From Streptomyces sp. Q6 (lineage in GTDB: Bacteria > Actinomycetota > Actinomycetes > Streptomycetales > Streptomycetaceae): 64,000 nucleotides of DNA. The stretch is taken from the NCBI RefSeq assembly GCF_036967205.1, contig NZ_CP146022.1, positions 8,308,001 through 8,372,000 on the forward strand. The letters run 5' to 3'. Of the stretch, positions 1 through 64,000 are shown piece by piece; the stretch's first letter is position 1, and the number at the start of each line of letters is the position of its first letter. Below the pieces are notes generated by a model that worked only from the letters and a program-made list of their open reading frames with translations, made no database searches and was not told the DNA's origin. The translations under genes and the position numbers were made by a program.

Positions 1-1
1 C

Positions 2-325
2 GGAACGTGGGGCCCCGCCCTGGCGGAGACCGTCGCCCGGCGGCTCGCCCAGAGCCCGCGTCCGGTCCCGGTGATCGCCGCAAGCGTCGCCGACCCCGAA
101 CTGACCGGAGCGCGCACTCAGGCGATCGAGGAACTCCGCCGCCTCCTGGTCGACTCGACGCACCCGACGGACCGCACCGGCCACCCACCCGCGGACCCCC
201 CTCACGCTCGCCCGCGTCCCTCCAGCCACGCGCCCGCGGGCGCTGACCCTCGCCCGAACACCCACGCGCCAGTAGGCGCCGACCTCACTCCGGCCACCCA
301 CCACCGCACTCAGGACATACCGTGA
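2..325 (+). CDS. C-terminal part of a probable ROK-family regulator or kinase (5' end outside window)
   Basis: Open frame entering from the left edge, with no start inside the window. The first 50 or so residues (TWGPALAETVARRL, then VPVIAASVADPELTGA) look like the last strand-helix unit of ROK proteins, where a short VPV strand is followed by a GA-containing helix. After residue 55 the protein becomes a Pro/Ala/His-rich tail with a repeated HAPxGAD unit, probably disordered. The stop overlaps the GTG start of the following HAD gene by 4 bp, so the two are probably translationally coupled. A ROK sugar-responsive regulator beside a HAD sugar-phosphate phosphatase would make sense, but the family call rests on a short tail. 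Confidence 0.45.
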   Translation, partial: GTWGPALAETVARRLAQSPRPVPVIAASVADPELTGARTQAIEELRRLLVDSTHPTDRTGHPPADPPHARPRPSSHAPAGADPRPNTHAPVGADLTPATHHRTQDIP

Positions 326-1221
326 CCACGCACGACCACCAGCCCACCCCGACCGACACGGCCGCCACCACCGGCACAGCCGCCGCGACCGGAACGACCG
401 GCACCCCCGACATCCGTCTCGTCGTCACCGACATGGACGGCACGCTCCTCGACGCCGACGGGCGCATCCCCGATTCGCTGTGGCCGCTGCTCGCCGAACT
501 GAACCGGCGCGGCATCGTCTTCTGCCCCGCCAGCGGACGCCAGTACGCCACGCTCGCCGACCAGTTCAGCGCCGTGGACGACGGTGGCATGGTCTACATC
601 GCGGAGAACGGGACGTACGTCGTCCGCGGCGGTACGGAGATCAGCTCCGACCCGCTCGACCCCGCCGTCGCCGCGTGGATCGTCAAGGCCGTGCGCCAGC
701 TGGGAGAGGAGGGCGTCGACGTGGGCGCGGTCGTCTGCGGCAAGAAGTCCGCGTACGTGGAACGCTCCGACGAGGCGTTCATGACCGAGGTGCGCAAGTA
801 CTACCACCTGCACCGGATCGTCGACGACGCCACCGCCGTGGACGACGACATCGTCAAGGTCGCCCTCTTCGACTTCGGCAACGCGGAGCGCACCACCGCC
901 CCCGCGCTCGCCCCGCTCAGGGACACGCAGCAGGTGGTCGTCTCCAGTGAGCACTGGATCGACATCATGAGCCCCACCGCGAACAAGGGCGTCGCCGTGC
1001 GCGGCCTCCAGCGGGCGCTCGGGGTCACCGCCGCCCAGACGATGGTCTTCGGCGACTACCTCAACGACCTCCAGATGCTGGACGAGGCCGAGTGGTCGTA
1101 CGCGATGGCGGGGGCCCACCCGGACGTCCTGCGGCGCGCCCGTCACACCGCGCCGGCGCACACCGAGGACGGGGTCGTGCGCACGATCCGGCAGGTCCTG
1201 GGGCTGCCGCCCGTGGAGTGA
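322..1221 (+). CDS. HAD-superfamily Cof-type hydrolase
   Basis: 299-residue cytosolic phosphatase of the Cof/type IIB HAD family, which removes phosphate from sugar phosphates or nucleotide-like substrates with Mg2+. After a Thr/Ala-rich N-terminal extension of about 30 residues, motif I reads DMDGTLL (nucleophile and acid/base Asp). The later NKGVAVRGL segment carries the motif III Lys, and FGDYLNDLQML is motif IV with its Mg2+-binding acidic residues. A C2 cap lies between them. The GTG start overlaps the upstream stop (GTGA). The low-complexity N-terminus means the true start could lie near the DIRLVVTDMDG segment. Substrate cannot be read from the sequence. Confidence 0.85.
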   Translation: MTTHDHQPTPTDTAATTGTAAATGTTGTPDIRLVVTDMDGTLLDADGRIPDSLWPLLAELNRRGIVFCPASGRQYATLADQFSAVDDGGMVYIAENGTYVVRGGTEISSDPLDPAVAAWIVKAVRQLGEEGVDVGAVVCGKKSAYVERSDEAFMTEVRKYYHLHRIVDDATAVDDDIVKVALFDFGNAERTTAPALAPLRDTQQVVVSSEHWIDIMSPTANKGVAVRGLQRALGVTAAQTMVFGDYLNDLQMLDEAEWSYAMAGAHPDVLRRARHTAPAHTEDGVVRTIRQVLGLPPVE

Positions 1222-1289
1222 TCACCGTCTGTCGGCGCGTCACGTGACCATCTGCCGACCATCTGCGCATCACGTGACCGTCAGCGCCC

Positions 1290-1811
1290 TCAGTGGCCGG
1301 CGACGAGCTTCACGGCGACGACACCCGCTCCGATCACGGCGTTGAGCGCGGCGGCGACCAGGCAGCCGAACAGGCCCGCGCCGACGCGCCGCCCGCCCAT
1401 GAAGCCCCAGCCCGCGAGCGCCGCGACCTCGCTGGCCACCGAGATCCACAGCGCCGTGGTGAGGTGCAGCGCCCCGAGCGCCGACACACCGGTCAGCAGC
1501 AACGGGCCGACCGCCGAGGTCAGCAGCGGGCTGCTGACGAACAGCGTGTGCCGGATCTCCGGCAGCCGCGGCAGCCGCCCGTGGGCCACCGGGTGGGCCT
1601 GGAGGTCGGCGACCAGCGTGGCCAGCCACAGGCCCAGCGCGGTCACGGCGACCGACAGCGCGGCGACCAGGTGCGTGGGGTGCCCGCTCTGCGCGAGGCC
1701 CACCAGGACCGCGAGCAGGGTGATCGAGGCGTAGATGCGTTCCTTGAGCCGCTCGCGCAACAGGTCGGCGTGTTCCTGGACCACGGCCTGCGGTGACATG
1801 CCCTCCGTCAT
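1290..1811 (-). CDS. Small integral membrane protein, function unknown
   Basis: 173-residue protein starting at ATG 1811 (MTEGMSPQ); a longer frame back to 1877 exists but runs into the upstream divergent region. An N-terminal amphipathic helix (residues 5-25, ERLKERIYA) is followed by about five hydrophobic segments, so it is a polytopic membrane protein. I recognise no catalytic motif. It is convergent with the HAD gene and divergent from the HIT gene at 1892. The 81-bp gap between its start and the HIT start must hold both promoters. Confidence 0.7.
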   Translation of the reverse strand: MTEGMSPQAVVQEHADLLRERLKERIYASITLLAVLVGLAQSGHPTHLVAALSVAVTALGLWLATLVADLQAHPVAHGRLPRLPEIRHTLFVSSPLLTSAVGPLLLTGVSALGALHLTTALWISVASEVAALAGWGFMGGRRVGAGLFGCLVAAALNAVIGAGVVAVKLVAGH

Positions 1812-1891
1812 GGCCGCACAGTAGAGCGGACCGGCCGCTCGGGGCGACAGGCACTCTGGGCCGTTCGGCCGTCGCACCGCATCGTGGACCC

Positions 1892-2353
1892 ATGACGCCT
1901 CCCGACCGCACGGACGAGTTCTGCCGCACCTGCGCCGCCGAGTCCCGCTTCGCCGACCTGCCGCCCCGCGAGCGCATCGTCCATGACGCCGACTGGCGCG
2001 TCGCGCACGCCTACGGCACCGCGCTGCCCGGCTGGCTGGTGCTGGTGCCGCGCCGTCATGTCACCGCCGTGCACGATCTCACCGATGCCGAGGCGGCCGC
2101 GCTCGGCATCTGGCAGGTCGCGCTCTCCCGTGCCCTGCGCGAGGTGACCGGCTGCGCCAAGACGTACGTCGTGCAGTTCGCGGAGGCCGACGGGTTCCGG
2201 CACGTCCACTTCCACATCGTGCCGCGCGCCGCCGACCTGCCCGAGGCCCGACGGGGCGTGGGCGTCTTCGCGTTTCTGCGCCGCCCCGAGACGGAGCAGG
2301 TGAGCGCCGAGCACGCGGACCTCCTCGCCCACGCCCTGCGCGCCCGACTCTGA
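1892..2353 (+). CDS. HIT-family nucleotide hydrolase/transferase
   Basis: 153-residue cytosolic protein with the histidine-triad signature HVHFHIVP (HxHxH with hydrophobic spacers), whose central His forms the nucleotidyl intermediate in HIT enzymes. Upstream, WRVAHAYGTALPGWLVLVPRRH matches the core HIT strand pair. Two early cysteines (CRTC) may bind zinc, as in some actinobacterial HIT proteins. The ATG at 1892 gives a normal HIT length; longer frames lack homologous sequence. Members hydrolyse AMP-lysine, Ap4A or similar compounds, and the substrate here is unknown. Confidence 0.88.
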   Translation: MTPPDRTDEFCRTCAAESRFADLPPRERIVHDADWRVAHAYGTALPGWLVLVPRRHVTAVHDLTDAEAAALGIWQVALSRALREVTGCAKTYVVQFAEADGFRHVHFHIVPRAADLPEARRGVGVFAFLRRPETEQVSAEHADLLAHALRARL

Positions 2354-2525
2354 ACCACCGCTCGCTGCGCGGTGCGCGCGACACCGTACGAGCATGTCCG
2401 GAACACGACGCTCCATTGGCATGGACCTGTCCATGATCCCTCGCTAGGCTCCCGATCGGCAGCTGCCGGGAGCGCTCCCAACGTCCTGTTCCACCCCCAC
2501 GCACGGGAACAACGAAGGGCCGACC

Positions 2526-3686
2526 ATGAGACGTACGAGAACCATGTCGCGCGCCACCACGCTGCGCGCCACGCTGACCGCCCTGGTGCTCGGCGCGGCC
2601 TGCGCCACAGCCGGGCCGTCGCCCACCGCCGCGGCCGACACCGCCGCCGAGGCCCCCGCCTCCGAGGGCGTACTCGCCGCGATGCAGCGGGACTTCGGAC
2701 TCACCCGAGGGCAGGCGGAGGCCCGGCTCGCCGCCGAGGAGAAGGCCACCGTCACGGAGAAGAAGGCGCGCGCCGCCGCCGGGACCGCCTACGCCGGCTC
2801 CTGGTACACCCCGAGCCGCGACCGGCTGACGGTCGCCGTGGCCGACCCCGGCAAGGCCGACGCCGTCCGGGTCACCGGCGCGCGGGTCGAGGTGGTCGCC
2901 CGCAGCGCGAAGAGCCTCGACGCCGCGAAGCGACGGGTCGACGCCCTCAAGGCACCCCAGGGCGTGACCAGTTGGCGCGTCGACTGGAAGAGCAACCGGG
3001 TCGTCGTCGAGGTCCTCGCCGACGAGCTCCGCGACAACGATGTCAAGACGTTTGTCGCCCAGGCCCGCGAGGCCGCCCCGGTCACCGTCGAGACGACGGA
3101 CCACACACCCGCGACCCGCGCCGCCGGTACGGTCGGCGGCGACCCGTACTACACGGGCAACGTCCGCTGCTCCATAGGCTTCTCGGTCCACGGCGGCTTC
3201 GTCACGGCCGGTCACTGCGGCGGCGCGGGTCAGGGCGTCAACGGCTGGGACGGCTCGTACATCGGGAACTTCCAGGGCTCGTCGTTCCCGGACAACGACT
3301 ACGCGTGGGTCAACGTCGGCAGCGGCTGGTGGACCGTGCCGGTCGTGCTCGGCTGGGGCACCGTCTCGGACCAGCTGGTGCGCGGCTCGGCGGAGGCCCC
3401 GGTCGGCGCGTCCATCTGCCGCTCGGGCTCGACCTCGCACTGGCACTGCGGCACCGTCCTCGCCAAGAACGAGACCGTCAACTACAGCCAGGGCGCCGTC
3501 CATCAGATGACGAAGACCAGCGTGTGCGCCGAACCGGGCGACTCCGGCGGCTCGTTCATCAGCGGTGACCAGGCCCAGGGCGTCACCTCGGGCGGCTGGG
3601 GCAATTGCTCCGGTGGCGGTGAGACCTGGTACCAGCCCATCAACGAGATCCTGAGCCGCTACGGATTGACCCTGCACACCGCCTGA
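2526..3686 (+). CDS. Secreted streptogrisin-like serine protease (S1E, alpha-lytic type) with propeptide
   Basis: 386-residue preproenzyme exported by Sec and matured outside the cell. Residues 1-37 form a twin-Arg-containing but Sec-like signal peptide ending at AAA. Residues 40-200 are an alpha-lytic-protease type propeptide, the folding chaperone and inhibitor. The mature domain starts near residue 201 (GTVGGDPYY). The catalytic triad is visible: H230 in TAGHC, D258 in DNDYAWV and S340 in GDSGGS. Cysteine pairs C215/C231, C298/C308 and C334/C361 match the streptogrisin disulfides. It is a general extracellular protease. Its 3' end overlaps the convergent PhzF-like gene by 28 bp. Confidence 0.93.
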   Translation: MRRTRTMSRATTLRATLTALVLGAACATAGPSPTAAADTAAEAPASEGVLAAMQRDFGLTRGQAEARLAAEEKATVTEKKARAAAGTAYAGSWYTPSRDRLTVAVADPGKADAVRVTGARVEVVARSAKSLDAAKRRVDALKAPQGVTSWRVDWKSNRVVVEVLADELRDNDVKTFVAQAREAAPVTVETTDHTPATRAAGTVGGDPYYTGNVRCSIGFSVHGGFVTAGHCGGAGQGVNGWDGSYIGNFQGSSFPDNDYAWVNVGSGWWTVPVVLGWGTVSDQLVRGSAEAPVGASICRSGSTSHWHCGTVLAKNETVNYSQGAVHQMTKTSVCAEPGDSGGSFISGDQAQGVTSGGWGNCSGGGETWYQPINEILSRYGLTLHTA

Positions 3687-4588
3687 CCGGACCGGCCGCC
3701 TCGGTGCGGCGCGTCCTGGGCCGGATCCAGCGTGACGACCCGGTCCACGCGCGCCGCGCCACCGACCTGGACGACCGTCCCCGAGGCGGTCGTCCGGGAC
3801 GCGCCGGTGACGGTCGCGGGCCGCCCGAGGCGGTCACCCATGTCCACGGCGATCCGGGGGACGCCCCGCTCGCCGAGGTGGGCGGCCAGGCAGGCGGTGC
3901 TGTTGGCGTTCGCGACGTCCTCCGGGACCCCGATCGACGGAGCGAACATCCGGGCCGCCGCCCGGCCGTCCGAGTCCGGCGGCGTATGGACGTACACGCC
4001 CAGGAGGCCGAACCGGTCGCACACCCGGCGGAGACGGTCGAGGTCCGGTTGCAGCGCGGCGAGCGCGGCGCGGCCGGAGACCGGGACGAGCATCCGCTCC
4101 CGGCCGAGCGCGGCCACCCGGACCTCCGGAGTCCGCGTGTCCGGCGTGAACCGCAGTGCCTGGTAGGTGAGGTGGCGCTCCGGGTCCGTGGCTTCGCGCA
4201 GCCGTACCGGCCCCGTCTCGAAGGTCGCGTCGACCTCGTCGCCGTCCGGCTTCGGGGTCGCCCGCCCGGCGAAGCTCTGGACCGGCGTGCGCAGGGTGAA
4301 GGCGCCGCCGCCCGTACGCCGTGTGAGGACCGCCAGAGCGGCGACGGTGCCGTGGCCGCACGCGGGCAGCTCGCCCGTGGCGGTGAAGAAGCGCAGGTCC
4401 GCACCGGTTCCGCCCGGTGCGACGCCCAGGAACACCGCGTGCGAGGTGCCGAGGAGTGCGGGGATCCGCTGCCGCTCGGCGTCGCTGAAGCGCGGGTCGT
4501 CGTCGAGTACGGCCGTGGGGCTTCCACCGCGTCCGTCCCGCAGGCAGGCGTGGACGACCGAGACCGGATGCGTTCGTTGACGAGTCAT
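3659..4588 (-). CDS. PhzF-family isomerase-like protein
   Basis: 309-residue protein of the PhzF/diaminopimelate-epimerase fold. The N-terminal half carries ATGELPACGHGTVAAL, matching the conserved PhzF segment with the catalytic Glu and the Gly-His loop. The second half contains ANSTACLAAHLGERG, the equivalent of the symmetric GSA/ACLA loop. Members isomerise or epimerise small substrates, and most streptomycete copies have no known substrate. There are no phenazine genes nearby, so a phenazine role is not supported. It is divergent from the NPP1 gene at 4703 and converges with the protease gene. Confidence 0.82.
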   Translation of the reverse strand: MTRQRTHPVSVVHACLRDGRGGSPTAVLDDDPRFSDAERQRIPALLGTSHAVFLGVAPGGTGADLRFFTATGELPACGHGTVAALAVLTRRTGGGAFTLRTPVQSFAGRATPKPDGDEVDATFETGPVRLREATDPERHLTYQALRFTPDTRTPEVRVAALGRERMLVPVSGRAALAALQPDLDRLRRVCDRFGLLGVYVHTPPDSDGRAAARMFAPSIGVPEDVANANSTACLAAHLGERGVPRIAVDMGDRLGRPATVTGASRTTASGTVVQVGGAARVDRVVTLDPAQDAPHRGGRSGQAVCRVNP

Positions 4589-4702
4589 CAGTTCCCCTTC
4601 CCTTCATGCGCATTGCCCTCGCGCGTCACCCATGAAAGGTGTGGGCATGACAAGAATGTCAGGCCCCCCGCAGTACCCCCCACAGTGACGCAGGAGACCA
4701 TC

Positions 4703-5470
4703 GTGACGTCGAGAAGACTCATCCGCAGGGCGACCCTTCCCCTGGGCGGCGCCCTCGCCCTGGTGATCGCGTTCGCGGGCGCCGCCGTCGCGGCCCCGCC
4801 GACGGCCCTGCCGGCCGCCGCCGACGCGACGGAGCGGACGTTCCAGCCCGCGTACGACTACGACACCGACGGCTGCTACCCGACCCCGGCCATCGGCCCG
4901 GACGGCACGGTCAACGGAGGTCTCGCGCCCAGCGGCGCGCTCAACGGGCAGTGCCGCGACGCCACGGACCTCGCCAACACCAACGGCTACGCGCGCGCCA
5001 AGTGCAACAACGGCTGGTGCGGTGTGCTGTACGGCCTCTACTTCGAGAAGGACCAGGCCGTGGCCGGCAGCGGGCTCGGCGGCCACCGCCACGACTGGGA
5101 ACACGTGGTGGTCTGGGTGAAGGACGGCCAGGCGCGGTACGTCGCCACCTCCGCGCACGGCGCCTTCCATGTCTATCCGCGCGACCAGATCCGCTGGGAC
5201 GGCACCCACCCCAAGGTCGTCTATCACAAGGACGGCATCAGCACGCACTGCTTCCGCCCCGCGACCTCGGGCGACGAGCCGCCCGAGAACCACCGGGGCA
5301 CCTGGCAGTTCCCGGCACTCGTCGGATGGGAGGGCTATCCGGCAGGCGTGCGGGACAAGTTGAGCGGCTACGACTTCGGCAGCGCCACCTTCGGACTGAA
5401 GGACGCGAGCTTCGCGAGCCATCTCGCCGCGGCGCTGCCCTCCGGCGTCCCGTTCGATCCCCGGGCCTGA
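4703..5470 (+). CDS. Secreted NPP1-family (necrosis-inducing, NLP-like) protein
   Basis: 255-residue exported protein. The start is the GTG at 4703 with an AGGAGA ribosome site 5 bp upstream; it gives a textbook signal peptide (RRLIRRAT, hydrophobic core, cleavage AVA/APP near residue 30). The NLP signature GHRHDWE is at residues 127-133 and is followed by HVVVWV. Cysteines at 58, 84, 101 and 106 could form the conserved disulfides. NLPs from pathogens lyse plant membranes by binding glycosyl inositol phosphorylceramide sphingolipids. Many soil Streptomyces carry them with unknown roles. The gene is monocistronic. Confidence 0.9.
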   Translation: MTSRRLIRRATLPLGGALALVIAFAGAAVAAPPTALPAAADATERTFQPAYDYDTDGCYPTPAIGPDGTVNGGLAPSGALNGQCRDATDLANTNGYARAKCNNGWCGVLYGLYFEKDQAVAGSGLGGHRHDWEHVVVWVKDGQARYVATSAHGAFHVYPRDQIRWDGTHPKVVYHKDGISTHCFRPATSGDEPPENHRGTWQFPALVGWEGYPAGVRDKLSGYDFGSATFGLKDASFASHLAAALPSGVPFDPRA

Positions 5471-5485
5471 GCGCACCCGCCCCTT

Positions 5486-5531
5486 CCGCATTGTCGTCTC
5501 CTTGACGACAATGCGGGCGCGGACTTAGAGT
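5486..5531 (+). promoter_or_regulatory. Candidate promoter with overlapping 13-bp inverted repeat, upstream of the SPFH gene
   Basis: A perfect 13-bp inverted repeat (5486-5498 and 5504-5516, 5-nt loop) follows the NPP1 stop by 15 bp. Its right half contains TTGACG (5502-5507), and 18 bp later is TAGAGT (5526-5531). That is a plausible SigA-type -35/-10 pair driving the SPFH gene at 5577. The hairpin may end NPP1 transcription, or the repeat may be an operator sitting on the -35 box, or both. There is no T-run. Confidence 0.45.
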
Positions 5532-5576
5532 CAGTATGACTTGAAAGCTGAGCCGTGCCTCACGAGGGGAACCGTC

Positions 5577-6587
5577 ATGGCCGACATCATCAGGCGTCTC
5601 GGTCTGCGTCACCTGCGCTCCGCGCCGACGTCGCACGTGCGCCACCACCGCTCCGGGCGACTCGCGCACGACGGCGCCGGGGTGAGCTTCTGGTTCCGGC
5701 CGCTCGCCGCCGCGATCTCCGAAGTCCCGGTCGACGACCGGGAGTTGGCCATGACGTTCCACGCCCGCACCGCCGACTTCCAGGACGTCGCCGTGCAGGC
5801 GACCGTCACGTACCGGATCGGCGACCCGGCGGCCGCCGCCGCGCACCTCGACTTCTCGATCGACCCCGACACCGGAGCGTGGCGCGGCGCGCCGTTGGAG
5901 CAACTCGCCTCCCTGCTCACCGAGTCCGCCCAGCAGCACGCCCTCGACGTCCTCGCCCACACCCCGCTGGCGGCGGCGCTGACCGACGGCGTGCCCGCGG
6001 TACGGGAACGGATCGCGGCGGGGCTCGGCGAGGACCCCCGGCTGCCCGCCACCGGCCTGGACGTGGTCGCCGTACGGGTCATGGCGCTGCGCCCCGAGCC
6101 CGAGGTCGAACGGGCCCTGCGCACCCCGGCGCGCGAGCGCATCCAGCAGGAGGCCGACCGTGCCACGTACGAACGCCGGGCCGTCGCCGTGGAACGCGAG
6201 CGCACCATCGCCGAGAACGAACTCGCCAGCCGTATCGAACTCGCCCGCAGGGAGGAGCAGTTGGTCGAGCAGCGCGGCGCCAACGCCCGCCGCGAGGCGG
6301 ACGAACAGGCCGCCGCCGACGCCATCAGGGCCCGCGCCGAGGCCGAGCGCACCGTTCGCATCGCGCGGGCCGAGGCGGAGGCCGCGCGCGAGGTCGGCGA
6401 GGCGCGCGCCCAGGCGCAGGCGGCCTGGCTGCGCGTCCACGGCGACACCGACACGGCGACGCTGCACGCGCTGACCGGCTCCCGGCTCGCCGAGAACCTG
6501 CCGCGCATCGAGAGCGTGACCGTCTCCCCGGACGTGCTGACCGGGCTGCTCGCACGGCTCGGCGCCGACCGGGGCGGTGCGGAATGA
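5577..6587 (+). CDS. SPFH/band-7 (stomatin/prohibitin-like) domain protein
   Basis: 336-residue protein starting at ATG 5577, with GAGGGGA upstream. Residues 30-180 resemble the SPFH/band-7 domain (FWFRPLAAAISEVPVDDRE, then VQATVTYRIGDP). Residues 190-300 form a long Glu/Arg/Ala-rich coiled coil typical of stomatin and flotillin oligomers. There is no clear N-terminal transmembrane helix, so membrane association would be peripheral. The stop overlaps the start of the NAD-kinase-like gene (ATGA), which implies fixed co-translation and probably a joint function. Its specific role is unknown. Confidence 0.82.
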   Translation: MADIIRRLGLRHLRSAPTSHVRHHRSGRLAHDGAGVSFWFRPLAAAISEVPVDDRELAMTFHARTADFQDVAVQATVTYRIGDPAAAAAHLDFSIDPDTGAWRGAPLEQLASLLTESAQQHALDVLAHTPLAAALTDGVPAVRERIAAGLGEDPRLPATGLDVVAVRVMALRPEPEVERALRTPARERIQQEADRATYERRAVAVERERTIAENELASRIELARREEQLVEQRGANARREADEQAAADAIRARAEAERTVRIARAEAEAAREVGEARAQAQAAWLRVHGDTDTATLHALTGSRLAENLPRIESVTVSPDVLTGLLARLGADRGGAE

Positions 6588-7483
6588 GCCTCGCGCCGCG
6601 CGCGGTCCTCGTCCACCGCACCACGGAGTACGAGGAGTTGCTGGCCCGGCACGGCACCCACGGTCAGGCCGCCTTCTTCCTCGCCGAGCGGGGCCGCTCC
6701 GTCGACGAGGTCGCCGAACGCCACCACCGCACCCGCAGGGCGCTCGCCGCGGCGGCCGCCGCGATCCCGCTGAACTGGCGGCAGGCGCACGTGGAACGCG
6801 CGGATCTGGACCGCTTCCTCTTCGCCGCGCAGGACGTCGTCGTCGTGGTCGGGCAGGACGGACTCGTGGCCAACGCCGCGAAGTACGTCGGCGACCAGCC
6901 GGTCGTGGGCGTCGACGCGGACCCCGGCCGCAACCCGGGCGTCCTGGTCCGGCATCGCACCGGTGATCTGCCCCGACTGCTGCCCGCCGCGCTCGCGCCG
7001 GGCACCGCCGTCGACGAACTGACCATGGTCGAGGCGGTCACGGACGACGCCCAGCGACTCGTCGCCCTCAACGAGATCTACGTCGGCGCCGCAGGCCACC
7101 AGACCGCCCGCTACCGCCTGGGCCTCGACGACGACGGGGGTGTCGTCGAGGCCCAGGCCTCCTCCGGGGTCCTGGTCGGCACCGGCACCGGCGCCTCGGG
7201 CTGGATCCGCTCGGTGTGGCAGGAACGCGGCGCGGCCGGCCGGCTCCCCGGGCCCACGGACCCGCGCCTGGTCTGGTTCGTCCGGGAGCCCTGGCCGTCA
7301 CCGGTCACCGGCACGCGGCTGAGCGCCGGCGACCTGGGTGCCGGGACCCGGCTGACGCTCACCGCCGAGTCCGAGCGACTGGTCGCGTTCGGCGACGGCA
7401 TGGAGGCGGACGCCCTCGAACTGACCTGGGGGCAGACCGTGCGCGTGGGGGCCTGCGGACAGCGGCTGCGCCTGGTGTCCTGA
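6584..7483 (+). CDS. Divergent NAD(+)/NADH-kinase-like protein
   Basis: 299-residue protein related to ATP-NAD kinases. The diagnostic order is present: a hydrophobic strand then GQDG in place of GGDG, a VVGVDADPG segment, ALNEIYVG, and SSGVLVGTGTGASGW in place of the usual TPTGSTAY loop. The second Gly of GGDG is replaced by Gln and the following Thr by Leu. Catalysis may therefore be altered or lost, or the phosphoryl acceptor may differ. It is coupled by a 4-bp overlap to the SPFH gene. It could be a pseudokinase or a lipid/sugar kinase of the same fold. Confidence 0.75.
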   Translation: MSLAPRAVLVHRTTEYEELLARHGTHGQAAFFLAERGRSVDEVAERHHRTRRALAAAAAAIPLNWRQAHVERADLDRFLFAAQDVVVVVGQDGLVANAAKYVGDQPVVGVDADPGRNPGVLVRHRTGDLPRLLPAALAPGTAVDELTMVEAVTDDAQRLVALNEIYVGAAGHQTARYRLGLDDDGGVVEAQASSGVLVGTGTGASGWIRSVWQERGAAGRLPGPTDPRLVWFVREPWPSPVTGTRLSAGDLGAGTRLTLTAESERLVAFGDGMEADALELTWGQTVRVGACGQRLRLVS

Positions 7484-7488
7484 GCGGC

Positions 7489-7519
7489 GTCCCGGCGGGG
7501 GCGGAGGGCGCGCCGGGAC
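7489..7519 (+). terminator. Possible hairpin terminator after the NAD-kinase-like gene
   Basis: A 9-bp inverted repeat (7489-7497 with 7511-7519) separated by a G-rich 13-nt loop lies just after the stop at 7483. No T-run follows, which is common for streptomycete terminators. The rest of the gap up to msrA holds a short AT-rich run near 7529 but no promoter I can defend. Confidence 0.35.
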
Positions 7520-7633
7520 AGGGCCTGGAAGAATATTCGGCGGGCCGCCCACCAGCTGAAATGTTCCGCCCCCGGCGAGTGTTGTGGGTGGTGGCGAGTA
7601 CTCGTCGTTACATCGGTGCGCAGGGAGCGTCGT

Positions 7634-8152
7634 ATGACACAGACAACCGAGAAGGCCGTCCTGGCAGGAGGCTGCTTCTGGGGGATGCAGGACCTGATCC
7701 GCAAGCAGCCCGGCGTGCTGTCCACGCGCGTGGGCTACTCGGGCGGTGACACCCCGAACGCGACCTATCGCGACCACGGGGACCACGCCGAGGCGATCGA
7801 GATCGTGTTCGACCCGTCGGTGACCAGCTACCGGGACCTGCTGGAGTTCTTCTTCCAGATCCACGACCCGAGCACCCGGGACCGCCAGGGCAACGACATC
7901 GGGCGCAGCTACCGCTCCGCGATCTACTACGCCGACGAGGCGCAGCACACGATCGCCCTCGACACGATCGCGGACGTCGACGCGAGCGGCCTGTGGCCCG
8001 GCAAGGCGGTCACCGAGGTGGAGCCGCTCGGCGACTTCTGGGAGGCCGAGCCGGAGCACCAGGACTACCTGGAGCGCTACCCGGCGGGCTACACCTGCCA
8101 CTTCCCGCGCCCGGGCTGGAAGCTGCCCAAGCGCGCGGCCCAGGCGGGCTGA
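7634..8152 (+). CDS. msrA: Peptide-methionine (S)-S-oxide reductase MsrA
   Basis: 172-residue cytosolic repair enzyme that reduces methionine-S-sulfoxide in proteins. The catalytic Cys is in GGCFWG (C14), followed by the conserved [12 protein letters not shown] and [11 protein letters not shown] segments. A second cysteine in [11 protein letters not shown] near the C-terminus could be the resolving Cys. The start at ATG 7634 has AGGGAG 6 bp upstream; the frame extends 6 codons further but without a ribosome site. It is monocistronic and probably induced by oxidative stress, although no operator is visible. Confidence 0.95.
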
Positions 8153-8245
8153 GCACTGCTGTCCCGGGGCCGTCGACCGGCCCCGGGCGGCCGGGGGTAG
8201 GTTCGAGCGGGGCGCGCGACCGGGTGCGCGGGAGGGAGTCGGCGC

Positions 8246-8644
8246 ATGGTGGAGTGGCGAGCGATGGGGCGGGGCATACGGCCCGTCCCGCGACCGTGGG
8301 CCACGCCGCTCGTCTGGGCCGCCGCCTACGGCGGCGCGTTCGTTCTCGTGGGGGCCTTCGACGCGCTGGGCGTCCTCGACCGCACGGGCCTCGCCCTGCT
8401 GGTCCTCTCCCTCCTCGCCGCACTGCTCGGCCTGCGCGGCCGGCTGGTCGCGGCTCCGGGCACGGCATTCCTGTGCTGGACGTGCCTGAACGTCCTGGGC
8501 ACCGAACCGACCGGGGAGATCTCCTGGGCGGGACACCGCGATCCGGGCTGGATGGCGTGCCTGCTCGCGGCCGCCGTCCTCGGCACGGTCGCGGGACGTC
8601 TGCTGCACGCCCGCGCGGCGTACCGCCGCGTCACGCCCGGCTGA
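8246..8644 (+). CDS. Small membrane protein, function unknown
   Basis: 132-residue protein with an Arg/Pro-rich N-terminus and three to four hydrophobic segments (about residues 22-45, 50-68, 75-85 and 100-117). It ends in a basic tail. The start at ATG 8246 has a GGAGGGAG ribosome site upstream. No family motif is recognised. It is followed by a strong hairpin terminator shared with the convergent FMN reductase gene. Confidence 0.65.
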   Translation: MVEWRAMGRGIRPVPRPWATPLVWAAAYGGAFVLVGAFDALGVLDRTGLALLVLSLLAALLGLRGRLVAAPGTAFLCWTCLNVLGTEPTGEISWAGHRDPGWMACLLAAAVLGTVAGRLLHARAAYRRVTPG

Positions 8645-8668
8645 CGTCCCTCGTCCCAGAGCGCGGAA

Positions 8669-8701
8669 GGGCCCGAGCCGTGCGGCTCGGGCCCCTCTTT
8701 T
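8669..8701 (+). terminator. Rho-independent terminator, probably bidirectional
   Basis: Perfect 12-bp GC-rich inverted repeat (8669-8680 and 8683-8694) directly followed by CTCTTTT. It lies between the convergent membrane-protein gene (ends 8644) and FMN-reductase gene (ends 8712). It is one of the few hairpins in the window with a real T-run. Confidence 0.85.
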
Positions 8702-8711
8702 GAGCTGTGGA

Positions 8712-9275
8712 TCAGGCGGCCTGAGCTGCGCCCACGGTGCCGTGCAGGCGCGCGACGACCTCGGTCAGCTGCGCGGCGATCTCGGCGTCGTCGACCGGGT
8801 GGGTCTCGGCGAAGCGGGTCAGGGAGCCAGGGATGGACAGCTTGACGTCCTCCAGGACCTGGCCACCGGCGATGCCCACGGACTTGCGGGTCTCGTCCTG
8901 CGCCCACACGCCGCCGAACTGGCCGAACGCGGTGCCGACCACGGCGACCGGCTTGCCGCCGAAGGCGCCGGCGCCGTACGGGCGCGACAGCCAGTCGATG
9001 GCGTTCTTCAGGACGGCCGGGATCGTGCCGTTGTACTCGGGCGAGAAGAACAGGAACGCGTCCGAGTCCTGCGCGGCGGCACGCAGGCGAGCGGCCGCGG
9101 CCGGGACGCTGCCCTCGACGTCGATGTCCTCGTTGTAGAAGGGGATGTCGGCGAGCCCCTCGAACAGCTCGACCTCGGCACCTTCCGGGGCGAGCTTCAC
9201 GGCCGCCTCGGCGAGCTGGCGGTTGTGCGAACCGGCACGGAGGCTGCCGACGAGCGCGAGGATACGGACAGACAT
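8712..9275 (-). CDS. NADPH-dependent FMN reductase family (NAD(P)H quinone/azo reductase type)
   Basis: 187-residue flavodoxin-fold oxidoreductase. GSLRAGSHNRQLAEA is the N-terminal FMN-phosphate loop. FFSPEYNGTIPAVLKNAIDWLSRP is the hallmark family segment, and GTAFGQFGG shapes the flavin site. It reduces FMN, quinones or azo compounds with NADPH and probably serves in electrophile or redox stress. It is divergent from a TetR regulator, with two GGACC/GGTCC palindromes between them, so repression by that TetR and induction by a reactive small molecule are likely. Confidence 0.9.
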   Translation of the reverse strand: MSVRILALVGSLRAGSHNRQLAEAAVKLAPEGAEVELFEGLADIPFYNEDIDVEGSVPAAAARLRAAAQDSDAFLFFSPEYNGTIPAVLKNAIDWLSRPYGAGAFGGKPVAVVGTAFGQFGGVWAQDETRKSVGIAGGQVLEDVKLSIPGSLTRFAETHPVDDAEIAAQLTEVVARLHGTVGAAQAA

Positions 9276-9335
9276 GGGAACTCCAAGGGCTGAGACGCGG
9301 GGGTCATCACACGTGAGAACGCGAATGCATCGATC

Positions 9336-9349
9336 CGGACCGGGGTCCG
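9336..9349. promoter_or_regulatory. Candidate TetR operator 1 (FMN-reductase side)
   Basis: Perfect palindrome CGGACC-GG-GGTCCG, 61 bp upstream of the FMN reductase start, followed by an AT-rich TTTAAAG. A second, similar palindrome lies 24 bp to the right. TetR-family dimers bind sites of this form. Assignment to the adjacent TetR is inference. Confidence 0.55.
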
Positions 9350-9372
9350 TTTAAAGTCCTATCACTCTAACC

Positions 9373-9384
9373 GGACCACGGTCC
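9373..9384. promoter_or_regulatory. Candidate TetR operator 2 (tetR side)
   Basis: GGACC-AC-GGTCC palindrome 32 bp before the TetR start at 9416. It shares its half-site with the 9336 palindrome. The two together fit a repressor controlling both divergent genes. Confidence 0.5.
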
Positions 9385-9415
9385 AGTTGTTCCCGTGATG
9401 CTTTACGCTGTGTTC

Positions 9416-10084
9416 ATGTCCCGCGCCCTGCCGCCCTTCCCGGCTCCGCAAGAGCCCGCAGAACAGCCCCAGTTGCTCGACGTCGGCACCGGCGCGGACG
9501 ACGAGCGGGGCCTGCGCGCCGACGCCGCGCGCAATCGCGCGCGGCTGCTGGAAGCCGCGGCCCGGCTGATCGCCGAGCACGGTGCGGCCGGAGTCACCAT
9601 GGAGGCCGTGGCCGCGGCGGCCTCGGTGGGCAAGGGCACGGTCTTCCGCCGCTTCGGCGACCGTAACGGCCTGCTCATGGCGCTCCTCGACCACTCCGTG
9701 AAGCAGTTGCAGGCGGACTTCCTCGGCGGTCCGGCGCCGATCGGGCCGGGGGCCCCGCCCATCGACCGGTTGCACGCGTTCGGCGCGGCGCTGCTGCGCC
9801 GGTCCGCGGAGCAGCTCGACCTCTTCCTCGCCGCTCAGCCCGACCCGACGCGCCGCTTCGCCCACCCCACGCACCGGCTGTATGTCACGCACGTCACGTA
9901 CCTGCTGCGCCAGATCGTGCCGGACGCCGACTGCGAACTGCACGCCCAGGCGCTGATGGGATACCTCGACCCCGCCCTGCTCCACCACCTGACACAGCAG
10001 CGCGGGATGCCGCTGGAGCGGCTGGAGGCGGGCTGGACCGACCTGGTCGCCCGCGTCACGGGAACCACCGGCCGAGATCGGTGA
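9416..10084 (+). CDS. TetR-family transcriptional regulator
   Basis: 222-residue repressor. The HTH occupies about residues 40-85: RARLLEAAARLIAEHG, then MEAVAAAASVGKGTVFRRFGDRNGL. The C-terminal two thirds form the helical ligand-binding domain. Start chosen at ATG 9416 (MSRALPP), since the upstream ATG at 9395 lies closer to the operator; neither has a strong ribosome site. It probably represses itself and the divergent FMN reductase through the palindromes at 9336 and 9373. The inducer is unknown. Confidence 0.88.
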   Translation: MSRALPPFPAPQEPAEQPQLLDVGTGADDERGLRADAARNRARLLEAAARLIAEHGAAGVTMEAVAAAASVGKGTVFRRFGDRNGLLMALLDHSVKQLQADFLGGPAPIGPGAPPIDRLHAFGAALLRRSAEQLDLFLAAQPDPTRRFAHPTHRLYVTHVTYLLRQIVPDADCELHAQALMGYLDPALLHHLTQQRGMPLERLEAGWTDLVARVTGTTGRDR

Positions 10085-10094
10085 CGTCGGCGCG

Positions 10095-11888
10095 TCACGC
10101 CCGCCGGTAGAAGTAGCCGCTCCCGTGGGCCGCGCCCACGTTGTGCCGGATGCCGCTCCCGTCGCGGGTGAAGTACGACGCGTCGAGCGTCGCGTTGCAG
10201 TAACCGGGATTCGGCCCCACGAGCTTCGCGGCACCGACGTCGACGCGGCTGCCGCCGTTCGACGCGGAGGTGACCTGGGCCTCGTACGAGCAGGAGAGGG
10301 TGGGTAAGTCGGAGAGGCGCACCGTGCCCGACGACGAGATGCCGAGGGCGCCCGGCTGCCCCGTGTTGTACGACTCGCCGTACGTCCAGCTCCCCACGAA
10401 CGACGACGGAACCGTGGCGTCGCCGCCCGCCGCACCGCCGCCGGCGCTCCCGCCGTCCGACGACCTGGAGCCGCCCGACGCGGTACCGCCGTCCGAGGTC
10501 GAACCGCCGCCCCCGGAGGTCGTGCCGCCCCCGCCCGTCGTGACGGCCGCTCCCTGCTCGGCGTCTTCGCCGTCGCGGCCGTCGTGGCCGTCAGCGCCGC
10601 CGGTGGCGTTCTGGCCCGCGTCACCCTTCTCGCTCGCGTGGGAGGACGCCCGAGGGCTCCTGCCGCCCCTGGTGGGGGAGTGGCCGGGTGACGAACTCGC
10701 CTCCGGGGTGGTCGATTTGGTGGCCACGGAGGACGGTGGAGCGGCGTGGGCGCCGCCGTCGTCGCCGAACGGTTGCAGCAGCGCGACCGTCCCGCCGCCC
10801 ACCGCCAGCACCAGGACCACGGGGACGGACAGGGCCACGACTCGCCGCCGCCCCCGCCGTTCACCCTGGGCCGCGGGTGCCGCGGCCTGCGGCTGGAGGT
10901 CGATCGTGCCCCGGTCGCCGCTCTCCTCCCGGGCCGGCGCCGCCTCCGCGTCCAGGATGCGCGCCGACTGCCGGGCGAGCCGGCCCATCACCTCCGCCGG
11001 CAGCCACGCTCCACCGGCCGGCACGTCGGACATGCTGTCGAGATCGGCCAACAGGTCGGCCACGGAAGGCCGTTCGTCCGGTGACTTGACCAGGCAGCGG
11101 CCGATCAGCGCCCGCAAGGACGCGTCCCCGACGGCGTCCAGCCGCGGCTCCGCCTCCACGATCCGGTACATCACCGCGTGCTGATTGCTCACCCCCTGAC
11201 CGAACGGCAGCGTCCCCGTCGCCGCGTACGTCAGCACGCAGCCCAGCGTGAACACATCGCTCGCCGGGCCCGCGCTCCGCCCGCGGATCTGCTCCGGGGC
11301 CATGAAGCCCGGTGAACCGATCACCATGCCCGTACGCGTCAGCAGCGACTCGACGGACGTCCCGATCGCGCGGGCGATGCCGAAATCGATGACCTTGGGC
11401 CCGTCGGCCGTGAGCATCACGTTCGACGGCTTGAGATCGCGGTGCACGATGCCCGCGCCGTGGATGTCCTCCAGCGCGTGCAGCAGCCCCCGCGCCAGCA
11501 CCAGGACGGACACGGCGGGCAGCGCGCCATGGCCCCGAACGACCTGCTCCAGGGAGAGCCCGGGTACGTACCCCGTCGCCACCCACGGGAACTCGCCGTC
11601 GGGGGCCGCGTCGAGGACCGGTGCCGTGAAGCGCTCGCCGACCCGCCGCGCCGCGGCGACCTCGCGCCGGAAGCGCGCCCTGAACTGCGGCTCCGTGACG
11701 TGCTCTTCGTGCACCACCTTGACCGCGACCGTGCGCCCCGCCTCGGAACGGGCCAGATAGACGCGGCCCATGCCGCCCGCACCGAGCCGGCCGAGCAGCA
11801 GGTACGGGCCGATACGGGTGGGATCCGTCGCGGTCAGCGGCTTGATGCCACCCTCGGGATCCGCCCCGGCGTCGTGCGCGCTGGTCAT
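10095..11888 (-). CDS. Transmembrane Ser/Thr protein kinase (PknB type) with Ser/Gly-rich linker and extracellular domain
   Basis: 597-residue membrane kinase. Residues 26-290 form the Hanks-type catalytic domain: GRLGAGGMGRVYLA glycine loop, K57 in VAVKVV, HRDLKPSN at 149-156, DFG at 168-170 and APE at 197-199. After a linker there is one transmembrane helix (about 350-371). Then comes a 110-residue Ser/Gly/Thr-rich stretch and a compact extracytoplasmic domain (about 490-597) containing two Cys residues. The kinase is predicted intact. PASTA repeats are absent, so the outer domain probably senses something other than muropeptide. It is monocistronic and convergent with tetR. Confidence 0.92.
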   Translation of the reverse strand: MTSAHDAGADPEGGIKPLTATDPTRIGPYLLLGRLGAGGMGRVYLARSEAGRTVAVKVVHEEHVTEPQFRARFRREVAAARRVGERFTAPVLDAAPDGEFPWVATGYVPGLSLEQVVRGHGALPAVSVLVLARGLLHALEDIHGAGIVHRDLKPSNVMLTADGPKVIDFGIARAIGTSVESLLTRTGMVIGSPGFMAPEQIRGRSAGPASDVFTLGCVLTYAATGTLPFGQGVSNQHAVMYRIVEAEPRLDAVGDASLRALIGRCLVKSPDERPSVADLLADLDSMSDVPAGGAWLPAEVMGRLARQSARILDAEAAPAREESGDRGTIDLQPQAAAPAAQGERRGRRRVVALSVPVVLVLAVGGGTVALLQPFGDDGGAHAAPPSSVATKSTTPEASSSPGHSPTRGGRSPRASSHASEKGDAGQNATGGADGHDGRDGEDAEQGAAVTTGGGGTTSGGGGSTSDGGTASGGSRSSDGGSAGGGAAGGDATVPSSFVGSWTYGESYNTGQPGALGISSSGTVRLSDLPTLSCSYEAQVTSASNGGSRVDVGAAKLVGPNPGYCNATLDASYFTRDGSGIRHNVGAAHGSGYFYRRA

Positions 11889-12015
11889 GGTCGTCGTCCC
11901 CCACAGTGATCGTCAGCACCCGCAGTCTGCGGTACGACCCCCGCCGAACGGATCAGAATTCGAAAATCTTTCTAGAATCTTCTTCTACCCCGGTGTGGGG
12001 CGGCGGAGGAGCCCG

Positions 12016-12043
12016 TGGACGAGGGCGCGACGGCTGTTAGGGT
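12016..12043 (+). promoter_or_regulatory. Candidate promoter of the ABC-F leader
   Basis: TGGACG (12016-12021) and TAGGGT (12038-12043) are separated by 16 bp. TAGGGT is a frequent streptomycete -10 sequence. A start around 12050 would place the short leader ORF at 12081 within the transcript. An AT-rich tract (11953-11987) lies upstream. Confidence 0.4.
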
Positions 12044-12080
12044 GGAAAGGACGTTGATCGTGCAGCGAGGAGTGACAGAC

Positions 12081-12110
12081 ATGGTGGGTGACGACGACAT
12101 CAGCGGGTGA
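12081..12110 (+). CDS. Nine-codon leader ORF upstream of the first ABC-F gene
   Basis: ATG at 12081 encodes MVGDDDISG followed by TGA. GAGGAG lies 8-9 bp upstream at the right spacing, which is better than for most genes nearby. It ends 14 bp before a large hairpin (12125-12163), which in turn precedes the ABC-F start at 12239. This arrangement is known for antibiotic-resistance ABC-F genes: a ribosome stalled on the leader prevents formation of a terminator. Whether this peptide is translated is not shown. Confidence 0.5.
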
Positions 12111-12124
12111 TACCCGCTTCGGTC

Positions 12125-12183
12125 GGCCACCGGCAGGCGCACAGGAGCGCCGCCGAGGTGGCCCCGTCGTCGACCCCTTTTCC
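12125..12183 (+). terminator. Large leader hairpin, candidate transcription attenuator
   Basis: Nested inverted repeats: 12125-12131 pairs with 12157-12163, and inside these 12132-12140 pairs with 12147-12154 around a 6-nt loop, with one bulged base. A CCCCTTTTCCC tract follows at 12174-12184. It sits between the 9-codon ORF and the ABC-F gene, where an attenuator would be expected. The T-run is displaced about 12 nt from the stem, so intrinsic termination efficiency is uncertain. Confidence 0.5.
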
Positions 12184-12238
12184 CTGTCTCCCGGGCAGAG
12201 GTCTCTTCCCTGCCCCTTCCTCTCGCGAGGTCATCTCC

Positions 12239-13873
12239 ATGTCCGACGCCGCCGTCGTCTGCTCGAACCTGTCCTTCTCCTGGCCTGACGACACCCCCGT
12301 CTTCGACGACCTGTCGTTCACCGTCGGCACGGGCCGTACCGGCCTGGTCGCCCCGAACGGCTCCGGCAAGAGCACCCTGCTCAAGCTGATCGCCGGTGAA
12401 CTCACGCCGCGCAGCGGTTCGTTGACCGTCACCGGCACCCTCGGCCACCTGCCGCAGGCCCTGCCTCTGACCGGGAACCTCACCGTGGCGCAGGTGCTCG
12501 GAGTCGCCGAGATCGTCCGGGCCATCGACGCCGTCGAGTCCGGCGACGTCGACGAACGCCACTTCACGACCATCGGCGACGACTGGGACATCGAGGAGCG
12601 CACCCGCGCCCAGCTCGACCGCCTCGGCCTCGGCTCCGTCACCCTGGACCGCACCCTGAGCACCCTCAGCGGTGGCCAGATCGTCTCGCTCGGCCTCGCC
12701 GCGCAGCTGATGAAGCGCCCCGACGTGCTGCTCCTCGACGAGCCCACCAACAATCTCGACCTGGACGCACGCCACAAGCTCTACGACGTGCTCGACGCCT
12801 TCCACGGCTCCCTCCTGCTCGTCAGCCACGACCGCGCGCTGCTCGACCGCATGGACCGCATCGCCGAACTCGACCGCGGTGAACTGCGCCTGTACGGCGG
12901 CAACTTCACCGCCTACGAGGAAGCCGTACGCGCCGAACAGGAAGTCGCCGAGAAGAACATCCGCAGCGCCGAGCAGGAGCTGAAGCGGGAGAAGCGCGAG
13001 ATGCAGCAGGCCCGCGAACGCGCCGAGCGCCGCCAGAGCAACGCCGCCCGCAACCTCAAGAGCGCGGGGCTGCCCAAGATCTTCGCCGGCACCATGAAGC
13101 GCGGCGCCCAGGAATCCGCGGGCCGCTCCGGCCAGGTGCACGCCACCCGCGTAGGCGAGGCCAAGGCCCGCCTCGACGAGGCCGGACGGGCGCTGCGCGA
13201 CGAGCAGCGTCTGACCCTCGACCTGCCCGAGACGAAGGTCCCCGCCGGCCGCACGCTCTTCCTCGGCGAAGGGATGCGGGTCCGGCTCGGCGACCGGGAC
13301 GTCTTCGCCGGGGACGGTGCCGGCCTGACGATCCGCGGACCCGAGCGCATCGCGCTGACCGGCCCCAACGGAGCGGGAAAGAGCACCCTGTTGCGGCTGG
13401 TCAACGGCGACCTCGCCGCGGACAGCGGAGTGATCAGGCGAGGCGAGGGGCGGATCGCGTACCTCTCGCAGCGCCTCGACATCCTGGACGTCGACCGGAC
13501 CGTGGCCGAGAACTTCGCCGCCTTCGCACCGCACCGCACCGAGCCCGAGCGGATGAACCTGCTCGCCCGGTTCCTCTTCCGCGGCGACCGCGCCCACCTG
13601 CCCGTCCACGTCCTGTCCGGCGGCGAGCGGCTGCGCGCCACCCTCGCCTGCATCCTGTGCGCCGAACCGGCCCCGCACCTGCTGCTCCTCGACGAGCCGA
13701 CGAACAACCTGGACCTGGTCAGCGCCGGCCAGCTGGAGAGCGCCCTGGACTCCTACCAGGGAGCGTTCGTCGTCGTCAGCCACGACGAGCGGTTCCTGCG
13801 CGAGATCGGCGTGAACCGCTGGCTGCGGCTGGTCGACGGCGACCTCAAGGAGACCGGAGCACCCGAGGTGTGA
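12239..13873 (+). CDS. ABC-F family ATPase, probable ribosome-protection/translation factor
   Basis: 544-residue protein of two fused ABC domains without membrane segments. The first domain has [10 protein letters not shown] (Walker A), LSGG and [12 protein letters not shown] charged coiled linker (about residues 225-330, with many Lys/Arg/Glu) sits where ABC-F proteins reach the peptidyl-transferase centre. The second domain has [15 protein letters not shown] and [15 protein letters not shown] members act on the ribosome, either as housekeeping factors or by dislodging antibiotics. The leader with a short ORF and hairpin and the tandem second ABC-F gene favour a resistance role; the drug class is unknown. 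The start at ATG 12239 follows the leader. Confidence 0.9.
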
Positions 13874-13890
13874 ACCGCTGACGTGCCGTA

Positions 13891-13923
13891 GGCCCGCTAC
13901 CGAGGCACAGCGCCCGGCGGGCC
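13891..13923 (+). promoter_or_regulatory. Inverted repeat between the two ABC-F genes
   Basis: A 7-bp GC-rich inverted repeat (13891-13897 with 13917-13923, 19-nt loop) fills part of the 79-bp gap. It could be a weak terminator or a second attenuator controlling the downstream ABC-F gene. There is no T-run and no clear leader ORF here. Confidence 0.25.
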
Positions 13924-13952
13924 GCCCACCGATCACGTCAGGCGGAACCACC

Positions 13953-15620
13953 ATGTCCTCTTCCCCTGCCCCTTCGCCTTCTTCGGGGCCCCTCATCGCC
14001 CACGACCTCGTGCGCACCCTCGGCGACCGGAGGGTCGTCGACGGCGTCAGCCTCACCGCGCCCCCGGGCCGGCGCATCGGGCTGATCGGCGAGAACGGCG
14101 TCGGCAAGTCGACCCTGCTGCGCCTGCTCGCCGGGACGGACCAGCCCGACAGCGGCCACGTCACCCGCCCCGCCGACCTCGGCCTCCTGCACCAGGAGAT
14201 GCCGTTCGACGCGACGGCCACCCTCGCCGACGTCCTCGACGACGCCCTGCGCGAAACCCGCCAGGACCTCGCCGAGCTGGAGCGCCTCGGCGCTCGACTG
14301 GCCGACGAGACACAGGAGCCGGCCGACCACACCGCCCTGCTCGACGCCTACGCCGAGCGGCTGCAGCGGGCCGAGGAGCGGGACGCGTGGGACGCCGACC
14401 GGCGGGCCGCCCTCGTCCTCGACGGGCTCGGCCTCGCCGCCCTCAACCACGAGCGCAGCCTCGGCTCGCTCTCCGGCGGCCAACGCGGCCGCCTCGCCCT
14501 GGCCGCGCTGCTCATCCGGCGCCCCTCCGCCCTGCTCCTCGACGAGCCCACGAACCACCTCGACGACGAGGCCGCCGCCTTCCTGGAGGCACAGCTGCGC
14601 GCGCTGCCCGGAGTCGTCGTGCTCGCCAGCCACGACCGGGCCTTCCTCGACGCCGTCTGCACCGACCTCGTCGACCTCGACCCGGCGGTGGACGGACCGG
14701 TGCGCCACGGCGGCAACTACACCGCCTACCTCGCCGACCGGCGCGCCGAACGCGAACGCTGGGAGCGCCGCTACGCACAGGAACAGGAGGAACTGGAGGC
14801 GCTGCGGTACGCGGTCGGCACCACCGCCCACACCGTCGCCCCGAACCGCGAACGACGCGACAACGAGAAGATGGGCTACGGCCACCGCGGCGGCCGCGTC
14901 CAGCAGCAGATCTCCCGCCGGGTCCGCAACGCCACCCGCAGGCTGGACGACCTGGAGCGCACCCAGGTCGGCAGGCCCCCGAGCCCGCTGCGCTTCCGGG
15001 CCGCCGCGCTCGCCCACGACGACCCGGCGGCGGACGGCCCGCTGGTCGCGCTGCGCGACGTCCACGTCCCCGGCCGCCTCGCCGTGGACCGCCTCGACGT
15101 GGACCCGACGGAACGCCTCCTGGTCACCGGCGGCAACGGCGCGGGCAAGTCCACCCTCCTGTCCGTGCTCGCCGGACGGCTCGACGCCCGGGGCGCGGTG
15201 CGCCGCCGGACCGGCCTCACGGTGGCGCTCCTCGACCAGGACACCGCGTTCGACCGGCCCGACCGCACCGTCCGCGACCTCTACGTACGACAGCTGGGAG
15301 CCGAACGCGCGGAGGCGGTGCCGCTGGCGTCCCTCGGCCTGATGCACGACGCCGACCTGGACAAAGAGGTCGGGCGGCTCTCCGTCGGGCAGCGGCGCAG
15401 GCTCGCTCTCGCGCTCCTCGTCGCCCGCCCGCCGCAGCTCCTGCTCCTCGACGAACCCACGAACCACCTGTCCCCGCGGCTGTGCGACGAGCTGGAGGAG
15501 GCGCTCGGCCCCGGGCCGGGCGCCATCGTCCTGGCCAGCCACGACCGTTGGCTCAGAAGGCGCTGGCAGGGGCGGGAGCTCGCTGTGACGAAGGACCGTA
15601 CGGGAGCGCTCCCGCGCTGA
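13953..15620 (+). CDS. Second ABC-F family ATPase, antibiotic-resistance type
   Basis: 555-residue duplicated ABC ATPase, cytosolic. Walker A motifs are GENGVGKST and GGNGAGKST; signature motifs are LSGGQRG and the variant LSVGQRR; Walker B motifs are [11 protein letters not shown] and [11 protein letters not shown]. In the second domain the usual Asp after NHL is Ser. The linker (about 240-330) carries a basic run (NRERRDNEKMGYGHRGGR) expected to reach the ribosomal tunnel region. It is not closely similar to the upstream ABC-F, so this is not a recent duplication. The short gap suggests cotranscription with the first gene. Confidence 0.88.
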   Translation: MSSSPAPSPSSGPLIAHDLVRTLGDRRVVDGVSLTAPPGRRIGLIGENGVGKSTLLRLLAGTDQPDSGHVTRPADLGLLHQEMPFDATATLADVLDDALRETRQDLAELERLGARLADETQEPADHTALLDAYAERLQRAEERDAWDADRRAALVLDGLGLAALNHERSLGSLSGGQRGRLALAALLIRRPSALLLDEPTNHLDDEAAAFLEAQLRALPGVVVLASHDRAFLDAVCTDLVDLDPAVDGPVRHGGNYTAYLADRRAERERWERRYAQEQEELEALRYAVGTTAHTVAPNRERRDNEKMGYGHRGGRVQQQISRRVRNATRRLDDLERTQVGRPPSPLRFRAAALAHDDPAADGPLVALRDVHVPGRLAVDRLDVDPTERLLVTGGNGAGKSTLLSVLAGRLDARGAVRRRTGLTVALLDQDTAFDRPDRTVRDLYVRQLGAERAEAVPLASLGLMHDADLDKEVGRLSVGQRRRLALALLVARPPQLLLLDEPTNHLSPRLCDELEEALGPGPGAIVLASHDRWLRRRWQGRELAVTKDRTGALPR

Positions 15621-15633
15621 GATCGTGTGCGGC

Positions 15634-16263
15634 ATGGAGACAGCACCCTTCATCCGCCCCTACCGGGACTCCGACCGTGCCGCGCTCGCCGACATCTGCG
15701 TCAGGACCGCCCTCGACGGCCAGGACTCGTCCGCCGTGCACCCCGATCCGGAGCTGATGCCGTCGATCTTCGCCTACCCCTACGTGGAGCTGGAGCCGGA
15801 CTTCGCGTTCGTCCTCGACGACGGCCGCGGCACCGCCGTCGGGTACGTCCTCGGCGCCGCGGACACCCGGGACTTCGCCGCGCGCTTCCGCGCCGAGTGG
15901 ATCCCCCGGGTGTCCGCGCGCTACCCCGCCCCGACCCGCGAGGCCCGCACGCCCAGCGAGGAGATGATCGGGCTCCTGCACACGCCGGAACGCATGGTGT
16001 GGGACGAACTGGCCGCGTTCCCCGCCCACTTGCACATCGATCTGCTGCCGGCGTGGCAGGGCCGGGGCTTCGGCCGCGCCCTGATGAACACCCTCCTGGA
16101 CGCCCTGCACCAGAAGGGCGTACCCGCCGTCCACCTGTGCATGGTGCGGGCCAACACCCCTGCCCGCGCCTTCTACGACCGTCTGGGCTTCGGCCCGTTG
16201 ACCGTGCCCGACCCGGGACCCGTGTGGTACCTCGGCCGCCCGACGCATGTCATCATGCAATGA
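15634..16263 (+). CDS. GNAT-family N-acetyltransferase
   Basis: 209-residue cytosolic enzyme. The N-terminal IRPYRDSDRAAL is a typical GNAT start. LHIDLLPAWQGRGFGRALMNTLL is motif A, with the acetyl-CoA pyrophosphate loop QGRGFG. RANTPARAFYDRLGF is motif B. A larger insertion between strands (residues 60-125) makes it longer than a minimal GNAT. ATG 15634 is preferred; an in-frame GTG lies 9 bp upstream. Substrate is unknown. Position after two ABC-F genes would suit a resistance acetyltransferase, but that is only context. Confidence 0.85.
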   Translation: METAPFIRPYRDSDRAALADICVRTALDGQDSSAVHPDPELMPSIFAYPYVELEPDFAFVLDDGRGTAVGYVLGAADTRDFAARFRAEWIPRVSARYPAPTREARTPSEEMIGLLHTPERMVWDELAAFPAHLHIDLLPAWQGRGFGRALMNTLLDALHQKGVPAVHLCMVRANTPARAFYDRLGFGPLTVPDPGPVWYLGRPTHVIMQ

Positions 16264-16280
16264 CATCACTTGATGACATG
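16246..16280. promoter_or_regulatory. Candidate operator for the MFS-TetR operon
   Basis: Perfect 10-bp inverted repeat CATGTCATCA / TGATGACATG (16246-16255 and 16271-16280) with an additional ATGACA half-site inside (16260-16265). It spans the GNAT stop codon and lies 37 bp before the MFS start. A TetR gene forms the second cistron of that operon, so autoregulation through this site is likely. Confidence 0.5.
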
Positions 16281-16316
16281 CCCTGAGGGCATGGCCGGGA
16301 ACGAACGGGAACCTTC

Positions 16317-17795
16317 TTGCAGCCCTCCATATCGGCGTCCGCACTCCGCCGTCCCCGAGCGCTCGTGCCCGTGCTCGTCTCGCTCGGGATGCTCGTCGCC
16401 GTCGTCAGCAGCCTCGGGGCCCCGCTCATCCCGACCATCGCCGCGCAGGACCACGTCTCCGTCTCCACCGCGCAGTGGGCGCTGACGGTGACGATGCTGG
16501 TCGGAGCCGTCGCCACGCCCGTCATGGGGCGCCTCGGCGACGGCCCCCACCGCAAGAACGTCATCCTCACCGGCCTCGCCGCCGTCCTCGCGGGCAGCGT
16601 CCTGGCCGCGCTCCCGCTCGGCTTCGTCTGGCTCCTCGCCGGGCGCGCGCTCCAGGGCGTGGGCATGGGCCTCGTCCCGCTCGCCATCGCCACCGCCCGC
16701 GACGCGCTGCCGCCGGCCCGTGCCAGGTCGGCCGTGGCGACCCTCTCGCTGACCACCGCCGCGGGCATCGGCCTGGGCTACCCGATCACCGGCCTGTTCG
16801 CGGAGTACCTCGGCATGGCCGCGGGCTTCTGGTTCGCCGCCGCCACGGCCGCCGCCGCGCTCGCCGCCACCGTGCTCGTCGTGCCCGCGCCGCCGCACCG
16901 GCCCGCCACCCCGATGGACGTCCCCGGCGGGCTGCTGCTCGCCGGCGGCATGGCGGCGCTCCTGATCGCCCTCGCCGAGGGGGAGCGGTGGGGCTGGAGC
17001 TCGCTACCGCTCCTCGGCCTCGCCGCGGCGACCGTGATCCTGCTCGGCGGCTGGATCGCGCACTCGCTGCACGCCGCCCACCCCCTGGTACGGATCCGGC
17101 TCGTCAGGGACCGTGGCGTGCTCCTCGCCAACCTGACCACGATGGTCGGCGGCGTCGGCACGTACCTCCTGATCTCCCTCGTCACCCGGTACGTCCAGAC
17201 GCCCACGTCCGCTGGGTACGGCTTCGGCGCGTCCATCGTCGTCACCGGCCTGCTGCTCGTGCCGTTCTCCGCGGCCAGCCTCGTCACCGGCCGTCTCGTG
17301 CGGGCGCTGGGCAGTGCCGCGACCCCCGCCCGCATGCTGCCGCTCGGCTGCCTGCTCTCCCTCGGAGCCCTGGTCTGCTTCCTGCTCGGCCGCTCCAGCC
17401 TCTGGGGCATCGGCGCGATGATGTTCCTCGCCGGACTCGGTGTCGGCGTGACCTTCGCCGTGACGCCCGGCCTGATCGTCGGCGGCGTGCCCGCGGAGGA
17501 GACCGGCAGCGCCATGAGTTTCAATCAGGTCGTGAAGTACATCGGATACTCGACCGGCAGCGCCCTCAGCGCCGTCATCCTCCAGGCCGCCACCGCGCCG
17601 GGCGACGCGCTCCCGGCCGACGACGGCTACCGCACCGCGGGCCTCGCCGGCTGCACCGCCTTCGTGATCACCGGCATCCTCGCCGTCGTCCTCACCCGCG
17701 TGGGCCCGCGCGACCGGCCCTCCGTCGTCGCGGCCGGGCGGGCCACGCTCGCCGTGGCCGGCGACGAACCGCGCCCCGAACCGAGCCGCCCGTGA
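16317..17795 (+). CDS. MFS drug/solute exporter (DHA2-like, about 14 TM)
   Basis: 492-residue polytopic membrane protein with about 14 hydrophobic helices. Motif A-like GRLGDGPHRKNV follows helix 2, and GRALQGVGMGLVPLAIA matches motif B. Such transporters export drugs or metabolites using the proton gradient. The longest start is a TTG at 16317 with GGGA upstream; GTG codons near 16369 are alternatives, since the next upstream ATG in frame is blocked by a stop. The stop overlaps the TetR start (GTGA), forming a regulated efflux operon. Confidence 0.85.
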   Translation: MQPSISASALRRPRALVPVLVSLGMLVAVVSSLGAPLIPTIAAQDHVSVSTAQWALTVTMLVGAVATPVMGRLGDGPHRKNVILTGLAAVLAGSVLAALPLGFVWLLAGRALQGVGMGLVPLAIATARDALPPARARSAVATLSLTTAAGIGLGYPITGLFAEYLGMAAGFWFAAATAAAALAATVLVVPAPPHRPATPMDVPGGLLLAGGMAALLIALAEGERWGWSSLPLLGLAAATVILLGGWIAHSLHAAHPLVRIRLVRDRGVLLANLTTMVGGVGTYLLISLVTRYVQTPTSAGYGFGASIVVTGLLLVPFSAASLVTGRLVRALGSAATPARMLPLGCLLSLGALVCFLLGRSSLWGIGAMMFLAGLGVGVTFAVTPGLIVGGVPAEETGSAMSFNQVVKYIGYSTGSALSAVILQAATAPGDALPADDGYRTAGLAGCTAFVITGILAVVLTRVGPRDRPSVVAAGRATLAVAGDEPRPEPSRP

Positions 17796-18364
17796 GCGCC
17801 GGAACCCCCGCCGCGCGCCGCAGTTCGGCCCGCAGCCGCGAGGAACTGCTGCGCGCCGCCACCGAACTCTTCTCCGAGCGCGGCTACGACCGCACCACCA
17901 TCCGCGAGATCGGCGACCGCGCCGGCGTCGACCCGGCCCTCATCGCCCGCTACTTCGGCAGCAAGCCCCTCCTGTACGTGGAGGTCCTCAAGGCCGAGCA
18001 CGGTGACACCCCGCCCGACGACCTCCTCACCGCACCCCGGCTGCGGGAGGTCGCCGCACGCGCGGAGCGGCGCGGTCCCGTGCCGCTGCTGCGCGTCGCC
18101 GTCCAGCCGCTGAGCGACCCGGCCGCCCAGGACGCCACCCGCGCGGCGCTGCGGGCCCGCCTCGTCGAACCGCTGCGCGCACGCTTCGCCCGCGAGGGCC
18201 GAGACCGTCCCGGACTGCGCGCCGACGTCCTCGTCGCCGCGGTCGCCGGCGTCCTGCTCGCCCGCCACTCCGGCGCCTTCGAGGACCTGGCCGACGCCGA
18301 GGTCGACGAGGTCGTCGACGTACTCCTGGAAACACTCGACGGCGCCGGCGCGGACCGCGCCTGA
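17792..18364 (+). CDS. TetR-family regulator coupled to the MFS exporter
   Basis: 190-residue repressor. The HTH lies at residues 15-60: REELLRAATELFSERGYDRTTIREIGDRAGVDPALIARYFGSK, a canonical TetR N-terminus. The C-terminal domain is short and helical. GTG 17792 overlaps the MFS stop, giving strict co-translation. It probably represses its own operon from the inverted repeat at 16246-16280, with a transported drug as inducer. Confidence 0.88.
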   Translation: MSAGTPAARRSSARSREELLRAATELFSERGYDRTTIREIGDRAGVDPALIARYFGSKPLLYVEVLKAEHGDTPPDDLLTAPRLREVAARAERRGPVPLLRVAVQPLSDPAAQDATRAALRARLVEPLRARFAREGRDRPGLRADVLVAAVAGVLLARHSGAFEDLADAEVDEVVDVLLETLDGAGADRA

Positions 18365-18411
18365 ACCCTTATCGCTGGCGCCGCCTCAGCGGCCTCGGAC
18401 AGGATGGACCC

Positions 18412-19341
18412 ATGAAAACGATCTCCTTCGCCCCGACCGGGCCGCAGGCATCCAACGTGATCCTCGGCCTGATGCGTATCGCGGAACTCCCCGACAAGGA
18501 CATCCGCGCCCTCTACGACAGCGCCCGGGACGCCGGGATCAACACGTTCGACCACGCGGACATCTACGGCCCCGAGCGCCACGCCTGCGAGGAGCGCTTC
18601 GGGCAGGCCGTCGAACTCACCGCGGCCGAGCGCGAGTCGATCGTCATCCAGAGCAAGGTCGGCATCCGCTCCGGCTACTTCGACTTCTCCCACGAGCACA
18701 TCGTGCGCACCGTCGACGAGTCCCTGGCCGCCCTGCGCACCGACTACCTCGACCTGCTCCTGCTGCACCGCCCCGACACGCTCGTCGAGCCGGAGGAGGT
18801 CGCCGCGGCGTTCGACGCGCTCCACGCGGCGGGCAAGGTCGTGAACTTCGGCGTCTCGAACCACACCCCGGGCCAGATCGAACTCCTGAAGACCGCGGTG
18901 CGGCAGCCGCTCGTCGCGAACCAGGTCCAACTGAGCATCACCCACTGCCCGTTGATCGCTTCGGGCGTGGCCGCCAACATGGCCGGCCTCGACCAGTCCG
19001 TCAGCCGCGACAACGGCCTGCTCGACTACTCCCGCCTGAAGGGCATGACCCTCCAGGCGTGGTCCCCGTTCCAGAAGGGCTTCTTCGACGGCGTCTTCAT
19101 CGGTGACCTCGACAACTACCGCGAGCTGAACGCCGTACTCGACGAGCTGGCCGCCAAGTACGACGTGACGCCGACCGGCATCGCCGTCGCGTGGATCACC
19201 CGCCACCCGGCGCACATGCAGGTCGTGCTCGGCACCACCAACCCGGGCCGGGTCGCCGAGTCCGCGGCGGGCTCGGACATCCCGCTCACCCGCGAGGAGT
19301 GGTACCGCCTCTTCCGCGCGGCCGGCCACACCCTGCCGTAG
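18412..19341 (+). CDS. Aldo/keto reductase (YdhF-like)
   Basis: 309-residue (alpha/beta)8 NADPH oxidoreductase. The catalytic tetrad is visible: Asp in NTFDHADIYG with Tyr three residues later, Lys in IQSKVGI, and His in LLLLHRPDTL. The C-terminal QVVLGTTNPGRV segment binds the cosphosphate of NADPH. Closest in pattern to the YdhF-type branch acting on small carbonyls. The gene is monocistronic and ends at a bidirectional hairpin. Confidence 0.9.
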   Translation: MKTISFAPTGPQASNVILGLMRIAELPDKDIRALYDSARDAGINTFDHADIYGPERHACEERFGQAVELTAAERESIVIQSKVGIRSGYFDFSHEHIVRTVDESLAALRTDYLDLLLLHRPDTLVEPEEVAAAFDALHAAGKVVNFGVSNHTPGQIELLKTAVRQPLVANQVQLSITHCPLIASGVAANMAGLDQSVSRDNGLLDYSRLKGMTLQAWSPFQKGFFDGVFIGDLDNYRELNAVLDELAAKYDVTPTGIAVAWITRHPAHMQVVLGTTNPGRVAESAAGSDIPLTREEWYRLFRAAGHTLP

Positions 19342-19363
19342 GCGGTCCGCCCGCCACGATGTC

Positions 19364-19387
19364 GAGCGGCGGCCCCGGCCGCCGCTC
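19364..19387. terminator. Bidirectional hairpin terminator
   Basis: Perfect 11-bp inverted repeat (19364-19374 and 19377-19387) with a 2-nt centre between the convergent aldo/keto reductase and PPOX genes. It includes the PPOX stop codon. No T-run on either side. Confidence 0.6.
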
Positions 19388-19769
19388 AGACGGTGACGGA
19401 GATGCCGACGACCGGCTTCTTCGGCAGGTGCAGGGTCCTGGCGAACCAGTTCCCGACGCGCGACATGAGGTACCGCCGCGCGAGCAGGGTGCGGGCGGTC
19501 GCGGTGCCGGCGTCGTCGAGCAGGCGGGCCGTGCCGGGCAGCGTCGCCGCGTCCGGCGACGTCCGGCCGCGCACGTCGCAGACCGTCACGGTCACCGCCG
19601 CGTTGTTGCGGATCCGCCGGACCTTCCAGGAGTCGGCCGGCGTCACGACCAGAAGCTCCCGGTCGCCGCGGACCACGTGCCAGACCGGCGTCGCGACCGC
19701 GGTGCCGTTCTTCCGGTACGTGGTGAGGCTGATGTACTTGCTGCGGCTGATCTCGTCCATGGCTGACAC
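19386..19769 (-). CDS. PPOX-class (pyridoxamine-phosphate-oxidase-like) F420/flavin-dependent protein
   Basis: 127-residue split-barrel protein. ISLTTYRKNGTAVATPVWHVV is the characteristic first hairpin of the actinobacterial PPOX/F420-dependent oxidoreductase family, and VTPADSWKVRRIRNN matches the cofactor-phosphate binding region. These enzymes bind F420 or flavin and reduce diverse small molecules. Start at ATG 19769 or 9 bp inside at 19760; neither has a clear ribosome site. Confidence 0.82.
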   Translation of the reverse strand: MSAMDEISRSKYISLTTYRKNGTAVATPVWHVVRGDRELLVVTPADSWKVRRIRNNAAVTVTVCDVRGRTSPDAATLPGTARLLDDAGTATARTLLARRYLMSRVGNWFARTLHLPKKPVVGISVTV

Positions 19770-19905
19770 GCCCGGAGTCTATCGACCGGGGCCCGGACCG
19801 CCCCGCCGCCCGTACGACGTCCCTGCCCCCCAGAACCGTCCTTCACGTCGCCCGGCACCTCGCCGGGCGGCACAACAGACCCTTCCCACCCTGGAGTTGC
19901 AGCCC

Positions 19906-21111
19906 ATGCCCTTCGATGTCGCGGCGATCCGCGCTCAGATACCCGCCCTCGCGTCCGGCGCGGCCCGGTTCGACTCGCCGGGCGGGACGCAGACCCCGCG
20001 TCCGGTCATCGACGCGATCACCGCCGCACTGACCGAACCGCTGGCCAACCGCGGGCGGACGAACGAGGGCGAGCGCAACGCCGAGCGCATCGTGACCGAA
20101 GCCCGCTCCGCCCTCGCCGACCTCCTCGGCACCACGCCCGAGACCGTGGTGTTCGGCCGCAGCGCCACACAGCTCACGTACGACCTGTCCCGGACGCTGG
20201 CCAAGACCTGGCGGACCGGCGACGAGATCGTCGTCACCCGCCTCGACCACGACGCCGACATCCGGCCGTGGATCCAGGCCGCGGAGTCGGTCGGCGCCGT
20301 CGTCCGGTGGGCCGACTTCGACCCGGTCACCGGCGAGCTGCGCCCCGAGCACATCGCGGCACAACTGTCCGCGCGCACCCGGCTGGTCGCCGTCACCGCG
20401 GCCTCGAACATCCTCGGCACCCGCCCCGACCTGCCGGCGATCGCGGCACTCGCCCACGAGGCGGGAGCGCTGCTCCACGTCGACGCGGTCGGCTACGCCG
20501 CGCACGCCCTGGTGGACCTCGCCGCGTTCGGCGCCGACACCCTGGTCTGCTCGGCGTACAAGTTCCTCGGCCCGCACCTGGGCGTGCTCACCGGCCGCGC
20601 CGCGCTCCTGGAGTCGCTGCGCCCCGACAAGCTGCTCCCGTCCAGCGACGCGGTCCCCGAGCGCTTCGAACTGGGCACGCTGCCCTACGAGTTGCTGGCC
20701 GGCGCCCGAGCCGCCGTGGACTTCCTCGCGGGCCTCGACCCGGACGCGCGGGGCACCCGCCGCGAGCGGCTGATCGCGTCCTTCGCCGCGCTGGAGGAGC
20801 ACGAGCACGTTCTGGCCAAGCGGCTCGACCACGGCCTCGCCGACCTGGACGGCGTCACGGTGCACGCGCGATCCGCCTCCCCGTCCTCGATCCAGCTCTT
20901 CACCGTGGCGGGCCACCGGCCGGCCGAGGTCTCCCAGCACCTGTCCGCGCACGGCGTCGAAGCACCCGCCGGATCGTTCTACGCCATCGAGGCCGCGCAC
21001 CACCTCGGCCTCGGCGCCGAAGGAGGCGTCCGGGTGGGGATCGCGCCGTACAGCACCACGGAGGACGTCGACCGGCTGCTCGCCGCGCTGGCGCTGCTCG
21101 TACGCCCCTGA
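19906..21111 (+). CDS. Cysteine-desulfurase-like aminotransferase class V
   Basis: 401-residue PLP enzyme. HVDAVGYAAH carries the Asp (D193) that pairs with the PLP ring nitrogen, and SAYKFLGPH contains the Schiff-base Lys K219. The N-terminal FDSPGGTQTPRPVIDAI and ANRGRTNEGE segments match the cysteine-desulfurase-like subfamily rather than IscS or SufS; no active-site Cys loop is evident. Substrate unknown. Start at ATG 19906 with CTGGAG 9 bp upstream. There are no Fe-S assembly genes nearby. Confidence 0.85.
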   Translation: MPFDVAAIRAQIPALASGAARFDSPGGTQTPRPVIDAITAALTEPLANRGRTNEGERNAERIVTEARSALADLLGTTPETVVFGRSATQLTYDLSRTLAKTWRTGDEIVVTRLDHDADIRPWIQAAESVGAVVRWADFDPVTGELRPEHIAAQLSARTRLVAVTAASNILGTRPDLPAIAALAHEAGALLHVDAVGYAAHALVDLAAFGADTLVCSAYKFLGPHLGVLTGRAALLESLRPDKLLPSSDAVPERFELGTLPYELLAGARAAVDFLAGLDPDARGTRRERLIASFAALEEHEHVLAKRLDHGLADLDGVTVHARSASPSSIQLFTVAGHRPAEVSQHLSAHGVEAPAGSFYAIEAAHHLGLGAEGGVRVGIAPYSTTEDVDRLLAALALLVRP

Positions 21112-21152
21112 CTCGCTCCGCGCACCCGCGCCCGCGTGCGAGACTCGCGGGC

Positions 21153-21227
21153 ATGAACACCGCAGAACCCGAAGCAGCGACGCGGCGCCCCCGCGACACC
21201 GCGGCGGCAGCCGGGTCGCCCCGATGA
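21153..21227 (+). CDS. Possible 24-codon ORF overlapping the next gene
   Basis: ATG at 21153 opens a short Ala/Arg-rich frame that ends in a TGA overlapping the ATG at 21224. Translational coupling could drive the downstream small protein, which lacks a good ribosome site. The composition is unremarkable and it may be chance. Confidence 0.2.
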   Translation: MNTAEPEAATRRPRDTAAAAGSPR

Positions 21228-21481
21228 TGGCCCGCTCCAAGCTCATCCAGGAGCTGCGCCGTGGCGAGGCGGGCCACAGCAGCGCGGACGCCGCGCTGCT
21301 CGTCGAGAACTACACGCACCAGCTCGCCATGCGGCTGCGTGAGGCCGGCCACCGCGCGGCGGCCGATCTGATCGACCCGTGGGCGGGCCGCTGCACCTGC
21401 GGCGCGCCCGACGGGGACGACGAGGAGAGCCGGCAGACGCGCAGCTACTGGGACCACTCCCGCGCCTGCTCGCTCGCCTGA
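21224..21481 (+). CDS. Small conserved-type protein, function unknown
   Basis: 85-residue hydrophilic protein with a helical N-terminal half (KLIQELRRGEAGHSSADAALL) and cysteines near the C-terminus (CTCGAP and a final HSRAC) that could bind a metal. Two adjacent ATG codons (21224 and 21227) can start it. No motif recognised. Confidence 0.5.
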   Translation: MMARSKLIQELRRGEAGHSSADAALLVENYTHQLAMRLREAGHRAAADLIDPWAGRCTCGAPDGDDEESRQTRSYWDHSRACSLA

Positions 21482-21525
21482 CCATCGCCCCGCGGGACCG
21501 CCGCGACCTACGTAAGCTGGCAGGC

Positions 21526-22422
21526 ATGCGTACGCGACCCACGCTGACCTGGGAACCCACGGGTGACCCGCTGCCGGCCTCGACCGACCTGACAGCCGTC
21601 GTCGAGGCCGTGCGCGGGGGCGGCGTCGCCGTACTGAGCGGAGCGGGTCTCTCCACCGAGTCGGGCATCCCCGACTACCGCGGTGAGCACGGCTCGCTGC
21701 GCCGCCGGCACACGCCCATGACGTACGAGGAGTTCGTCGGGGACCCGCAGGCCCGGCAGCGCTACTGGGCCCGCAGCCAGCTCGGCTGGCGGGCCATGAC
21801 CCGGGCCGTCCCGAACACCGGACATCGTGCCGTCACCGCGCTCGCCGAGGCGGGCCACGTCATCGGTGTCATCACCCAGAACGTCGACGGGCTGCACCAG
21901 GCCGCCGGAGCCCGCGACGTGATCGAACTCCACGGCAGCCTGAGCCGCGTGATCTGCCTCACCTGCGGCGACCTGAGCGACCGCGCGGAGCTCGACCGGC
22001 GGCTGCGGGAGGCGAACCCGGAGTTCGAGGCCGACGCCGCCCGTCACCGGGCCGCACGCGTCAACCCCGACGGAGACGTGGAGCTGCCCCCGGAGGCCGT
22101 TCGCGCGTTCCGTGTGGTCCCGTGCACGGTGTGCGGGACCGGCGTGCTCAAGCCGGACGTGGTCTTCTTCGGTGAGAACGTGCCGCCCGAGCGGGTCGAG
22201 CGCTGCCGCCGTCTGGTGGCCGGGGCCACCACGCTCCTCGTGCTCGGCTCCTCCCTGACGGTCATGTCCGGGCTGCGCTTCGTGCGCCAGGCGGCCCGGA
22301 GCGGCGTACCCGTCCTGATCATCAACCAGGGACCCACCCGCGGGGACCGCTGGGCCGACCAGCGCGTCGAACGGCCGCTGGGCGAGGCCCTGACCGAGAT
22401 CGTGGCGCGGACGCGCGCCTGA
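21526..22422 (+). CDS. Sir2-family NAD-dependent protein deacylase
   Basis: 298-residue sirtuin. GAGLSTESGIPDYRG (residues 39-53) is the NAD-binding loop, TQNVDGLHQAAG follows, and the catalytic His is H136 in ELHGS. A zinc knuckle is formed by C144/C147 and C200/C203, with an unusually long 52-residue spacer between the pairs. It removes acyl groups from lysines using NAD. Typical streptomycete homologues regulate acetyl-CoA synthetase and other metabolic enzymes. Monocistronic. Confidence 0.93.
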   Translation: MRTRPTLTWEPTGDPLPASTDLTAVVEAVRGGGVAVLSGAGLSTESGIPDYRGEHGSLRRRHTPMTYEEFVGDPQARQRYWARSQLGWRAMTRAVPNTGHRAVTALAEAGHVIGVITQNVDGLHQAAGARDVIELHGSLSRVICLTCGDLSDRAELDRRLREANPEFEADAARHRAARVNPDGDVELPPEAVRAFRVVPCTVCGTGVLKPDVVFFGENVPPERVERCRRLVAGATTLLVLGSSLTVMSGLRFVRQAARSGVPVLIINQGPTRGDRWADQRVERPLGEALTEIVARTRA

Positions 22423-22427
22423 TTCGC

Positions 22428-22799
22428 TCAGCGCCCGGCGTCGCGCGCCACCTGCCGCGCCCACAGCACCAGCGGCACCTGGAGCGGAACCCTGGCCTGG
22501 GCCGCGCGCCGCAGCGGCGCCGGACGGTCGCGCCAGTCGACCGCCATCTTGACGTTCGCGGGCGCCACCGCCACGAAGAACGCGGCGGCGGCCGAGGCCG
22601 CGCGGGCGCGCGTGTGCGGCAGGGCGATGCCCGCGGCCAGCGCCAGTTCCACGACGCCGCTGGCCTGCGTCCACGTACGCGGTGATCCGGGCAGCGAACG
22701 CGGCACGATCGCGTCGAACGGCTTCGGCATCAGGAAGTGCGCGGCCCCCGCCCCGGCCAGGAGACCGGCGAGGAGGTGCGCGGAACGGGCGCGGGACAC
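22428..22799 (-). CDS. DoxX-like membrane protein
   Basis: 123-residue protein with three to four hydrophobic segments and the DoxX-like pattern (AHFLMPKPFDAIVPRSLPGS, then the VVELALAAGIAL helix). GTG start at 22799 with GGAGA upstream. Such proteins are linked to redox membrane functions, but this copy has no informative partner. Convergent with the sirtuin gene, 6 bp between stops. Confidence 0.7.
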   Translation of the reverse strand: MSRARSAHLLAGLLAGAGAAHFLMPKPFDAIVPRSLPGSPRTWTQASGVVELALAAGIALPHTRARAASAAAAFFVAVAPANVKMAVDWRDRPAPLRRAAQARVPLQVPLVLWARQVARDAGR

Positions 22800-22928
22800 G
22801 GGGATCTCCAGAGGTACGAGGGAGGTGAGGGAGGATGTCGCGCGATCCTACTCACGAGTAAGTCAGGGTGTCGAGACCGGAACGGACCGCGCCGGACGCC
22901 CCGGACAGCGCCGACGCCTCGCCGGACG

Positions 22929-24086
22929 TCAGCCGCGCAGGAGGGCGTTCAGCCGGGCGGCCTGCCGCGTCAGATGATCGCGCTCGGCCAGATTGGACGC
23001 CGTCCGCGCCGCCTCCGCGTACAGCCGCGCGGCCGTCCTCGGATCGCCGTCGCGCTCGTGGAGATGGGCGGCCACCGCGGCGTGGCGGGGCAGGGCGGGG
23101 TCCAGCGAGGCGAGCGCCGCGAGGCCCGCCCGCGGACCGTCCGCCTCACCGACCGCCACCGCCCGGTTCAGCCGGACGACCGGGCTGTCGGCGATCCGGA
23201 CGAGCTCGTCGTACCACTCGACGATCTGCACCCAGTCCGTCTCCTCGGCGGTGAGCGCGTCGGCGTGCAGGGCCGCGATCGCGGCCTGGACCTGGAAGGC
23301 GCCCAGGCGGTCACGGGCGAGGGCCGACTGGAGGATCACCACCCCCTCGGCGATCGCCCGCATGTCCCACAGCCCGCGGTCCTGCTCCGCGAGCGGTACG
23401 AGGCTGCCGTCCGGTGCGGTCCGGCCGGCACGGCGGGCGTGATGGAGCAGTATCAGGGCCAGCAGCCCGCTCACCTCGGGGTGGTCGATCGCGGCGGCGA
23501 GCTGCCGGGTCAGCCGGACGGCCTCGGCGGCCAGATCGACATCCCCGGAGTAGCCCTCGTTGAAGACCAGGTACAGCACGCGCAGCACCGTGGCGACATC
23601 GCCCGGCCGGTCGAACCGGACCCCGGACACGGTGCGCTTGGCCCGGCTGATGCGCTGCGCCATGGTCGCCTCGGGCACCAGATACGCCTCGGCGATCTGC
23701 CGGGTGGTGAGCCCGCCGACGGCCCGCAGGGTGAGCGCGACCGCCGACGACGGCGTCAGCGACGGATGGGCGCACAGGAAGTACAGCTGGAGCGTGTCGT
23801 CGGCGGACGGCGCGGGCCCGGGCGGCGGCTCCTCGTCGACGAGGTCCTCGCGCCGCCGCCGGGAGGCGTCCGCCCGCGTCGCGTCGAGGAACCGCCGCCA
23901 CGCCACGGTGACCAGCCACCCCTTCGGGTCCCGCGGGGGATCGGCGGGCCACACCCGGACCGCCTCGACCAGGGCGTCCTGCACGGCGTCCTCCGCCGCC
24001 GCGAAGTCGGCTCCGCGGCGGACCAGAATCCCGAGCACGCCTGGCGTGAGGCTCCTCAGAAGGGCCTCGTCCATGGCCGGGGTCAC
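22929..24086 (-). CDS. ECF42-type RNA polymerase sigma factor with C-terminal helical domain
   Basis: 385-residue sigma factor, far longer than a minimal ECF. Residues 1-75 carry sigma region 2 (DFAAAEDAVQDALVEAVRVWP), and 110-165 region 4 (LTTRQIAEAYLVPEATMAQRISRAK). The last 200 residues are TPR-like helices characteristic of group ECF42. No anti-sigma gene is present. ECF42 factors are genetically linked to DGPF-domain proteins, which is exactly the upstream partner here. GTG 24086 overlaps the partner's stop; ATG 24074 is an alternative start. Confidence 0.9.
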   Translation of the reverse strand: MTPAMDEALLRSLTPGVLGILVRRGADFAAAEDAVQDALVEAVRVWPADPPRDPKGWLVTVAWRRFLDATRADASRRRREDLVDEEPPPGPAPSADDTLQLYFLCAHPSLTPSSAVALTLRAVGGLTTRQIAEAYLVPEATMAQRISRAKRTVSGVRFDRPGDVATVLRVLYLVFNEGYSGDVDLAAEAVRLTRQLAAAIDHPEVSGLLALILLHHARRAGRTAPDGSLVPLAEQDRGLWDMRAIAEGVVILQSALARDRLGAFQVQAAIAALHADALTAEETDWVQIVEWYDELVRIADSPVVRLNRAVAVGEADGPRAGLAALASLDPALPRHAAVAAHLHERDGDPRTAARLYAEAARTASNLAERDHLTRQAARLNALLRG

Positions 24087-24490
24087 TCCGTGACGGTGGG
24101 CTGCACGCCGTAGAACGGCCGCAGTTCCAGCCACTCGTGGATCGGCTTCCCGCCCGCGCCGGGCGCCGCCGACAGCTCCCCGGCGAGCTCCACGGCACGC
24201 TCGTAGCTGTCGACGTCGATCACCATCCAGCCGGCGATGAGGTCCTTCGTCTCGGCGAACGGTCCGTCGGTGACCGGCGGGCGCCCCTCTCCGCCGTACT
24301 GGACCCATGTCCCCTCGGGGGCCAGCGCCTGGCTGTCGACGAACTCGCCGCTCTTCTCCAGACGGGCCGCGAAGTCGTTCATGTACCGCAGATGCGCCGA
24401 GATCTCCTCCTGCGTCCACTGGTCCATCGGCGTGCCGTCGACCGGGGCCGGAGCGCCTCGGTAGTGCTTCAGAAGCAGGTACTTCGCCAT
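24083..24490 (-). CDS. YCII-related DGPF-domain protein, ECF42 partner
   Basis: 135-residue ferredoxin-like-fold protein. The name-giving DGPF motif is at residues 75-78 (VTDGPFAETKDL), followed by GWMVIDVDSYERAVELA. Strong GAGGAG ribosome site before ATG 24490. Translationally coupled to the ECF42 gene. These proteins are the usual targets of ECF42 factors and their biochemical role is unresolved. Confidence 0.9.
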   Translation of the reverse strand: MAKYLLLKHYRGAPAPVDGTPMDQWTQEEISAHLRYMNDFAARLEKSGEFVDSQALAPEGTWVQYGGEGRPPVTDGPFAETKDLIAGWMVIDVDSYERAVELAGELSAAPGAGGKPIHEWLELRPFYGVQPTVTE

Positions 24491-24679
24491 GACGGTTCTC
24501 CTCGGTGCTGGTGCGGCCTCGTGTGGTCGCGTTCATCCCTGGGACGGAGCCGGATCCGGGTTCTCGACATCCTCGCCGAAGTACCTTCCCGGCGGCCACC
24601 GACGTCCGGCGGCGGCGCCGTCGCCGAGCGTCCCTGACCTGCGACCGCTAGCGTGTCGAGCGGTACATCGGAGAGTCAC

Positions 24680-26725
24680 ATGGCGCCTACGGAGAAGCCG
24701 GACATCGGTCTGGAAGAGCGGCTGCGTCTCAACGGCGTGGGCAGTTTCGACTGGGATCTCGAGCACGGGACGCTCAGCCTCGACGCGAACTGCCTCGCCG
24801 TCCTGGAGCTGCCCGCGCAGGAGTTCCACGGCACGGCCGCGTCGTTGCGCGGGCGCATCCCGCCGGAAGAGGCGGTGCGGATCACCGGCGCCGTGCACAG
24901 CGCGGTCTCCTCGCGGGCCGACACGTACGGCGTCTACTTCCAGCTGCGGCTGCCGGACGGCACCTCGCGGCTCAGCCATGTCTCCGGGCACATCCTGCGC
25001 GACGGGGACGGCCGGGCCGTGCGCGTCGTCGGCGTCATGCGCAGAGCCCCGAACGAACCGGCCGAGCTGGCCGGCCTCGACTCGGTGGACGCCAAGCGGC
25101 GCAGGGTCGCCCTCATGGTCCAGGGCACCACCGAGGCGCTGTCACGCGCGGTCACCGTGGACGATGTCGTGGCCGTGCTGTCCGGCGCGAGCGGACTCGA
25201 CCGGTTCGCCGCCGACGGGCTCGTCCTCGGACTCGTCGAGGGGGAGTCCCTGAAGCTGATCGCCCTGGTGGGACAGTCCATGGAGGCCCTCGCGGAGCTC
25301 AAGCTCCACCAGATCGACGAGTCCCTGCCGCTCGCCGAGGTCGTGATGAGCCGCAGACCCCGCTTCGTCTGTTCCCTCGCCGATCTCTCGCACCGCTTCA
25401 CCCGCCTCGGCCCGTACATCGATCAGCTCAATCTCGACTCGGCCGCGTTCCTGCCGCTCGTCGCCCAGGACCGCGCCATCGGCGGCCTCGCGCTCTTCTA
25501 CCGGGGCCGCAGGGAGTTCTCCGACGCCGACCGCAACCTCTGCATCGGCCTGTCCGGCATCGTCGCCCAGTCGCTGCAACGGGCGATCCTCTTCGACGAG
25601 GAACGCGACCTGGCCACCAGCCTCCAGGCCACCATGCTGCCCCGCGACATCCCCGTCGTGCCGGACACCGAAGTCGCCGTGCGCTACCACGCCGCCTGGG
25701 GCGGGCGCGAAGTGGGCGGGGACTTCTACGACGTCATCCAGCTGCCGCGCGGCCGCTTCGGCATCGTCGTCGGGGACGTCGAGGGACACGACACGCACGC
25801 CGCCGCGATCATGGGCCAACTGCGCATCGCCCTGCGGGCGTTCGCGGGGGAGGGGCACTCGCCCGCGACCGTGCTCTCGCGCACCTCCCGCTTCCTCGCC
25901 GAGCTGGACACCGAACGGTTCGCGACGTGTACGTACGCCCAGTTCGACCCCGCCACGGGCATCGTCCGCGCGGTCCGCGCCGGGCACCTGCCCCCGCTCG
26001 TCCGGCACGTCGACGGCCGGGTCGGCATTCCCCGGCTGCGCGGCGGACTCCCGCTGGGGCTCGCCACCGACTTCGACCTGGAGGACTTCCCCGAGGTACG
26101 GATCGACCTCGTGCCCGGCGAGACGCTCGTGCTGTGCACCGACGGACTCGTGGAGGAACCCGGGCTCGACCTGGACGCCGGCCTGGAGGCCCTGGCCACC
26201 GCGCTCGGCGCGGCGCCCGAGTCGGCGGACGCCGTCGCCGACCACCTCTCCCGGTCCCTGTGGCAGAAGTGGGACAGCGGCGACGACGTCGCCCTGCTCG
26301 TGCTGCGCCGCGTGCCCGACCCGGGCACCCCGCGGGCGCCGCGCATCCACCGGTACGTGCACCAGGCGGACCCGGAGGGCCTGGCCGACGCCCGGCAGGC
26401 GCTGCGCGAGCACCTGGAGGCCTGGGGCCTCGCCGAGGTGGCCGACGACGTCGAGGTCGCCGCCGGGGAACTCCTCGTCAACGCCCTCGTGCACACCGAC
26501 GGAGGCGCCGTCCTCACCCTGGAGGTCCTCACCGGACCGCCGCGCCGGGTCCGCCTGTGGGTCAAGGACCGCTCCAGCACCCGCCCCCGCCGCCGCACCC
26601 CGGGCGAGACGGCGACCTCCGGGCGGGGGATGCTCCTCGTGGACGCCACCGCGACGCGCTGGGGCGTCGAGCCGCGCGGCGAGGGCAAGGCCGTCTGGTG
26701 CGACTTCCAGGTCCCGGACGACTGA
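24680..26725 (+). CDS. PAS-GAF-PP2C(SpoIIE)-HATPase multidomain phosphatase/anti-sigma-type regulator
   Basis: 681-residue cytosolic regulator. Domains in order: PAS-like (about 15-120), GAF (about 140-305), SpoIIE-type PP2C phosphatase (about 315-535; EVGGDFYDVI and GDVEGHD metal-binding motifs, then GDDVALLVLR), and a GHKL/HATPase_c anti-sigma domain (about 550-680; AAGELLVNALVHTDGG N-box and GRGMLLVDATATRWG). Such proteins tune partner-switching networks by dephosphorylating anti-anti-sigma factors and phosphorylating or binding partners. Start at ATG 24680 with GGAGAG upstream; a GTG at 24653 is possible. Confidence 0.9.
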   Translation: MAPTEKPDIGLEERLRLNGVGSFDWDLEHGTLSLDANCLAVLELPAQEFHGTAASLRGRIPPEEAVRITGAVHSAVSSRADTYGVYFQLRLPDGTSRLSHVSGHILRDGDGRAVRVVGVMRRAPNEPAELAGLDSVDAKRRRVALMVQGTTEALSRAVTVDDVVAVLSGASGLDRFAADGLVLGLVEGESLKLIALVGQSMEALAELKLHQIDESLPLAEVVMSRRPRFVCSLADLSHRFTRLGPYIDQLNLDSAAFLPLVAQDRAIGGLALFYRGRREFSDADRNLCIGLSGIVAQSLQRAILFDEERDLATSLQATMLPRDIPVVPDTEVAVRYHAAWGGREVGGDFYDVIQLPRGRFGIVVGDVEGHDTHAAAIMGQLRIALRAFAGEGHSPATVLSRTSRFLAELDTERFATCTYAQFDPATGIVRAVRAGHLPPLVRHVDGRVGIPRLRGGLPLGLATDFDLEDFPEVRIDLVPGETLVLCTDGLVEEPGLDLDAGLEALATALGAAPESADAVADHLSRSLWQKWDSGDDVALLVLRRVPDPGTPRAPRIHRYVHQADPEGLADARQALREHLEAWGLAEVADDVEVAAGELLVNALVHTDGGAVLTLEVLTGPPRRVRLWVKDRSSTRPRRRTPGETATSGRGMLLVDATATRWGVEPRGEGKAVWCDFQVPDD

Positions 26726-26949
26726 CCGGACCTGACCCGGCCCGACCCGACCGGCCGGTTCGGCCCGGCAGTTCGGGACGGCAGGTTCGGGACGGTTGTC
26801 CGCTTGGATTGCCCCGGTCGGCCCCTTACTGTGCCTTCAGGCCGGGCGAAGCTTGATGCCGCAGGACGTACCTCAGTGGACGCCCGGTGCCTGGCTGCCG
26901 AGTTCCGACAAGTCGTGCGCGCGGCGTGCGCGAGGGGGAGGGCCCGGTC

Positions 26950-27345
26950 ATGGCGGATGTGCCGCGGATTCTGCTGGTCGACGACCACGAGGCGACCCTG
27001 CTCGCGCTGGAGGGCGCACTGGCCCCGCTGGGCCACCCCGTGGAACGCGCCACCGGCGGCGCCCACGCCCTCAAGTCCGCCCTGAGAGGCGGCGTCGGCC
27101 TGGTCGTGATGGACGTCCTGATGCCGGCCCTGAGCGGCCTGGAGGTCGCCCGCTACCTGCGCCGTCTCGACCAGACCTACGGCATCCCGATCCTCCTGAT
27201 CACCGGTATGCCGCTGGACGACGAACTCGCCGTCGAGGCCCTAGAGATCGGCGTCGCCGACGTGATCACCAAACCGATCGACCTCAACGCGCTGCGCATC
27301 AAGGTGAATTACCTGATGCGGCGACCGGAGAGCGACCTCGCCTGA
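26950..27345 (+). CDS. Stand-alone response-regulator receiver protein
   Basis: 131-residue REC domain without output domain. Acidic pair D11/D12, phospho-acceptor D55 in VVMDVLMP, T85 in LLITGMP and K108 in ITKPID are all present, so it should be phosphorylatable. Good GGGGGAG ribosome site. It follows the PP2C-HATPase gene by 224 bp, which suggests functional association, but the gap may hold its own promoter. The gap contains a tandem GTTCGGGACGG repeat (about 26770-26797) of unknown meaning. Confidence 0.88.
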   Translation: MADVPRILLVDDHEATLLALEGALAPLGHPVERATGGAHALKSALRGGVGLVVMDVLMPALSGLEVARYLRRLDQTYGIPILLITGMPLDDELAVEALEIGVADVITKPIDLNALRIKVNYLMRRPESDLA

Positions 27346-27364
27346 CCCGCCGTACGCTGCGCCC

Positions 27365-27967
27365 ATGGACGAGATCGACGGAGTGCAGGTCGCCGCGTTC
27401 CCCGACGCGGGGGCGTTCGAGACGTGGCTCGCCGCGCACCACACGCGCACCGAGGGAGTGTGGGTCAAGGTCGCCAAGAAGCGGTCCGGCATCCCGTCGG
27501 TCACCGATGACGAACTGGTCGACATCGGCCTCTGCTTCGGCTGGATCTCCGGACAGCGCCGCTCCCTCGACGACGCGTACTACCTGCAAAAATACCTGCC
27601 GCGCAGACCGAGGAGCGTGTGGTCACGGGTCAACGTCGACAAGGTCGCCCGGCTGACCGACGAGGGACGGATGCGTGAGCCCGGACTCGCCGAGGTGCGC
27701 AAGGCACAGGAGGACGGACGGTGGGGGGCGGCCTACGCCTCGCAGCGGACGGCCGAGGTGCCCGACGACCTGGCGTCCGCGCTCGCCGCCGACCCCGACG
27801 CCGCGAGGGCGTTCGAGGCCCTCGACCGGACGCGGCGCTACCAGCTGATCCTGCCGCTGCTCCAGGCCCGTACACCACGTACCAGGGAGGCGCGGGTCCG
27901 CAAGGCTTTGGACGCCCTGAGCGGCGCCGCGGCAGACGGTGACGGAAATCCGGAACGACAGGCATAG
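27365..27967 (+). CDS. YdeI/OmpD-associated family protein
   Basis: 200-residue cytosolic protein. EGVWVKVAKKRSGIPSVTDDELVDI and GLCFGWISGQRRSLDD match the YdeI/OmdA family core, and RRYQLILPLLQARTPRTREARV is its conserved C-terminal region. Function of the family is poorly defined (linked to polymyxin or stress resistance in enterics). Only 19 bp after the receiver gene, so possibly cotranscribed. Confidence 0.82.
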   Translation: MDEIDGVQVAAFPDAGAFETWLAAHHTRTEGVWVKVAKKRSGIPSVTDDELVDIGLCFGWISGQRRSLDDAYYLQKYLPRRPRSVWSRVNVDKVARLTDEGRMREPGLAEVRKAQEDGRWGAAYASQRTAEVPDDLASALAADPDAARAFEALDRTRRYQLILPLLQARTPRTREARVRKALDALSGAAADGDGNPERQA

Positions 27968-28017
27968 ATAGCCGAGGGTCCACGCGTCCTGGGGGTGTCA
28001 GTACAACGGGAGGACGT

Positions 28018-28569
28018 ATGGACCCGCAGGACCAGGAGAGATTCCGGGAGTTCGTCGACGCCCGGTGGGGGGCCTTGCTGCGGCTGGCGAACATGCTCAC
28101 CGGGGGAGACCGGCACGAGGCCGAGGACCTCGTGCAGACGGCTCTGATGAAGGCGCTCGGGCGGTGGCGCCACGTCGAGGATCCGGAAAGCTATGTGCGC
28201 AAGGTGATGTACCGCCACCAGATCAGCCGCTGGCGGCTGCTCAGACCGCACCGGGAGACGACGTTCGCCGTACCGCCGGCGAATCTCGGCGTGCCCGACG
28301 GCACGGCCACCGCCGATCTGCGGATCGCCGTGGGCCAGGCGCTGGCCCGGCTGACCCCGCGGCAGCGCACGATGCTCGTACTGCGCTACTTCGAGGACCT
28401 GTCCGAGACGGAGGTCGCCCACGTCCTGGGCTGCTCGGTCGGCACCGTCCGCAGCACCACGCACCGGTCACTGGCCCGACTGCGCACCCTCGCGCCGGAG
28501 TTGGGCGGCCGCGCACGCCTCGCCGCCCCCGTCCCCAGCAGCCACGCCCCGAAGGGAGCCCACACGTGA
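28018..28569 (+). CDS. SigE-family ECF sigma factor
   Basis: 183-residue sigma factor. Region 2: FREFVDARWGALLRLANMLTGG with EAEDLVQTALMKAL; region 4: LTPRQRTMLVLRYFEDLSETEVAHVLGCSVGTVRSTTHRSLARL. This is the actinobacterial SigE/SigM-like family usually paired with a membrane partner encoded next door. The stop overlaps the partner's GTG start. Good GGAGG ribosome site. Confidence 0.92.
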   Translation: MDPQDQERFREFVDARWGALLRLANMLTGGDRHEAEDLVQTALMKALGRWRHVEDPESYVRKVMYRHQISRWRLLRPHRETTFAVPPANLGVPDGTATADLRIAVGQALARLTPRQRTMLVLRYFEDLSETEVAHVLGCSVGTVRSTTHRSLARLRTLAPELGGRARLAAPVPSSHAPKGAHT

Positions 28570-29924
28570 ACACCGACCAGATGGACCGCACGATCAGGGA
28601 CGTCCTGAACAACTGGACGCCGGACAGCCCCGCGGCTCCCGCGGGCCTCGTGGACCGCCTCGTGCGCCGCCGTCGGCGCCGCGGCCTCGTACGGGCGGGC
28701 GGCGCGGCCCTCGCGATCGCCGGGGTCACCGTCGGCGCGATCATGGTCACCGGCACGGGCGGCCAGGGCGGGGAACCCCGCCCGGCCGGACAGGTGAGCA
28801 AGGAGAGCAGGCTCTGGTGGCGGACCACACTGCCCACGTCCTCGCTGGACGCCTGCACCACCGGCCCCGGCGCCGTGTACTGCCGGTCCGCCGCGTACGA
28901 CGCCGTCAGCCTCGACATCGGTACGGGAAAGATCGCGTGGCAGCGCAAGGGCCAGGACCCCAATGGCGGGGCCAGTCCGGCGGGTCGGCTGCCCGGTGTC
29001 CGTGACGGCGTGCTGTACACCTTCGCCGATCACGCCCCGAAGAAGCCCCGGCCCGGCACCGACCTGGTCGCCCTCGATGTCGAGAGCCGGCGCGTGCTGT
29101 GGCGGCACGAACTGGCCGACGACAGCCGTGGGCCGGTCTCCGCCATCATGTTCGAGCGAGGGATCCTCGCCAACACGCCCACCTTCAAGAAGGTCGCCGC
29201 GCTGGACGGGAAGACCGGCCGGACGCTGTGGACCCACGCGTGGAAGCAGGCCGACTGCGACCGCGCGGTGATCGGCGGAGTCCCGTATCTGACGTGTTCA
29301 CCGGACAGCGAGAAGGCACCGCAGCGGAGCACCGTCGTCCGCCTCGACCCGGCGACCGGTGCGGCGCGGACGGTCGCGACCGTCAAGGGCATGACCACCC
29401 TGCTGGGCACCGACGGGGACACCGTGCTCCTCGGCGGCCCGGCAGGGGACCGGAGGTCGTTCGGCGACCCGGGGCCCGTCACCCTGACCCGGGTCGACAC
29501 CCGTTCCGGGAAGATCACGCAGCACCGCGCCGACCGCCTGCCCTGGGGCGTGGTCGCGGACGGCGTCATCCTCGGGACCGACGGCAGGGGCCGTGCCGTC
29601 GCCTACTCGGCCGACGACGGCACCCGGCTCTGGTCGCGCGACCTCGGCCTGAAACTGCGGAAGAACCCGCGCGACAGCGCGCTGCGGGAGCTGCCGTCGG
29701 CCGCCGCCGTGGACCTCGACGCCCGGCTGGCGTACTTCATGGACCCCTCCGGGAACCTCGTCGGCGTCGACCTCGGCAGCGGCGAGGTGCGCTGGCGCGA
29801 CCGGGTCGCGCTGCCCAAGACCCCGGCGAACGCCGGAGTCGCGCCGGAGCTGATGGTCCATGACCACGGTCTCGTCGGCCAGACCGGCGGTGAACTCTTC
29901 CGGATCGAGCCGAAGGTGAAGTAG
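28566..29924 (+). CDS. Membrane-anchored PQQ-like beta-propeller protein, probable sigma-factor partner
   Basis: 452-residue protein. A cytoplasmic N-terminus of about 40 residues with a poly-Arg stop (LVRRRRRRG) is followed by one transmembrane helix (about 42-60) and an extracytoplasmic propeller with repeated blade motifs (DIGTGKIAWQR, DVESRRVLWRH, DGKTGRTLWTH, DLGSGEVRWRD). These are PQQ-like repeats without evident cofactor residues. Such proteins accompany SigE-family factors; whether the N-terminus inhibits the sigma factor is inference, as no zinc anti-sigma motif is present. GTG 28566 overlaps the sigma stop. Confidence 0.82.
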   Translation: MNTDQMDRTIRDVLNNWTPDSPAAPAGLVDRLVRRRRRRGLVRAGGAALAIAGVTVGAIMVTGTGGQGGEPRPAGQVSKESRLWWRTTLPTSSLDACTTGPGAVYCRSAAYDAVSLDIGTGKIAWQRKGQDPNGGASPAGRLPGVRDGVLYTFADHAPKKPRPGTDLVALDVESRRVLWRHELADDSRGPVSAIMFERGILANTPTFKKVAALDGKTGRTLWTHAWKQADCDRAVIGGVPYLTCSPDSEKAPQRSTVVRLDPATGAARTVATVKGMTTLLGTDGDTVLLGGPAGDRRSFGDPGPVTLTRVDTRSGKITQHRADRLPWGVVADGVILGTDGRGRAVAYSADDGTRLWSRDLGLKLRKNPRDSALRELPSAAAVDLDARLAYFMDPSGNLVGVDLGSGEVRWRDRVALPKTPANAGVAPELMVHDHGLVGQTGGELFRIEPKVK

Positions 29925-30066
29925 CCGGACCGGTTGCTCAGGTCTTGCTCAACTCTGTTCGTTTCCGGCCGGATACGGGGCATGGTCAGTACACCACCGG
30001 ATGATCGAACGTGGCAGGGCGGAGGTCCGCCCTGCCACCCGGTGGGCGCGACGGGAGGGAGTGGTC

Positions 30067-30291
30067 ATGGCCAAGGCGGTACGGGCCTCGCTGGGGGACA
30101 TGTGGATCACCTGCCAGGTCTGCAAGAGCGACCTCTTCCGTGAGCGAGGCGTCAAGCTCAACAGCACGGGTGGCGAATTGTTCAACCTGGCGTGGGCGGA
30201 CGAGACCGCGACGGGCCTGATCTGCCGGCGCTGCGGCTTCGTGCACCTCTTCGTCAACCGGGGGATCGCCCTGCACCGCGTGAAGGACTGA
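30067..30291 (+). CDS. Small zinc-ribbon-like protein
   Basis: 74-residue protein with two CxxC pairs (ITCQVCKSD and LICRRCGFV) spaced about 35 residues apart, the pattern of a zinc ribbon. A GGGAGGGA ribosome site precedes ATG 30067. It could bind nucleic acid or protein. No family name assigned. Confidence 0.72.
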   Translation: MAKAVRASLGDMWITCQVCKSDLFRERGVKLNSTGGELFNLAWADETATGLICRRCGFVHLFVNRGIALHRVKD

Positions 30292-30331
30292 CGGCCCGCG
30301 GACGTGCGCGGGCGCTGCGGAGTCGTGCGGA

Positions 30332-30994
30332 TCACTCCGTCCGTACGGCGGCGACCGCGACGTCGTGGCGGGCGGAGCCCCCGTCGCGACCGGCGAAGCG
30401 GGCCACCGCGGCGCCCAGTTCGACCTTGAGGTCGTCGGGCATCGGCTCGCTGCCGACCGTGGAGTCCAGGAGTCTGCGGGCCACGGTGTGCAGCTTGGTG
30501 TTGGTGCGCTGGGAGACGCTGACCAGCGTCTCCCACGCGTCCTCGGGGCCGAGTCCGAAGGCCGCGACGAGGATGCCGCGGGCGACGTCGATCAGGCCCC
30601 GGCTGTGCATCGCCTGACGGAGCTGTGCGACTTCGACGCGCAGAGCGGCCTCGTCCTCGTCCTCAGAGGGGAGTTCACGCTCCGTGCCGGACGTCAGATG
30701 GCACGGGTCGACGCTCAGCAGAATCTCGACGGACGCGGGGCCGCTCGACCGGACGCCGTCGAGACGCACGTCGATCCCGTTCTCCGCGCCCAGCACGGCG
30801 GAGTGGAGCGTCTCCCGTACGTGCTCGTCGACCTCGGTGTCGAGGTCGAGATCCCCGCGCACGCCGACGACCGTGCGGTCGCCGTCGGGCCGGGGAAAGA
30901 GTGTCAGTCCCGACAGTCGTCGCACCCCGCCGGTCGGCGACGCGACGCAGCCGGACGACACCGCCCCCTCAGCGGACCATGCGGACTCTGGCAT
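30332..30994 (-). CDS. STAS-ANTAR domain protein
   Basis: 220-residue regulator. Residues 25-105 look like a STAS/anti-anti-sigma fold (VVGVRGDLDLDTEVDEHV) without an obvious Asp-Ser phosphosite. Residues 125-190 form an ANTAR RNA-binding domain (LRQAMHSRGLIDVARGILVAA and AWETLVSVSQRTN). ANTAR proteins bind paired hexaloop hairpins in nascent RNA and prevent termination. GGGGAG 7 bp before ATG 30994 decides this start over 31057. Targets are not in view. Confidence 0.82.
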   Translation of the reverse strand: MPESAWSAEGAVSSGCVASPTGGVRRLSGLTLFPRPDGDRTVVGVRGDLDLDTEVDEHVRETLHSAVLGAENGIDVRLDGVRSSGPASVEILLSVDPCHLTSGTERELPSEDEDEAALRVEVAQLRQAMHSRGLIDVARGILVAAFGLGPEDAWETLVSVSQRTNTKLHTVARRLLDSTVGSEPMPDDLKVELGAAVARFAGRDGGSARHDVAVAAVRTE

Positions 30995-31129
30995 CGCCGT
31001 CTCCCCTGGTGCTCTGGCGGACGCTCCTCCTTCGTTCAGGTTGGCGCCCCGACCCAATACACGTCAAGAGATACAGGAAGTCAAGTTCAGGTATTCTCTG
31101 ACGCGAACTACAGGGCCTACGATTCAGGT

Positions 31130-31489
31130 ATGGGTGGAGCGCCGGAATCACACACAGGGTGGACGTTCATCACGAATCACGCGCGCGTGCTCGCCGCGAT
31201 CGCCGAGGATCAGACCGCGCGGATCAGGGACATCGCCGCGCACTGTCGGCTCACCGAGCGGGCCGTGCAGAAGATCATCTCGGATCTGGAGCAGAGCGGG
31301 TTCCTGTCCCACACGAGGGAGGGACGGGGTAACACGTACAGCATCGAGCCGAGCAAGATCCTGCGTCATCCGGCCGAGGCCGAGGCGGGGCTGACGGTGG
31401 CGTCCCTGCTCGCGCTGCTCATCCGGGACGAGGCGCATCGCGCCGACGAGTTCCACACCGGGCAGCGGTTCCACGCGGACCACGGCTGA
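31130..31489 (+). CDS. Winged-helix (MarR/ArsR-like) transcriptional regulator
   Basis: 119-residue protein with a winged helix at residues 10-75: ARVLAAIAEDQTARIRDIAAHCRLTERAVQKIISDLEQSGFLSHTREGRGNTYSI. Start ATG 31130 lies inside a TTCAGGTAT element that is repeated 37 bp upstream, suggesting autoregulation. Divergent from the STAS-ANTAR gene. No strong ribosome site. Confidence 0.75.
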   Translation: MGGAPESHTGWTFITNHARVLAAIAEDQTARIRDIAAHCRLTERAVQKIISDLEQSGFLSHTREGRGNTYSIEPSKILRHPAEAEAGLTVASLLALLIRDEAHRADEFHTGQRFHADHG

Positions 31490-31556
31490 CGTCCTCGGTC
31501 GTCGCTCGTCCGATCCGTTCAAGACCACGCGGCGCACGGCCCGCTAGCCTCAGGCC

Positions 31557-31970
31557 ATGACCAGTACGCGCGGCACGGAATCCCGCCACGTCAGCGTCCG
31601 CATCGACCGCAGCGTCGAGGACGTCTACGCCTTCGCCTCCGACCCGGCCCATCTGCCGGCGTGGGCCCAGGGCCTCGGCGGAACCATCGAGAACATCGAC
31701 GGCGAGTGGGTCGCCGCGTCCTCGCCGATGGGACGGGTCGTGGTGGCCTTCGTACCCGCCAACGACCTGGGCGTACTCGACCACGACGTCACGCTGCCCT
31801 CCGGGGACACGGTCCACAACCCGGTCCGGGTGATCGCCGACGGACCGGGCAGCGAAGTGGTCTTCACCTTGCGCCGACAGCTCGGGACGAGCGACGAGGC
31901 GTTCCGCCGGGACGCCGAGATGGTGACGGCGGACCTCGCCCGACTCAAGAACCTCCTGGAACACGCCTGA
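31557..31970 (+). CDS. SRPBCC (START/Bet v1-like) family protein
   Basis: 137-residue protein; VRIDRSVEDVYAFASDPAHLPAWAQGL is the standard SRPBCC opening and the C-terminal helix (DAEMVTADLARLKNLLEH) closes the hydrophobic-ligand cavity. Ligand or enzymatic role unknown. Monocistronic. Confidence 0.8.
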   Translation: MTSTRGTESRHVSVRIDRSVEDVYAFASDPAHLPAWAQGLGGTIENIDGEWVAASSPMGRVVVAFVPANDLGVLDHDVTLPSGDTVHNPVRVIADGPGSEVVFTLRRQLGTSDEAFRRDAEMVTADLARLKNLLEHA

Positions 31971-32115
31971 GCCCGGAGCGGCCGTTTCCGCCCGGGGCGG
32001 GTCAGGTGAGTCGAGGTGCTCAGGTGTACGCCCTGTGCGTCGGCCGCGGGGTCGGCGGTGTTCCTCCTTCCCCAGGCACCGGTTGCGGCTGCCTGTGACG
32101 TACGTGCTGAGCAGG

Positions 32116-33240
32116 TCACCGGCACTGAACGGTGACTTCCTGAACGGAGTTGTTCGCGAAACCGCCCTGGTTCCAGGGTTGCTGGAGCGGCTGGGTGTGT
32201 CCGTGCACGTCCGTGGCGCGGGCGGTCAGCAGGTGCGGGCCCGGGGTCGGGTCCCAGGTGATGCGCCAGGCCTGCCACGCGTGGCTGTCCGCGGGGCGCG
32301 GCGCGACCTCGGCGTCGCGCCAGGTGTGTCCGTGGTCGGTGCTGACCTCGACGCGGGCGATGGGGCCGTGCCCCGACCAGGCGCGTCCGTGGAGGGACGT
32401 GAGGCCGGGACGGACGAAGCGGGTGCGCGTCATGAAGTCGGGGAATCCGGGAGGGATGATCAGGGCGCGCGGCGCGATCCGGGTGACGGGCTCGCCGGGG
32501 TCCTCGGGCCGGTCGCGCAACCGGTAGGCCACCGACTGCTGGTATCCGGTGAAGGGGGTGCCGGTCAGCGTGATGTCGCACAGCCACTTCACGTGCGACA
32601 TTCCGTACCAGCCGGGTACCACCAGGCGGAGCGGAAAGCCGTGTTGGGGAGGCAGCGGCCGGCCGTTCATCGCGTAGGCGAGCAGCACGTCGTCCGCCAC
32701 GGGCAGCGGCAGGCTGCGCTGATAGTCCTGCTCCACGCCCCGTTCGATCCCGTGGTCCGCCCCGGTGAACACCGCTTCGACCGCTGTCGACTCCACCCCC
32801 GCCTGTTCGAGAACGGCGCGCAGCGGCACGCCGGTCCACTCGGCGCAGCCCACCGCTTCCACGAGCCAGGGCTGGCTGATGGGGCGGGGAACGAGCCGGG
32901 CGCGCCCGTTGCCCGCGCACTCCATCACGACGTGGCGGGTGACGGCCGGCATCTCCTGGAGCTGAGCCAGGCTGAGGGTCAGGTCGGTGCGCACCCGCCC
33001 GGTCACCGACAGCTTCCAGTCGTCGGCCCGCACGTCGGGGATGTCGTAGTGGACCAGGACGTAGTGCAGGCCGGGCGGCGTGACGTCGTAGCGCAGGGCT
33101 TCCAGCGGCTGACCGTGATTGCGGGTCGCCAACGCGAGTTCGTCGAGCGTGATGCCGTCGACGTCACCGGCAGCGGCGGGCGGACGAGGCACGACGGATG
33201 CGGCGTTTGGGCTGGTTGATGGGGTTTCCATAGCCTTCAT
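32116..33240 (-). CDS. Sulfite-oxidase-family molybdopterin oxidoreductase
   Basis: 374-residue molybdoenzyme. The Mo-coordinating Cys is C108 in MECAGNGR, followed by VGCAEWTGVPL (Moco binding), VPGWYGMSHVKWL and a C-terminal Mo-co dimerisation domain (from about residue 255). No Tat or Sec signal and no haem domain, so it is probably cytosolic and uses an unknown electron acceptor. It may oxidise sulfite or a related oxyanion. Start ATG 33240 with AGGA upstream; ATG 33231 possible. Confidence 0.88.
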   Translation of the reverse strand: MKAMETPSTSPNAASVVPRPPAAAGDVDGITLDELALATRNHGQPLEALRYDVTPPGLHYVLVHYDIPDVRADDWKLSVTGRVRTDLTLSLAQLQEMPAVTRHVVMECAGNGRARLVPRPISQPWLVEAVGCAEWTGVPLRAVLEQAGVESTAVEAVFTGADHGIERGVEQDYQRSLPLPVADDVLLAYAMNGRPLPPQHGFPLRLVVPGWYGMSHVKWLCDITLTGTPFTGYQQSVAYRLRDRPEDPGEPVTRIAPRALIIPPGFPDFMTRTRFVRPGLTSLHGRAWSGHGPIARVEVSTDHGHTWRDAEVAPRPADSHAWQAWRITWDPTPGPHLLTARATDVHGHTQPLQQPWNQGGFANNSVQEVTVQCR

Positions 33241-33290
33241 CGTCGTCCTGGCGGACGCGGCTGGCTAGGCGTCGTGAGGGAAACGCGGCA

Positions 33291-34511
33291 TCAGGCGGCC
33301 TCGACACCTTCCCCGACTCGGCTCCGTGCCGCGGGCGCGACCCTGCCGATCACGGTGGCGAGGGTCGCTCCGAGAAGGCTGACGCCGACCATTGTCAGCC
33401 AGGTCGCGGCCGCGCCGCTCGACAGCAGCCCGGAGAGAGCGACCGGAGCGACCGCCCCTGCCACGGTCACGGCGAGTTGGTTGAGGGCCAGGTACCGGCC
33501 GCGGAGCGCGTCCGGGGCGCTCTCCGCGGCGACCGTCGACGCGACGGGCCCGCCGAGCATCTCGCCGAGCGTGTAGCCGACCGCGCCGAGCAGGACGACG
33601 GCGACCGCGAGCGAGAGCGCCGACATCTGCCCGGCGGCGAGGAACAGCAGATAGCCGACAGCGAAGCAGGCGTGTCCGGCGACGAGCACGCGACTGCGGA
33701 CGCGTCCGCCGAGCCGCCCGAGGAGGACGCCCTGACCGAAGCCGACCATCAGGGTGTTGAGCGTGAAGACCACCCCGGCCGTCCAGCCCGGCAGTCCCAG
33801 CACGTCCACGGTGTAGAGAGGAACCGCGACGTTGAGGGCGAACAGCGAGAGTGCGAAGCACAGTTGATGCCCGACGACCGTCAAATACCGCCGGTCCCGG
33901 AGCACGCGCCGCCACCCGCCGGCGGCATCGTGGCCCGCACTCGGACGAGCGTTCGGAACGGCCCGCATCAGAGCGAAGGCGGCAACATAGGACAGGGCGT
34001 TGACAGCCACGATCGCCACGTAGACGCCGTGCGTGCCGATGCTCACGGCGACGGCGGAGAGCAGCCCGCCCACCGCGTACCCGAGATTGCGCACGGACCC
34101 GAGGAGGGCGAACCAGCGCTCGCGTCGACCGGGTGCGGCCAGCGCCGTGACGGTCACGCCGTAGCAGCCGAAGAACACGGCCCGACCTGCGTTGTTCACC
34201 CACGCGCAGAGCACGATCTGCCAGACGTGCCCCGCCACGAGATACCCGGCGAACCCGAGCGCCTGAGCCAGATTCGCCGCCTGTAGCACGGGAGTCGCCC
34301 CGTACCGGTCGACGAGCCCCCCGACCAGAGGCCCGGCGGGCAGCGCCAGCAGCCCGGCCGTCGTCAGGGCCGCGCCCACCTGCAACAGCGTCAGAGAGGT
34401 CGTGGCCAGGAAGTAGAGGAGCGAGACGGGGGTGAAGACGCCGCTGCCGATCGAGTCGATGACGATCGCCGCGACGAAACGGCCATGACGGGTCACCGAG
34501 GAACGGACCAT
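33291..34511 (-). CDS. MFS transporter, 12 TM, probable exporter
   Basis: 406-residue membrane protein with 12 predicted helices; GGLVDRYGATPVLQAANL after helix 2 is motif A-like, and a short central loop separates two halves. Start uncertain: ATG 34511 or in-frame GTG 34538; neither has a Shine-Dalgarno match. A perfect GATACC/GGTATC palindrome lies 12 bp upstream of the GTG. The gene follows the HTH regulator at 34569 on the same strand, so the repressor and exporter may form a unit. Confidence 0.82.
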   Translation of the reverse strand: MVRSSVTRHGRFVAAIVIDSIGSGVFTPVSLLYFLATTSLTLLQVGAALTTAGLLALPAGPLVGGLVDRYGATPVLQAANLAQALGFAGYLVAGHVWQIVLCAWVNNAGRAVFFGCYGVTVTALAAPGRRERWFALLGSVRNLGYAVGGLLSAVAVSIGTHGVYVAIVAVNALSYVAAFALMRAVPNARPSAGHDAAGGWRRVLRDRRYLTVVGHQLCFALSLFALNVAVPLYTVDVLGLPGWTAGVVFTLNTLMVGFGQGVLLGRLGGRVRSRVLVAGHACFAVGYLLFLAAGQMSALSLAVAVVLLGAVGYTLGEMLGGPVASTVAAESAPDALRGRYLALNQLAVTVAGAVAPVALSGLLSSGAAATWLTMVGVSLLGATLATVIGRVAPAARSRVGEGVEAA

Positions 34512-34549
34512 GAAATCGGAAGGAGCCACGACCCGCACGGTATAAATCC

Positions 34550-34561
34550 GATACCGGTATC
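34550..34561. promoter_or_regulatory. Candidate operator GATACC-GGTATC at the MFS gene
   Basis: Perfect 12-bp palindrome between the HTH-regulator stop (34569) and the MFS start. The same half-sites recur at 35175-35193 upstream of the regulator. Shared motif at two promoters flanking a regulator gene suggests that the regulator binds both. Confidence 0.5.
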
Positions 34562-34568
34562 TACAACG

Positions 34569-35153
<585 letters not shown>

Positions 35154-35174
35154 CCCGTAATGATCTCATGCGGT

Positions 35175-35193
35175 GATACCGTTCGCAGGTATT
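35175..35193. promoter_or_regulatory. Candidate operator GATACC-N7-GGTATT, regulator/hydrolase divergent promoter
   Basis: Same half-sites as the 34550 palindrome but with 7 bp between halves. It lies 22 bp upstream of the regulator start (35153) and 19 bp before the hydrolase start (35212). Confidence 0.4.
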
Positions 35194-35211
35194 GAGAAAG
35201 GTTGTGACGGG

Positions 35212-36198
35212 ATGCCTGACGACGCTGCGACAGAGTCCATGACCGGCTCGGAACTCGCCTGGATGCCACCGCCCTACGCCGAGCCCGGACGGTTCGGCGA
35301 GCATGAAGTCACCGTCGGCACCGGCCCGTTCGCGGTGTCGGGCACGATGAGCGTCCCCCGCGGCCAGGCCCCCGGCCCCGGCGTGGTGCTGCTCGCCGGT
35401 GGTGGGCCGTTCGACCGCGACGAGACGAGCGGACCGAACAAACCGCTCAAGGACCTGGCCTGGGGGCTCGCCGGCCGCGGGACGACGGTGCTGCGCTTCG
35501 ACAAGCCGACCCGCGCCCACCGCGATGCGAGCGCGGCAGCGGATCTGACGATGACGCAGGAGTACGTGCCGTACGCCGTCGACGCGGTCGGCCTGCTCCG
35601 CAGCCATCACTCGGTGGACCCCGAGCGGGTCTTCGTGCTCGGTCACAGCATGGGTGGCAAGGTCGCCCCCGCTGTTGCCGCCGCCGCGCCCTCGGTGGCG
35701 GGACTGGTGATCATGGCCGGTGACACGCAGCCGATGCACCATGCCGCTGTCCGGGTCGTCAGCCACCTCGCCGCCGTGCTCCCTGACCAGGTGCCCCCTA
35801 CGGTCATCGAGACCTTTCGGCGACAGGCCGCGCTGGTCGACAGCGCGGAGCTGACTCCTTCGACCCCAGCGGCGGATCTGCCGTTCGGCCTGTCCGCGCG
35901 GTACTGGCTCGAACTGCGTGACTACGACCCGGTCACGATCGCGGCCGGACTCCGCAGGCCGATGCTCATCCTCCAGGGAGGGCGCGACTACCAGGTGACC
36001 GTCGCCGATGACCTGGCGCGATGGCGGTCGGGTCTGGCCGGCCGCCCGGAAGTCGACATCCGCGTCTACGAAGCCGACAACCACCTGTTCTTCCCCGGAG
36101 CGGGACCGTCCACCCCGGTGGAGTACGGAACCCCGCAGCATGTCGACCCTGCTGTCATCGCCGACATCGCCCATTGGCTGAGCCAAGGTCAGGGATGA
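35212..36198 (+). CDS. Alpha/beta hydrolase
   Basis: 328-residue serine hydrolase. The nucleophile elbow is GHSMGGK, the acid is likely Asp in LQGGRDYQV, and the base His is in EADNHLFF. An N-terminal segment (residues 20-60, with strand GTMSVPRG) resembles the DUF3887/BAAT-like branch of dienelactone-type hydrolases. Divergent from the HTH regulator and possibly controlled by it. Substrate unknown. Confidence 0.85.
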   Translation: MPDDAATESMTGSELAWMPPPYAEPGRFGEHEVTVGTGPFAVSGTMSVPRGQAPGPGVVLLAGGGPFDRDETSGPNKPLKDLAWGLAGRGTTVLRFDKPTRAHRDASAAADLTMTQEYVPYAVDAVGLLRSHHSVDPERVFVLGHSMGGKVAPAVAAAAPSVAGLVIMAGDTQPMHHAAVRVVSHLAAVLPDQVPPTVIETFRRQAALVDSAELTPSTPAADLPFGLSARYWLELRDYDPVTIAAGLRRPMLILQGGRDYQVTVADDLARWRSGLAGRPEVDIRVYEADNHLFFPGAGPSTPVEYGTPQHVDPAVIADIAHWLSQGQG

Positions 36199-36267
36199 GT
36201 GGGCGCGCCGCCCGCGGAGGAGGACGAGTGCGGCCCTGGGCCCCGGGACAGCAGGAGAGCGGAGAAG

Positions 36268-37161
36268 TCACATGCCCCGCTGCGCCGCGCTCTGAGGGGC
36301 TGTGGCCGGTGCCGTCAGGTCGAGGAGGCGCAGGGCGTCGTGGTCGGGGCTGCCGGGCTCGGCGGTGTAGACGCCGATGCGCTGGCCAGGGGTGCCTTCG
36401 ACGTGCAAGGACTGGGACGTGAGGGTGAGCGTGCCGACCTGCGGGTGCTGGAACGTCTTGTGCGTGGGCTTGCGGCCCGTCACCTCGTAGCGCTCCCACA
36501 GGCCCGCGAAGTCCGGGCTCTTGAGGAGGAGTTCACCGACGAGGTTCGTCAGGTCGGGGGCGTCGGGAGCCGTGCCGGCGATGGCGCGCAGGCGGGCGAC
36601 ACAAGCGGTGATCTGCCGGTCCCAGTCGGTGAAGAGGTCGCGGGCCTGGGGGTGCAGGAAGAGGTAGCGGGCGAGGTTGCGGTGCTTGGCCGGCCAGTCG
36701 TCCAGGCCCGCGTAAAGCGCCAGGCCCCCCGGGTTCCACGCGAGCATGTCCATGCTGCGGCTGATGACGTACGCGGGGTTCGGGCGGAGCGCGTCGAGCA
36801 GCAGCTTGAGGTGGGGGCGCACGGTGCGGCTGGGCGCTGGCGGTGGCTCGGGGGCGTAGCGGGCGGCCCGCGCCGCGAGCTCGCGCAGATGATGGTGCTC
36901 CTGGTCGTCCATGTCCAGGGCGCGGGCCAGGGAATCGAGGACCGCGGGGCTCGGCCGGGTCTCCTTGCCGCGTTCCAGACGGACGTAGTAGTCGATGCTG
37001 ATGCCGGCGAGGGTGGCCAGCTCCTCCCGGCGCAGGCCGGGGGTGCGGCGGATGCCGGTGCCGACGGTGAGGCCGACCTGTTCGGGGCTGGTCTGAGTGC
37101 GGCGGGCGCGCAGGTAGCGGCCCAGCTCGGCGCCTTCGCTGTGCGCGCTGTCGGATGCCAT
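36268..37161 (-). CDS. XRE-HTH regulator with MmyB-like ligand-binding domain
   Basis: 297-residue regulator. The HTH lies at residues 13-75: LRARRTQTSP, then GLRREELATLAGISIDYYVRLERGKE, the diagnostic opening of this actinobacterial family. The remainder is the MmyB-like ligand-binding domain (RPNPAYVISRSMDMLAWNPGG, then RYLFLHPQARDLFTDWD). The start at ATG 37161 has a GGAGG placed unusually close. It is divergent from the aldo/keto reductase at 37339 and probably controls the three-gene oxidoreductase run. Confidence 0.9.
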   Translation of the reverse strand: MASDSAHSEGAELGRYLRARRTQTSPEQVGLTVGTGIRRTPGLRREELATLAGISIDYYVRLERGKETRPSPAVLDSLARALDMDDQEHHHLRELAARAARYAPEPPPAPSRTVRPHLKLLLDALRPNPAYVISRSMDMLAWNPGGLALYAGLDDWPAKHRNLARYLFLHPQARDLFTDWDRQITACVARLRAIAGTAPDAPDLTNLVGELLLKSPDFAGLWERYEVTGRKPTHKTFQHPQVGTLTLTSQSLHVEGTPGQRIGVYTAEPGSPDHDALRLLDLTAPATAPQSAAQRGM

Positions 37162-37338
37162 GCCTCCAGTTTCACTCGGAGAGCAGCCTGTGCGCCGGTC
37201 GGTGGGGGGCCCTGTCATGACCCCCGAAGAGCCCGCCCTGCCACATCGGCGCGATCCGGGCGAAGGTGGAGGAGCAAGACGCCGGCAGCCGCGCGAGAGT
37301 GAGGGTGCCGGGCGCCGCCATGAACCGGAGAGGGCGAG

Positions 37339-38316
<978 letters not shown>

Positions 38317-38356
38317 CCTCCCGTACAACGATCCCCCATTTGGAGTAGTGCCTCTC

Positions 38357-39385
38357 ATGCGCGCAGCAGTGATGTACGGAGCCGGCGACGTCCGCGTCGA
38401 AGACCGGCCCGACCCGAAGATCCTCAAGCCCGGCGACGCCGTGGTCCGTGTCGTCGTTGCCTGCGTGTGCGGCAGCGACCTGTGGCCCTACGGATCGATG
38501 CCCGCCACCGCGACGGGCCGACCCATGGGCCACGAGTTCCTGGGCGTTGTCGAGGAGACCGGCGAGGACGTGAGCGGCCTGAAGGCCGGTGATCTGGTCG
38601 TCGCCCCGTTCACGTACAGCGACAACACCTGCGACTACTGCGCCAAGGGACTGCACATCTCGTGCCGCGACGGAGGCCGCTACGGCTTCGACGACGTCGA
38701 CGGCGGTCAGGGCGAGGCCGTCCGCGTCCCGCACGCGGACGGCACCCTGGTGAAGCTGCCGGTGGCCGCCGACTCCGCGCTGCTGCCGTCCCTCCTCGCC
38801 CTGTCGGACGTGATGACCACCGGCCACCACGGCGCGGTCACCGCAGGCGTCGGCCGCGGTGACGCGGTGCTGGTCGTCGGCGACGGCGCGGTCGGCCTGT
38901 GCGCCGTGATCGCCGCGAAGCGGCTCGGCGCGGACCGGATCGTGCTCGCCGGACGCCACGAGACCCGTACCGACCTGGGCCGCCACTTCGGTGCCACCGA
39001 CGTGGTCGCCGCGCGCGGCGAGGAAGGCGTCACCCGCATCCGGGAACTCACCGGCGGCGTGGACAAGGTGATCGAGGCGGTCGGCACCCGGCAGGCGCTG
39101 GACACCGCGCTCGGCGCGGTCCTGGACGGCGGCACCATCAGTCGCCTGGGCGTCCCGCAGTACGAGCAAGTCCCCATCGGCCCGGCCGAGTTCATGCGGA
39201 ACATCACGCTGACCGGCGGCGCCAGCCCGGCCCGCGCCTACATCGAGCAGCTCCTGCCCGACGTCCTGGACGGCACGATCGCCCCCGGCCGCGTCTTCGA
39301 CCGGGAATTCCCCCTGGACGGGACGCCGGACGCCTACCGGGCGATGGCCGACCGCCAGGTCCTCAAGGCCCTGATCCGCCCCTGA
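38357..39385 (+). CDS. Zinc-dependent alcohol dehydrogenase (MDR family)
   Basis: 342-residue medium-chain dehydrogenase. Catalytic zinc ligands: Cys in [10 protein letters not shown] and His/Glu in GHEFLG. Structural zinc loop [14 protein letters not shown] has three cysteines, with the first canonical Cys missing. Rossmann Gly motif: [12 protein letters not shown]. Member of the carbonyl-reducing oxidoreductase run; probably NAD(P)-dependent, with unknown substrate. Confidence 0.9.
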
Positions 39386-39435
39386 CCTCACGCCCCTCTC
39401 CTCTTCCCTCCCCGCACGTCAAAGGACGCTTCCCC

Positions 39436-40287
39436 ATGCAGTACGCAACCCTGAACAACGGCGTCGAGATGCCGCTCCTCGGCTTCGGCGTCTACCAGAT
39501 CCCCGCCGACGACACCGAACGCGCCGTCTCCGAGGCTCTCGCCGCCGGATACCGTCTCCTCGACACGGCCGCCGCATACGGCAACGAAGAGGCCGTCGGC
39601 CGCGCCATCAAGTCCAGCGGCATCGCCCGCGACGACCTGTTCGTCACCACCAAGCTGTGGGTCCAGGACGCACCGGCCGAGGAGAACACGCGCCGCGCCT
39701 TCGAGACATCGCTGACCAAACTGGGCCTGGACCACATCGACCTGTACCTGATGCACCAGCCCTACGGCGACGTCTACGGCCAGTGGCGCGCCATGGAGAA
39801 CCTCAACCGCGAGGGCCGCGCCAAGGCGATCGGCGTCGCCAACTTCTCCCCGGACCGGCTGCTCGACCTGATCCTCAACAACGAGATCACCCCGCAGGTC
39901 AACCAGATCGAGACCCACCCCTTCTTCCAGCGCGCCGACGACCAGAAGCTGATGGCCGAGCACGGCGTGCAGATCCAGTCCTGGGGCGGCTTCGCCGAAG
40001 GCAAGAACGACCTGTTCACCAACCCGCTGCTCACCGAGATCGGCAAGGAGTACGGCAAGTCCGTGGCCCAGGTCGTCCTGCGCTGGCTGACCCAGCGCGG
40101 CGTCATCGCCATCCCCAAGTCCGTCCGTGCCGAGCGCATGGCCGAGAACTTCGACGTCTTCGACTTCGAGCTCACCGACGAGCAGGTGACACGGATCGCG
40201 ACCCTCGACACCGGCGGCTCGCTGTTCTTCGACCACCGCGACCCGGAGATGGTCGCCTGGCTCGCGGCGCGACGCCTGGACGCCTGA
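39436..40287 (+). CDS. Aldo/keto reductase (AKR5, 2,5-diketogluconate-reductase-like)
   Basis: 283-residue NADPH oxidoreductase. [16 protein letters not shown] is the AKR opening; the tetrad consists of Asp/Tyr in [16 protein letters not shown], Lys in VTTKLW and His in [22 protein letters not shown] is the cofactor-phosphate site. Last gene of the run and followed by a hairpin. Group members reduce diketo-sugars, methylglyoxal and similar aldehydes. Confidence 0.92.
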
Positions 40288-40298
40288 CCCGCACACGT

Positions 40299-40347
40299 AA
40301 GGGGGCGAGCGGTATGCCGCGCCACCGCCGGCAGCCGCCCGCCCCTT
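40299..40347 (+). terminator. Possible hairpin terminator after the oxidoreductase run
   Basis: Imperfect GC-rich inverted repeat (40299-40312 with 40335-40347), loop about 22 nt, starting 12 bp after the last stop. It would also serve the convergent secreted-protein gene ending at 40393. Confidence 0.4.
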
Positions 40348-40392
40348 CCTGCACCCACGTACCCCAGGCGCGAAGGACGTCGTCACCCGGTC

Positions 40393-40926
40393 TCAGGTGA
40401 GGGTGACGGTGAGGAGGCCGGTCTGCTGGATGATGGTGGAGTTGAGGCAGTCGAGGACGCTGAGGCTCGGGTAGACGGCGATGCGTTCGGAGACGGCGCC
40501 GAGCCCGTAGCCCGCGGTGACGGTGCCGGTGGAGGTGACGATCTCCTGGTTCGCGGCGTGGACGACGGTCGTGACCGGGTAGGTGATGGTGCTCGTCTGC
40601 CCGTTCTGCCAGTGGTACGTGACCACGTTCTGGACCAGGGTGTCGCCCAGCCCCTGGGCGAGGCAGCTCACCTGCTGGTCGAAGGCGGTCGTGGCGGTGC
40701 CTGCGGTGAACGGTCCCGTGCAGCTGCCGCCCCCGGCCGTCCCGAGTTCCTCCGTCACCGTCTGGTGGGTCTGCCGGGGGAGCGGGCCGAGCGGCGGGGA
40801 GTAGTCCACGGTGGCTGTGCCCGAGCAGACGATGAGCGGGGAGTCGGCCTCCGCCGGAGCGGCTGTGGCGACGAGTGCCGCGGTGAGAGCGAGGACGCCT
40901 GAGAAGGCGGGGATGGGCTTGCGCAT
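40393..40926 (-). CDS. Small secreted protein, function unknown
   Basis: 177-residue protein with a clear Sec signal peptide (MRKPIPAFSGVLALTAALVATAAPAEA, cleavage near residue 27). The mature part is Thr/Val/Ser-rich, probably all-beta, with four Cys (CSGTAT, SCTGPF, SCLAQG, DCLNST) that could form two disulfides. GGAGAAG ribosome site. No known domain recognised. Confidence 0.75.
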   Translation of the reverse strand: MRKPIPAFSGVLALTAALVATAAPAEADSPLIVCSGTATVDYSPPLGPLPRQTHQTVTEELGTAGGGSCTGPFTAGTATTAFDQQVSCLAQGLGDTLVQNVVTYHWQNGQTSTITYPVTTVVHAANQEIVTSTGTVTAGYGLGAVSERIAVYPSLSVLDCLNSTIIQQTGLLTVTLT

Positions 40927-41280
40927 GATCTTCTCCTGGCCCGGGATGTCGAACGTGCGGTGCTGCGGTTCCACGGCCGGATCGTCGCACGGGCGACGCC
41001 CCTGACGAGGAGAGGCAGGCGTGTCTGCGCGCGCCGCGATGCGCGGGAGGGGGAGCTGGTGCTGGGCGCGGTACGTGTGACGGACCGATAGAGGAAGGGT
41101 GCGGGCCCGGCCGGTCGGGGGCAAGGAGTTCGGGCCGACCTGGTACGGCTGGGGCGGGGGAGGGGCGCGAGGCGAAGCGCGGGGCGCGCGTGGGGTGGTG
41201 AAGCGTTTCTCCGCGCGCCCGGTGGCGGGCATTCGACCTGCCGGTCGTCGGGAGGGTCGGTGCAGGGCCCGGACCACCGC
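40927..41280. other. Intergenic stretch, nothing supported
   Basis: 354 bp between the divergently oriented secreted-protein start and the end of the RNA-ligase-like gene. GC-rich, with poly-G runs. I see no coding pattern, terminator with T-run or convincing operator. It must hold the secreted-protein promoter. Confidence 0.6.
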
Positions 41281-41838
41281 TCAGTCGGCGCCCGCGAGGA
41301 CCCACGCGTCCGTGTCCGCGTACCGCCTGATCCCCGTGCCGTCCTCGACGGAGCTACCGACCAGGTGGAGCCGTACGGACCGCCATCGGTGTCCGGTGAA
41401 GCCGTCGAGGCCGGCGGCCGCCTCGGTGACGGACGTGGTGTCGTACCGCCGGGCGCGAGCCAGTGTCAGGTGGGGGCGCAGAGGGCGTTGGGGGACGGCG
41501 ATCTCGCAGTCCGCGACCCGCGCCCGTACCTCACGGGCCAGCCGCCGCAATCCGTCCAGGTCGCCCGCCACGCCGCTCCACAGCACCCGCGCGTCGAAGT
41601 GCCCGCCCCCGCGCAACCCGAGTTCGGGGGAGGGGTGGGACGCGGCCAGGTCCGCGAGCGGCGCACGCAGTCGCTGGACGGACCGCACCGGCAGCTCGCC
41701 GAGGAACGCCAGGGTGATGTGCCAGTCCTCGATGCGGTTCCACCGCAGGTGGGGGTAGGCGGCGTAGGCAGGGCGCAGCGCGTGTTCCAGCTCCGTCTTC
41801 GCGGGGTCGGTCGGGGCGAGGGCGATGAACGCGCGCAT
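41281..41838 (-). CDS. thpR: 2'-5' RNA ligase-like 2H phosphoesterase (ThpR family)
   Basis: 185-residue 2H-phosphoesterase-fold protein with both HxTx motifs: HITLAFLG in the first half and HLTLARAR in the second. The family acts as RNA 2',3'-cyclic phosphodiesterase and in vitro 2'-5' ligase. Start ATG 41838 (MRAFIAL) matches the family start; frames reaching 41973 add an unconserved basic stretch. Confidence 0.9.
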   Translation of the reverse strand: MRAFIALAPTDPAKTELEHALRPAYAAYPHLRWNRIEDWHITLAFLGELPVRSVQRLRAPLADLAASHPSPELGLRGGGHFDARVLWSGVAGDLDGLRRLAREVRARVADCEIAVPQRPLRPHLTLARARRYDTTSVTEAAAGLDGFTGHRWRSVRLHLVGSSVEDGTGIRRYADTDAWVLAGAD

Positions 41839-42044
41839 GGTGGCGGGCTCGGGCAGTTCGGTCACGGACACCTTCGTACCGCATCGACCTCTCCGCCCGC
41901 GGACCGCGGTCCCGCCCCGGGGTCGGCCGAGGGGCGGACGCGCCGCCTGCGGCACGTCCGCCCCGCTCCGCATCCACCATCACGCCGCATCCGCCGACTC
42001 ACTTCGGCGCGCCGCAGAATCAACGACCGGAGTGCTGGTGCTCG

Positions 42045-42701
42045 GTGTCGGTCTCCGTCTCGGTCGCGGTCTCGGTCTCGATCTCTGCCCGTCGGTCGGA
42101 GCGGGGCTGGGCCTACCTCCTGGTTCTGGATCGTCATGGGGCCGTGATGGCCTCCCGCACCGTAGGCCTGGCCATCACCGGAGCGCGACCGTCCGTTCTT
42201 GGCGGCACGCTCGTCGACATCACCCTTACCGATGGTGGCGACGATCGGCCATCGCCGGCGTCCCGCCCGATCTGGGCAGAGTGGTATCACGGCCCGCCGG
42301 CAGAGTCCAACCTGTGGGCGCCGTACGACTCGCAGGGCAGGGCCGCGTGGCTGGACCTCACCACCCGTGCCTGGCGGGTGTCCGCGCCCCGGCCGGACCA
42401 CTCCGGCGGCGAGTACCACCTCGACGGCCGGTTCGTCACGGACGTTCCCGGGCTGCACTGCGCGATCGCCGAGGCCCTGCTCGGGCCCGGCCGCTACTTC
42501 GGCCGGGAGTGGAACGCGTTCAAGGACTGCCTGAGCGGTGGATTCGGAGTGGCCCCGCCGTTCACCTTGACCTGGCACGACTCCGAGATCGCGCGCCGCG
42601 CGCTGGCGGACGTGGTGGAGGGTCCGAAGGACGGACTCTCCTACTTCGAGGACATCGTGCGGCTCCTCGAACGGTGCGGCGTCACGGTCGTGCTCCGGTG
42701 A
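42045..42701 (+). CDS. Barstar-family protein
   Basis: 218-residue protein. The C-terminal 100 residues carry the barstar pattern: YHLDGRFVTDVPGLHCAIAEAL, FGREWNAFKDCLSGGF (Trp/Asp/Cys of the inhibitor fold), then TLTWHDSE. Barstar binds and inhibits barnase-type RNases. No RNase gene is adjacent, so it is an orphan or regulates something else. The N-terminus at GTG 42045 is a low-complexity Ser-Val repeat (hexamer GTCTCG variants), so the true start may be downstream. Confidence 0.75.
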   Translation: MSVSVSVAVSVSISARRSERGWAYLLVLDRHGAVMASRTVGLAITGARPSVLGGTLVDITLTDGGDDRPSPASRPIWAEWYHGPPAESNLWAPYDSQGRAAWLDLTTRAWRVSAPRPDHSGGEYHLDGRFVTDVPGLHCAIAEALLGPGRYFGREWNAFKDCLSGGFGVAPPFTLTWHDSEIARRALADVVEGPKDGLSYFEDIVRLLERCGVTVVLR

Positions 42702-42749
42702 GCCGCATGCGCCCGAGCGCATACGACTCCGGGACAGGCCGAGCGGACT

Positions 42750-42836
42750 TCAGCGCCTGCTGTTGCCGGGCGCGAGCAGGCTGGTGACCTTGGCGATTGT
42801 CTCCGGGGACAGCTTGAAGTAGCGGCGGACGTTCTA
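42750..42836 (-). pseudogene. Gene remnant, C-terminal fragment
   Basis: A minus-strand frame reads NVRRYFKLSPETIAKVTSLL and then APGNSRR-stop (42833 down to 42750). It has natural-looking composition but is preceded by an in-frame TAG at 42834-42836, and upstream sequence in the same frame is not protein-like. It looks like the last 27 codons of a lost gene. Family not identified. Confidence 0.35.
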
Positions 42837-42907
42837 GCCGGAGGAACCTGGAGCCGATACACCCCTGGCGACCACTCACGGTGACGTCAGGATCGACCTC
42901 ACTGAGT

Positions 42908-43288
42908 TCAGTTGTGGAAGCGCGCCCGCTTGGGGCCGCACGCGCCGTCGGCGAGGGCCTTGTTGTACGCCCGCTGCATGGCGGCGTCGGTTTCGGCCTT
43001 CGGCGCATTCATGGGGATGTAGGCCCCGGAGTAGACGACGCACGACGAGTCGGAGACCGGCCACAGCGCCCACGACCCGAAGGCGACGACGGCGGCCATC
43101 ACTGTGAGCACGGCTGTTACTCGGCGACGCGGCGTGGAGAAGAGACTGGATATCAACAGCGGATGGTACGGAATGGCGCGCAGGCAGCGGACGACCGGGG
43201 TCTTGGGCCAGCAGTTGATGGCACCTTCGGCAACACACATGGTGACACCACGACTGACCTGACCGAGGAATACGCGACACCTCAACAT
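42908..43288 (-). CDS. Hypothetical small membrane-anchored protein
   Basis: 126-codon frame. The C-terminal 75 residues look real: a transmembrane helix (VTAVLTVMAAVVAFGSWALWPV), then an outside portion with two Cys (SSCVVYSG and DGACGPKR) and a charged end. The N-terminal 50 residues are less convincing and ATG 43288 has no ribosome site, so the true start may be an internal GTG near 43104. It lies between the barstar-like gene and pqqE in a gene-poor, less GC-rich stretch. Confidence 0.4.
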   Translation of the reverse strand: MLRCRVFLGQVSRGVTMCVAEGAINCWPKTPVVRCLRAIPYHPLLISSLFSTPRRRVTAVLTVMAAVVAFGSWALWPVSDSSCVVYSGAYIPMNAPKAETDAAMQRAYNKALADGACGPKRARFHN

Positions 43289-43384
43289 GCGGGCCTACCA
43301 GTCTCATGCTCCGCAACCTGCTGCCCGGGGGAGTCGAGACCGCGATCGGAGTGGGCAGCGCGCGGGAGACCACGGTCGAACGCG

Positions 43385-44506
43385 TCACGCGGGGGTTGGG
43401 GCTTGCCCACCCGCCCGCCGTGGACGTCCGGTGCCGACCGGGCGCCGGGGGACGAGCGGAGCATCGGCCCTGTCGGCGCTGAGGGAACCGATGAGGCCGT
43501 GGTCCGGTGCCAGCGCGCAGGCGGGATCGGTACGGGAGGCGTCGCCGGTCAGGGCGAAGGCCTGGCAGCGGCAGCCTCCGAAGTCGGCGTCGCGCCGGTC
43601 GCAGGACCGGCAGGGCTGGGGCATCCAGGCGGTGCCGCGGTAGCGGTTGAAGGCAGGGGAGTCGTTCCAGATCCGGGCCAAGGGCTGATCGCGCACATTG
43701 GGTGCGTCGAGACCTGGCAGAGATGAGGCCGCCGGGCACGGCAGGACCGTTCCGTCGGGTGTGACGGTGAGGGACACGTTGCCCCAGCCGCCCATGCACG
43801 GCTTGGGTGTGCCGGTGAAGTAGTCGGGTTCGACCCAGGTGATGTCCAGGGAGACGTCGGTGCGCTCGCGCCACCGTGCCACCGTCGCGGCGGCTTCGAT
43901 GAGTTGGCCGCGCGTGGGCATGAGGGCGGCCCGGTTCAGCAGCCCCCACCCGTAGAACTGGGTGTTGGCGAGTTCGATCCGGTCCGCTCCCCATGACACG
44001 GCGAGTTCGAGGATCGAAGGCAGCGCGTCCAGGTTGTGACGGTGCAGGACGACATTGAGGCCCAGGGGCAGCCCGCGGTCCTTGACGCGGGTCGCCGCGG
44101 CTCGCTTGTCGTGCCAGGAGTCGCGGCCGGCGAGGCCGTCGGACTGCCCCGGATCGGAGTGCTGGACGGACAACTGCACACTGTGCAGGCCCGAGGTGGT
44201 GAGCGCGTCCAAGCGCGCGGCGGAGAGTCCGACGCCGCTGGTCACCAGTTGGGTGTACAGGCCCGCGTCGACCGCTGCCCGGACGAGGGCGTCGAGGTCA
44301 CGGCGGAGCAGCGGTTCGCCGCCGGAGAGGTGGGTGTGCAGGACGCCCATCCGCGCGGCCTCGGCAAAGACACGGGCCCAGTGCTCCGTGGTCAGCTCCG
44401 CCGAACGGCGGGTCAGCTCAAGGGGGTTGGAGCAGTAGCCGCATCGCAAGGGGCACGCGTGGGTGAGCTCGGCGAGCAGGGCCCAAGGGGGAGCGGGTGT
44501 GGTCAT
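43385..44506 (-). CDS. pqqE: PQQ biosynthesis radical SAM protein PqqE
   Basis: 373-residue radical SAM enzyme that forms the Glu-Tyr C-C crosslink on PqqA with PqqD as chaperone. The SAM cluster cysteines C18, C22 and C25 (CPLRCGYC) are followed by HLSGGEPLLRRDLD. The C-terminal SPASM region has auxiliary-cluster cysteines (CMGGWG, LPCPAASS, CRSCDRRDADFGGCRC and ACALAPDHG). The last 45 residues are Arg/Pro-rich. ATG 44506 overlaps the pqqD stop (ATGA). Last gene of the pqq operon. Confidence 0.96.
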   Translation of the reverse strand: MTTPAPPWALLAELTHACPLRCGYCSNPLELTRRSAELTTEHWARVFAEAARMGVLHTHLSGGEPLLRRDLDALVRAAVDAGLYTQLVTSGVGLSAARLDALTTSGLHSVQLSVQHSDPGQSDGLAGRDSWHDKRAAATRVKDRGLPLGLNVVLHRHNLDALPSILELAVSWGADRIELANTQFYGWGLLNRAALMPTRGQLIEAAATVARWRERTDVSLDITWVEPDYFTGTPKPCMGGWGNVSLTVTPDGTVLPCPAASSLPGLDAPNVRDQPLARIWNDSPAFNRYRGTAWMPQPCRSCDRRDADFGGCRCQAFALTGDASRTDPACALAPDHGLIGSLSADRADAPLVPRRPVGTGRPRRAGGQAPTPA

Positions 44507-44766
44507 CGGAGGCATCCCTGTGTACGCAGACGGTCCAGGAAGAGCGCGATGCCTTCGCGCTCGGCTTGTGCGGGGTGTTGCTCGACGAGGAGCGTGGCGA
44601 TGTCGTCGCCGGTGCGGTGTCCGTCGCACAGTTCGAGGACGGCCCGCGCCGAGCCGTGCAGGACGACCACGCGTTCAGGCAGGAGCAGGACGTGCGCCCC
44701 GCGCACCGGGTCGTGCCGCAGGAGTGCGCCCGGTGGCAGCGTGGGGCACCATGGCGCGCTGGTCAT
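44503..44766 (-). CDS. pqqD: PQQ biosynthesis peptide chaperone PqqD
   Basis: 87-residue winged-helix RiPP recognition protein that presents PqqA to PqqE. GALLRHDPVRGAHVLLLPERVVVLHGSA and ELCDGHRTGDDIATLL match the PqqD fold. A separate gene here, coupled by ATGA overlaps to pqqC upstream and pqqE downstream. Confidence 0.93.
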   Translation of the reverse strand: MTSAPWCPTLPPGALLRHDPVRGAHVLLLPERVVVLHGSARAVLELCDGHRTGDDIATLLVEQHPAQAEREGIALFLDRLRTQGCLR

Positions 44767-45515
44767 CGCGTGCTCCCGTCCCCGGCGTGCTGCACGCTGT
44801 CGAGCAGGCTCCACAGCACGTCGCATTTGAAGGAGAGCGCGGCCAGCGCCCGCTCCTGCTGTTCGGCGGTGATCGCCCACTGCTTCACCCAGGTCAGGGC
44901 CTCGCTGCCGTCGCGCCGCCCTTGAGGGACGCGCCGCTGGAAGTACTCCAGACCTTCCGCGGCGATCCACGGATAGCACCGAGGGAAGGCGTCGAGGCGG
45001 GTCAGCATGATCTGCGGGGCGCACAGTTCGGTGAGGGACGAGGCGACCGCCTCCAGAGCGCTCCGGGTGCGGCAGAAGTTGACGTAACCGTCGACAGCCA
45101 GGCGCACACCCGGCAGCAGACGCCGATGTTCGGTGAGCTCGCACCGGTCGAGGCCCACGGCTTCGCCGAGCCGGAGCCACCGCTCGATCCCGCCCTCCGC
45201 GTCCGTGGTCCCGTCGTGGTCCTGGATGCGCCTGATCCAGGAACGGCGGTGGGCCGCGGACTCCAACTTGCTGAGGATGAACGCGTCCTTGATGGGGATG
45301 TGGCACTGGTAGTAGAAGCGGTTCGCCACCCAGGTGCGCAGTTCGTCGGGGCTGAGGTCGCCCTCGTGCATGCGCCGGTTGAACGGGTGACGGTCGTGGT
45401 AGCGGGAGGCCGCCAGCCGGCGCAGTTCGGCCTCCAACTCGTCCGCGCCACGGGCCGCAGGGGGAGAGGACCGTACGGCGGCCGGATGGGAGCAGGGGGC
45501 GAGGGGACTGGTCAC
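44763..45515 (-). CDS. pqqC: Pyrroloquinoline-quinone synthase PqqC
   Basis: 250-residue cofactorless oxidase catalysing the final ring closure and eight-electron oxidation to PQQ. RYHDRHPFNRRMHEGDLSPDEL and WVANRFYYQCHIPIKDAF are strongly conserved, as is IQDHDGTTDAEGGIERWLRLGEA. GTG 45515 overlaps the pqqB stop (GTGA). The N-terminus has about 25 unconserved residues. Confidence 0.96.
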   Translation of the reverse strand: MTSPLAPCSHPAAVRSSPPAARGADELEAELRRLAASRYHDRHPFNRRMHEGDLSPDELRTWVANRFYYQCHIPIKDAFILSKLESAAHRRSWIRRIQDHDGTTDAEGGIERWLRLGEAVGLDRCELTEHRRLLPGVRLAVDGYVNFCRTRSALEAVASSLTELCAPQIMLTRLDAFPRCYPWIAAEGLEYFQRRVPQGRRDGSEALTWVKQWAITAEQQERALAALSFKCDVLWSLLDSVQHAGDGSTR

Positions 45516-46411
45516 AGCGGGATCACCATCCGGTCCTGGGCCACGTCGAGGCCGAGCGCGGCGAGGTGTTCGCGCTCGGGCGCCCCGGGGTCGGCCAGGA
45601 CGTTGCTGTTGTTGAGATGGGTGTAGTGGGCGCGCACCCCCAGGGCGTGCAGGCGTCGCGCGGTGCCGGTGGGGCCCAGCACGGGCAGATGGCCCATGGC
45701 CGATGCGCTGCGCTCGCTGAATCCCGTGCGGCGGGGTTCCTCCTCGTCGAGGAAGGTTCCGTCGATCAGGACACAGTCGGCCGCGGCGAGTTCGTCGTCG
45801 AGGCCGTCGGTCCACGCGGCCAGTGCCGGCAGGTACACCGCACGGCGGTCGGAGTCCGGATCCCGTACGCGCAGCGCCGAGCTCCAGGCGGGGTGGGCGG
45901 CCTCGTCGGCTGCGTAGCGCGGACGCTTGGACGACACAGGGACCGCGTGGACCTCGAGTCCGGCGACGACCGCCGGCGGTGCGTCCGTGCCGGACGGCAG
46001 GTGGTGCCAGGTCAGTTCGGTGTACGGGGCGAGGACTCGGCCCAGTGGGAAGCTGATCTGCAACGCCTTGCGCACGGGCTCGGTGCACCAGATCTCGATC
46101 CTGGCCGCCTCGCGCAGGCGCAACAGGCCCAGGGTGTGGTCCAGTTCGGCGTCGGTGAGGACCACCCGGACCACGGGGGTGCGCGCGTCTCCGGCACCCG
46201 GCCGCAGGGTGGGGTGGCTCTCCAGTTGTTCGGCGACGTCCGGGGAGGCGTTGGCGAGGAACCAGGGGCCGGTCGGGGTGCGGTGGAAGGCGAGCGAGTC
46301 GTGCAGGCGGCGGCGGGAGGGGTGCCGGCGTGCCCCGGCACAGCCGGGGCACGCGCAGTTCCACTGAGGCAGACCGCCGCCCGCTGCCGTTCCGAGCACA
46401 CGCAGCAGCAC
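45512..46411 (-). CDS. pqqB: PQQ biosynthesis protein PqqB
   Basis: 299-residue metallo-beta-lactamase-fold protein, proposed to hydroxylate the crosslinked PqqA-derived tyrosine. GTAAGGGLPQWNCACPGC is the family start with zinc-binding Cys residues, LTDAELDHTLGLLRLRE the metal-site strand, and HYTHLNNSNVL near the C-terminus. GTG 46411 lies 9 bp after the pqqA stop. Confidence 0.95.
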   Translation of the reverse strand: MLLRVLGTAAGGGLPQWNCACPGCAGARRHPSRRRLHDSLAFHRTPTGPWFLANASPDVAEQLESHPTLRPGAGDARTPVVRVVLTDAELDHTLGLLRLREAARIEIWCTEPVRKALQISFPLGRVLAPYTELTWHHLPSGTDAPPAVVAGLEVHAVPVSSKRPRYAADEAAHPAWSSALRVRDPDSDRRAVYLPALAAWTDGLDDELAAADCVLIDGTFLDEEEPRRTGFSERSASAMGHLPVLGPTGTARRLHALGVRAHYTHLNNSNVLADPGAPEREHLAALGLDVAQDRMVIPL

Positions 46412-46420
46412 GGCGGGCCG

Positions 46421-46552
46421 CTACTTCGAGCTCAGGGCGTAGGCGGTGATCTCCATCGCCGTGTCGACCACGGTGAAGTCGGGCGTCTGCCAGCCGGTGC
46501 TCTGGGCGGGCTGGGCCTGGGGCTGAGGGGTGGGGAGGGTGTTGTCCTGCAT
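46421..46552 (-). CDS. pqqA: PQQ precursor peptide PqqA
   Basis: 43-residue ribosomal precursor of PQQ. The required Glu and Tyr are E34 and Y38 in EITAY (ExxxY), preceded by WQTPDFTVVDTAM, the leader region read by PqqD. Found by reading directly upstream of pqqB. AAAGG lies 9 bp before ATG 46552. The gene is followed by pqqB after 9 bp. The N-terminal 20 residues are Gln/Pro/Thr-rich, longer than in many PqqA peptides (about 23-29 residues in some organisms). Confidence 0.93.
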   Translation of the reverse strand: MQDNTLPTPQPQAQPAQSTGWQTPDFTVVDTAMEITAYALSSK

Positions 46553-46646
46553 GGTGATCGCCTTTCTCGGGGTGGGGAGGATGCCGCGCCGGCCTGGTCA
46601 CGGTCCGGCACGGCTGCCGGCGTTCGGGATGTCCGCCGCCGGAGAC

Positions 46647-47639
46647 CTACTTGCAGAAGGGCGCCTTGCCCATGGCCGACTCGATGCCGCCCAGCAGGAG
46701 CTTCTGGAACTCGGCGGCGCCGGGGAACGAGCCGTCGGTGGTGAAGTCCTTGGCGTCGTGGCCGAGGGTGGTCAGCCAGGCGCGGCCGCCGTCGTAGTAC
46801 TGGCACCAGGCGACCGGGTGGTTGTCGCCGTGCCCGGGGTGGTGGTAGTTGCCGGCGACGCCCTTGGCCAGGGTGCTCTCGTCGACCTCGGCCAGGACGC
46901 GGACCTTGGTGGGGGCGGGCACGAGGTTGTACCACTCGTCGGAGAACTCCCACCGGGAGGGGAGGTTCTTGGTGGAGACGTCCTTACGGTTGACGGTCTC
47001 CACGGTCCCGGGCTGGTTCGCGCCGTGGTCGTAGAAGTTCGCGTTGCCCAACAGGCCCTCGTACCAAGGCCAGTTGTACTCGGTTCCGAAGGCGTTGTGG
47101 ACGCCGACGAAGCCGCCGCCGCCCCGGATGTACTGCCGCAGTGATGTCTGCGCGGCGTCGTCCAGGGTGTCGCGGCTGGTGGAGTAGAAGACGACCGCGT
47201 TGTACTTGAACAGGGTCGCGGGGGAGGCGAGTTGGGAGACGTCCTCGGTGTAGTCGACCTGGAATCCGTTGTCGGCGCCCATGGTGAGCAGCGCCTTCTG
47301 GACCGTGTTCGTCTCGGTGAGCGGCGGGTTCATGCCCGGTGCCAGGGCGGGGCCGAGGTTGGCGTGCCGCGGTCCCGCGGTGCGGGTGTAGAGGAGGACC
47401 TTGTAGCCCTTGGCGGTGTCGAAGTTGCCCCAGTCGTGGTAGCAGCGGGCGTCGGTGCCGCGGCACACCCCGTAGTCGGGGTCGCCGAGTTGTCGGGCGC
47501 CCTGGCCGACGCGGCCCTGGGCCACGCTGAGGGTGCCGGTGGCGACCAGCGCGACGGTGACGGCGGCCGTTCCGACGACGCCGGCCACGGCGGTGGTGAG
47601 GGGGCGGAGCCGGCGTCTGCCGGTGACAGGAGGGGTCAT
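46647..47639 (-). CDS. Secreted or membrane-anchored ThuA-like protein
   Basis: 330-residue protein. A basic N-terminus and a long hydrophobic segment (about 14-40) form an uncleaved anchor or signal peptide. The rest is ThuA-like (glutamine-amidotransferase-like fold): KVLLYTRTAGPRH, AVVFYSTSRDTLDD, RGGGGFVGVHNAFGTEYNWPWYEGLLG, PVAWCQYYDGGRAWLTTLGHD. ThuA-like domains are tied to sugar utilisation. Between the quinoprotein dehydrogenase and pqqA in one minus-strand run, suggesting a role with that enzyme outside the cell. Confidence 0.88.
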   Translation of the reverse strand: MTPPVTGRRRLRPLTTAVAGVVGTAAVTVALVATGTLSVAQGRVGQGARQLGDPDYGVCRGTDARCYHDWGNFDTAKGYKVLLYTRTAGPRHANLGPALAPGMNPPLTETNTVQKALLTMGADNGFQVDYTEDVSQLASPATLFKYNAVVFYSTSRDTLDDAAQTSLRQYIRGGGGFVGVHNAFGTEYNWPWYEGLLGNANFYDHGANQPGTVETVNRKDVSTKNLPSRWEFSDEWYNLVPAPTKVRVLAEVDESTLAKGVAGNYHHPGHGDNHPVAWCQYYDGGRAWLTTLGHDAKDFTTDGSFPGAAEFQKLLLGGIESAMGKAPFCK

Positions 47640-47810
47640 CTGAGGTCCTTGGCTGTGAGTACGGATGCGATGCGGGCGGAATCACGGCAGCACTGGGCCC
47701 AGCGGGTGGACGGGGAGCGTCGACGCGCCCGAGTGCGGACCCGACGGAGTACCGAGGGAGCGGAGCGTGAACGGGGTGGCGGGCCGGATGCCGGGAGGTC
47801 GGAGCCGCGG

Positions 47811-49961
47811 CTACTTGACGACGATCTTGCCGGTGCTCTGCGGGGCCACCGGGTCGTTGTAGAAGTACTCGCCCGGGGTGGTGAACGTGTGGCTGGAGGA
47901 CTGGCCCGGCATGAGCAGGCCGGTGTCGAACTCGGCCTCGAAGAACGAGACCGCGCCGTGCGCGGACTTGTTGTCGGCCGGGTTGGTGAACGTGACCGTG
48001 GTGCCCGCGGCGATGCTCAGATGCTGCGGTGCCATGGCGTTCTGCGCCACCAGGCTCTCGCTCGTCCCCGGCGCGTTCTTCGCGCTGTCCCAGACCCGGC
48101 CCAGGGTGACGGTGTTCTTGGCGGTGTCGCCGCTGACGGCGGCTGTGCGGATCTGGTTGCGCTTCGAGGGCGGGGTCGGCGCGGCGGCCGGACCGACCTT
48201 TCCACCGAGCTTGAACGCCCAGAGATGGTCGCCCTTGGGGATGTCCGGGTACGGCAGCCCGTTGCCGCCCGCGAGCACCGCGACGTACTGCTCGCCGTCG
48301 ATCTCGTAGGTCAGCGGGCTGGTGTTGACGCCGGCTCCGCACTGCCAGCTCCACAGCAGGCTGCCGTCGCGGTCGTCGAGCGCGGTCAGGACGCCGTCGG
48401 GCCGGCCCTGGAAGAGGACGCCGCCGGCCGTGCTGAGGATGCCGTTGCCGTGGGCGAGGGACCAGTCGCCCTCCTGGCGCCAGGCGACGGTGTTGGTGCG
48501 CGGGTCGACGGCGGCCAGGCCCCCGGCGAAGTACTCGCCGAGCGGGCGGGAGGTGTTGACGCGGCCGCCGTGGGTGTTGGAGTACGCGGAGTTGATCAGC
48601 CCGTATCCCACGTAGACGAGACCGGTGCGGTGGCTGAAGGAGGGGAAGGACCAGTCGGCGCCGCCGCCCGCGCCGGGGAAGAGGATGGTGGCGCGGTCCC
48701 AGTGCACCTCGAACAGGCCGCCGGTCGGATAGAACGGGACGGGGCGGGTGGCCTTGTCGAGACGCGGCTCGGTCTCGACGAAGGGCTCGCCGCCGGGGAA
48801 CGGCTGGGTCGGTGAGGTCTTCTGCGCGGCGTGCTGGGGGACCGGGCGTTCCTCCATGCCGTGGACGGGCTTTCCGGTGGCCCGGTCGAGGATGTAGTAC
48901 ATGCCGGTCTTGCTGCCGTAGACGACGACCCGTGCCTTCTTCCCCTTGATCAGCAGGTCGGCGAGGACGGGCGACATGACGCCGTCGTAGTCCCAGATGT
49001 CGTGGTGGACGGATTGGAAGTGCCAGCGCCGCTTGCCGGTCTTGGCGTCGATGGCCACCAGGCAGTTGGCGAAGAGGTTGTCGCCGGCCCGGGTGGAGCC
49101 GTCGGTACGGGGATACGGGTTGCCGAACGTCCAGTAGACCAGGCCGAGTTCGGGGTCGACGGCGGGGTGGATCCAGCACACCGCGCCGCCGGTCTTCCAG
49201 GAGTCGCCCTCCCAGGTGTCGTGGCCGAACTCGCCCGGCCCTGGCGTGCCCCAGAACGTCCAGGCGACCTCGCCGGTGGCCGCGTTCAGGGCGTAGGCGC
49301 GACCGCGGGCGCCGGCGGTGCTGCCCTGGGTGCCGATGTAGACGAGGCCGTCCCAGTAGACGGCGGCGCCGGCCAGGCCGCCCTTGCTGCCGCCGCACTG
49401 GCCACTGGCCGGGTCGCAGTCGGGATCGCCCTGATCCTCGACGAGCAGTTCGCGGGTCCAGCGGATCGCGCCGGTCCTCTGGTCGAGGGCGACGACGGTG
49501 TTGTCACCGGTGATCGTGAACGCCAGGCCCTGGCCGAGGGCGAGGCCGCGCATGTTGGTGGTGTCCGAGCCGACCTTGGTCTTCCACCTGGTCTCGCCGG
49601 TGCGGCCGTCGATGGCGAAGACGTTCTGCTGGGTGGTGGCCAGGTAGAGGACACCGTCCTGGGCGATGACGGCGCACTGCTGATGGGTGGAGGTGGAGCC
49701 GTTCTCCAGGTTGATGTGCCAGGCGCCGCCCAGCTTGCGGACGTTGTCGCTGTCGATGCGCTGGAGCGAGGAGTGGTTCTGGTTCCCCAGATTGCCGCCG
49801 GCCTTCGGGAAGTTCTTCCCGGTCGCGGCGTGGGCCTGCGCCGGCACGGGACGGGCCCACGCCGCGGTGGCGGAAGCGGCTTGGGCCGACGTCGAGTTGA
49901 GCAGGGCGACGGTGCCGGCGGTGGAGGCCGCGGTGGTGGTGAGGAAGCTGCGTCTGTCCAT
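47811..49961 (-). CDS. Tat-exported PQQ-dependent dehydrogenase with C-terminal cupredoxin-like domain
   Basis: 716-residue quinoprotein. A Tat-type signal (MDRRSFLTTTAAS, cleavage near residue 29) is followed by an eight-blade propeller (about 45-590) with GDSWKTGGA, GNPYPRTDG (metal-ligand Asn N281), HHDIWDYDG (catalytic base D324, extra acidic D326) and GSKTGMYYIL (K351). The last 95 residues are cupredoxin-like (PQHLSIAAGTTVTFTNPAD, then FTTPGEYFYND), but the usual Cys-His-Met copper ligands are absent. Oxidises an alcohol or sugar outside the cell. The Asp two residues after the base resembles lanthanide-type enzymes. First gene of the dehydrogenase-thuA-pqq run. Confidence 0.93.
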   Translation of the reverse strand: MDRRSFLTTTAASTAGTVALLNSTSAQAASATAAWARPVPAQAHAATGKNFPKAGGNLGNQNHSSLQRIDSDNVRKLGGAWHINLENGSTSTHQQCAVIAQDGVLYLATTQQNVFAIDGRTGETRWKTKVGSDTTNMRGLALGQGLAFTITGDNTVVALDQRTGAIRWTRELLVEDQGDPDCDPASGQCGGSKGGLAGAAVYWDGLVYIGTQGSTAGARGRAYALNAATGEVAWTFWGTPGPGEFGHDTWEGDSWKTGGAVCWIHPAVDPELGLVYWTFGNPYPRTDGSTRAGDNLFANCLVAIDAKTGKRRWHFQSVHHDIWDYDGVMSPVLADLLIKGKKARVVVYGSKTGMYYILDRATGKPVHGMEERPVPQHAAQKTSPTQPFPGGEPFVETEPRLDKATRPVPFYPTGGLFEVHWDRATILFPGAGGGADWSFPSFSHRTGLVYVGYGLINSAYSNTHGGRVNTSRPLGEYFAGGLAAVDPRTNTVAWRQEGDWSLAHGNGILSTAGGVLFQGRPDGVLTALDDRDGSLLWSWQCGAGVNTSPLTYEIDGEQYVAVLAGGNGLPYPDIPKGDHLWAFKLGGKVGPAAAPTPPSKRNQIRTAAVSGDTAKNTVTLGRVWDSAKNAPGTSESLVAQNAMAPQHLSIAAGTTVTFTNPADNKSAHGAVSFFEAEFDTGLLMPGQSSSHTFTTPGEYFYNDPVAPQSTGKIVVK

Positions 49962-49966
49962 GGTCC

Positions 49967-49997
49967 CTCTTTCAGGAAAGAGCCTGACGGGCCGTCA
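49967..49997. promoter_or_regulatory. Two inverted repeats at the dehydrogenase start
   Basis: CTCTTTC-AG-GAAAGAG (49967-49982) includes the GAAAGAGG ribosome-site sequence of the dehydrogenase. Next to it is TGACGG-G-CCGTCA (49985-49997). The first could sequester the ribosome site in RNA; the second is a candidate operator. Confidence 0.4.
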
Positions 49998-50043
49998 AGG
50001 TTCGGCCGCGGTGTGCCAGGTGGGGGAGGGAGGAGAGCGAAAC

Positions 50044-50213
50044 GGATCACGATCCACCGGAACGGATCACGGTTCACCGGAACGGATCGTGGCCCACCGG
50101 AACGGATCGTGGTCCACCGAAAGGGGCATGGCCCACGAGAGCGAATCGCGGTCCAGGAGAGCGGATCATGGTCCGGCGGATCGGATCCTGTCCCATCGAC
50201 CGAATCATGGTCC
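50044..50213. repeat. Array of nine near-palindromic 12-mers, 19-20 bp pitch
   Basis: Cores begin at 50044, 50064, 50084, 50104, 50123, 50143, 50163, 50183 and 50202. Best core GGATCATGGTCC is a near-perfect palindrome; others differ at 1-4 positions. The first four spacers are almost identical (ACCGGAAC) and later ones have diverged. The array lies 83-252 bp upstream of the PQQ dehydrogenase and between it and the end of the lyase gene. Pitch near two helical turns would place bound dimers roughly along one DNA face. This region (49962-50311) holds no credible gene. Confidence 0.85.
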
Positions 50214-50311
50214 GCTAGGTGGTTCGATGAACCCGTATGATGGTTGCCGTTTGGCGGAAAGCTACGTTAGGTACGGCGCGGGGGTGTGGCAAGAGGGCGG
50301 GCGCGACTTGT

Positions 50312-51124
50312 TCAGGCCTGCTGCTGGGGCGGGAGGCGGGCCGGGAGGACGGAGCGGGGCAGGGGGCCCTTGTTGCGGCGCCCCTGGCCGGTTTCCTCCC
50401 AGGCGTGCGCGAGGATGCCGACCGATCGGCTGAGCACGAACAGGCCCCTGGCCAGGGGCGGTGGGAAGCCCAGCTCGGCGTAGATGACGGCGGTGGCACC
50501 GTCGATGTTCATCGGCACGGGGCGGGCGCCGCCGCGGCGGCGTGCGAGAGCGGATTCGACGGCCTGGGCGGCCCGCAAGTGGTCGCCGGCCACGATGCCG
50601 TCGGTGACGGCCTGGTCCACCAGGGCGAGGAGGGGGTCGCGTCGCGGATCGCGGGGATGGAAGCGGTGGCCGAAGCCGGGCAGGTACCGCGAGCGGCGCT
50701 GCCAATCGTCCATCACCTCCCGGGCGGCTGCATCCCACGTGTGGCCCGCCTCGTGCAGGGTGCGGACGTCGGTGAGCATCTCCACGCACTGCTGGCCCGC
50801 CCCGCCGTGGGCGTCGCCGAGCATGTTCACCCCGGTGGCGATGGCGTTGTTCAGGCCGACGCCGCAGGTGGCGGCCATCCGGGCGGCGGCGATCGAGGGC
50901 GCCTGCGGGCCATGGTCGACCCCGGCGACGAGGGCCGCTTCGAGGAGTGCCGACTGGCGGGAGGAGGGCAGGTCGCCGCGGAGCAGGAGCCAGATGATGT
51001 CGACGAACCCGACCTCGCCGATGAGCTGCTGGATGGGCCGGTCGCGCAGTTCGATGCTGCCGGGCTCGATGTGGCTGACCGCGGTGGCCCACCACTGTGC
51101 CGCTTCGTCCTCGGAGATGGTCAT
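50312..51124 (-). CDS. Small citrate-synthase-family lyase (citryl-CoA-lyase-like)
   Basis: 270-residue protein, the length of citryl-CoA lyases rather than the about 430 of citrate synthase. All three catalytic residues of the family are present: H106 in GDAHGGAG, H153 in GFGHRFHPRDP and D208 in MNIDGATAV. Likely cleaves a (hydroxy)acyl-CoA of the citryl or citramalyl type into acetyl-CoA plus a 2-oxo acid, or the reverse. ATG 51124 overlaps the CoA-transferase stop, so the two work together. It ends 98 bp from the nine-repeat array. Confidence 0.88.
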   Translation of the reverse strand: MTISEDEAAQWWATAVSHIEPGSIELRDRPIQQLIGEVGFVDIIWLLLRGDLPSSRQSALLEAALVAGVDHGPQAPSIAAARMAATCGVGLNNAIATGVNMLGDAHGGAGQQCVEMLTDVRTLHEAGHTWDAAAREVMDDWQRRSRYLPGFGHRFHPRDPRRDPLLALVDQAVTDGIVAGDHLRAAQAVESALARRRGGARPVPMNIDGATAVIYAELGFPPPLARGLFVLSRSVGILAHAWEETGQGRRNKGPLPRSVLPARLPPQQQA

Positions 51125-52332
51125 GAGGCGGTGGCCTCTTCGGTGGCCTCTCCGGCGGCGGCCGTCGCCCAGACCCGGGCCAGGTCGGCCCGCTCGGCGT
51201 TGTGCTGACCGAGCAAGGGTGGCGGGGAGGGCGGGGCGAACGCTTCCCCGTCGAAGAGCACGCCGTTGCCCACCACGCGCAGGGCCCGCTCGGGGCGGCC
51301 GGGGTGGGGCAGTGCGCTGACGAACCCGCGGTGTTCCAGCTGGGGTTGCTCCAGTGCCTGCGGGACGGTGAGCACGCGGGCCGCGGGTACGCCGGCCGCG
51401 TTGAGATCGCGTTCCCAGTCGGCGGCCGGACGGAGCGAGAGCGCGGCGTTGAGGGCGGCGTTGAGTTCCTCGCGGTGGCCCTTGCGGCTCTCCCGTTCGG
51501 CGAAGCGCGCGTCGGTCGCCAGCTGGGGCGCGCCGACCAGGCGGCACAGCGTCTCGAACTGCCCCTGCTGGTTGGCGGCGATGTTCAGCGGGCCGTCGAG
51601 CGTACGGAAGGTCCCCGACGGGGCGGCGGTCGGGTTCTGGTCGCCGAGCGGCTGCGGCGGGACCCCGCTGACCAGGTAGTTCGACACCGCCCAGCCCATG
51701 GTCGACATCGACGCCTCCAGCATGGAGACATCGAGTCTGGTCCCCTCGCCCGTGCGCTCACGGTGCAGGAGCGCGGAGGCGATGGCGAACGCGGCCATCA
51801 GGCCGCCGGTGGTGTCGCACACCGGAAAGCCGATGCGCTGGGGGGCGCTCTCCTGGGTCCCGGTCACGCTCATCATGCCGGTCAGGCCCTGGATGATCTG
51901 GTCGTAGGCCGGTGCCTCGCTCATCGGCCCGCTGTGCCCGAAGCCGGAGATCGAGCAGTACACGAGTCGCTCGTTGAGCGCGGCCAGCCGCTCGGGGCCG
52001 AACCCCATCCGCTCCAGCACGCCCGCGCGGAAGTTCTCCAGCAGGACGTCGGCGCCGGCCAGCAGGTCCTCGAAGACCGTGCGGTCGGCGGTGTCCTTGA
52101 GGTCGAGCTCCAGCGACTTCTTGCCCGCGTTCTGGGCGAGGAAGGAGGCCCCGATGCGCTCCCGGTTCAGCGTCGCGTCGGGACCCAGGTTGCGTGCGAG
52201 ATCCCCCTGTCCCGGTCGTTCGATCTTGATCACTTCGGCGCCCAGAAGCATGAGCTGGTAGCTGCAATAGGGTCCGGCCAGCACATTCGTCAGGTCCAGA
52301 ACGCGTATGCCGTCCAGTGGTCGTCCGTGCAT
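51121..52332 (-). CDS. CaiB/BaiF family III CoA-transferase
   Basis: 403-residue CoA-transferase. Opens with LDGIRVLDLTNVLAGPYC and GAEVIKIERPGQGD; the catalytic Asp is D173 in FPVCDTTGG. Transfers CoA between an acyl-CoA and a free carboxylic acid. With the downstream lyase it could activate and split a tertiary hydroxy-diacid. AAGGAG ribosome site. Follows the IclR gene by 38 bp. Confidence 0.93.
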   Translation of the reverse strand: MHGRPLDGIRVLDLTNVLAGPYCSYQLMLLGAEVIKIERPGQGDLARNLGPDATLNRERIGASFLAQNAGKKSLELDLKDTADRTVFEDLLAGADVLLENFRAGVLERMGFGPERLAALNERLVYCSISGFGHSGPMSEAPAYDQIIQGLTGMMSVTGTQESAPQRIGFPVCDTTGGLMAAFAIASALLHRERTGEGTRLDVSMLEASMSTMGWAVSNYLVSGVPPQPLGDQNPTAAPSGTFRTLDGPLNIAANQQGQFETLCRLVGAPQLATDARFAERESRKGHREELNAALNAALSLRPAADWERDLNAAGVPAARVLTVPQALEQPQLEHRGFVSALPHPGRPERALRVVGNGVLFDGEAFAPPSPPPLLGQHNAERADLARVWATAAAGEATEEATAS

Positions 52333-52370
52333 GAACGTCTCCTTCCGGGCGCCGTTGCGGCGCGCGTGGG

Positions 52371-53138
52371 TTAGGTGCGCGGCCCCAGGGGGTGCGCGAA
52401 TCCCTGGGAGGCGATCCGCGCCGCGACCTCGATGAGGTCCTGTGCGAACTCCTTGATCGCCGACTCCGGGATGCGGGCGCTGGGGCCGCTGAGCGACAGA
52501 GAGGCGACGACCACACCGGACTGCGAGCGGATGGGCACGGCGACGGCGGTGAGGCCGATGTCGCGTTCGCCGTGGCTGGCGGCGAACCCGTGCTCGGTGG
52601 CCTCGTCGGCCCACAGCCGCAGTTGCTCCGCGTGCGCCACGCCGTGCGGCGAGGCGGCCGCGACGCGCTGCAACAGCCCGTCGGTGGCACCGATGAGCAG
52701 CACCTTCGACGAGGCGCCCGCCCACAGCGGCAGTTCGTCGCCGACCCGCACGACGTGACGCAGCGGTTGCGGACTCTCCTGCTGAGCGACGCACACCCGG
52801 TGGATGTCGCGCCGGATCATCAGGTTCGCCGTCTCGCCGCGCCGGTCCGACAGCTCACGCAGCAGCTTCTGGGTGTCGGCGGGCAACTCCCACCTGGTGT
52901 GGGCCAGATGGGCCCAGCGCCACAGGCCCGGTCCGGCGGTGTAGCCGCCGGGCGCCGCCCAGAGCAGTCCGTACTGCTCCAGGGTCTGCACCAGGCGGAC
53001 CACCGTGGTCTTGGGCAGGCCGGTGGCCTCGACCATGTCCCGCAGCGGGACCGTGGGCTGATCTTCAGTCAGCAGCGACAGGATGTCCAGAGCGCGCCGC
53101 ACACTGCGTACCCCGCCCTGTCCTTGCTCCGCGTCCAT
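52371..53138 (-). CDS. IclR-family transcriptional regulator
   Basis: 255-residue regulator. Winged HTH at residues 10-75 (RSVRRALDILSLLTEDQPTVPLRDMVEATGLPKTTVVRLVQTLEQYGLL). The C-terminal effector domain has WAGASSKVLL and RDIGLTAVAVPI, the small-molecule pocket region. It is divergent from the aldehyde dehydrogenase and upstream of the CoA-transferase, so it probably controls both arms, perhaps from the AAACCA/TGGTTT palindrome at 53314. Confidence 0.93.
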   Translation of the reverse strand: MDAEQGQGGVRSVRRALDILSLLTEDQPTVPLRDMVEATGLPKTTVVRLVQTLEQYGLLWAAPGGYTAGPGLWRWAHLAHTRWELPADTQKLLRELSDRRGETANLMIRRDIHRVCVAQQESPQPLRHVVRVGDELPLWAGASSKVLLIGATDGLLQRVAAASPHGVAHAEQLRLWADEATEHGFAASHGERDIGLTAVAVPIRSQSGVVVASLSLSGPSARIPESAIKEFAQDLIEVAARIASQGFAHPLGPRT

Positions 53139-53313
53139 GTCTCCTCCGTACGTCAGTGGCTACCGCCTTCCGAGCGGCGGCAGCTCTGGTGCGCCAGCTT
53201 CCAACAGCGCCGCTCCCGGGGGAAATCGCTGTTCCGAACTTCCTTGCGCCGACCTATTGCCACGGCCTCTCGGCGCCCGTACGTTACACGCCAGTCCACA
53301 GAGCAGTCCACGG

Positions 53314-53330
53314 AAACCACTAGATGGTTT
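53314..53330. promoter_or_regulatory. Candidate IclR operator
   Basis: AAACCA-N5-TGGTTT inverted repeat 15 bp before the aldehyde dehydrogenase start, in an otherwise GC-rich divergent region. Two direct copies of CAGTCCAC lie just upstream (53292 and 53304). The size suits IclR-family sites. Confidence 0.5.
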
Positions 53331-53344
53331 TTTCTGGAGATGTG

Positions 53345-54847
53345 ATGCTGCAAGACCTCCTCAAGGCAGCCGACTCGGCCGATGTCGTCGACGCTCTGCC
53401 TCTCATCGCCGGAACCTGGGGCGGTGAAGGCCCGGCGCTGGAACGCACCGGCCCCTACCTCAGACGCCTCGTCAGCCGGGCGCCCACCGCCACGCCCGCC
53501 GACATCGCGAAGGCCCTGCACCACAGCCACCGGTTCGCCGACCAGGTCGCCTCGCTGGCACCCGCCGCGCGCGCCGACATCCTGCAAGCCGCCTCCCACA
53601 CGGCGACCGCGCACCGCGACCGGCTCGCCCGGCTGCTCGCCCTGGAACTCGGCAAGCCGCTCAAGGACAGCCGCACCGAGATCGACCGGGTCGCCTCCAC
53701 CTTCGCCGTCTGCGCCGCGGAGGCCCGCCGGATCGACGGCGAGAACCTCCCGGTCGCGGGCTGGGACACCGGCATCGGCAACACCGCCCTGACCTACCGG
53801 GCCCCGGCCGGCGTCGCGTTGGCCATCACCCCGTTCAACGCACCGGCCAACCTGCTCGCCCACAAACTGGGCGCCTCCTTCGCCGCGGGCAACACCACCC
53901 TCGTCAAAGCCCCACCGCAGGCCCCTGCGATCTCCACCGCGATCGTGGCGCTGCTGCTGGAGAGCGGCATGCCCGACCAGGCCGTGCAACTCCTGCACGG
54001 CGGCGGGGACATCGGCGCGGCCCTGTGCGCGGCCCAGGAGGTGAGCGTCATCAGCTTCACCGGCAGCGCCACCACCGGCGCCGCCGTGGCCCGCGCCGCC
54101 GGAGCCAAACGCCTCGCCCTCGAACTCGGCGGCAACGCCGCCACCCTCGTCTGCGACGACGCCGACATCGAGACGGCCGCCGTCCTGTGCGCCAGGAACG
54201 GCTACAGCAACAGCGGCCAGAGCTGCATCTCCGTCCAGCGCGTCTACGTCCACCGCAGCCGCTTCGACACCTTCCTCGACGCCTTCACCGCCGCGGTCGA
54301 CGCCCTGGTCGTCGGCGACCCGCTGCACGAGGACACCGACATCGGATCGATGGTCGACGAGGACGCCGCCGAACGCGTCGTGCGGTGGTCCGAGGAAGCC
54401 GCCGCACTCGGCGCGACCGTGGTGCGCGGCGGCACCCGCGACGGCGCCACCGCCGCCCCCACCATCATCGCCGCGCCGCCCGCCCACGCCTCCGTCGTCG
54501 TCCACGAAGTGTTCGGCGCCCTGGTCGCGGTCATTCCCTACGACGACTTCGACACCGTCCTGGACGCCTGCAACGCCAGCCGCTACGGACTCCAGGCCGG
54601 CCTGTTCACCCACGACGTGCGCCGGATCCTCACCGCCTGGCGGCGCCTCCAGGTCGGCGCCCTCATCGTCAACGGATCCTCCAACTACCGCCTGGACCAC
54701 GTCCCGTTCGGCGGGGTCAAGGACTCCGGCTTCGGCCGCGAGGCACCCCGCTGGCTCATCGACGACTACACCGTCGTCAAGACCCTCATGCTGCGCGGCC
54801 TGTCCGTCTGGGGCGAGCTCCGCGAACTGCCCAAGGAGACCTCGTGA
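53345..54847 (+). CDS. NAD(P)-dependent aldehyde dehydrogenase
   Basis: 500-residue ALDH superfamily enzyme. ITPFNAPANLLAHKLG, SFTGSATTG (cofactor), E260 in LELGGN, C294 in NSGQSC and the C-terminal PFGGVKDSGFGRE are all present. Probably oxidises the aldehyde made by the adjacent ThDP enzyme, as the genes overlap (GTGA). GGAG ribosome site 7 bp before ATG 53345. First gene of a seven-reading-frame IclR-controlled unit. Confidence 0.93.
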   Translation: MLQDLLKAADSADVVDALPLIAGTWGGEGPALERTGPYLRRLVSRAPTATPADIAKALHHSHRFADQVASLAPAARADILQAASHTATAHRDRLARLLALELGKPLKDSRTEIDRVASTFAVCAAEARRIDGENLPVAGWDTGIGNTALTYRAPAGVALAITPFNAPANLLAHKLGASFAAGNTTLVKAPPQAPAISTAIVALLLESGMPDQAVQLLHGGGDIGAALCAAQEVSVISFTGSATTGAAVARAAGAKRLALELGGNAATLVCDDADIETAAVLCARNGYSNSGQSCISVQRVYVHRSRFDTFLDAFTAAVDALVVGDPLHEDTDIGSMVDEDAAERVVRWSEEAAALGATVVRGGTRDGATAAPTIIAAPPAHASVVVHEVFGALVAVIPYDDFDTVLDACNASRYGLQAGLFTHDVRRILTAWRRLQVGALIVNGSSNYRLDHVPFGGVKDSGFGREAPRWLIDDYTVVKTLMLRGLSVWGELRELPKETS

Positions 54848-56595
54848 GCACCGTCACCGCGGCCGAAGCCCTCGTCGCCCAACTCGAGTCCTACGGTGTC
54901 GAGTACGTCTTCGGCACCTGCGGCCACACCAACATCGCCCTCCTGGACGCCCTCGGCCCCAGCAGCGTCGAGTTCGTCATCGCCCGCCACGAACAGGCAG
55001 CCGCCCACGCCGCGGACGGATACGCCCGCGCCACCGGCCGCCCCGGCGTCCTGCTCACCCACGTCGGCCCCGGCATGATGAACGCCGTCACCGGCGTCGC
55101 CACCGCCGCCCTCGACTCCGTCCCCCTGGTCGTCATCACCGGCGACGTCCCCTCCTACTACTACGGCCGCCACCCGCACCAGGAGGTCAACCTCCACGCG
55201 GACGCCGACCAGACCGCCATCTACCAGCCGTTCTGCAAGCGCACCTGGCAGGTCCAACGGGTCCAGGACCTGCCCAGGGTCACCGAGCGCGCCTTCTGGA
55301 CCGCCACCAGCGGCCGGCCCGGCGCCGTGCTCGTCAACATCCCCATGGACCTGTTCAACCGCCCGGTCGCCCCCTACGACGGCGGCCACCCGCTGCCCGG
55401 CCACCTCGGCACCACCGCCCTCGACGAGGCCACCGCCGACAAGATCGCCGAGGCCCTGCTGCACGCCGAGCGCCCTCTCCTCTACTTCGGCGGCGGACTG
55501 CGCGGCCCCCGCGCCCGCACCGCGCTCCTCGACCTCGCCGAGCACCTCGACATCCCCCTGGCCCACTCGCTGATGGGCAAGGGGGCCGTCGCCGACCAGC
55601 ACCCGCTGCTCCTCGGAATGCCGGGCTTCTGGGGCCTGGACACCACCCATGAGCACACCAAGGGCGCCGACATCGTCCTCGCGCTGGCCACCCGCTTCGC
55701 CGAGACCGACGCCAGTTCCTGGGACAGCGTCCACACCTGGAACTTCCCGCCGAGCAAGCTGATCCAGATCGACATCGACCCCGCCGAGATCGGCCGCAAC
55801 TATCCGGTCCACATCGGCGCCGTCGCCGACGTCACCCTCGCCCTGGAGGCGATCGGCGCCGCCGTCCACGCGCGTCGGGCGACCCCCGTGACCCGCCCGG
55901 GACTGCGCGAGACCATCGCCGCCGCCCGGCGCGGTGTGTTCGACGCCGCCACCGAAGCCGGCCGCAGCGACACCTTCCCGCTGCGCCCCCAGCGCATCCT
56001 CACCGACCTGCGCGAGACGCTCCCCGACAGCGCCGTGCTCGTCACCGACGTCGGCTGGAACAAGAACGGCGTCGCCCAGTGCTACGAACTGCCCGAGCAG
56101 GGCCGCTTCATCACCCCCGGTGGCGCCTCGACGATGGGCTTCGGACCCGCCGCGGCCGTCGGCGTACAGATCGCCCAGCCCGACAAGGTCGTCGTCGCCC
56201 TGATCGGCGACGGCGGCATGAGCGCCCAACTGCCCGCCGTCCCCATGGCCGTCGAACAGGGCGCACCCGTCATCTTCGTCGTCATGAACAACCGGGCCCA
56301 CGGCACCATCGCCGACCTGCAAGCCTCCTCGTTCGGCCGCTCCTACGGGTGCGAGTTCACCGACGCCGAAGGGAACTCCTACAGCCCCGACTTCGCCCGG
56401 TACGGGCAGGCCTGCGGTGCCGACGGCTACGCCGTGGGGACCCCCGCGGAACTGCGCAAGGCACTCGAGAACGCCATCGAGCGCCGCCGCCCGGCCGTCC
56501 TCGACGTGCCGATGGTCAACGAGCCGGTCCCCACCCCCGGCCACTGGAACATCAAGGACATCTACGCCGGGCGCTTCCCGGCCGACGCGGTCTGA
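54844..56595 (+). CDS. Thiamine-diphosphate-dependent enzyme (acetolactate-synthase/decarboxylase superfamily)
   Basis: 583-residue ThDP enzyme with the three usual domains. Cofactor-activating Glu E50 (IARHEQAAA), central domain about 195-340, and ThDP-binding GDGG (455-458) with NN 482-483. The sequence around HPHQEVNLHADADQ is not that of biosynthetic acetolactate synthase, and no small subunit is present. Most likely a catabolic 2-oxoacid decarboxylase or lyase giving an aldehyde for the ALDH. Exact substrate unknown. Confidence 0.88.
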   Translation: MSTVTAAEALVAQLESYGVEYVFGTCGHTNIALLDALGPSSVEFVIARHEQAAAHAADGYARATGRPGVLLTHVGPGMMNAVTGVATAALDSVPLVVITGDVPSYYYGRHPHQEVNLHADADQTAIYQPFCKRTWQVQRVQDLPRVTERAFWTATSGRPGAVLVNIPMDLFNRPVAPYDGGHPLPGHLGTTALDEATADKIAEALLHAERPLLYFGGGLRGPRARTALLDLAEHLDIPLAHSLMGKGAVADQHPLLLGMPGFWGLDTTHEHTKGADIVLALATRFAETDASSWDSVHTWNFPPSKLIQIDIDPAEIGRNYPVHIGAVADVTLALEAIGAAVHARRATPVTRPGLRETIAAARRGVFDAATEAGRSDTFPLRPQRILTDLRETLPDSAVLVTDVGWNKNGVAQCYELPEQGRFITPGGASTMGFGPAAAVGVQIAQPDKVVVALIGDGGMSAQLPAVPMAVEQGAPVIFVVMNNRAHGTIADLQASSFGRSYGCEFTDAEGNSYSPDFARYGQACGADGYAVGTPAELRKALENAIERRRPAVLDVPMVNEPVPTPGHWNIKDIYAGRFPADAV

Positions 56596-56705
56596 ACCGC
56601 ACCCCGCGCTCGCGCGTCCCCGCCGCCCGCCCACGCGGCCGCCGGGGGAACGAGTCGCCTCCCCCCACTCCCGTCCAGCCCTCCGCCTAGCCATGAGGTG
56701 ACCGC

Positions 56706-57866
56706 ATGAACCGCCCCGCCCGCCCGCTCGCACCACGTCCCCTGCTCGTCGGCGCCCTCGTCCTCGGGGCGGCGGTGACCGCGTGCAGCGCCCCCGGCGA
56801 CTCCGCCGAGAAGGCCGGGTCCGACTCGGGCCCCATCAAGATCGCCATTGTCGACGCGCGCAGCGGCCAGCTCTCCTCGCTTGGGGACTGGGAGTACAAG
56901 GGCGCCAAGCTCGCCATCGACGAGTGGAACAAGAAGGGCGGCATCGACGGCCGCACGATCCAGATGAAGTCGTTCGACGACCAGGGCGACCCCACCACCG
57001 GCACCAATCTGGCCCGCAAGATAGCCAGCGAGAAGTACATCGCCATGATCGGCACCGCGGAGAGCGCCGTCACCATCGCCATGGCCCCCGTGCTCAAGCA
57101 GTCGGAGATCCCCAACATCACCTCCGGTCAGGCCGACGCCCTCGTCGCGCAGAAGAGCCCGTTCCTGTTCCTGAACGGGCCCACCAGCACCACGTACGAC
57201 AGCACCCTCGCCAAGTTCCTGGTCGAGGACCAGGGCTTCAAGAAGATCGCGATGATCAGCAACAACGGCTCCTTCGGCAAGGGCGAGCACGACGCCTTCG
57301 CCAAGGCCGCCGGGGAACTCGGTGTCACCCCCGTCTCCGACCAGGTCGTCACCACCGACCAGAAGGACTTCAGCGCCGCGCTCACCAAGATCCGTGCCGC
57401 GAAGCCGGAGGTCGTCTTCATCGGCTCCGAAGAGGTCGAGGCCGGCCTCATCGTGAAGCAGGCCCGCGACCTGGGCATCGACGCCCCCTTCGCCGGCGCG
57501 GCCCCGCAGGGCACCCCGGTGTTCATCGAGACCGCGGGCAAGAAGGCCGTCGAGGGCACCTTCGTCAGCTCCCCCTACCTGAGCAACGAGATCAGCCCCG
57601 CCGCCCAGAAGTTCGCGGCCGCCTACAAGGCCGCGTACGGCGAGGAGGCCGAACTCCACGGCGCCAAGGCCTACGACGGCACCAACATCGTGCTCACCGC
57701 GCTGAAGAACAGCAAGGTCGCCACGGGCAAGAAGCTCGCCGACGCGATCCGCGCCACCCGGTACGAAGGCCTGCTGGGCGACTTCGAGTTCGGCGAGGAC
57801 GGCGTCGGCATCACCAAGACCACCATCGGTGTCATCCGCGACGGCAAGCTCGTCGAACACAAGTGA
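56706..57866 (+). CDS. Liv-type ABC transporter substrate-binding lipoprotein
   Basis: 386-residue lipoprotein with lipobox VTAC (C27). The mature part is a periplasmic-binding type I fold: IKIAIVDARSGQLSSLGDWEYKGAKLAIDEWN, FDDQGDPTTGTNLARK, IGTAESAVTIAMAPVLK. This family binds amino acids, amides, organic and aromatic acids. GAGGTGA ribosome site. The first gene of the transporter set; 111 bp after the ThDP gene. Confidence 0.92.
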   Translation: MNRPARPLAPRPLLVGALVLGAAVTACSAPGDSAEKAGSDSGPIKIAIVDARSGQLSSLGDWEYKGAKLAIDEWNKKGGIDGRTIQMKSFDDQGDPTTGTNLARKIASEKYIAMIGTAESAVTIAMAPVLKQSEIPNITSGQADALVAQKSPFLFLNGPTSTTYDSTLAKFLVEDQGFKKIAMISNNGSFGKGEHDAFAKAAGELGVTPVSDQVVTTDQKDFSAALTKIRAAKPEVVFIGSEEVEAGLIVKQARDLGIDAPFAGAAPQGTPVFIETAGKKAVEGTFVSSPYLSNEISPAAQKFAAAYKAAYGEEAELHGAKAYDGTNIVLTALKNSKVATGKKLADAIRATRYEGLLGDFEFGEDGVGITKTTIGVIRDGKLVEHK

Positions 57867-57873
57867 GGCCGCT

Positions 57874-58743
57874 GTGCAGGACACCTTTCAGACCCTCGTC
57901 AGCGGACTCAGCCTCGGCGCCGTCTACGCCCTCGTGGCCATGGGCTTCTCGCTCGTCTACCGCACCATGGGGCTGGTCAACTTCGCCCACGCCGACATCG
58001 CGATGATCGGCGCGTACGCCGCCTCCACCTTCTACCTCACCTCCGAGCTGCCCTTCGCCGTCGCGATGATCGTGGCCATCCTCGTCACCGGCGCCATCGG
58101 CCTCGTCATCGAACGGGTCCTGCGGCCCCTGGAGAACAAGGACTTCGACCTGATGCTGATCGGCACGATCGGCTTCGGGATCGTCCTCCAGGCCGTCGCG
58201 ATCCTCATCTGGGGCACCACCGGCCGCGCCGTCCCCTCACCACTGGCCTCCGCACCCCTGGACGTCTTCGGCATCCGCATCCGCACCTACGACCTGCTCG
58301 TCATGGGCGTGGCCGCGCTCGCCGTCGTCGCCCTCGGCTTCTTCCTGTCCCGCACCAAGCGCGGCGCCGCCATGCAGGCCGTCGCCATGGATCACGAGGC
58401 CGCCACCGCCGTCGGCATCGACGTGGGCCGCAGCAACGCCCTCGCCTTCGCCATCGGAGCGGGCCTCGCCGCACTCGCCGGCGGCCTGGTCGGCCCCATG
58501 CTCTACGTGGACGCCTCCCTCGGCGGCGCCCTCGGCATCAAGGGCTTCGCCGCCGCGATGCTCGGCGGGTTCGGCTCCATCAACGGCGCCGTCGTCGGCG
58601 GTATCGCGATCGGCGTCCTCGACTCCTACGCCGCAGGCCACTTCCAGGGCTACTCGGTCCTCGTGACGTTCCTGGTGTTCACCGTGGCGATCATGATCCG
58701 GCCCACCGGCATCTTCGGCGAAAGGACGGTCAGCCGCGCATGA
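57874..58743 (+). CDS. Liv-type ABC transporter permease (LivH-like)
   Basis: 289-residue membrane protein with about eight helices. LSLGAVYALVAMGFSLVYRTMGLVNFAHADI and AVAMDHEAATAVGIDV are hallmark LivH segments. GTG 57874 with GAGG 5 bp upstream; longer frames overlap the lipoprotein gene. The stop overlaps the next start (ATGA). Confidence 0.92.
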   Translation: MQDTFQTLVSGLSLGAVYALVAMGFSLVYRTMGLVNFAHADIAMIGAYAASTFYLTSELPFAVAMIVAILVTGAIGLVIERVLRPLENKDFDLMLIGTIGFGIVLQAVAILIWGTTGRAVPSPLASAPLDVFGIRIRTYDLLVMGVAALAVVALGFFLSRTKRGAAMQAVAMDHEAATAVGIDVGRSNALAFAIGAGLAALAGGLVGPMLYVDASLGGALGIKGFAAAMLGGFGSINGAVVGGIAIGVLDSYAAGHFQGYSVLVTFLVFTVAIMIRPTGIFGERTVSRA

Positions 58744-60572
58744 AGACACGACTCACCGGTCTCGCCGCGATCGTGATCGCGGCCTGGGCCCTGCCGTACG
58801 GCCTCGGCAGCTACACCATCCACGTCGTCAACATCGCCCTGATCTACGCCCTCCTGGCGATCGGCATGGGCCTGGCCATGGGCATCTCCGGCCAGATCAA
58901 CCTCGCCCAGGTCGCCTTCTTCGGCGTCGGCGCGTACGGCGTCGCCATCCTCACCACACACTCCGGCCACGGATTCTGGACAGCGGCCGTCCTCGCCCTG
59001 CTCGGCTCGGTCGCGATCGGCCTGTTCGTCGGTGTCCCCGCCCTGCGCATGCAGTCGCACTACCTGGGCATCGTCACCCTCGGACTCGCCCTCGGCTTCA
59101 TCAACTGGATCACCAACGCCCATGTCACCGGCGGCGCGGACGGCATCTCCGGCATCCCTGTACCGACTCTGCCCGGCATCGACCTGTCCAGCGAGTACCT
59201 CTACTACTACCTCGAAGCCGTCGTCTTCGCCCTCGGCCTGGTCTTCGGCCTGTTCGTCGTCCACACCGCTCTCGGCCGCCGACTGCGCGCCATGCGCGAC
59301 GACTCCCTGGCCGCGGGCGCGATGGGCGCCGAGATCCCGCTCCTGCGCATGACCGCCTTCCTGCTGGCCAGCTTCTACGGAGGACTCGCCGGAATCCTCT
59401 ACGCCGGCCTCATCCGCTACGTGGCCCCCGAGACCTTCTCCATCGGCAACATGTTCATCCTGCTCGCCATGGTCATCATCGGCGGGCGCCGCTCCCTCGT
59501 CGGCTGCGTCATCGGCGCCATCGGACTCACCCTCGTCCGCGAATGGCTCTCCGACTTCTCCACCTACGCCCAACTCGGTTACGGCGTCGTCGTGGTCCTC
59601 ATGGTCGTCTTCGCGCCCACCGGACTCGCCGGCATCCCCGCCCGCGTGCGCGACCAGTACCGGCGGCGGCGCGGCCACCGCACCACCCGTGCCGAACTGC
59701 GCCCCTTCACCCCCTACGCACCCGCGCCCACCACCACCCAGGGCGCCCTGCTGCGCATCGACGCCGTCAGCAAGTACTTCCGCGGCCTGCGGGCCCTCCA
59801 CGAGGTCTCGCTCACCGTCGACGCGGGCGAGATCCGCGGCATCGTCGGCCCCAACGGCTCCGGCAAGACCACCCTGTTCAACGTGATCAGCGGCTTCTAC
59901 CGGGCCACTTCGGGAACGGTCCACTTCGCCGGCACCGACACCACCACCGCCCGCCCCTACGCCCTCTCGCTGGCCGGCACGGCCCGCACGTTCCAGAACC
60001 TGCGCCTGTTCGGCCAGCTCACGGTCCGCGAGAACATCCTGGTGGCCCTCGACCGCTCCCGCACCCACACCATCTGGCGCTACGCCGTGTGGCAGCCGGG
60101 CGTCATCCGCCAGGAGCGCCGCCTGCGCGCCCAGGCGGACGCCGTCCTCGAACGGTACGGCCTGACCGACTTCGCCGAAGCGGCCCCCGCCTCCCTGCCG
60201 TACGGGATCCAGCGCCGTATCGAGATCGCCCGCGCCATGGCCGCAGGCCCCCGCCTCCTCCTGCTCGACGAACCGGCCGCCGGGCTCAACGGCGAAGAGG
60301 TCCAGCAGCTCGTCCGGATCGTCCGGTCCATCCGCGACAGCGGCACCACCGTCATCCTCATCGAACACAACATGGGGCTCGTCATGTCGCTGTGCGAGAA
60401 GATCACGGTCCTCTCCAGCGGACAGGTCATCGCGGAGGGAACCCCGCAGGAGGTCGTCGCCACCCCGGAAGTCATCGAGGCCTACCTGGGCGACTCCGAA
60501 CTCACCGACCTCGTACCGGATCCGCCCGCGGACACCGGGCAGCCGCGGCGCACCAAGGAGGCCACCTCGTGA
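58740..60572 (+). CDS. Fused LivM-like permease and LivG-like ATPase
   Basis: 610-residue fusion. Residues 1-300 form the second permease (IYALLAIGMGLAMGISGQINLAQVAFFGVGAYG; GLALGFINWITNAHVTGG). Residues 335-590 form the ATPase (GPNGSGKTT Walker A, SLPYGIQRRIEIARAMAAGPRLLLLDEPAAGLNGEE). The joined arrangement saves one gene compared with separate livM and livG. The signature motif reads LPYGIQR, as usual for LivG. Confidence 0.92.
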   Translation: MKTRLTGLAAIVIAAWALPYGLGSYTIHVVNIALIYALLAIGMGLAMGISGQINLAQVAFFGVGAYGVAILTTHSGHGFWTAAVLALLGSVAIGLFVGVPALRMQSHYLGIVTLGLALGFINWITNAHVTGGADGISGIPVPTLPGIDLSSEYLYYYLEAVVFALGLVFGLFVVHTALGRRLRAMRDDSLAAGAMGAEIPLLRMTAFLLASFYGGLAGILYAGLIRYVAPETFSIGNMFILLAMVIIGGRRSLVGCVIGAIGLTLVREWLSDFSTYAQLGYGVVVVLMVVFAPTGLAGIPARVRDQYRRRRGHRTTRAELRPFTPYAPAPTTTQGALLRIDAVSKYFRGLRALHEVSLTVDAGEIRGIVGPNGSGKTTLFNVISGFYRATSGTVHFAGTDTTTARPYALSLAGTARTFQNLRLFGQLTVRENILVALDRSRTHTIWRYAVWQPGVIRQERRLRAQADAVLERYGLTDFAEAAPASLPYGIQRRIEIARAMAAGPRLLLLDEPAAGLNGEEVQQLVRIVRSIRDSGTTVILIEHNMGLVMSLCEKITVLSSGQVIAEGTPQEVVATPEVIEAYLGDSELTDLVPDPPADTGQPRRTKEATS

Positions 60573-61303
60573 ACGCCACCCTCCCCGGCCCCGCGCCGCG
60601 CCTCACCGTGGAAGACCTCAGTGTGCACTACGGCGGCGTCTGCGCGGTGAGCAACATCGGCTTCACCGTCGAACCCGGTCAGTCCGTCGGCGTGATCGGT
60701 GCCAACGGCGCGGGCAAGACCTCCACCCTCAAGGCGCTGATGGGCCTCGTCCCCCGCACCAGCGGGCGCATCACGCTCGGCGGTACGGACCTCTCCAGGG
60801 CCAAGGCCCGCGACATGGTCCGGCACGGGATCGGATACGTCCCCGAGGGGCGGCACGTCTTCCCCGGACTGCCGGTGGAGAAGAACCTCCTGCTCGGCGC
60901 GTACGCACGTGCCTGGAACAAGGAGGTGCACCAGCAACTCGACGAGATCTACGACCTGTTCCCGGTCCTCGGCGAGATGAGGCACCGGCTCGCAGGCGCG
61001 CTCTCCGGCGGTCAGCAGCAGATGCTCGCCATGGGCCGGGCCCTGATGAGCAGACCGCGCCTGCTCATCCTCGACGAGCCGTCCATGGGGCTGTCCCCGA
61101 AGCTCGTCGGCAGCATCCTCGACGTCCTGCTGCGGCTGCGCGACGAGGGCCTGAGCCTGCTCCTGGTGGAGCAGAACGCCAAGCTGACCTTCGGGGTCAC
61201 CAGCCACTGCATCGTCATGGAGAACGGGGAGGCCGCCATGGCCGGCAGCTCCGCCGAACTCAGCCACGACCCCCGGGTGCGCGAGGTCTACCTGGGCCTC
61301 TAG
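60569..61303 (+). CDS. Liv-type ABC transporter ATPase (LivF-like)
   Basis: 244-residue ATPase: GANGAGKTS Walker A, GIGYVPEGRHVFPGLPVEKNLLLGA (diagnostic LivF segment), LSGGQQQMLAMGRALMSRPRLLILDEPSMGLSP. GTG 60569 overlaps the fusion gene stop. Completes the importer and is followed by a strong hairpin. Confidence 0.93.
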   Translation: MNATLPGPAPRLTVEDLSVHYGGVCAVSNIGFTVEPGQSVGVIGANGAGKTSTLKALMGLVPRTSGRITLGGTDLSRAKARDMVRHGIGYVPEGRHVFPGLPVEKNLLLGAYARAWNKEVHQQLDEIYDLFPVLGEMRHRLAGALSGGQQQMLAMGRALMSRPRLLILDEPSMGLSPKLVGSILDVLLRLRDEGLSLLLVEQNAKLTFGVTSHCIVMENGEAAMAGSSAELSHDPRVREVYLGL

Positions 61304-61335
61304 TCCGTCGGGCGGTCGACCGGCCGCCCGACGGA
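61304..61335 (+). terminator. Hairpin terminator at the end of the transporter operon
   Basis: Perfect 12-bp inverted repeat (61304-61315 and 61324-61335) with an 8-nt loop, beginning at the LivF-like stop. There is no T-run, as is often the case in Streptomyces. Confidence 0.7.
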
Positions 61336-61469
61336 GCCACCTGTCTCGGAGGCCGCGACCCGCACGGGCAGCAGTCGCGTCCGAGAACCTGAGCACGACG
61401 ACTTCACGCGCCAGGCACATCCTGATATTCATAACGAACTAGATAGTCCATAGCGTGCGCGGAGTTGCC

Positions 61470-62351
61470 GTGACCCAAAACTCATACCTGCTGGCACTCG
61501 TCGGTGCGGGGATCGGGCAGTCCCTCAGCCCCGAACTCCATGAACGAGAAGCCCGTCGGCACGGACTGCGGTACCTGTACCGCCTGCTGGACATGGACCC
61601 ACCCCTCCACGAGAGGAGCGAACGACTGGGGGACCGCATCGAGCACGCGCGGCTCCTCGGCTTCTCGGGCCTGAACGTCACCCACCCCTACAAACAGCTC
61701 GTCATGCCCTTCCTCGATCAACTCGCCCCCACCGCGACCCGGGTGGGCGCCGTCAACACCGTGGTCTTCACCCGCGACGGCAAGACTGTCGGACACAACA
61801 CGGACGTCGGCGGATTCGCGGCCGCCTTCGCACGCCACCTGCCGCGAGCTCCCCTCGGCAGCGTCGTGCAACTGGGCGCGGGAGGCGCCGGCGCCGCCGT
61901 CGGCCACGCCCTTCTCGCGGCGGGCGTCGAACACCTGACGATCACCGACCCGCACCTCGACCGGGCGGAGGGCCTGGCCAAAACCCTCAACGAGCACGCC
62001 GGTGCCGAGCGGGCCGAAGCCTGCGCCGCCTCCGAGGCCACCCGGCGACTCGCCCACGCAGACGGACTCGTCAACGCGTCATCCGTCGGCACCGAACACG
62101 ACCTGCGACTGCCCCTGCCCGAGGAGGCCCTGCATCCCGCTCTCTGGGTGGCGGACATCAACTACCACCCCCTCCTGACGCCCCTTCTGCACGCCGCAGG
62201 TGCCGTGGGGTGCACGGTCTTCCACGGCGGAAGCATGCTGGTCCACCAAGCGGCGGAGGCCTTCCACCTGTTCACGGGCCGAGCCCCGTCCGTCGCCCAC
62301 ATGCTCGCGGACTTCGCGGAACTCACCGCGGACGGCCAGGCCCACACCTAG
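61470..62351 (+). CDS. Shikimate/quinate 5-dehydrogenase-like protein (AroE/QsuD type)
   Basis: 293-residue NAD(P) dehydrogenase. Substrate serines in QSLSPELHE, catalytic Lys in NVTHPYKQ, Asp in GHNTDVGGF, Rossmann loop LGAGGAG. The pattern, including the ending FHLFTGRAP, is closer to corynebacterial QsuD (quinate catabolism) than to biosynthetic AroE. GTG 61470 with GGAG 5 bp upstream is preferred over 61455. Upstream AT-rich DNA has a short ACTA-GA-TAGT palindrome (61438-61447). Confidence 0.88.
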   Translation: MTQNSYLLALVGAGIGQSLSPELHEREARRHGLRYLYRLLDMDPPLHERSERLGDRIEHARLLGFSGLNVTHPYKQLVMPFLDQLAPTATRVGAVNTVVFTRDGKTVGHNTDVGGFAAAFARHLPRAPLGSVVQLGAGGAGAAVGHALLAAGVEHLTITDPHLDRAEGLAKTLNEHAGAERAEACAASEATRRLAHADGLVNASSVGTEHDLRLPLPEEALHPALWVADINYHPLLTPLLHAAGAVGCTVFHGGSMLVHQAAEAFHLFTGRAPSVAHMLADFAELTADGQAHT

Positions 62352-63055
62352 GTCCTGTCCGGCCGCTCCTGCCCGTCCGACTCGGAGATCGGCTCGGAGA
62401 CCGACTCGGAGACCGGCTTGCGGGCGAGGATCTGGATCCCCTGTGACGCGTGTCCGCTCATGGTGCTCACGGTGATGTCCCGCGTGTCCACGGTCTCGAA
62501 CTCGCGCAGCAGCGAAGGGAACCACGAACGGGGGTGGTGCCGGAAGACCGCACCCTCCTCTGTCTCGAAGACGCCGTACTGGTCCTGGCGCGAGGCGCTC
62601 CGGTCGTAGCGGTCGCGGTTGCGTTCGTCGTCCTGGAGCAGGAAGTCGCTGACGTACAGGACGCCGCCGGGCTTGAGAACCCGGTGGAGTTCGGCGATCA
62701 GCCGATGCTGGGCACCCTCGTCGGGGACACAGGTCAGCACGGCGAACAGCACGGCCGCGTCGAAGGCCGCATCCGGGAACGGCGAGGCCGGTGGCGTCTC
62801 CAGAACCGTCAACCGCGCGCCGAGACCAGCTCGACGGGCACGTTCGATCATGGCCGACGAGGTGTCGACGCCCGAGAGATGGTCGAAACCGTGGTGCGTG
62901 AGCTCGCGCAGAGTGCGGCCGTATCCGCAGCCGTAGTCGAGGATCGCGGCGTGCTTGCCGATGCTGGTGAGCCACGGCAGATGCAGTGGGTGCGTGAACG
63001 TCTTCGTGGCCGCGGCGGCGTCCCAGTAGGGCGTCTGGCTGTCCAGGTCTGACAT
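62348..63055 (-). CDS. SAM-dependent class I methyltransferase
   Basis: 235-residue enzyme. Motif I LDYGCGYGRTL, acidic loop GVDTSSAMIERA, motif IV region DAAVLFAVLTCVP, and LKPGGVLYVSDFLL. Resembles methyltransferases acting on small molecules; substrate unknown. The last 20 residues are Ser/Glu repeats from near-hexamer CTCGGAGA repeats (62375-62420). AAGGAGG ribosome site before ATG 63055. Overlaps the convergent AroE-like gene by 4 bp. Confidence 0.88.
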   Translation of the reverse strand: MSDLDSQTPYWDAAAATKTFTHPLHLPWLTSIGKHAAILDYGCGYGRTLRELTHHGFDHLSGVDTSSAMIERARRAGLGARLTVLETPPASPFPDAAFDAAVLFAVLTCVPDEGAQHRLIAELHRVLKPGGVLYVSDFLLQDDERNRDRYDRSASRQDQYGVFETEEGAVFRHHPRSWFPSLLREFETVDTRDITVSTMSGHASQGIQILARKPVSESVSEPISESDGQERPDRT

Positions 63056-63201
63056 GCGGGATGCCTCCTTCGCGGTGCGGTGCTCCGCGGCCACGCCCAA
63101 CTGTCACCGCGCGCAACCCGGTTCCGCAGATACGGGCCCTCTTGCCGGGGCGGAACGGCCATTTCACACCGCGGACCACGGGCGGGGGAAGTGGGGGAGT
63201 C

Positions 63202-63984
63202 ATGGCAGCGCGACGACGGCGTCGACGTACGAGGAAGCGGACGCGCAGGCGGTTGCAGCTCTGGGGCGTCGTGGTGGCGCTGATCGCCGCGGTGTGGGTC
63301 GCCGTCAACTGGGCCACGGTGTGGCCCTTCTTGGCGACGACGGCAGGCATCGCGGTCGTGGGTGGCGCCGGCTGGAGACTGCTCCTTGCGCACCGGCTCG
63401 CCGTCGACGAGGACCGGCGGTGGCGGGCGCAGGAGGAGGCGAAGGCGCGGGAACTGTCCATGGCGGAGGTCGACGCCCTGTCCTGGCAGGACTTCGAGCG
63501 CTACGTCGCCGATCTGTGCCGCCGGGACGGCTGCACGAAGGCCGTCGTCAGCGGCAAGAGCGGCGACCTGGGCGCCGACGTCATCGGCTACCTTCCCGAC
63601 GGCCGCAAACTGGTCGTCCAGGTCAAGAAATACGCGCCCGAGCGCAGTGTGCCCTCGCAGAACATGCAGAAATTCGTCGGTACCTCGCGTCCTGAACACG
63701 GCGCGGACGTCGCCGTGTTCAGGACCACGTGCCGAGGCTTCACGAAGGCCGCCCGGGGGTTGGCGGTACGTTCTGCCTGGCCAGGCCCACGGGGCAGGCG
63801 GCGTCCGTACGGTCCGGGAATCCGGGTGGTCGCCGACCGCGTTCGATCAACAGCCCCTCATACGCGCTTGCTTCGTCGCCCAGGAGACCTCGCTCATGTC
63901 AGAGACAGAGATCGATGCCCTTGTGTTCGATGTGCTCGGCACGCTCGTCGACGAACCCGCCGGAATCCGCGCCGGTATCCGTGA
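63202..63984 (+). CDS. Mrr-like restriction-endonuclease-fold membrane protein, 3' end atypical
   Basis: Arg-rich N-terminus, two transmembrane helices (about 19-37 and 40-58), then an Mrr_cat-like domain: LSWQDFERYVADLCRRDGC, GDLGADVIGY (metal Asp) and LVVQVKKY (QxK). Mrr-type enzymes cleave DNA; membrane-anchored members are common in actinomycetes but poorly understood. After GFTKAARGLAVRS the sequence turns Arg-rich and runs on to a stop at 63984, out of frame through the next gene start at 63896. A frameshift or missense insertion near 63770 is likely. GGGGGAG ribosome site. Confidence 0.65.
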   Translation: MAARRRRRRTRKRTRRRLQLWGVVVALIAAVWVAVNWATVWPFLATTAGIAVVGGAGWRLLLAHRLAVDEDRRWRAQEEAKARELSMAEVDALSWQDFERYVADLCRRDGCTKAVVSGKSGDLGADVIGYLPDGRKLVVQVKKYAPERSVPSQNMQKFVGTSRPEHGADVAVFRTTCRGFTKAARGLAVRSAWPGPRGRRRPYGPGIRVVADRVRSTAPHTRLLRRPGDLAHVRDRDRCPCVRCARHARRRTRRNPRRYP

Positions 63985-64000
63985 ACTCGCCCCCGCTCTC
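63896..64000 (+). CDS. HAD type II haloacid-dehalogenase-like gene, 5' part (cut by window edge)
   Basis: The first 35 codons from ATG 63896, AGGAGA 8 bp upstream. DALVFDVLGTLVDEP is HAD motif I with the nucleophilic Asp; the following Val (DVLG) is usual for type II dehalogenases (DxxGT). The rest lies outside the window. Confidence 0.75.
   Translation, partial: MSETEIDALVFDVLGTLVDEPAGIRAGIRELAPAL

Follow-up and report, generated by a model that had tools for sequence, protein, structure and literature searches.

Which protein, if any, reads a run of nine short near-palindromes in front of a gene for a PQQ-dependent alcohol dehydrogenase, and do nine copies do anything that one would not? 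The run lies in a 64,000-nucleotide stretch (here the window, with positions counted from its first letter) that is part of the 8.95-Mb genome of Streptomyces sp. Q6. The original prediction, made from the sequence, described nine noncoding 12-bp near-palindromes at 19- to 20-bp spacing, best preserved nearest the dehydrogenase, and suggested cooperative binding of a regulator or an origin-like iteron set.

Layout of the array

The array (50044..50213, minus strand) was confirmed, with 12-mers starting at 50044, 50064, 50084, 50104, 50123, 50143, 50163, 50183, and 50202. Six of the steps between units are 20 bp and two are 19 bp. In the sense of the gene, each unit reads approximately GGACC-N2-GATCC, with spacers of 7 to 8 bp between units, and the spacer sequence is most alike among the units closest to the dehydrogenase, as predicted. 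Tandem Repeats Finder, with no consensus supplied, called the array at 50041-50187 (period 20, 7.4 copies, score 112), the top score among its 19 rows for the window. The chain of nine near-consensus 12-mers at 19 to 21 bp compares with a longest chain of two in 200 first-order Markov simulations of 64 kb each, for a consensus derived from the array itself. Palindromic pairs amount to 3 to 5 of 6 per unit and 36 of 54 overall, versus at most 20 of 54 in the other 19 registers. A general palindrome measure was rejected as a distinguishing mark of the array, since other rows score higher: the best-palindrome value of the array consensus is 4 of 6, and four other Tandem Repeats Finder rows reached 5.

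Genome scans with a single consensus were uninformative. That with the 12-mer gave 163 matches (89 forward and 74 reverse) and its backward control gave 2; the control contains CTA, which is rare in Streptomyces. With a 17-mer consensus (at most two mismatches) there was no enrichment in the genome, with 220 matches versus 262 for the control. A looser pair pattern, allowing three mismatches, matched only the array and one other site in the whole genome. A two-unit pattern with at most one mismatch was found in 15 of 392 genomes of the genus, at five places here and at one place in each of the other 14, the latter being known from the pattern scan alone.

Gene neighborhood

The array is intergenic, between a citryl-CoA-lyase-like gene (50312-51181, minus strand, stop at 50312) and the gene for the 716-aa PQQ-dependent alcohol dehydrogenase (47811..49961, minus strand, start at 49961), and its period of 20 is no coding period. 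The order on the minus strand is an IclR-family regulator (52371..53138; 255 aa, PF01614 and PF09339), which is the proposed binder; a CoA-transferase-like gene (start about 52332, named by eye) and the citryl-CoA-lyase-like gene, both upstream of the promoter; the array; the dehydrogenase; and, downstream on the same strand, a ThuA-like protein gene (46647..47639) and the PQQ biosynthesis genes pqqB, pqqC, pqqD, and pqqE (43385..46411), the name pqqC resting on gene position and sequence. On the plus strand, divergent from the regulator gene, stand an aldehyde dehydrogenase gene (53324..54847, with a likelier start at the in-frame ATG 53345 after GGAG), a gene for a thiamine-diphosphate enzyme, and transporter-like genes that look, by eye, like those of a branched-chain amino-acid-type ABC transporter. 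The best NCBIfam model for the regulator, BhcR, scored below its cut-off, and the second best was the PcaR/PcaU/PobR subfamily at 102.2 bits, which does not reach the cut-off of 284.75. The C-terminus of the dehydrogenase (47811-48100, minus strand) forms what we take, by eye, to be a cupredoxin-type domain, one that is without the usual cysteine copper ligand.

The dehydrogenase leader and its core operator

The array had been placed upstream of the dehydrogenase. It does precede the start of the gene, but it sits inside the 5' leader, just 3' of a conserved promoter-like sequence, TTGCCA-N17-TAACGT (50264..50292, minus strand), that relatives also keep, with little variation in its distance to the operator. 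A generic sigma-70 scan of 49900-50400 reported no promoter; we call a likely promoter here because of this conservation in relatives. Between the promoter-like sequence and the bulk of the array is a conserved core operator, CAACC-N7-GGGTT-N4-GAACC-N7-GGACC (50209..50246, minus strand), which consists of two 17-bp inverted repeats 21 bp apart and whose final box doubles as the first of array unit 50202. It was matched by two profiles, R1 (26.3 bits) and R2 (34.6 bits), both trained without the window sequence. A third box, GATTC (50202..50206, minus strand), is equivalent to the single GATCC box of near relatives. The complete operator plan of pair and third box occupies 50202-50246, with the array carrying on from the final two boxes of this plan. 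With TAACGT as the -10 element, the span from about +12 to +56 would belong to the core operator and third box, and the array would reach to about +214.

One unit in relatives

The dehydrogenase was found in 11 of 392 genomes of the genus, the present one counted (E up to 1e-100), and 15 close orthologues (L013 to L027) with 67 to 89% identity are among the matches listed from a named collection that holds at least 79 loci. The matches listed contain 15 distinct Streptomyces relatives at 17 loci, L015 and L020, whose operators are identical to those of L005 and L009, being taken as duplicates of these. The relatives' leaders have in common the promoter-like TTGYCA-N17-18-TAACGT (spacer counted by eye; TAGCGT in L009) and the operator plan NNNCC-N7-GGNNN-N4-NNNCC-N7-GGACC-N2-GATCC, that is, two 17-bp inverted repeats with centers 21 bp apart and a third box. 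The distance from the T of TAACGT to the first operator box is 22 to 23 nt in 14 of 15 relatives and 11 in L016, and that from TAACGT to GGACC is 55 to 56 in the same proportion and 44 in L016. The third-box part is GGACC-N2 followed by GATCC, GAGCC, or GATCG in 14 of the 15 distinct relatives; the third box was lost in L007.

In each of the 15 distinct Streptomyces relatives among the matches listed, the 440 bp ahead of the gene contain one unit only, without an array. Only in the present genome, among the same matches, does a 20-bp stretch with the operator's last two boxes occur as nine copies, inserted exactly there. When the window is aligned with seven near relatives, its 150-odd additional bases come directly after the third box and both flanks are aligned, which indicates that the array arose by tandem duplication inside the operator. 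Queried with the leader DNA, 41 genomes around G087 gave the operator region of G087 itself and an unrelated 20-bp repeat in G012, and nothing else.

In other actinobacterial genera the operator palindromes are more complete, with the form GGTCCGYCTAGYGGACC; their spacing is often 21 bp, and one gap can hold as many as four. Pairs of 17-bp GGTCC/GGACC palindromes 21 bp apart were seen in dehydrogenase gaps of Amycolatopsis, Actinoallomurus, and Actinoplanes; the palindrome-pair gaps are L023 5787-5937, L024 5791-5941, L019 5810-5847, and L027 5817-5854. Each of two Amycolatopsis gaps holds four such sites, and the number of sites seems to vary between genera.

A second operator beside the regulator gene

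A second paired operator is located in the gap between the IclR and aldehyde dehydrogenase genes (53293..53330, minus strand; plus-strand plan AGTCC-N7-AGTCC-N4-AAACC-N7-GGTTT). It matches the dehydrogenase operator when read in the direction of the IclR gene, on the minus strand. The same gap contains TTGCCA-N17-TACGTT (53257-53285, plus strand). The 12/9/12 box spacing of the gap operator was found in the window and in 7 of 7 relatives examined, and this operator has no third box.

This operator was first spotted by eye, and its counterparts in relatives then formed part of the training set of profile R1. For the cross-test, a matrix was built from the dehydrogenase operators of the 15 relatives only and scored at full length on both strands of each gap. 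The expected register, in the IclR direction, ranked first in 8 of 8 gaps (the window and 7 relatives). The window score of 8.3 is reached by 2.3e-6 of 1,724,966 background positions, a rate that, over the 350 positions of a gap, amounts to about 1 in 1,200. The gaps of three far relatives scored about -5, which 2e-4 of background positions reach, and the expected register still ranked first.

Profile R1 was made from 20 operators of relatives (15 dehydrogenase and 5 gap), and its top two matches genome-wide were the core operator (E 6.4e-5) and the gap operator (17.9 bits, E 0.03). Because R1 was trained on both promoters, these top two alone do not show a shared motif. The third match (13.8 bits, E 0.63) falls in a hairpin beside genes that by eye are pst-like; with no comparable match past the first two places, no further site was seen that would widen the regulon. 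In a genome-wide search with R2, which was trained on dehydrogenase operators only, the gap operator was not listed at E up to 10, and within the window R2 matched a 13-base piece of it at 5.8 bits, in sixth rank. A matrix from the gap operators, used in the plus-strand direction only, did not recognize the dehydrogenase operators (-3.0 bits in the window). Neither R1 nor R2 matched the remainder of the array.

An orthologue of the IclR regulator (60 to 90% identity) was present in 23 of 23 dehydrogenase-bearing genomes queried, relatives from Actinoallomurus, Actinomadura, Amycolatopsis, and Actinoplanes among them. In 21 of the 23, the coordinates place it no more than about 12 kb from the dehydrogenase; in G557 and G559, judged from contig numbers, it is on another contig. 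The genome of S. fulvoviolaceus, from which L014 derives, has a second close IclR relative with 66% identity on another contig (G550:C3:231522-232271).

Fit to IclR-family operators

In the part of PMC8222616 that deals with binding motifs, IclR-family sites of group 1 are given as the inverted repeat GKTYCRYW3-4RYGRAMC, those of group 2 have the reversed arrangement with boxes 1 to 2 bp apart, and three-box sites combine the two. The same part describes tandem sites with centers 18 to 22 nt apart in 94 orthologous groups, ascribed to tetramer binding. Measured against group 1, GGACC as the right box agrees, and agreement is close for the GGTCCGYCTAGYGGACC forms seen in other genera; the left box of the Streptomyces dehydrogenase operators is mostly GAACC or AAACC and departs from GKTYC at two or three positions. 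The tandem spacing is 21 bp at both core operators and 19 to 20 bp in the array, within the published range. Three boxes were found at the dehydrogenase operators of 14 of 15 distinct relatives, and a gene for an IclR-family regulator is linked to the locus.

The box spacing of the core operator agrees with the published sites. The array units themselves show the group 2 arrangement, and the 7 to 8 bp between them is the spacing of group 1. Scored against RYGRAMC-N2-inverse, the nine units have 10 to 13 of 14 letters (mean, 11.9), versus a background mean of 5.7 in which 0.05% of positions reach at least 12. Weak boxes occur in unit 50123, with 4 of 7 letters in its left box, and in two others with 5 of 7. 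Among 34 multi-copy rows from 864 kb of this genome, window included, the array has the highest IclR box score (13 of 14; next best, 10), and a score of at least 12 was found in 2 of 217 Tandem Repeats Finder rows of period 12 to 100, the array counted.

The three-box operators of PcaU, PobR, and HmgR, as portrayed in that part of PMC8222616, likewise have a 17- to 18-bp inverted repeat with a close, reversed third box; what differs here is that the part from box 2 to box 3 is repeated nine times. The tandem sites described there likewise have a 19- to 21-bp pitch, and the core operator likewise has two sites; those accounts are of tandem or adjacent sites and mention no run of nine such as that of the array here. 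BldC on Streptomyces direct repeats (PMC5859096) also forms a chain of regulators over sites of variable length, but this MerR-like protein has a head-to-tail mode of binding to direct repeats, while here the boxes are inverted and the neighboring regulator is of the IclR family. The original prediction had it that no PQQ-regulon element of this sort is known. This stands for the array, since no nine-unit IclR-type array was met in the literature searched (open-licence papers), but not for the unit, which is a known kind of operator; the operator type is already known, and the nine-unit expansion is new as far as that literature goes. No paper on IclR regulation of a Streptomyces PQQ alcohol dehydrogenase operator was found in the same open-licence literature.

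Probable in-place expansion, selection, and rival readings

The operator plan of the relatives, the cross-test on the gap, and the fit to IclR motifs together suggest that an IclR operator was expanded in place from one unit to nine. We therefore consider it probable, though well short of certain, that in the array we see the operator of this cluster's IclR-family regulator after expansion by tandem duplication, and we hold with similar confidence that this regulator would bind the array. An effect of the array on expression that is kept by selection seems somewhat less likely than its absence. The evidence that selection keeps the array is modest. In the first eight units, box columns are 80% identical between units versus 56% for other columns, the best of 20 registers (exact column permutation p = 0.0136, treating the units as without kinship).

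The most serious rival, and a possible but less probable one, is that a 20-bp stretch, by chance with part of the operator in it, was multiplied by slippage or unequal crossing-over, leaving a neutral minisatellite whose extra units are without effect. In its favor, of the 16 distinct Streptomyces genomes that carry the locus among the matches listed, one has the array, and the units nearest the gene have common spacers, a sign of recent copying. Tandem arrays are also common in this genome, with 35 rows, some overlapping, of period at least 12 and at least four copies in 864 kb, and, among rows whose period is no multiple of three, five from elsewhere than the window outscore the array in a count made without regard to coding status. 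A 20-bp, 3.6-copy repeat also precedes an unrelated gene in another genome. Against it, the boxes are better conserved than the spacers at the p value given above, which ignores unit kinship; the two 19-bp steps shorten spacers and leave the boxes intact in length; and both boxes have at least 5 of 7 letters in eight of the nine units. The original prediction had named two signs of a neutral repeat: homologous loci without it, and the same repeats scattered at unrelated genes. The array is indeed absent from homologous loci, yet one unit is kept in all 15 distinct Streptomyces relatives among the matches listed, and no second copy of the array occurs in this genome.

Two other repeats were recorded in passing. 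The one in G012 (L149 1480-1551, on G012:C1) is a 3.6-copy, 20-bp tandem repeat with 94% matches, upstream of a gene that by eye is TauD-type dioxygenase-like and beside a transposase-like gene. In the present genome, near 6.31 Mb (L185 10729-13404), a 276-bp repeat occurs in 9.7 copies, its period being divisible by three.

It is unlikely that the array acts as a decoy, soaking up the IclR regulator and leaving less of it for the IclR/aldehyde dehydrogenase promoter instead of imposing a local block. This reading overlaps with the preferred one in that IclR binds the array, and nine array units do compare with few core operators genome-wide; there is no evidence of an effect at a distance, however, and a local block would fit the leader position no less well.

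Less likely still is binding of the units by a regulator other than the cluster's own IclR protein. The boxes are short, and the two operators of the cluster are alike in one direction only, as another regulator would allow, but the operator is accompanied by the IclR gene in 23 of 23 genomes queried, a related operator adjoins iclR, and both the arrangement of boxes and their spacing follow the IclR family.

Very improbable, finally, is an RNA leader element or an origin-like iteron set: the array is transcribed if the promoter call is right, and iterons are often about 20 bp, but the leader RNA folds about as stably as shuffled versions of itself (z -1.30; equalled or bettered by 9 of 100), Rfam gave no match at the gathering score, none of 72,556 plasmid records matched the array, and no replication gene was found among the nine proteins of the region that were family-searched. 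The neighbors examined in this catabolic operon are catabolic and PQQ biosynthesis genes and, by eye, transporter genes instead of the replication gene or origin that accompanies iterons, and the relatives keep the locus without the array; the iteron part of the original prediction finds no support.

Proposed mode of action

The comparison shows the sequence plan, its conservation, and a related operator next to iclR; the promoter itself, the identity of the binder, the direction of regulation, and the cooperative filling described below are inferred. In the preferred reading, that of an expanded IclR operator, the IclR protein would bind the core operator as a pair of dimers. It would also bind the array, in which boxes alternate between GGACC-N2-GATCC and GATCC-N7/8-GGACC, and dimers may cooperatively fill one site after another, about 20 bp apart. 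In the array the spacing (7 and 12 to 13) is unlike that of the core operator (12/9), so binding to the array would need a second dimer arrangement. Of the earlier idea that a regulator binds cooperatively along one DNA face, the binding gains support from the comparison, which points to a conserved IclR-type operator; the single face is only approximate. At 10.5 bp per turn, the sites drift backwards through almost a full turn and are not strictly on one face, so contacts would be neighbor to neighbor.

A repressor bound there would hinder transcription at an early stage, and with a chain of dimers the block would be firmer and its release steeper. Since the operator and array lie downstream of the probable transcription start (about +12 to +214), the likely effect would be tighter and steeper repression of the dehydrogenase until an inducer appears. 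The ThuA-like and pqq genes would be repressed too, if they are on the dehydrogenase's transcript. A more speculative extension, to which we give a low probability, is that the array is a long filament site for IclR, on which dimers spread from the occupied core operator through both dimer arrangements, that the number of units sets the sharpness of induction, and that strains tune the dehydrogenase by slippage.

A repeat with the look of an orphan is now tied to a specific candidate regulator, and a small IclR regulon for the PQQ alcohol dehydrogenase cluster is predicted in several actinobacterial genera. The natural nine-unit ladder provides material for asking in what way the two dimer arrangements proposed for IclR-family proteins are put to use, and it also bears on whether operator number tunes induction.
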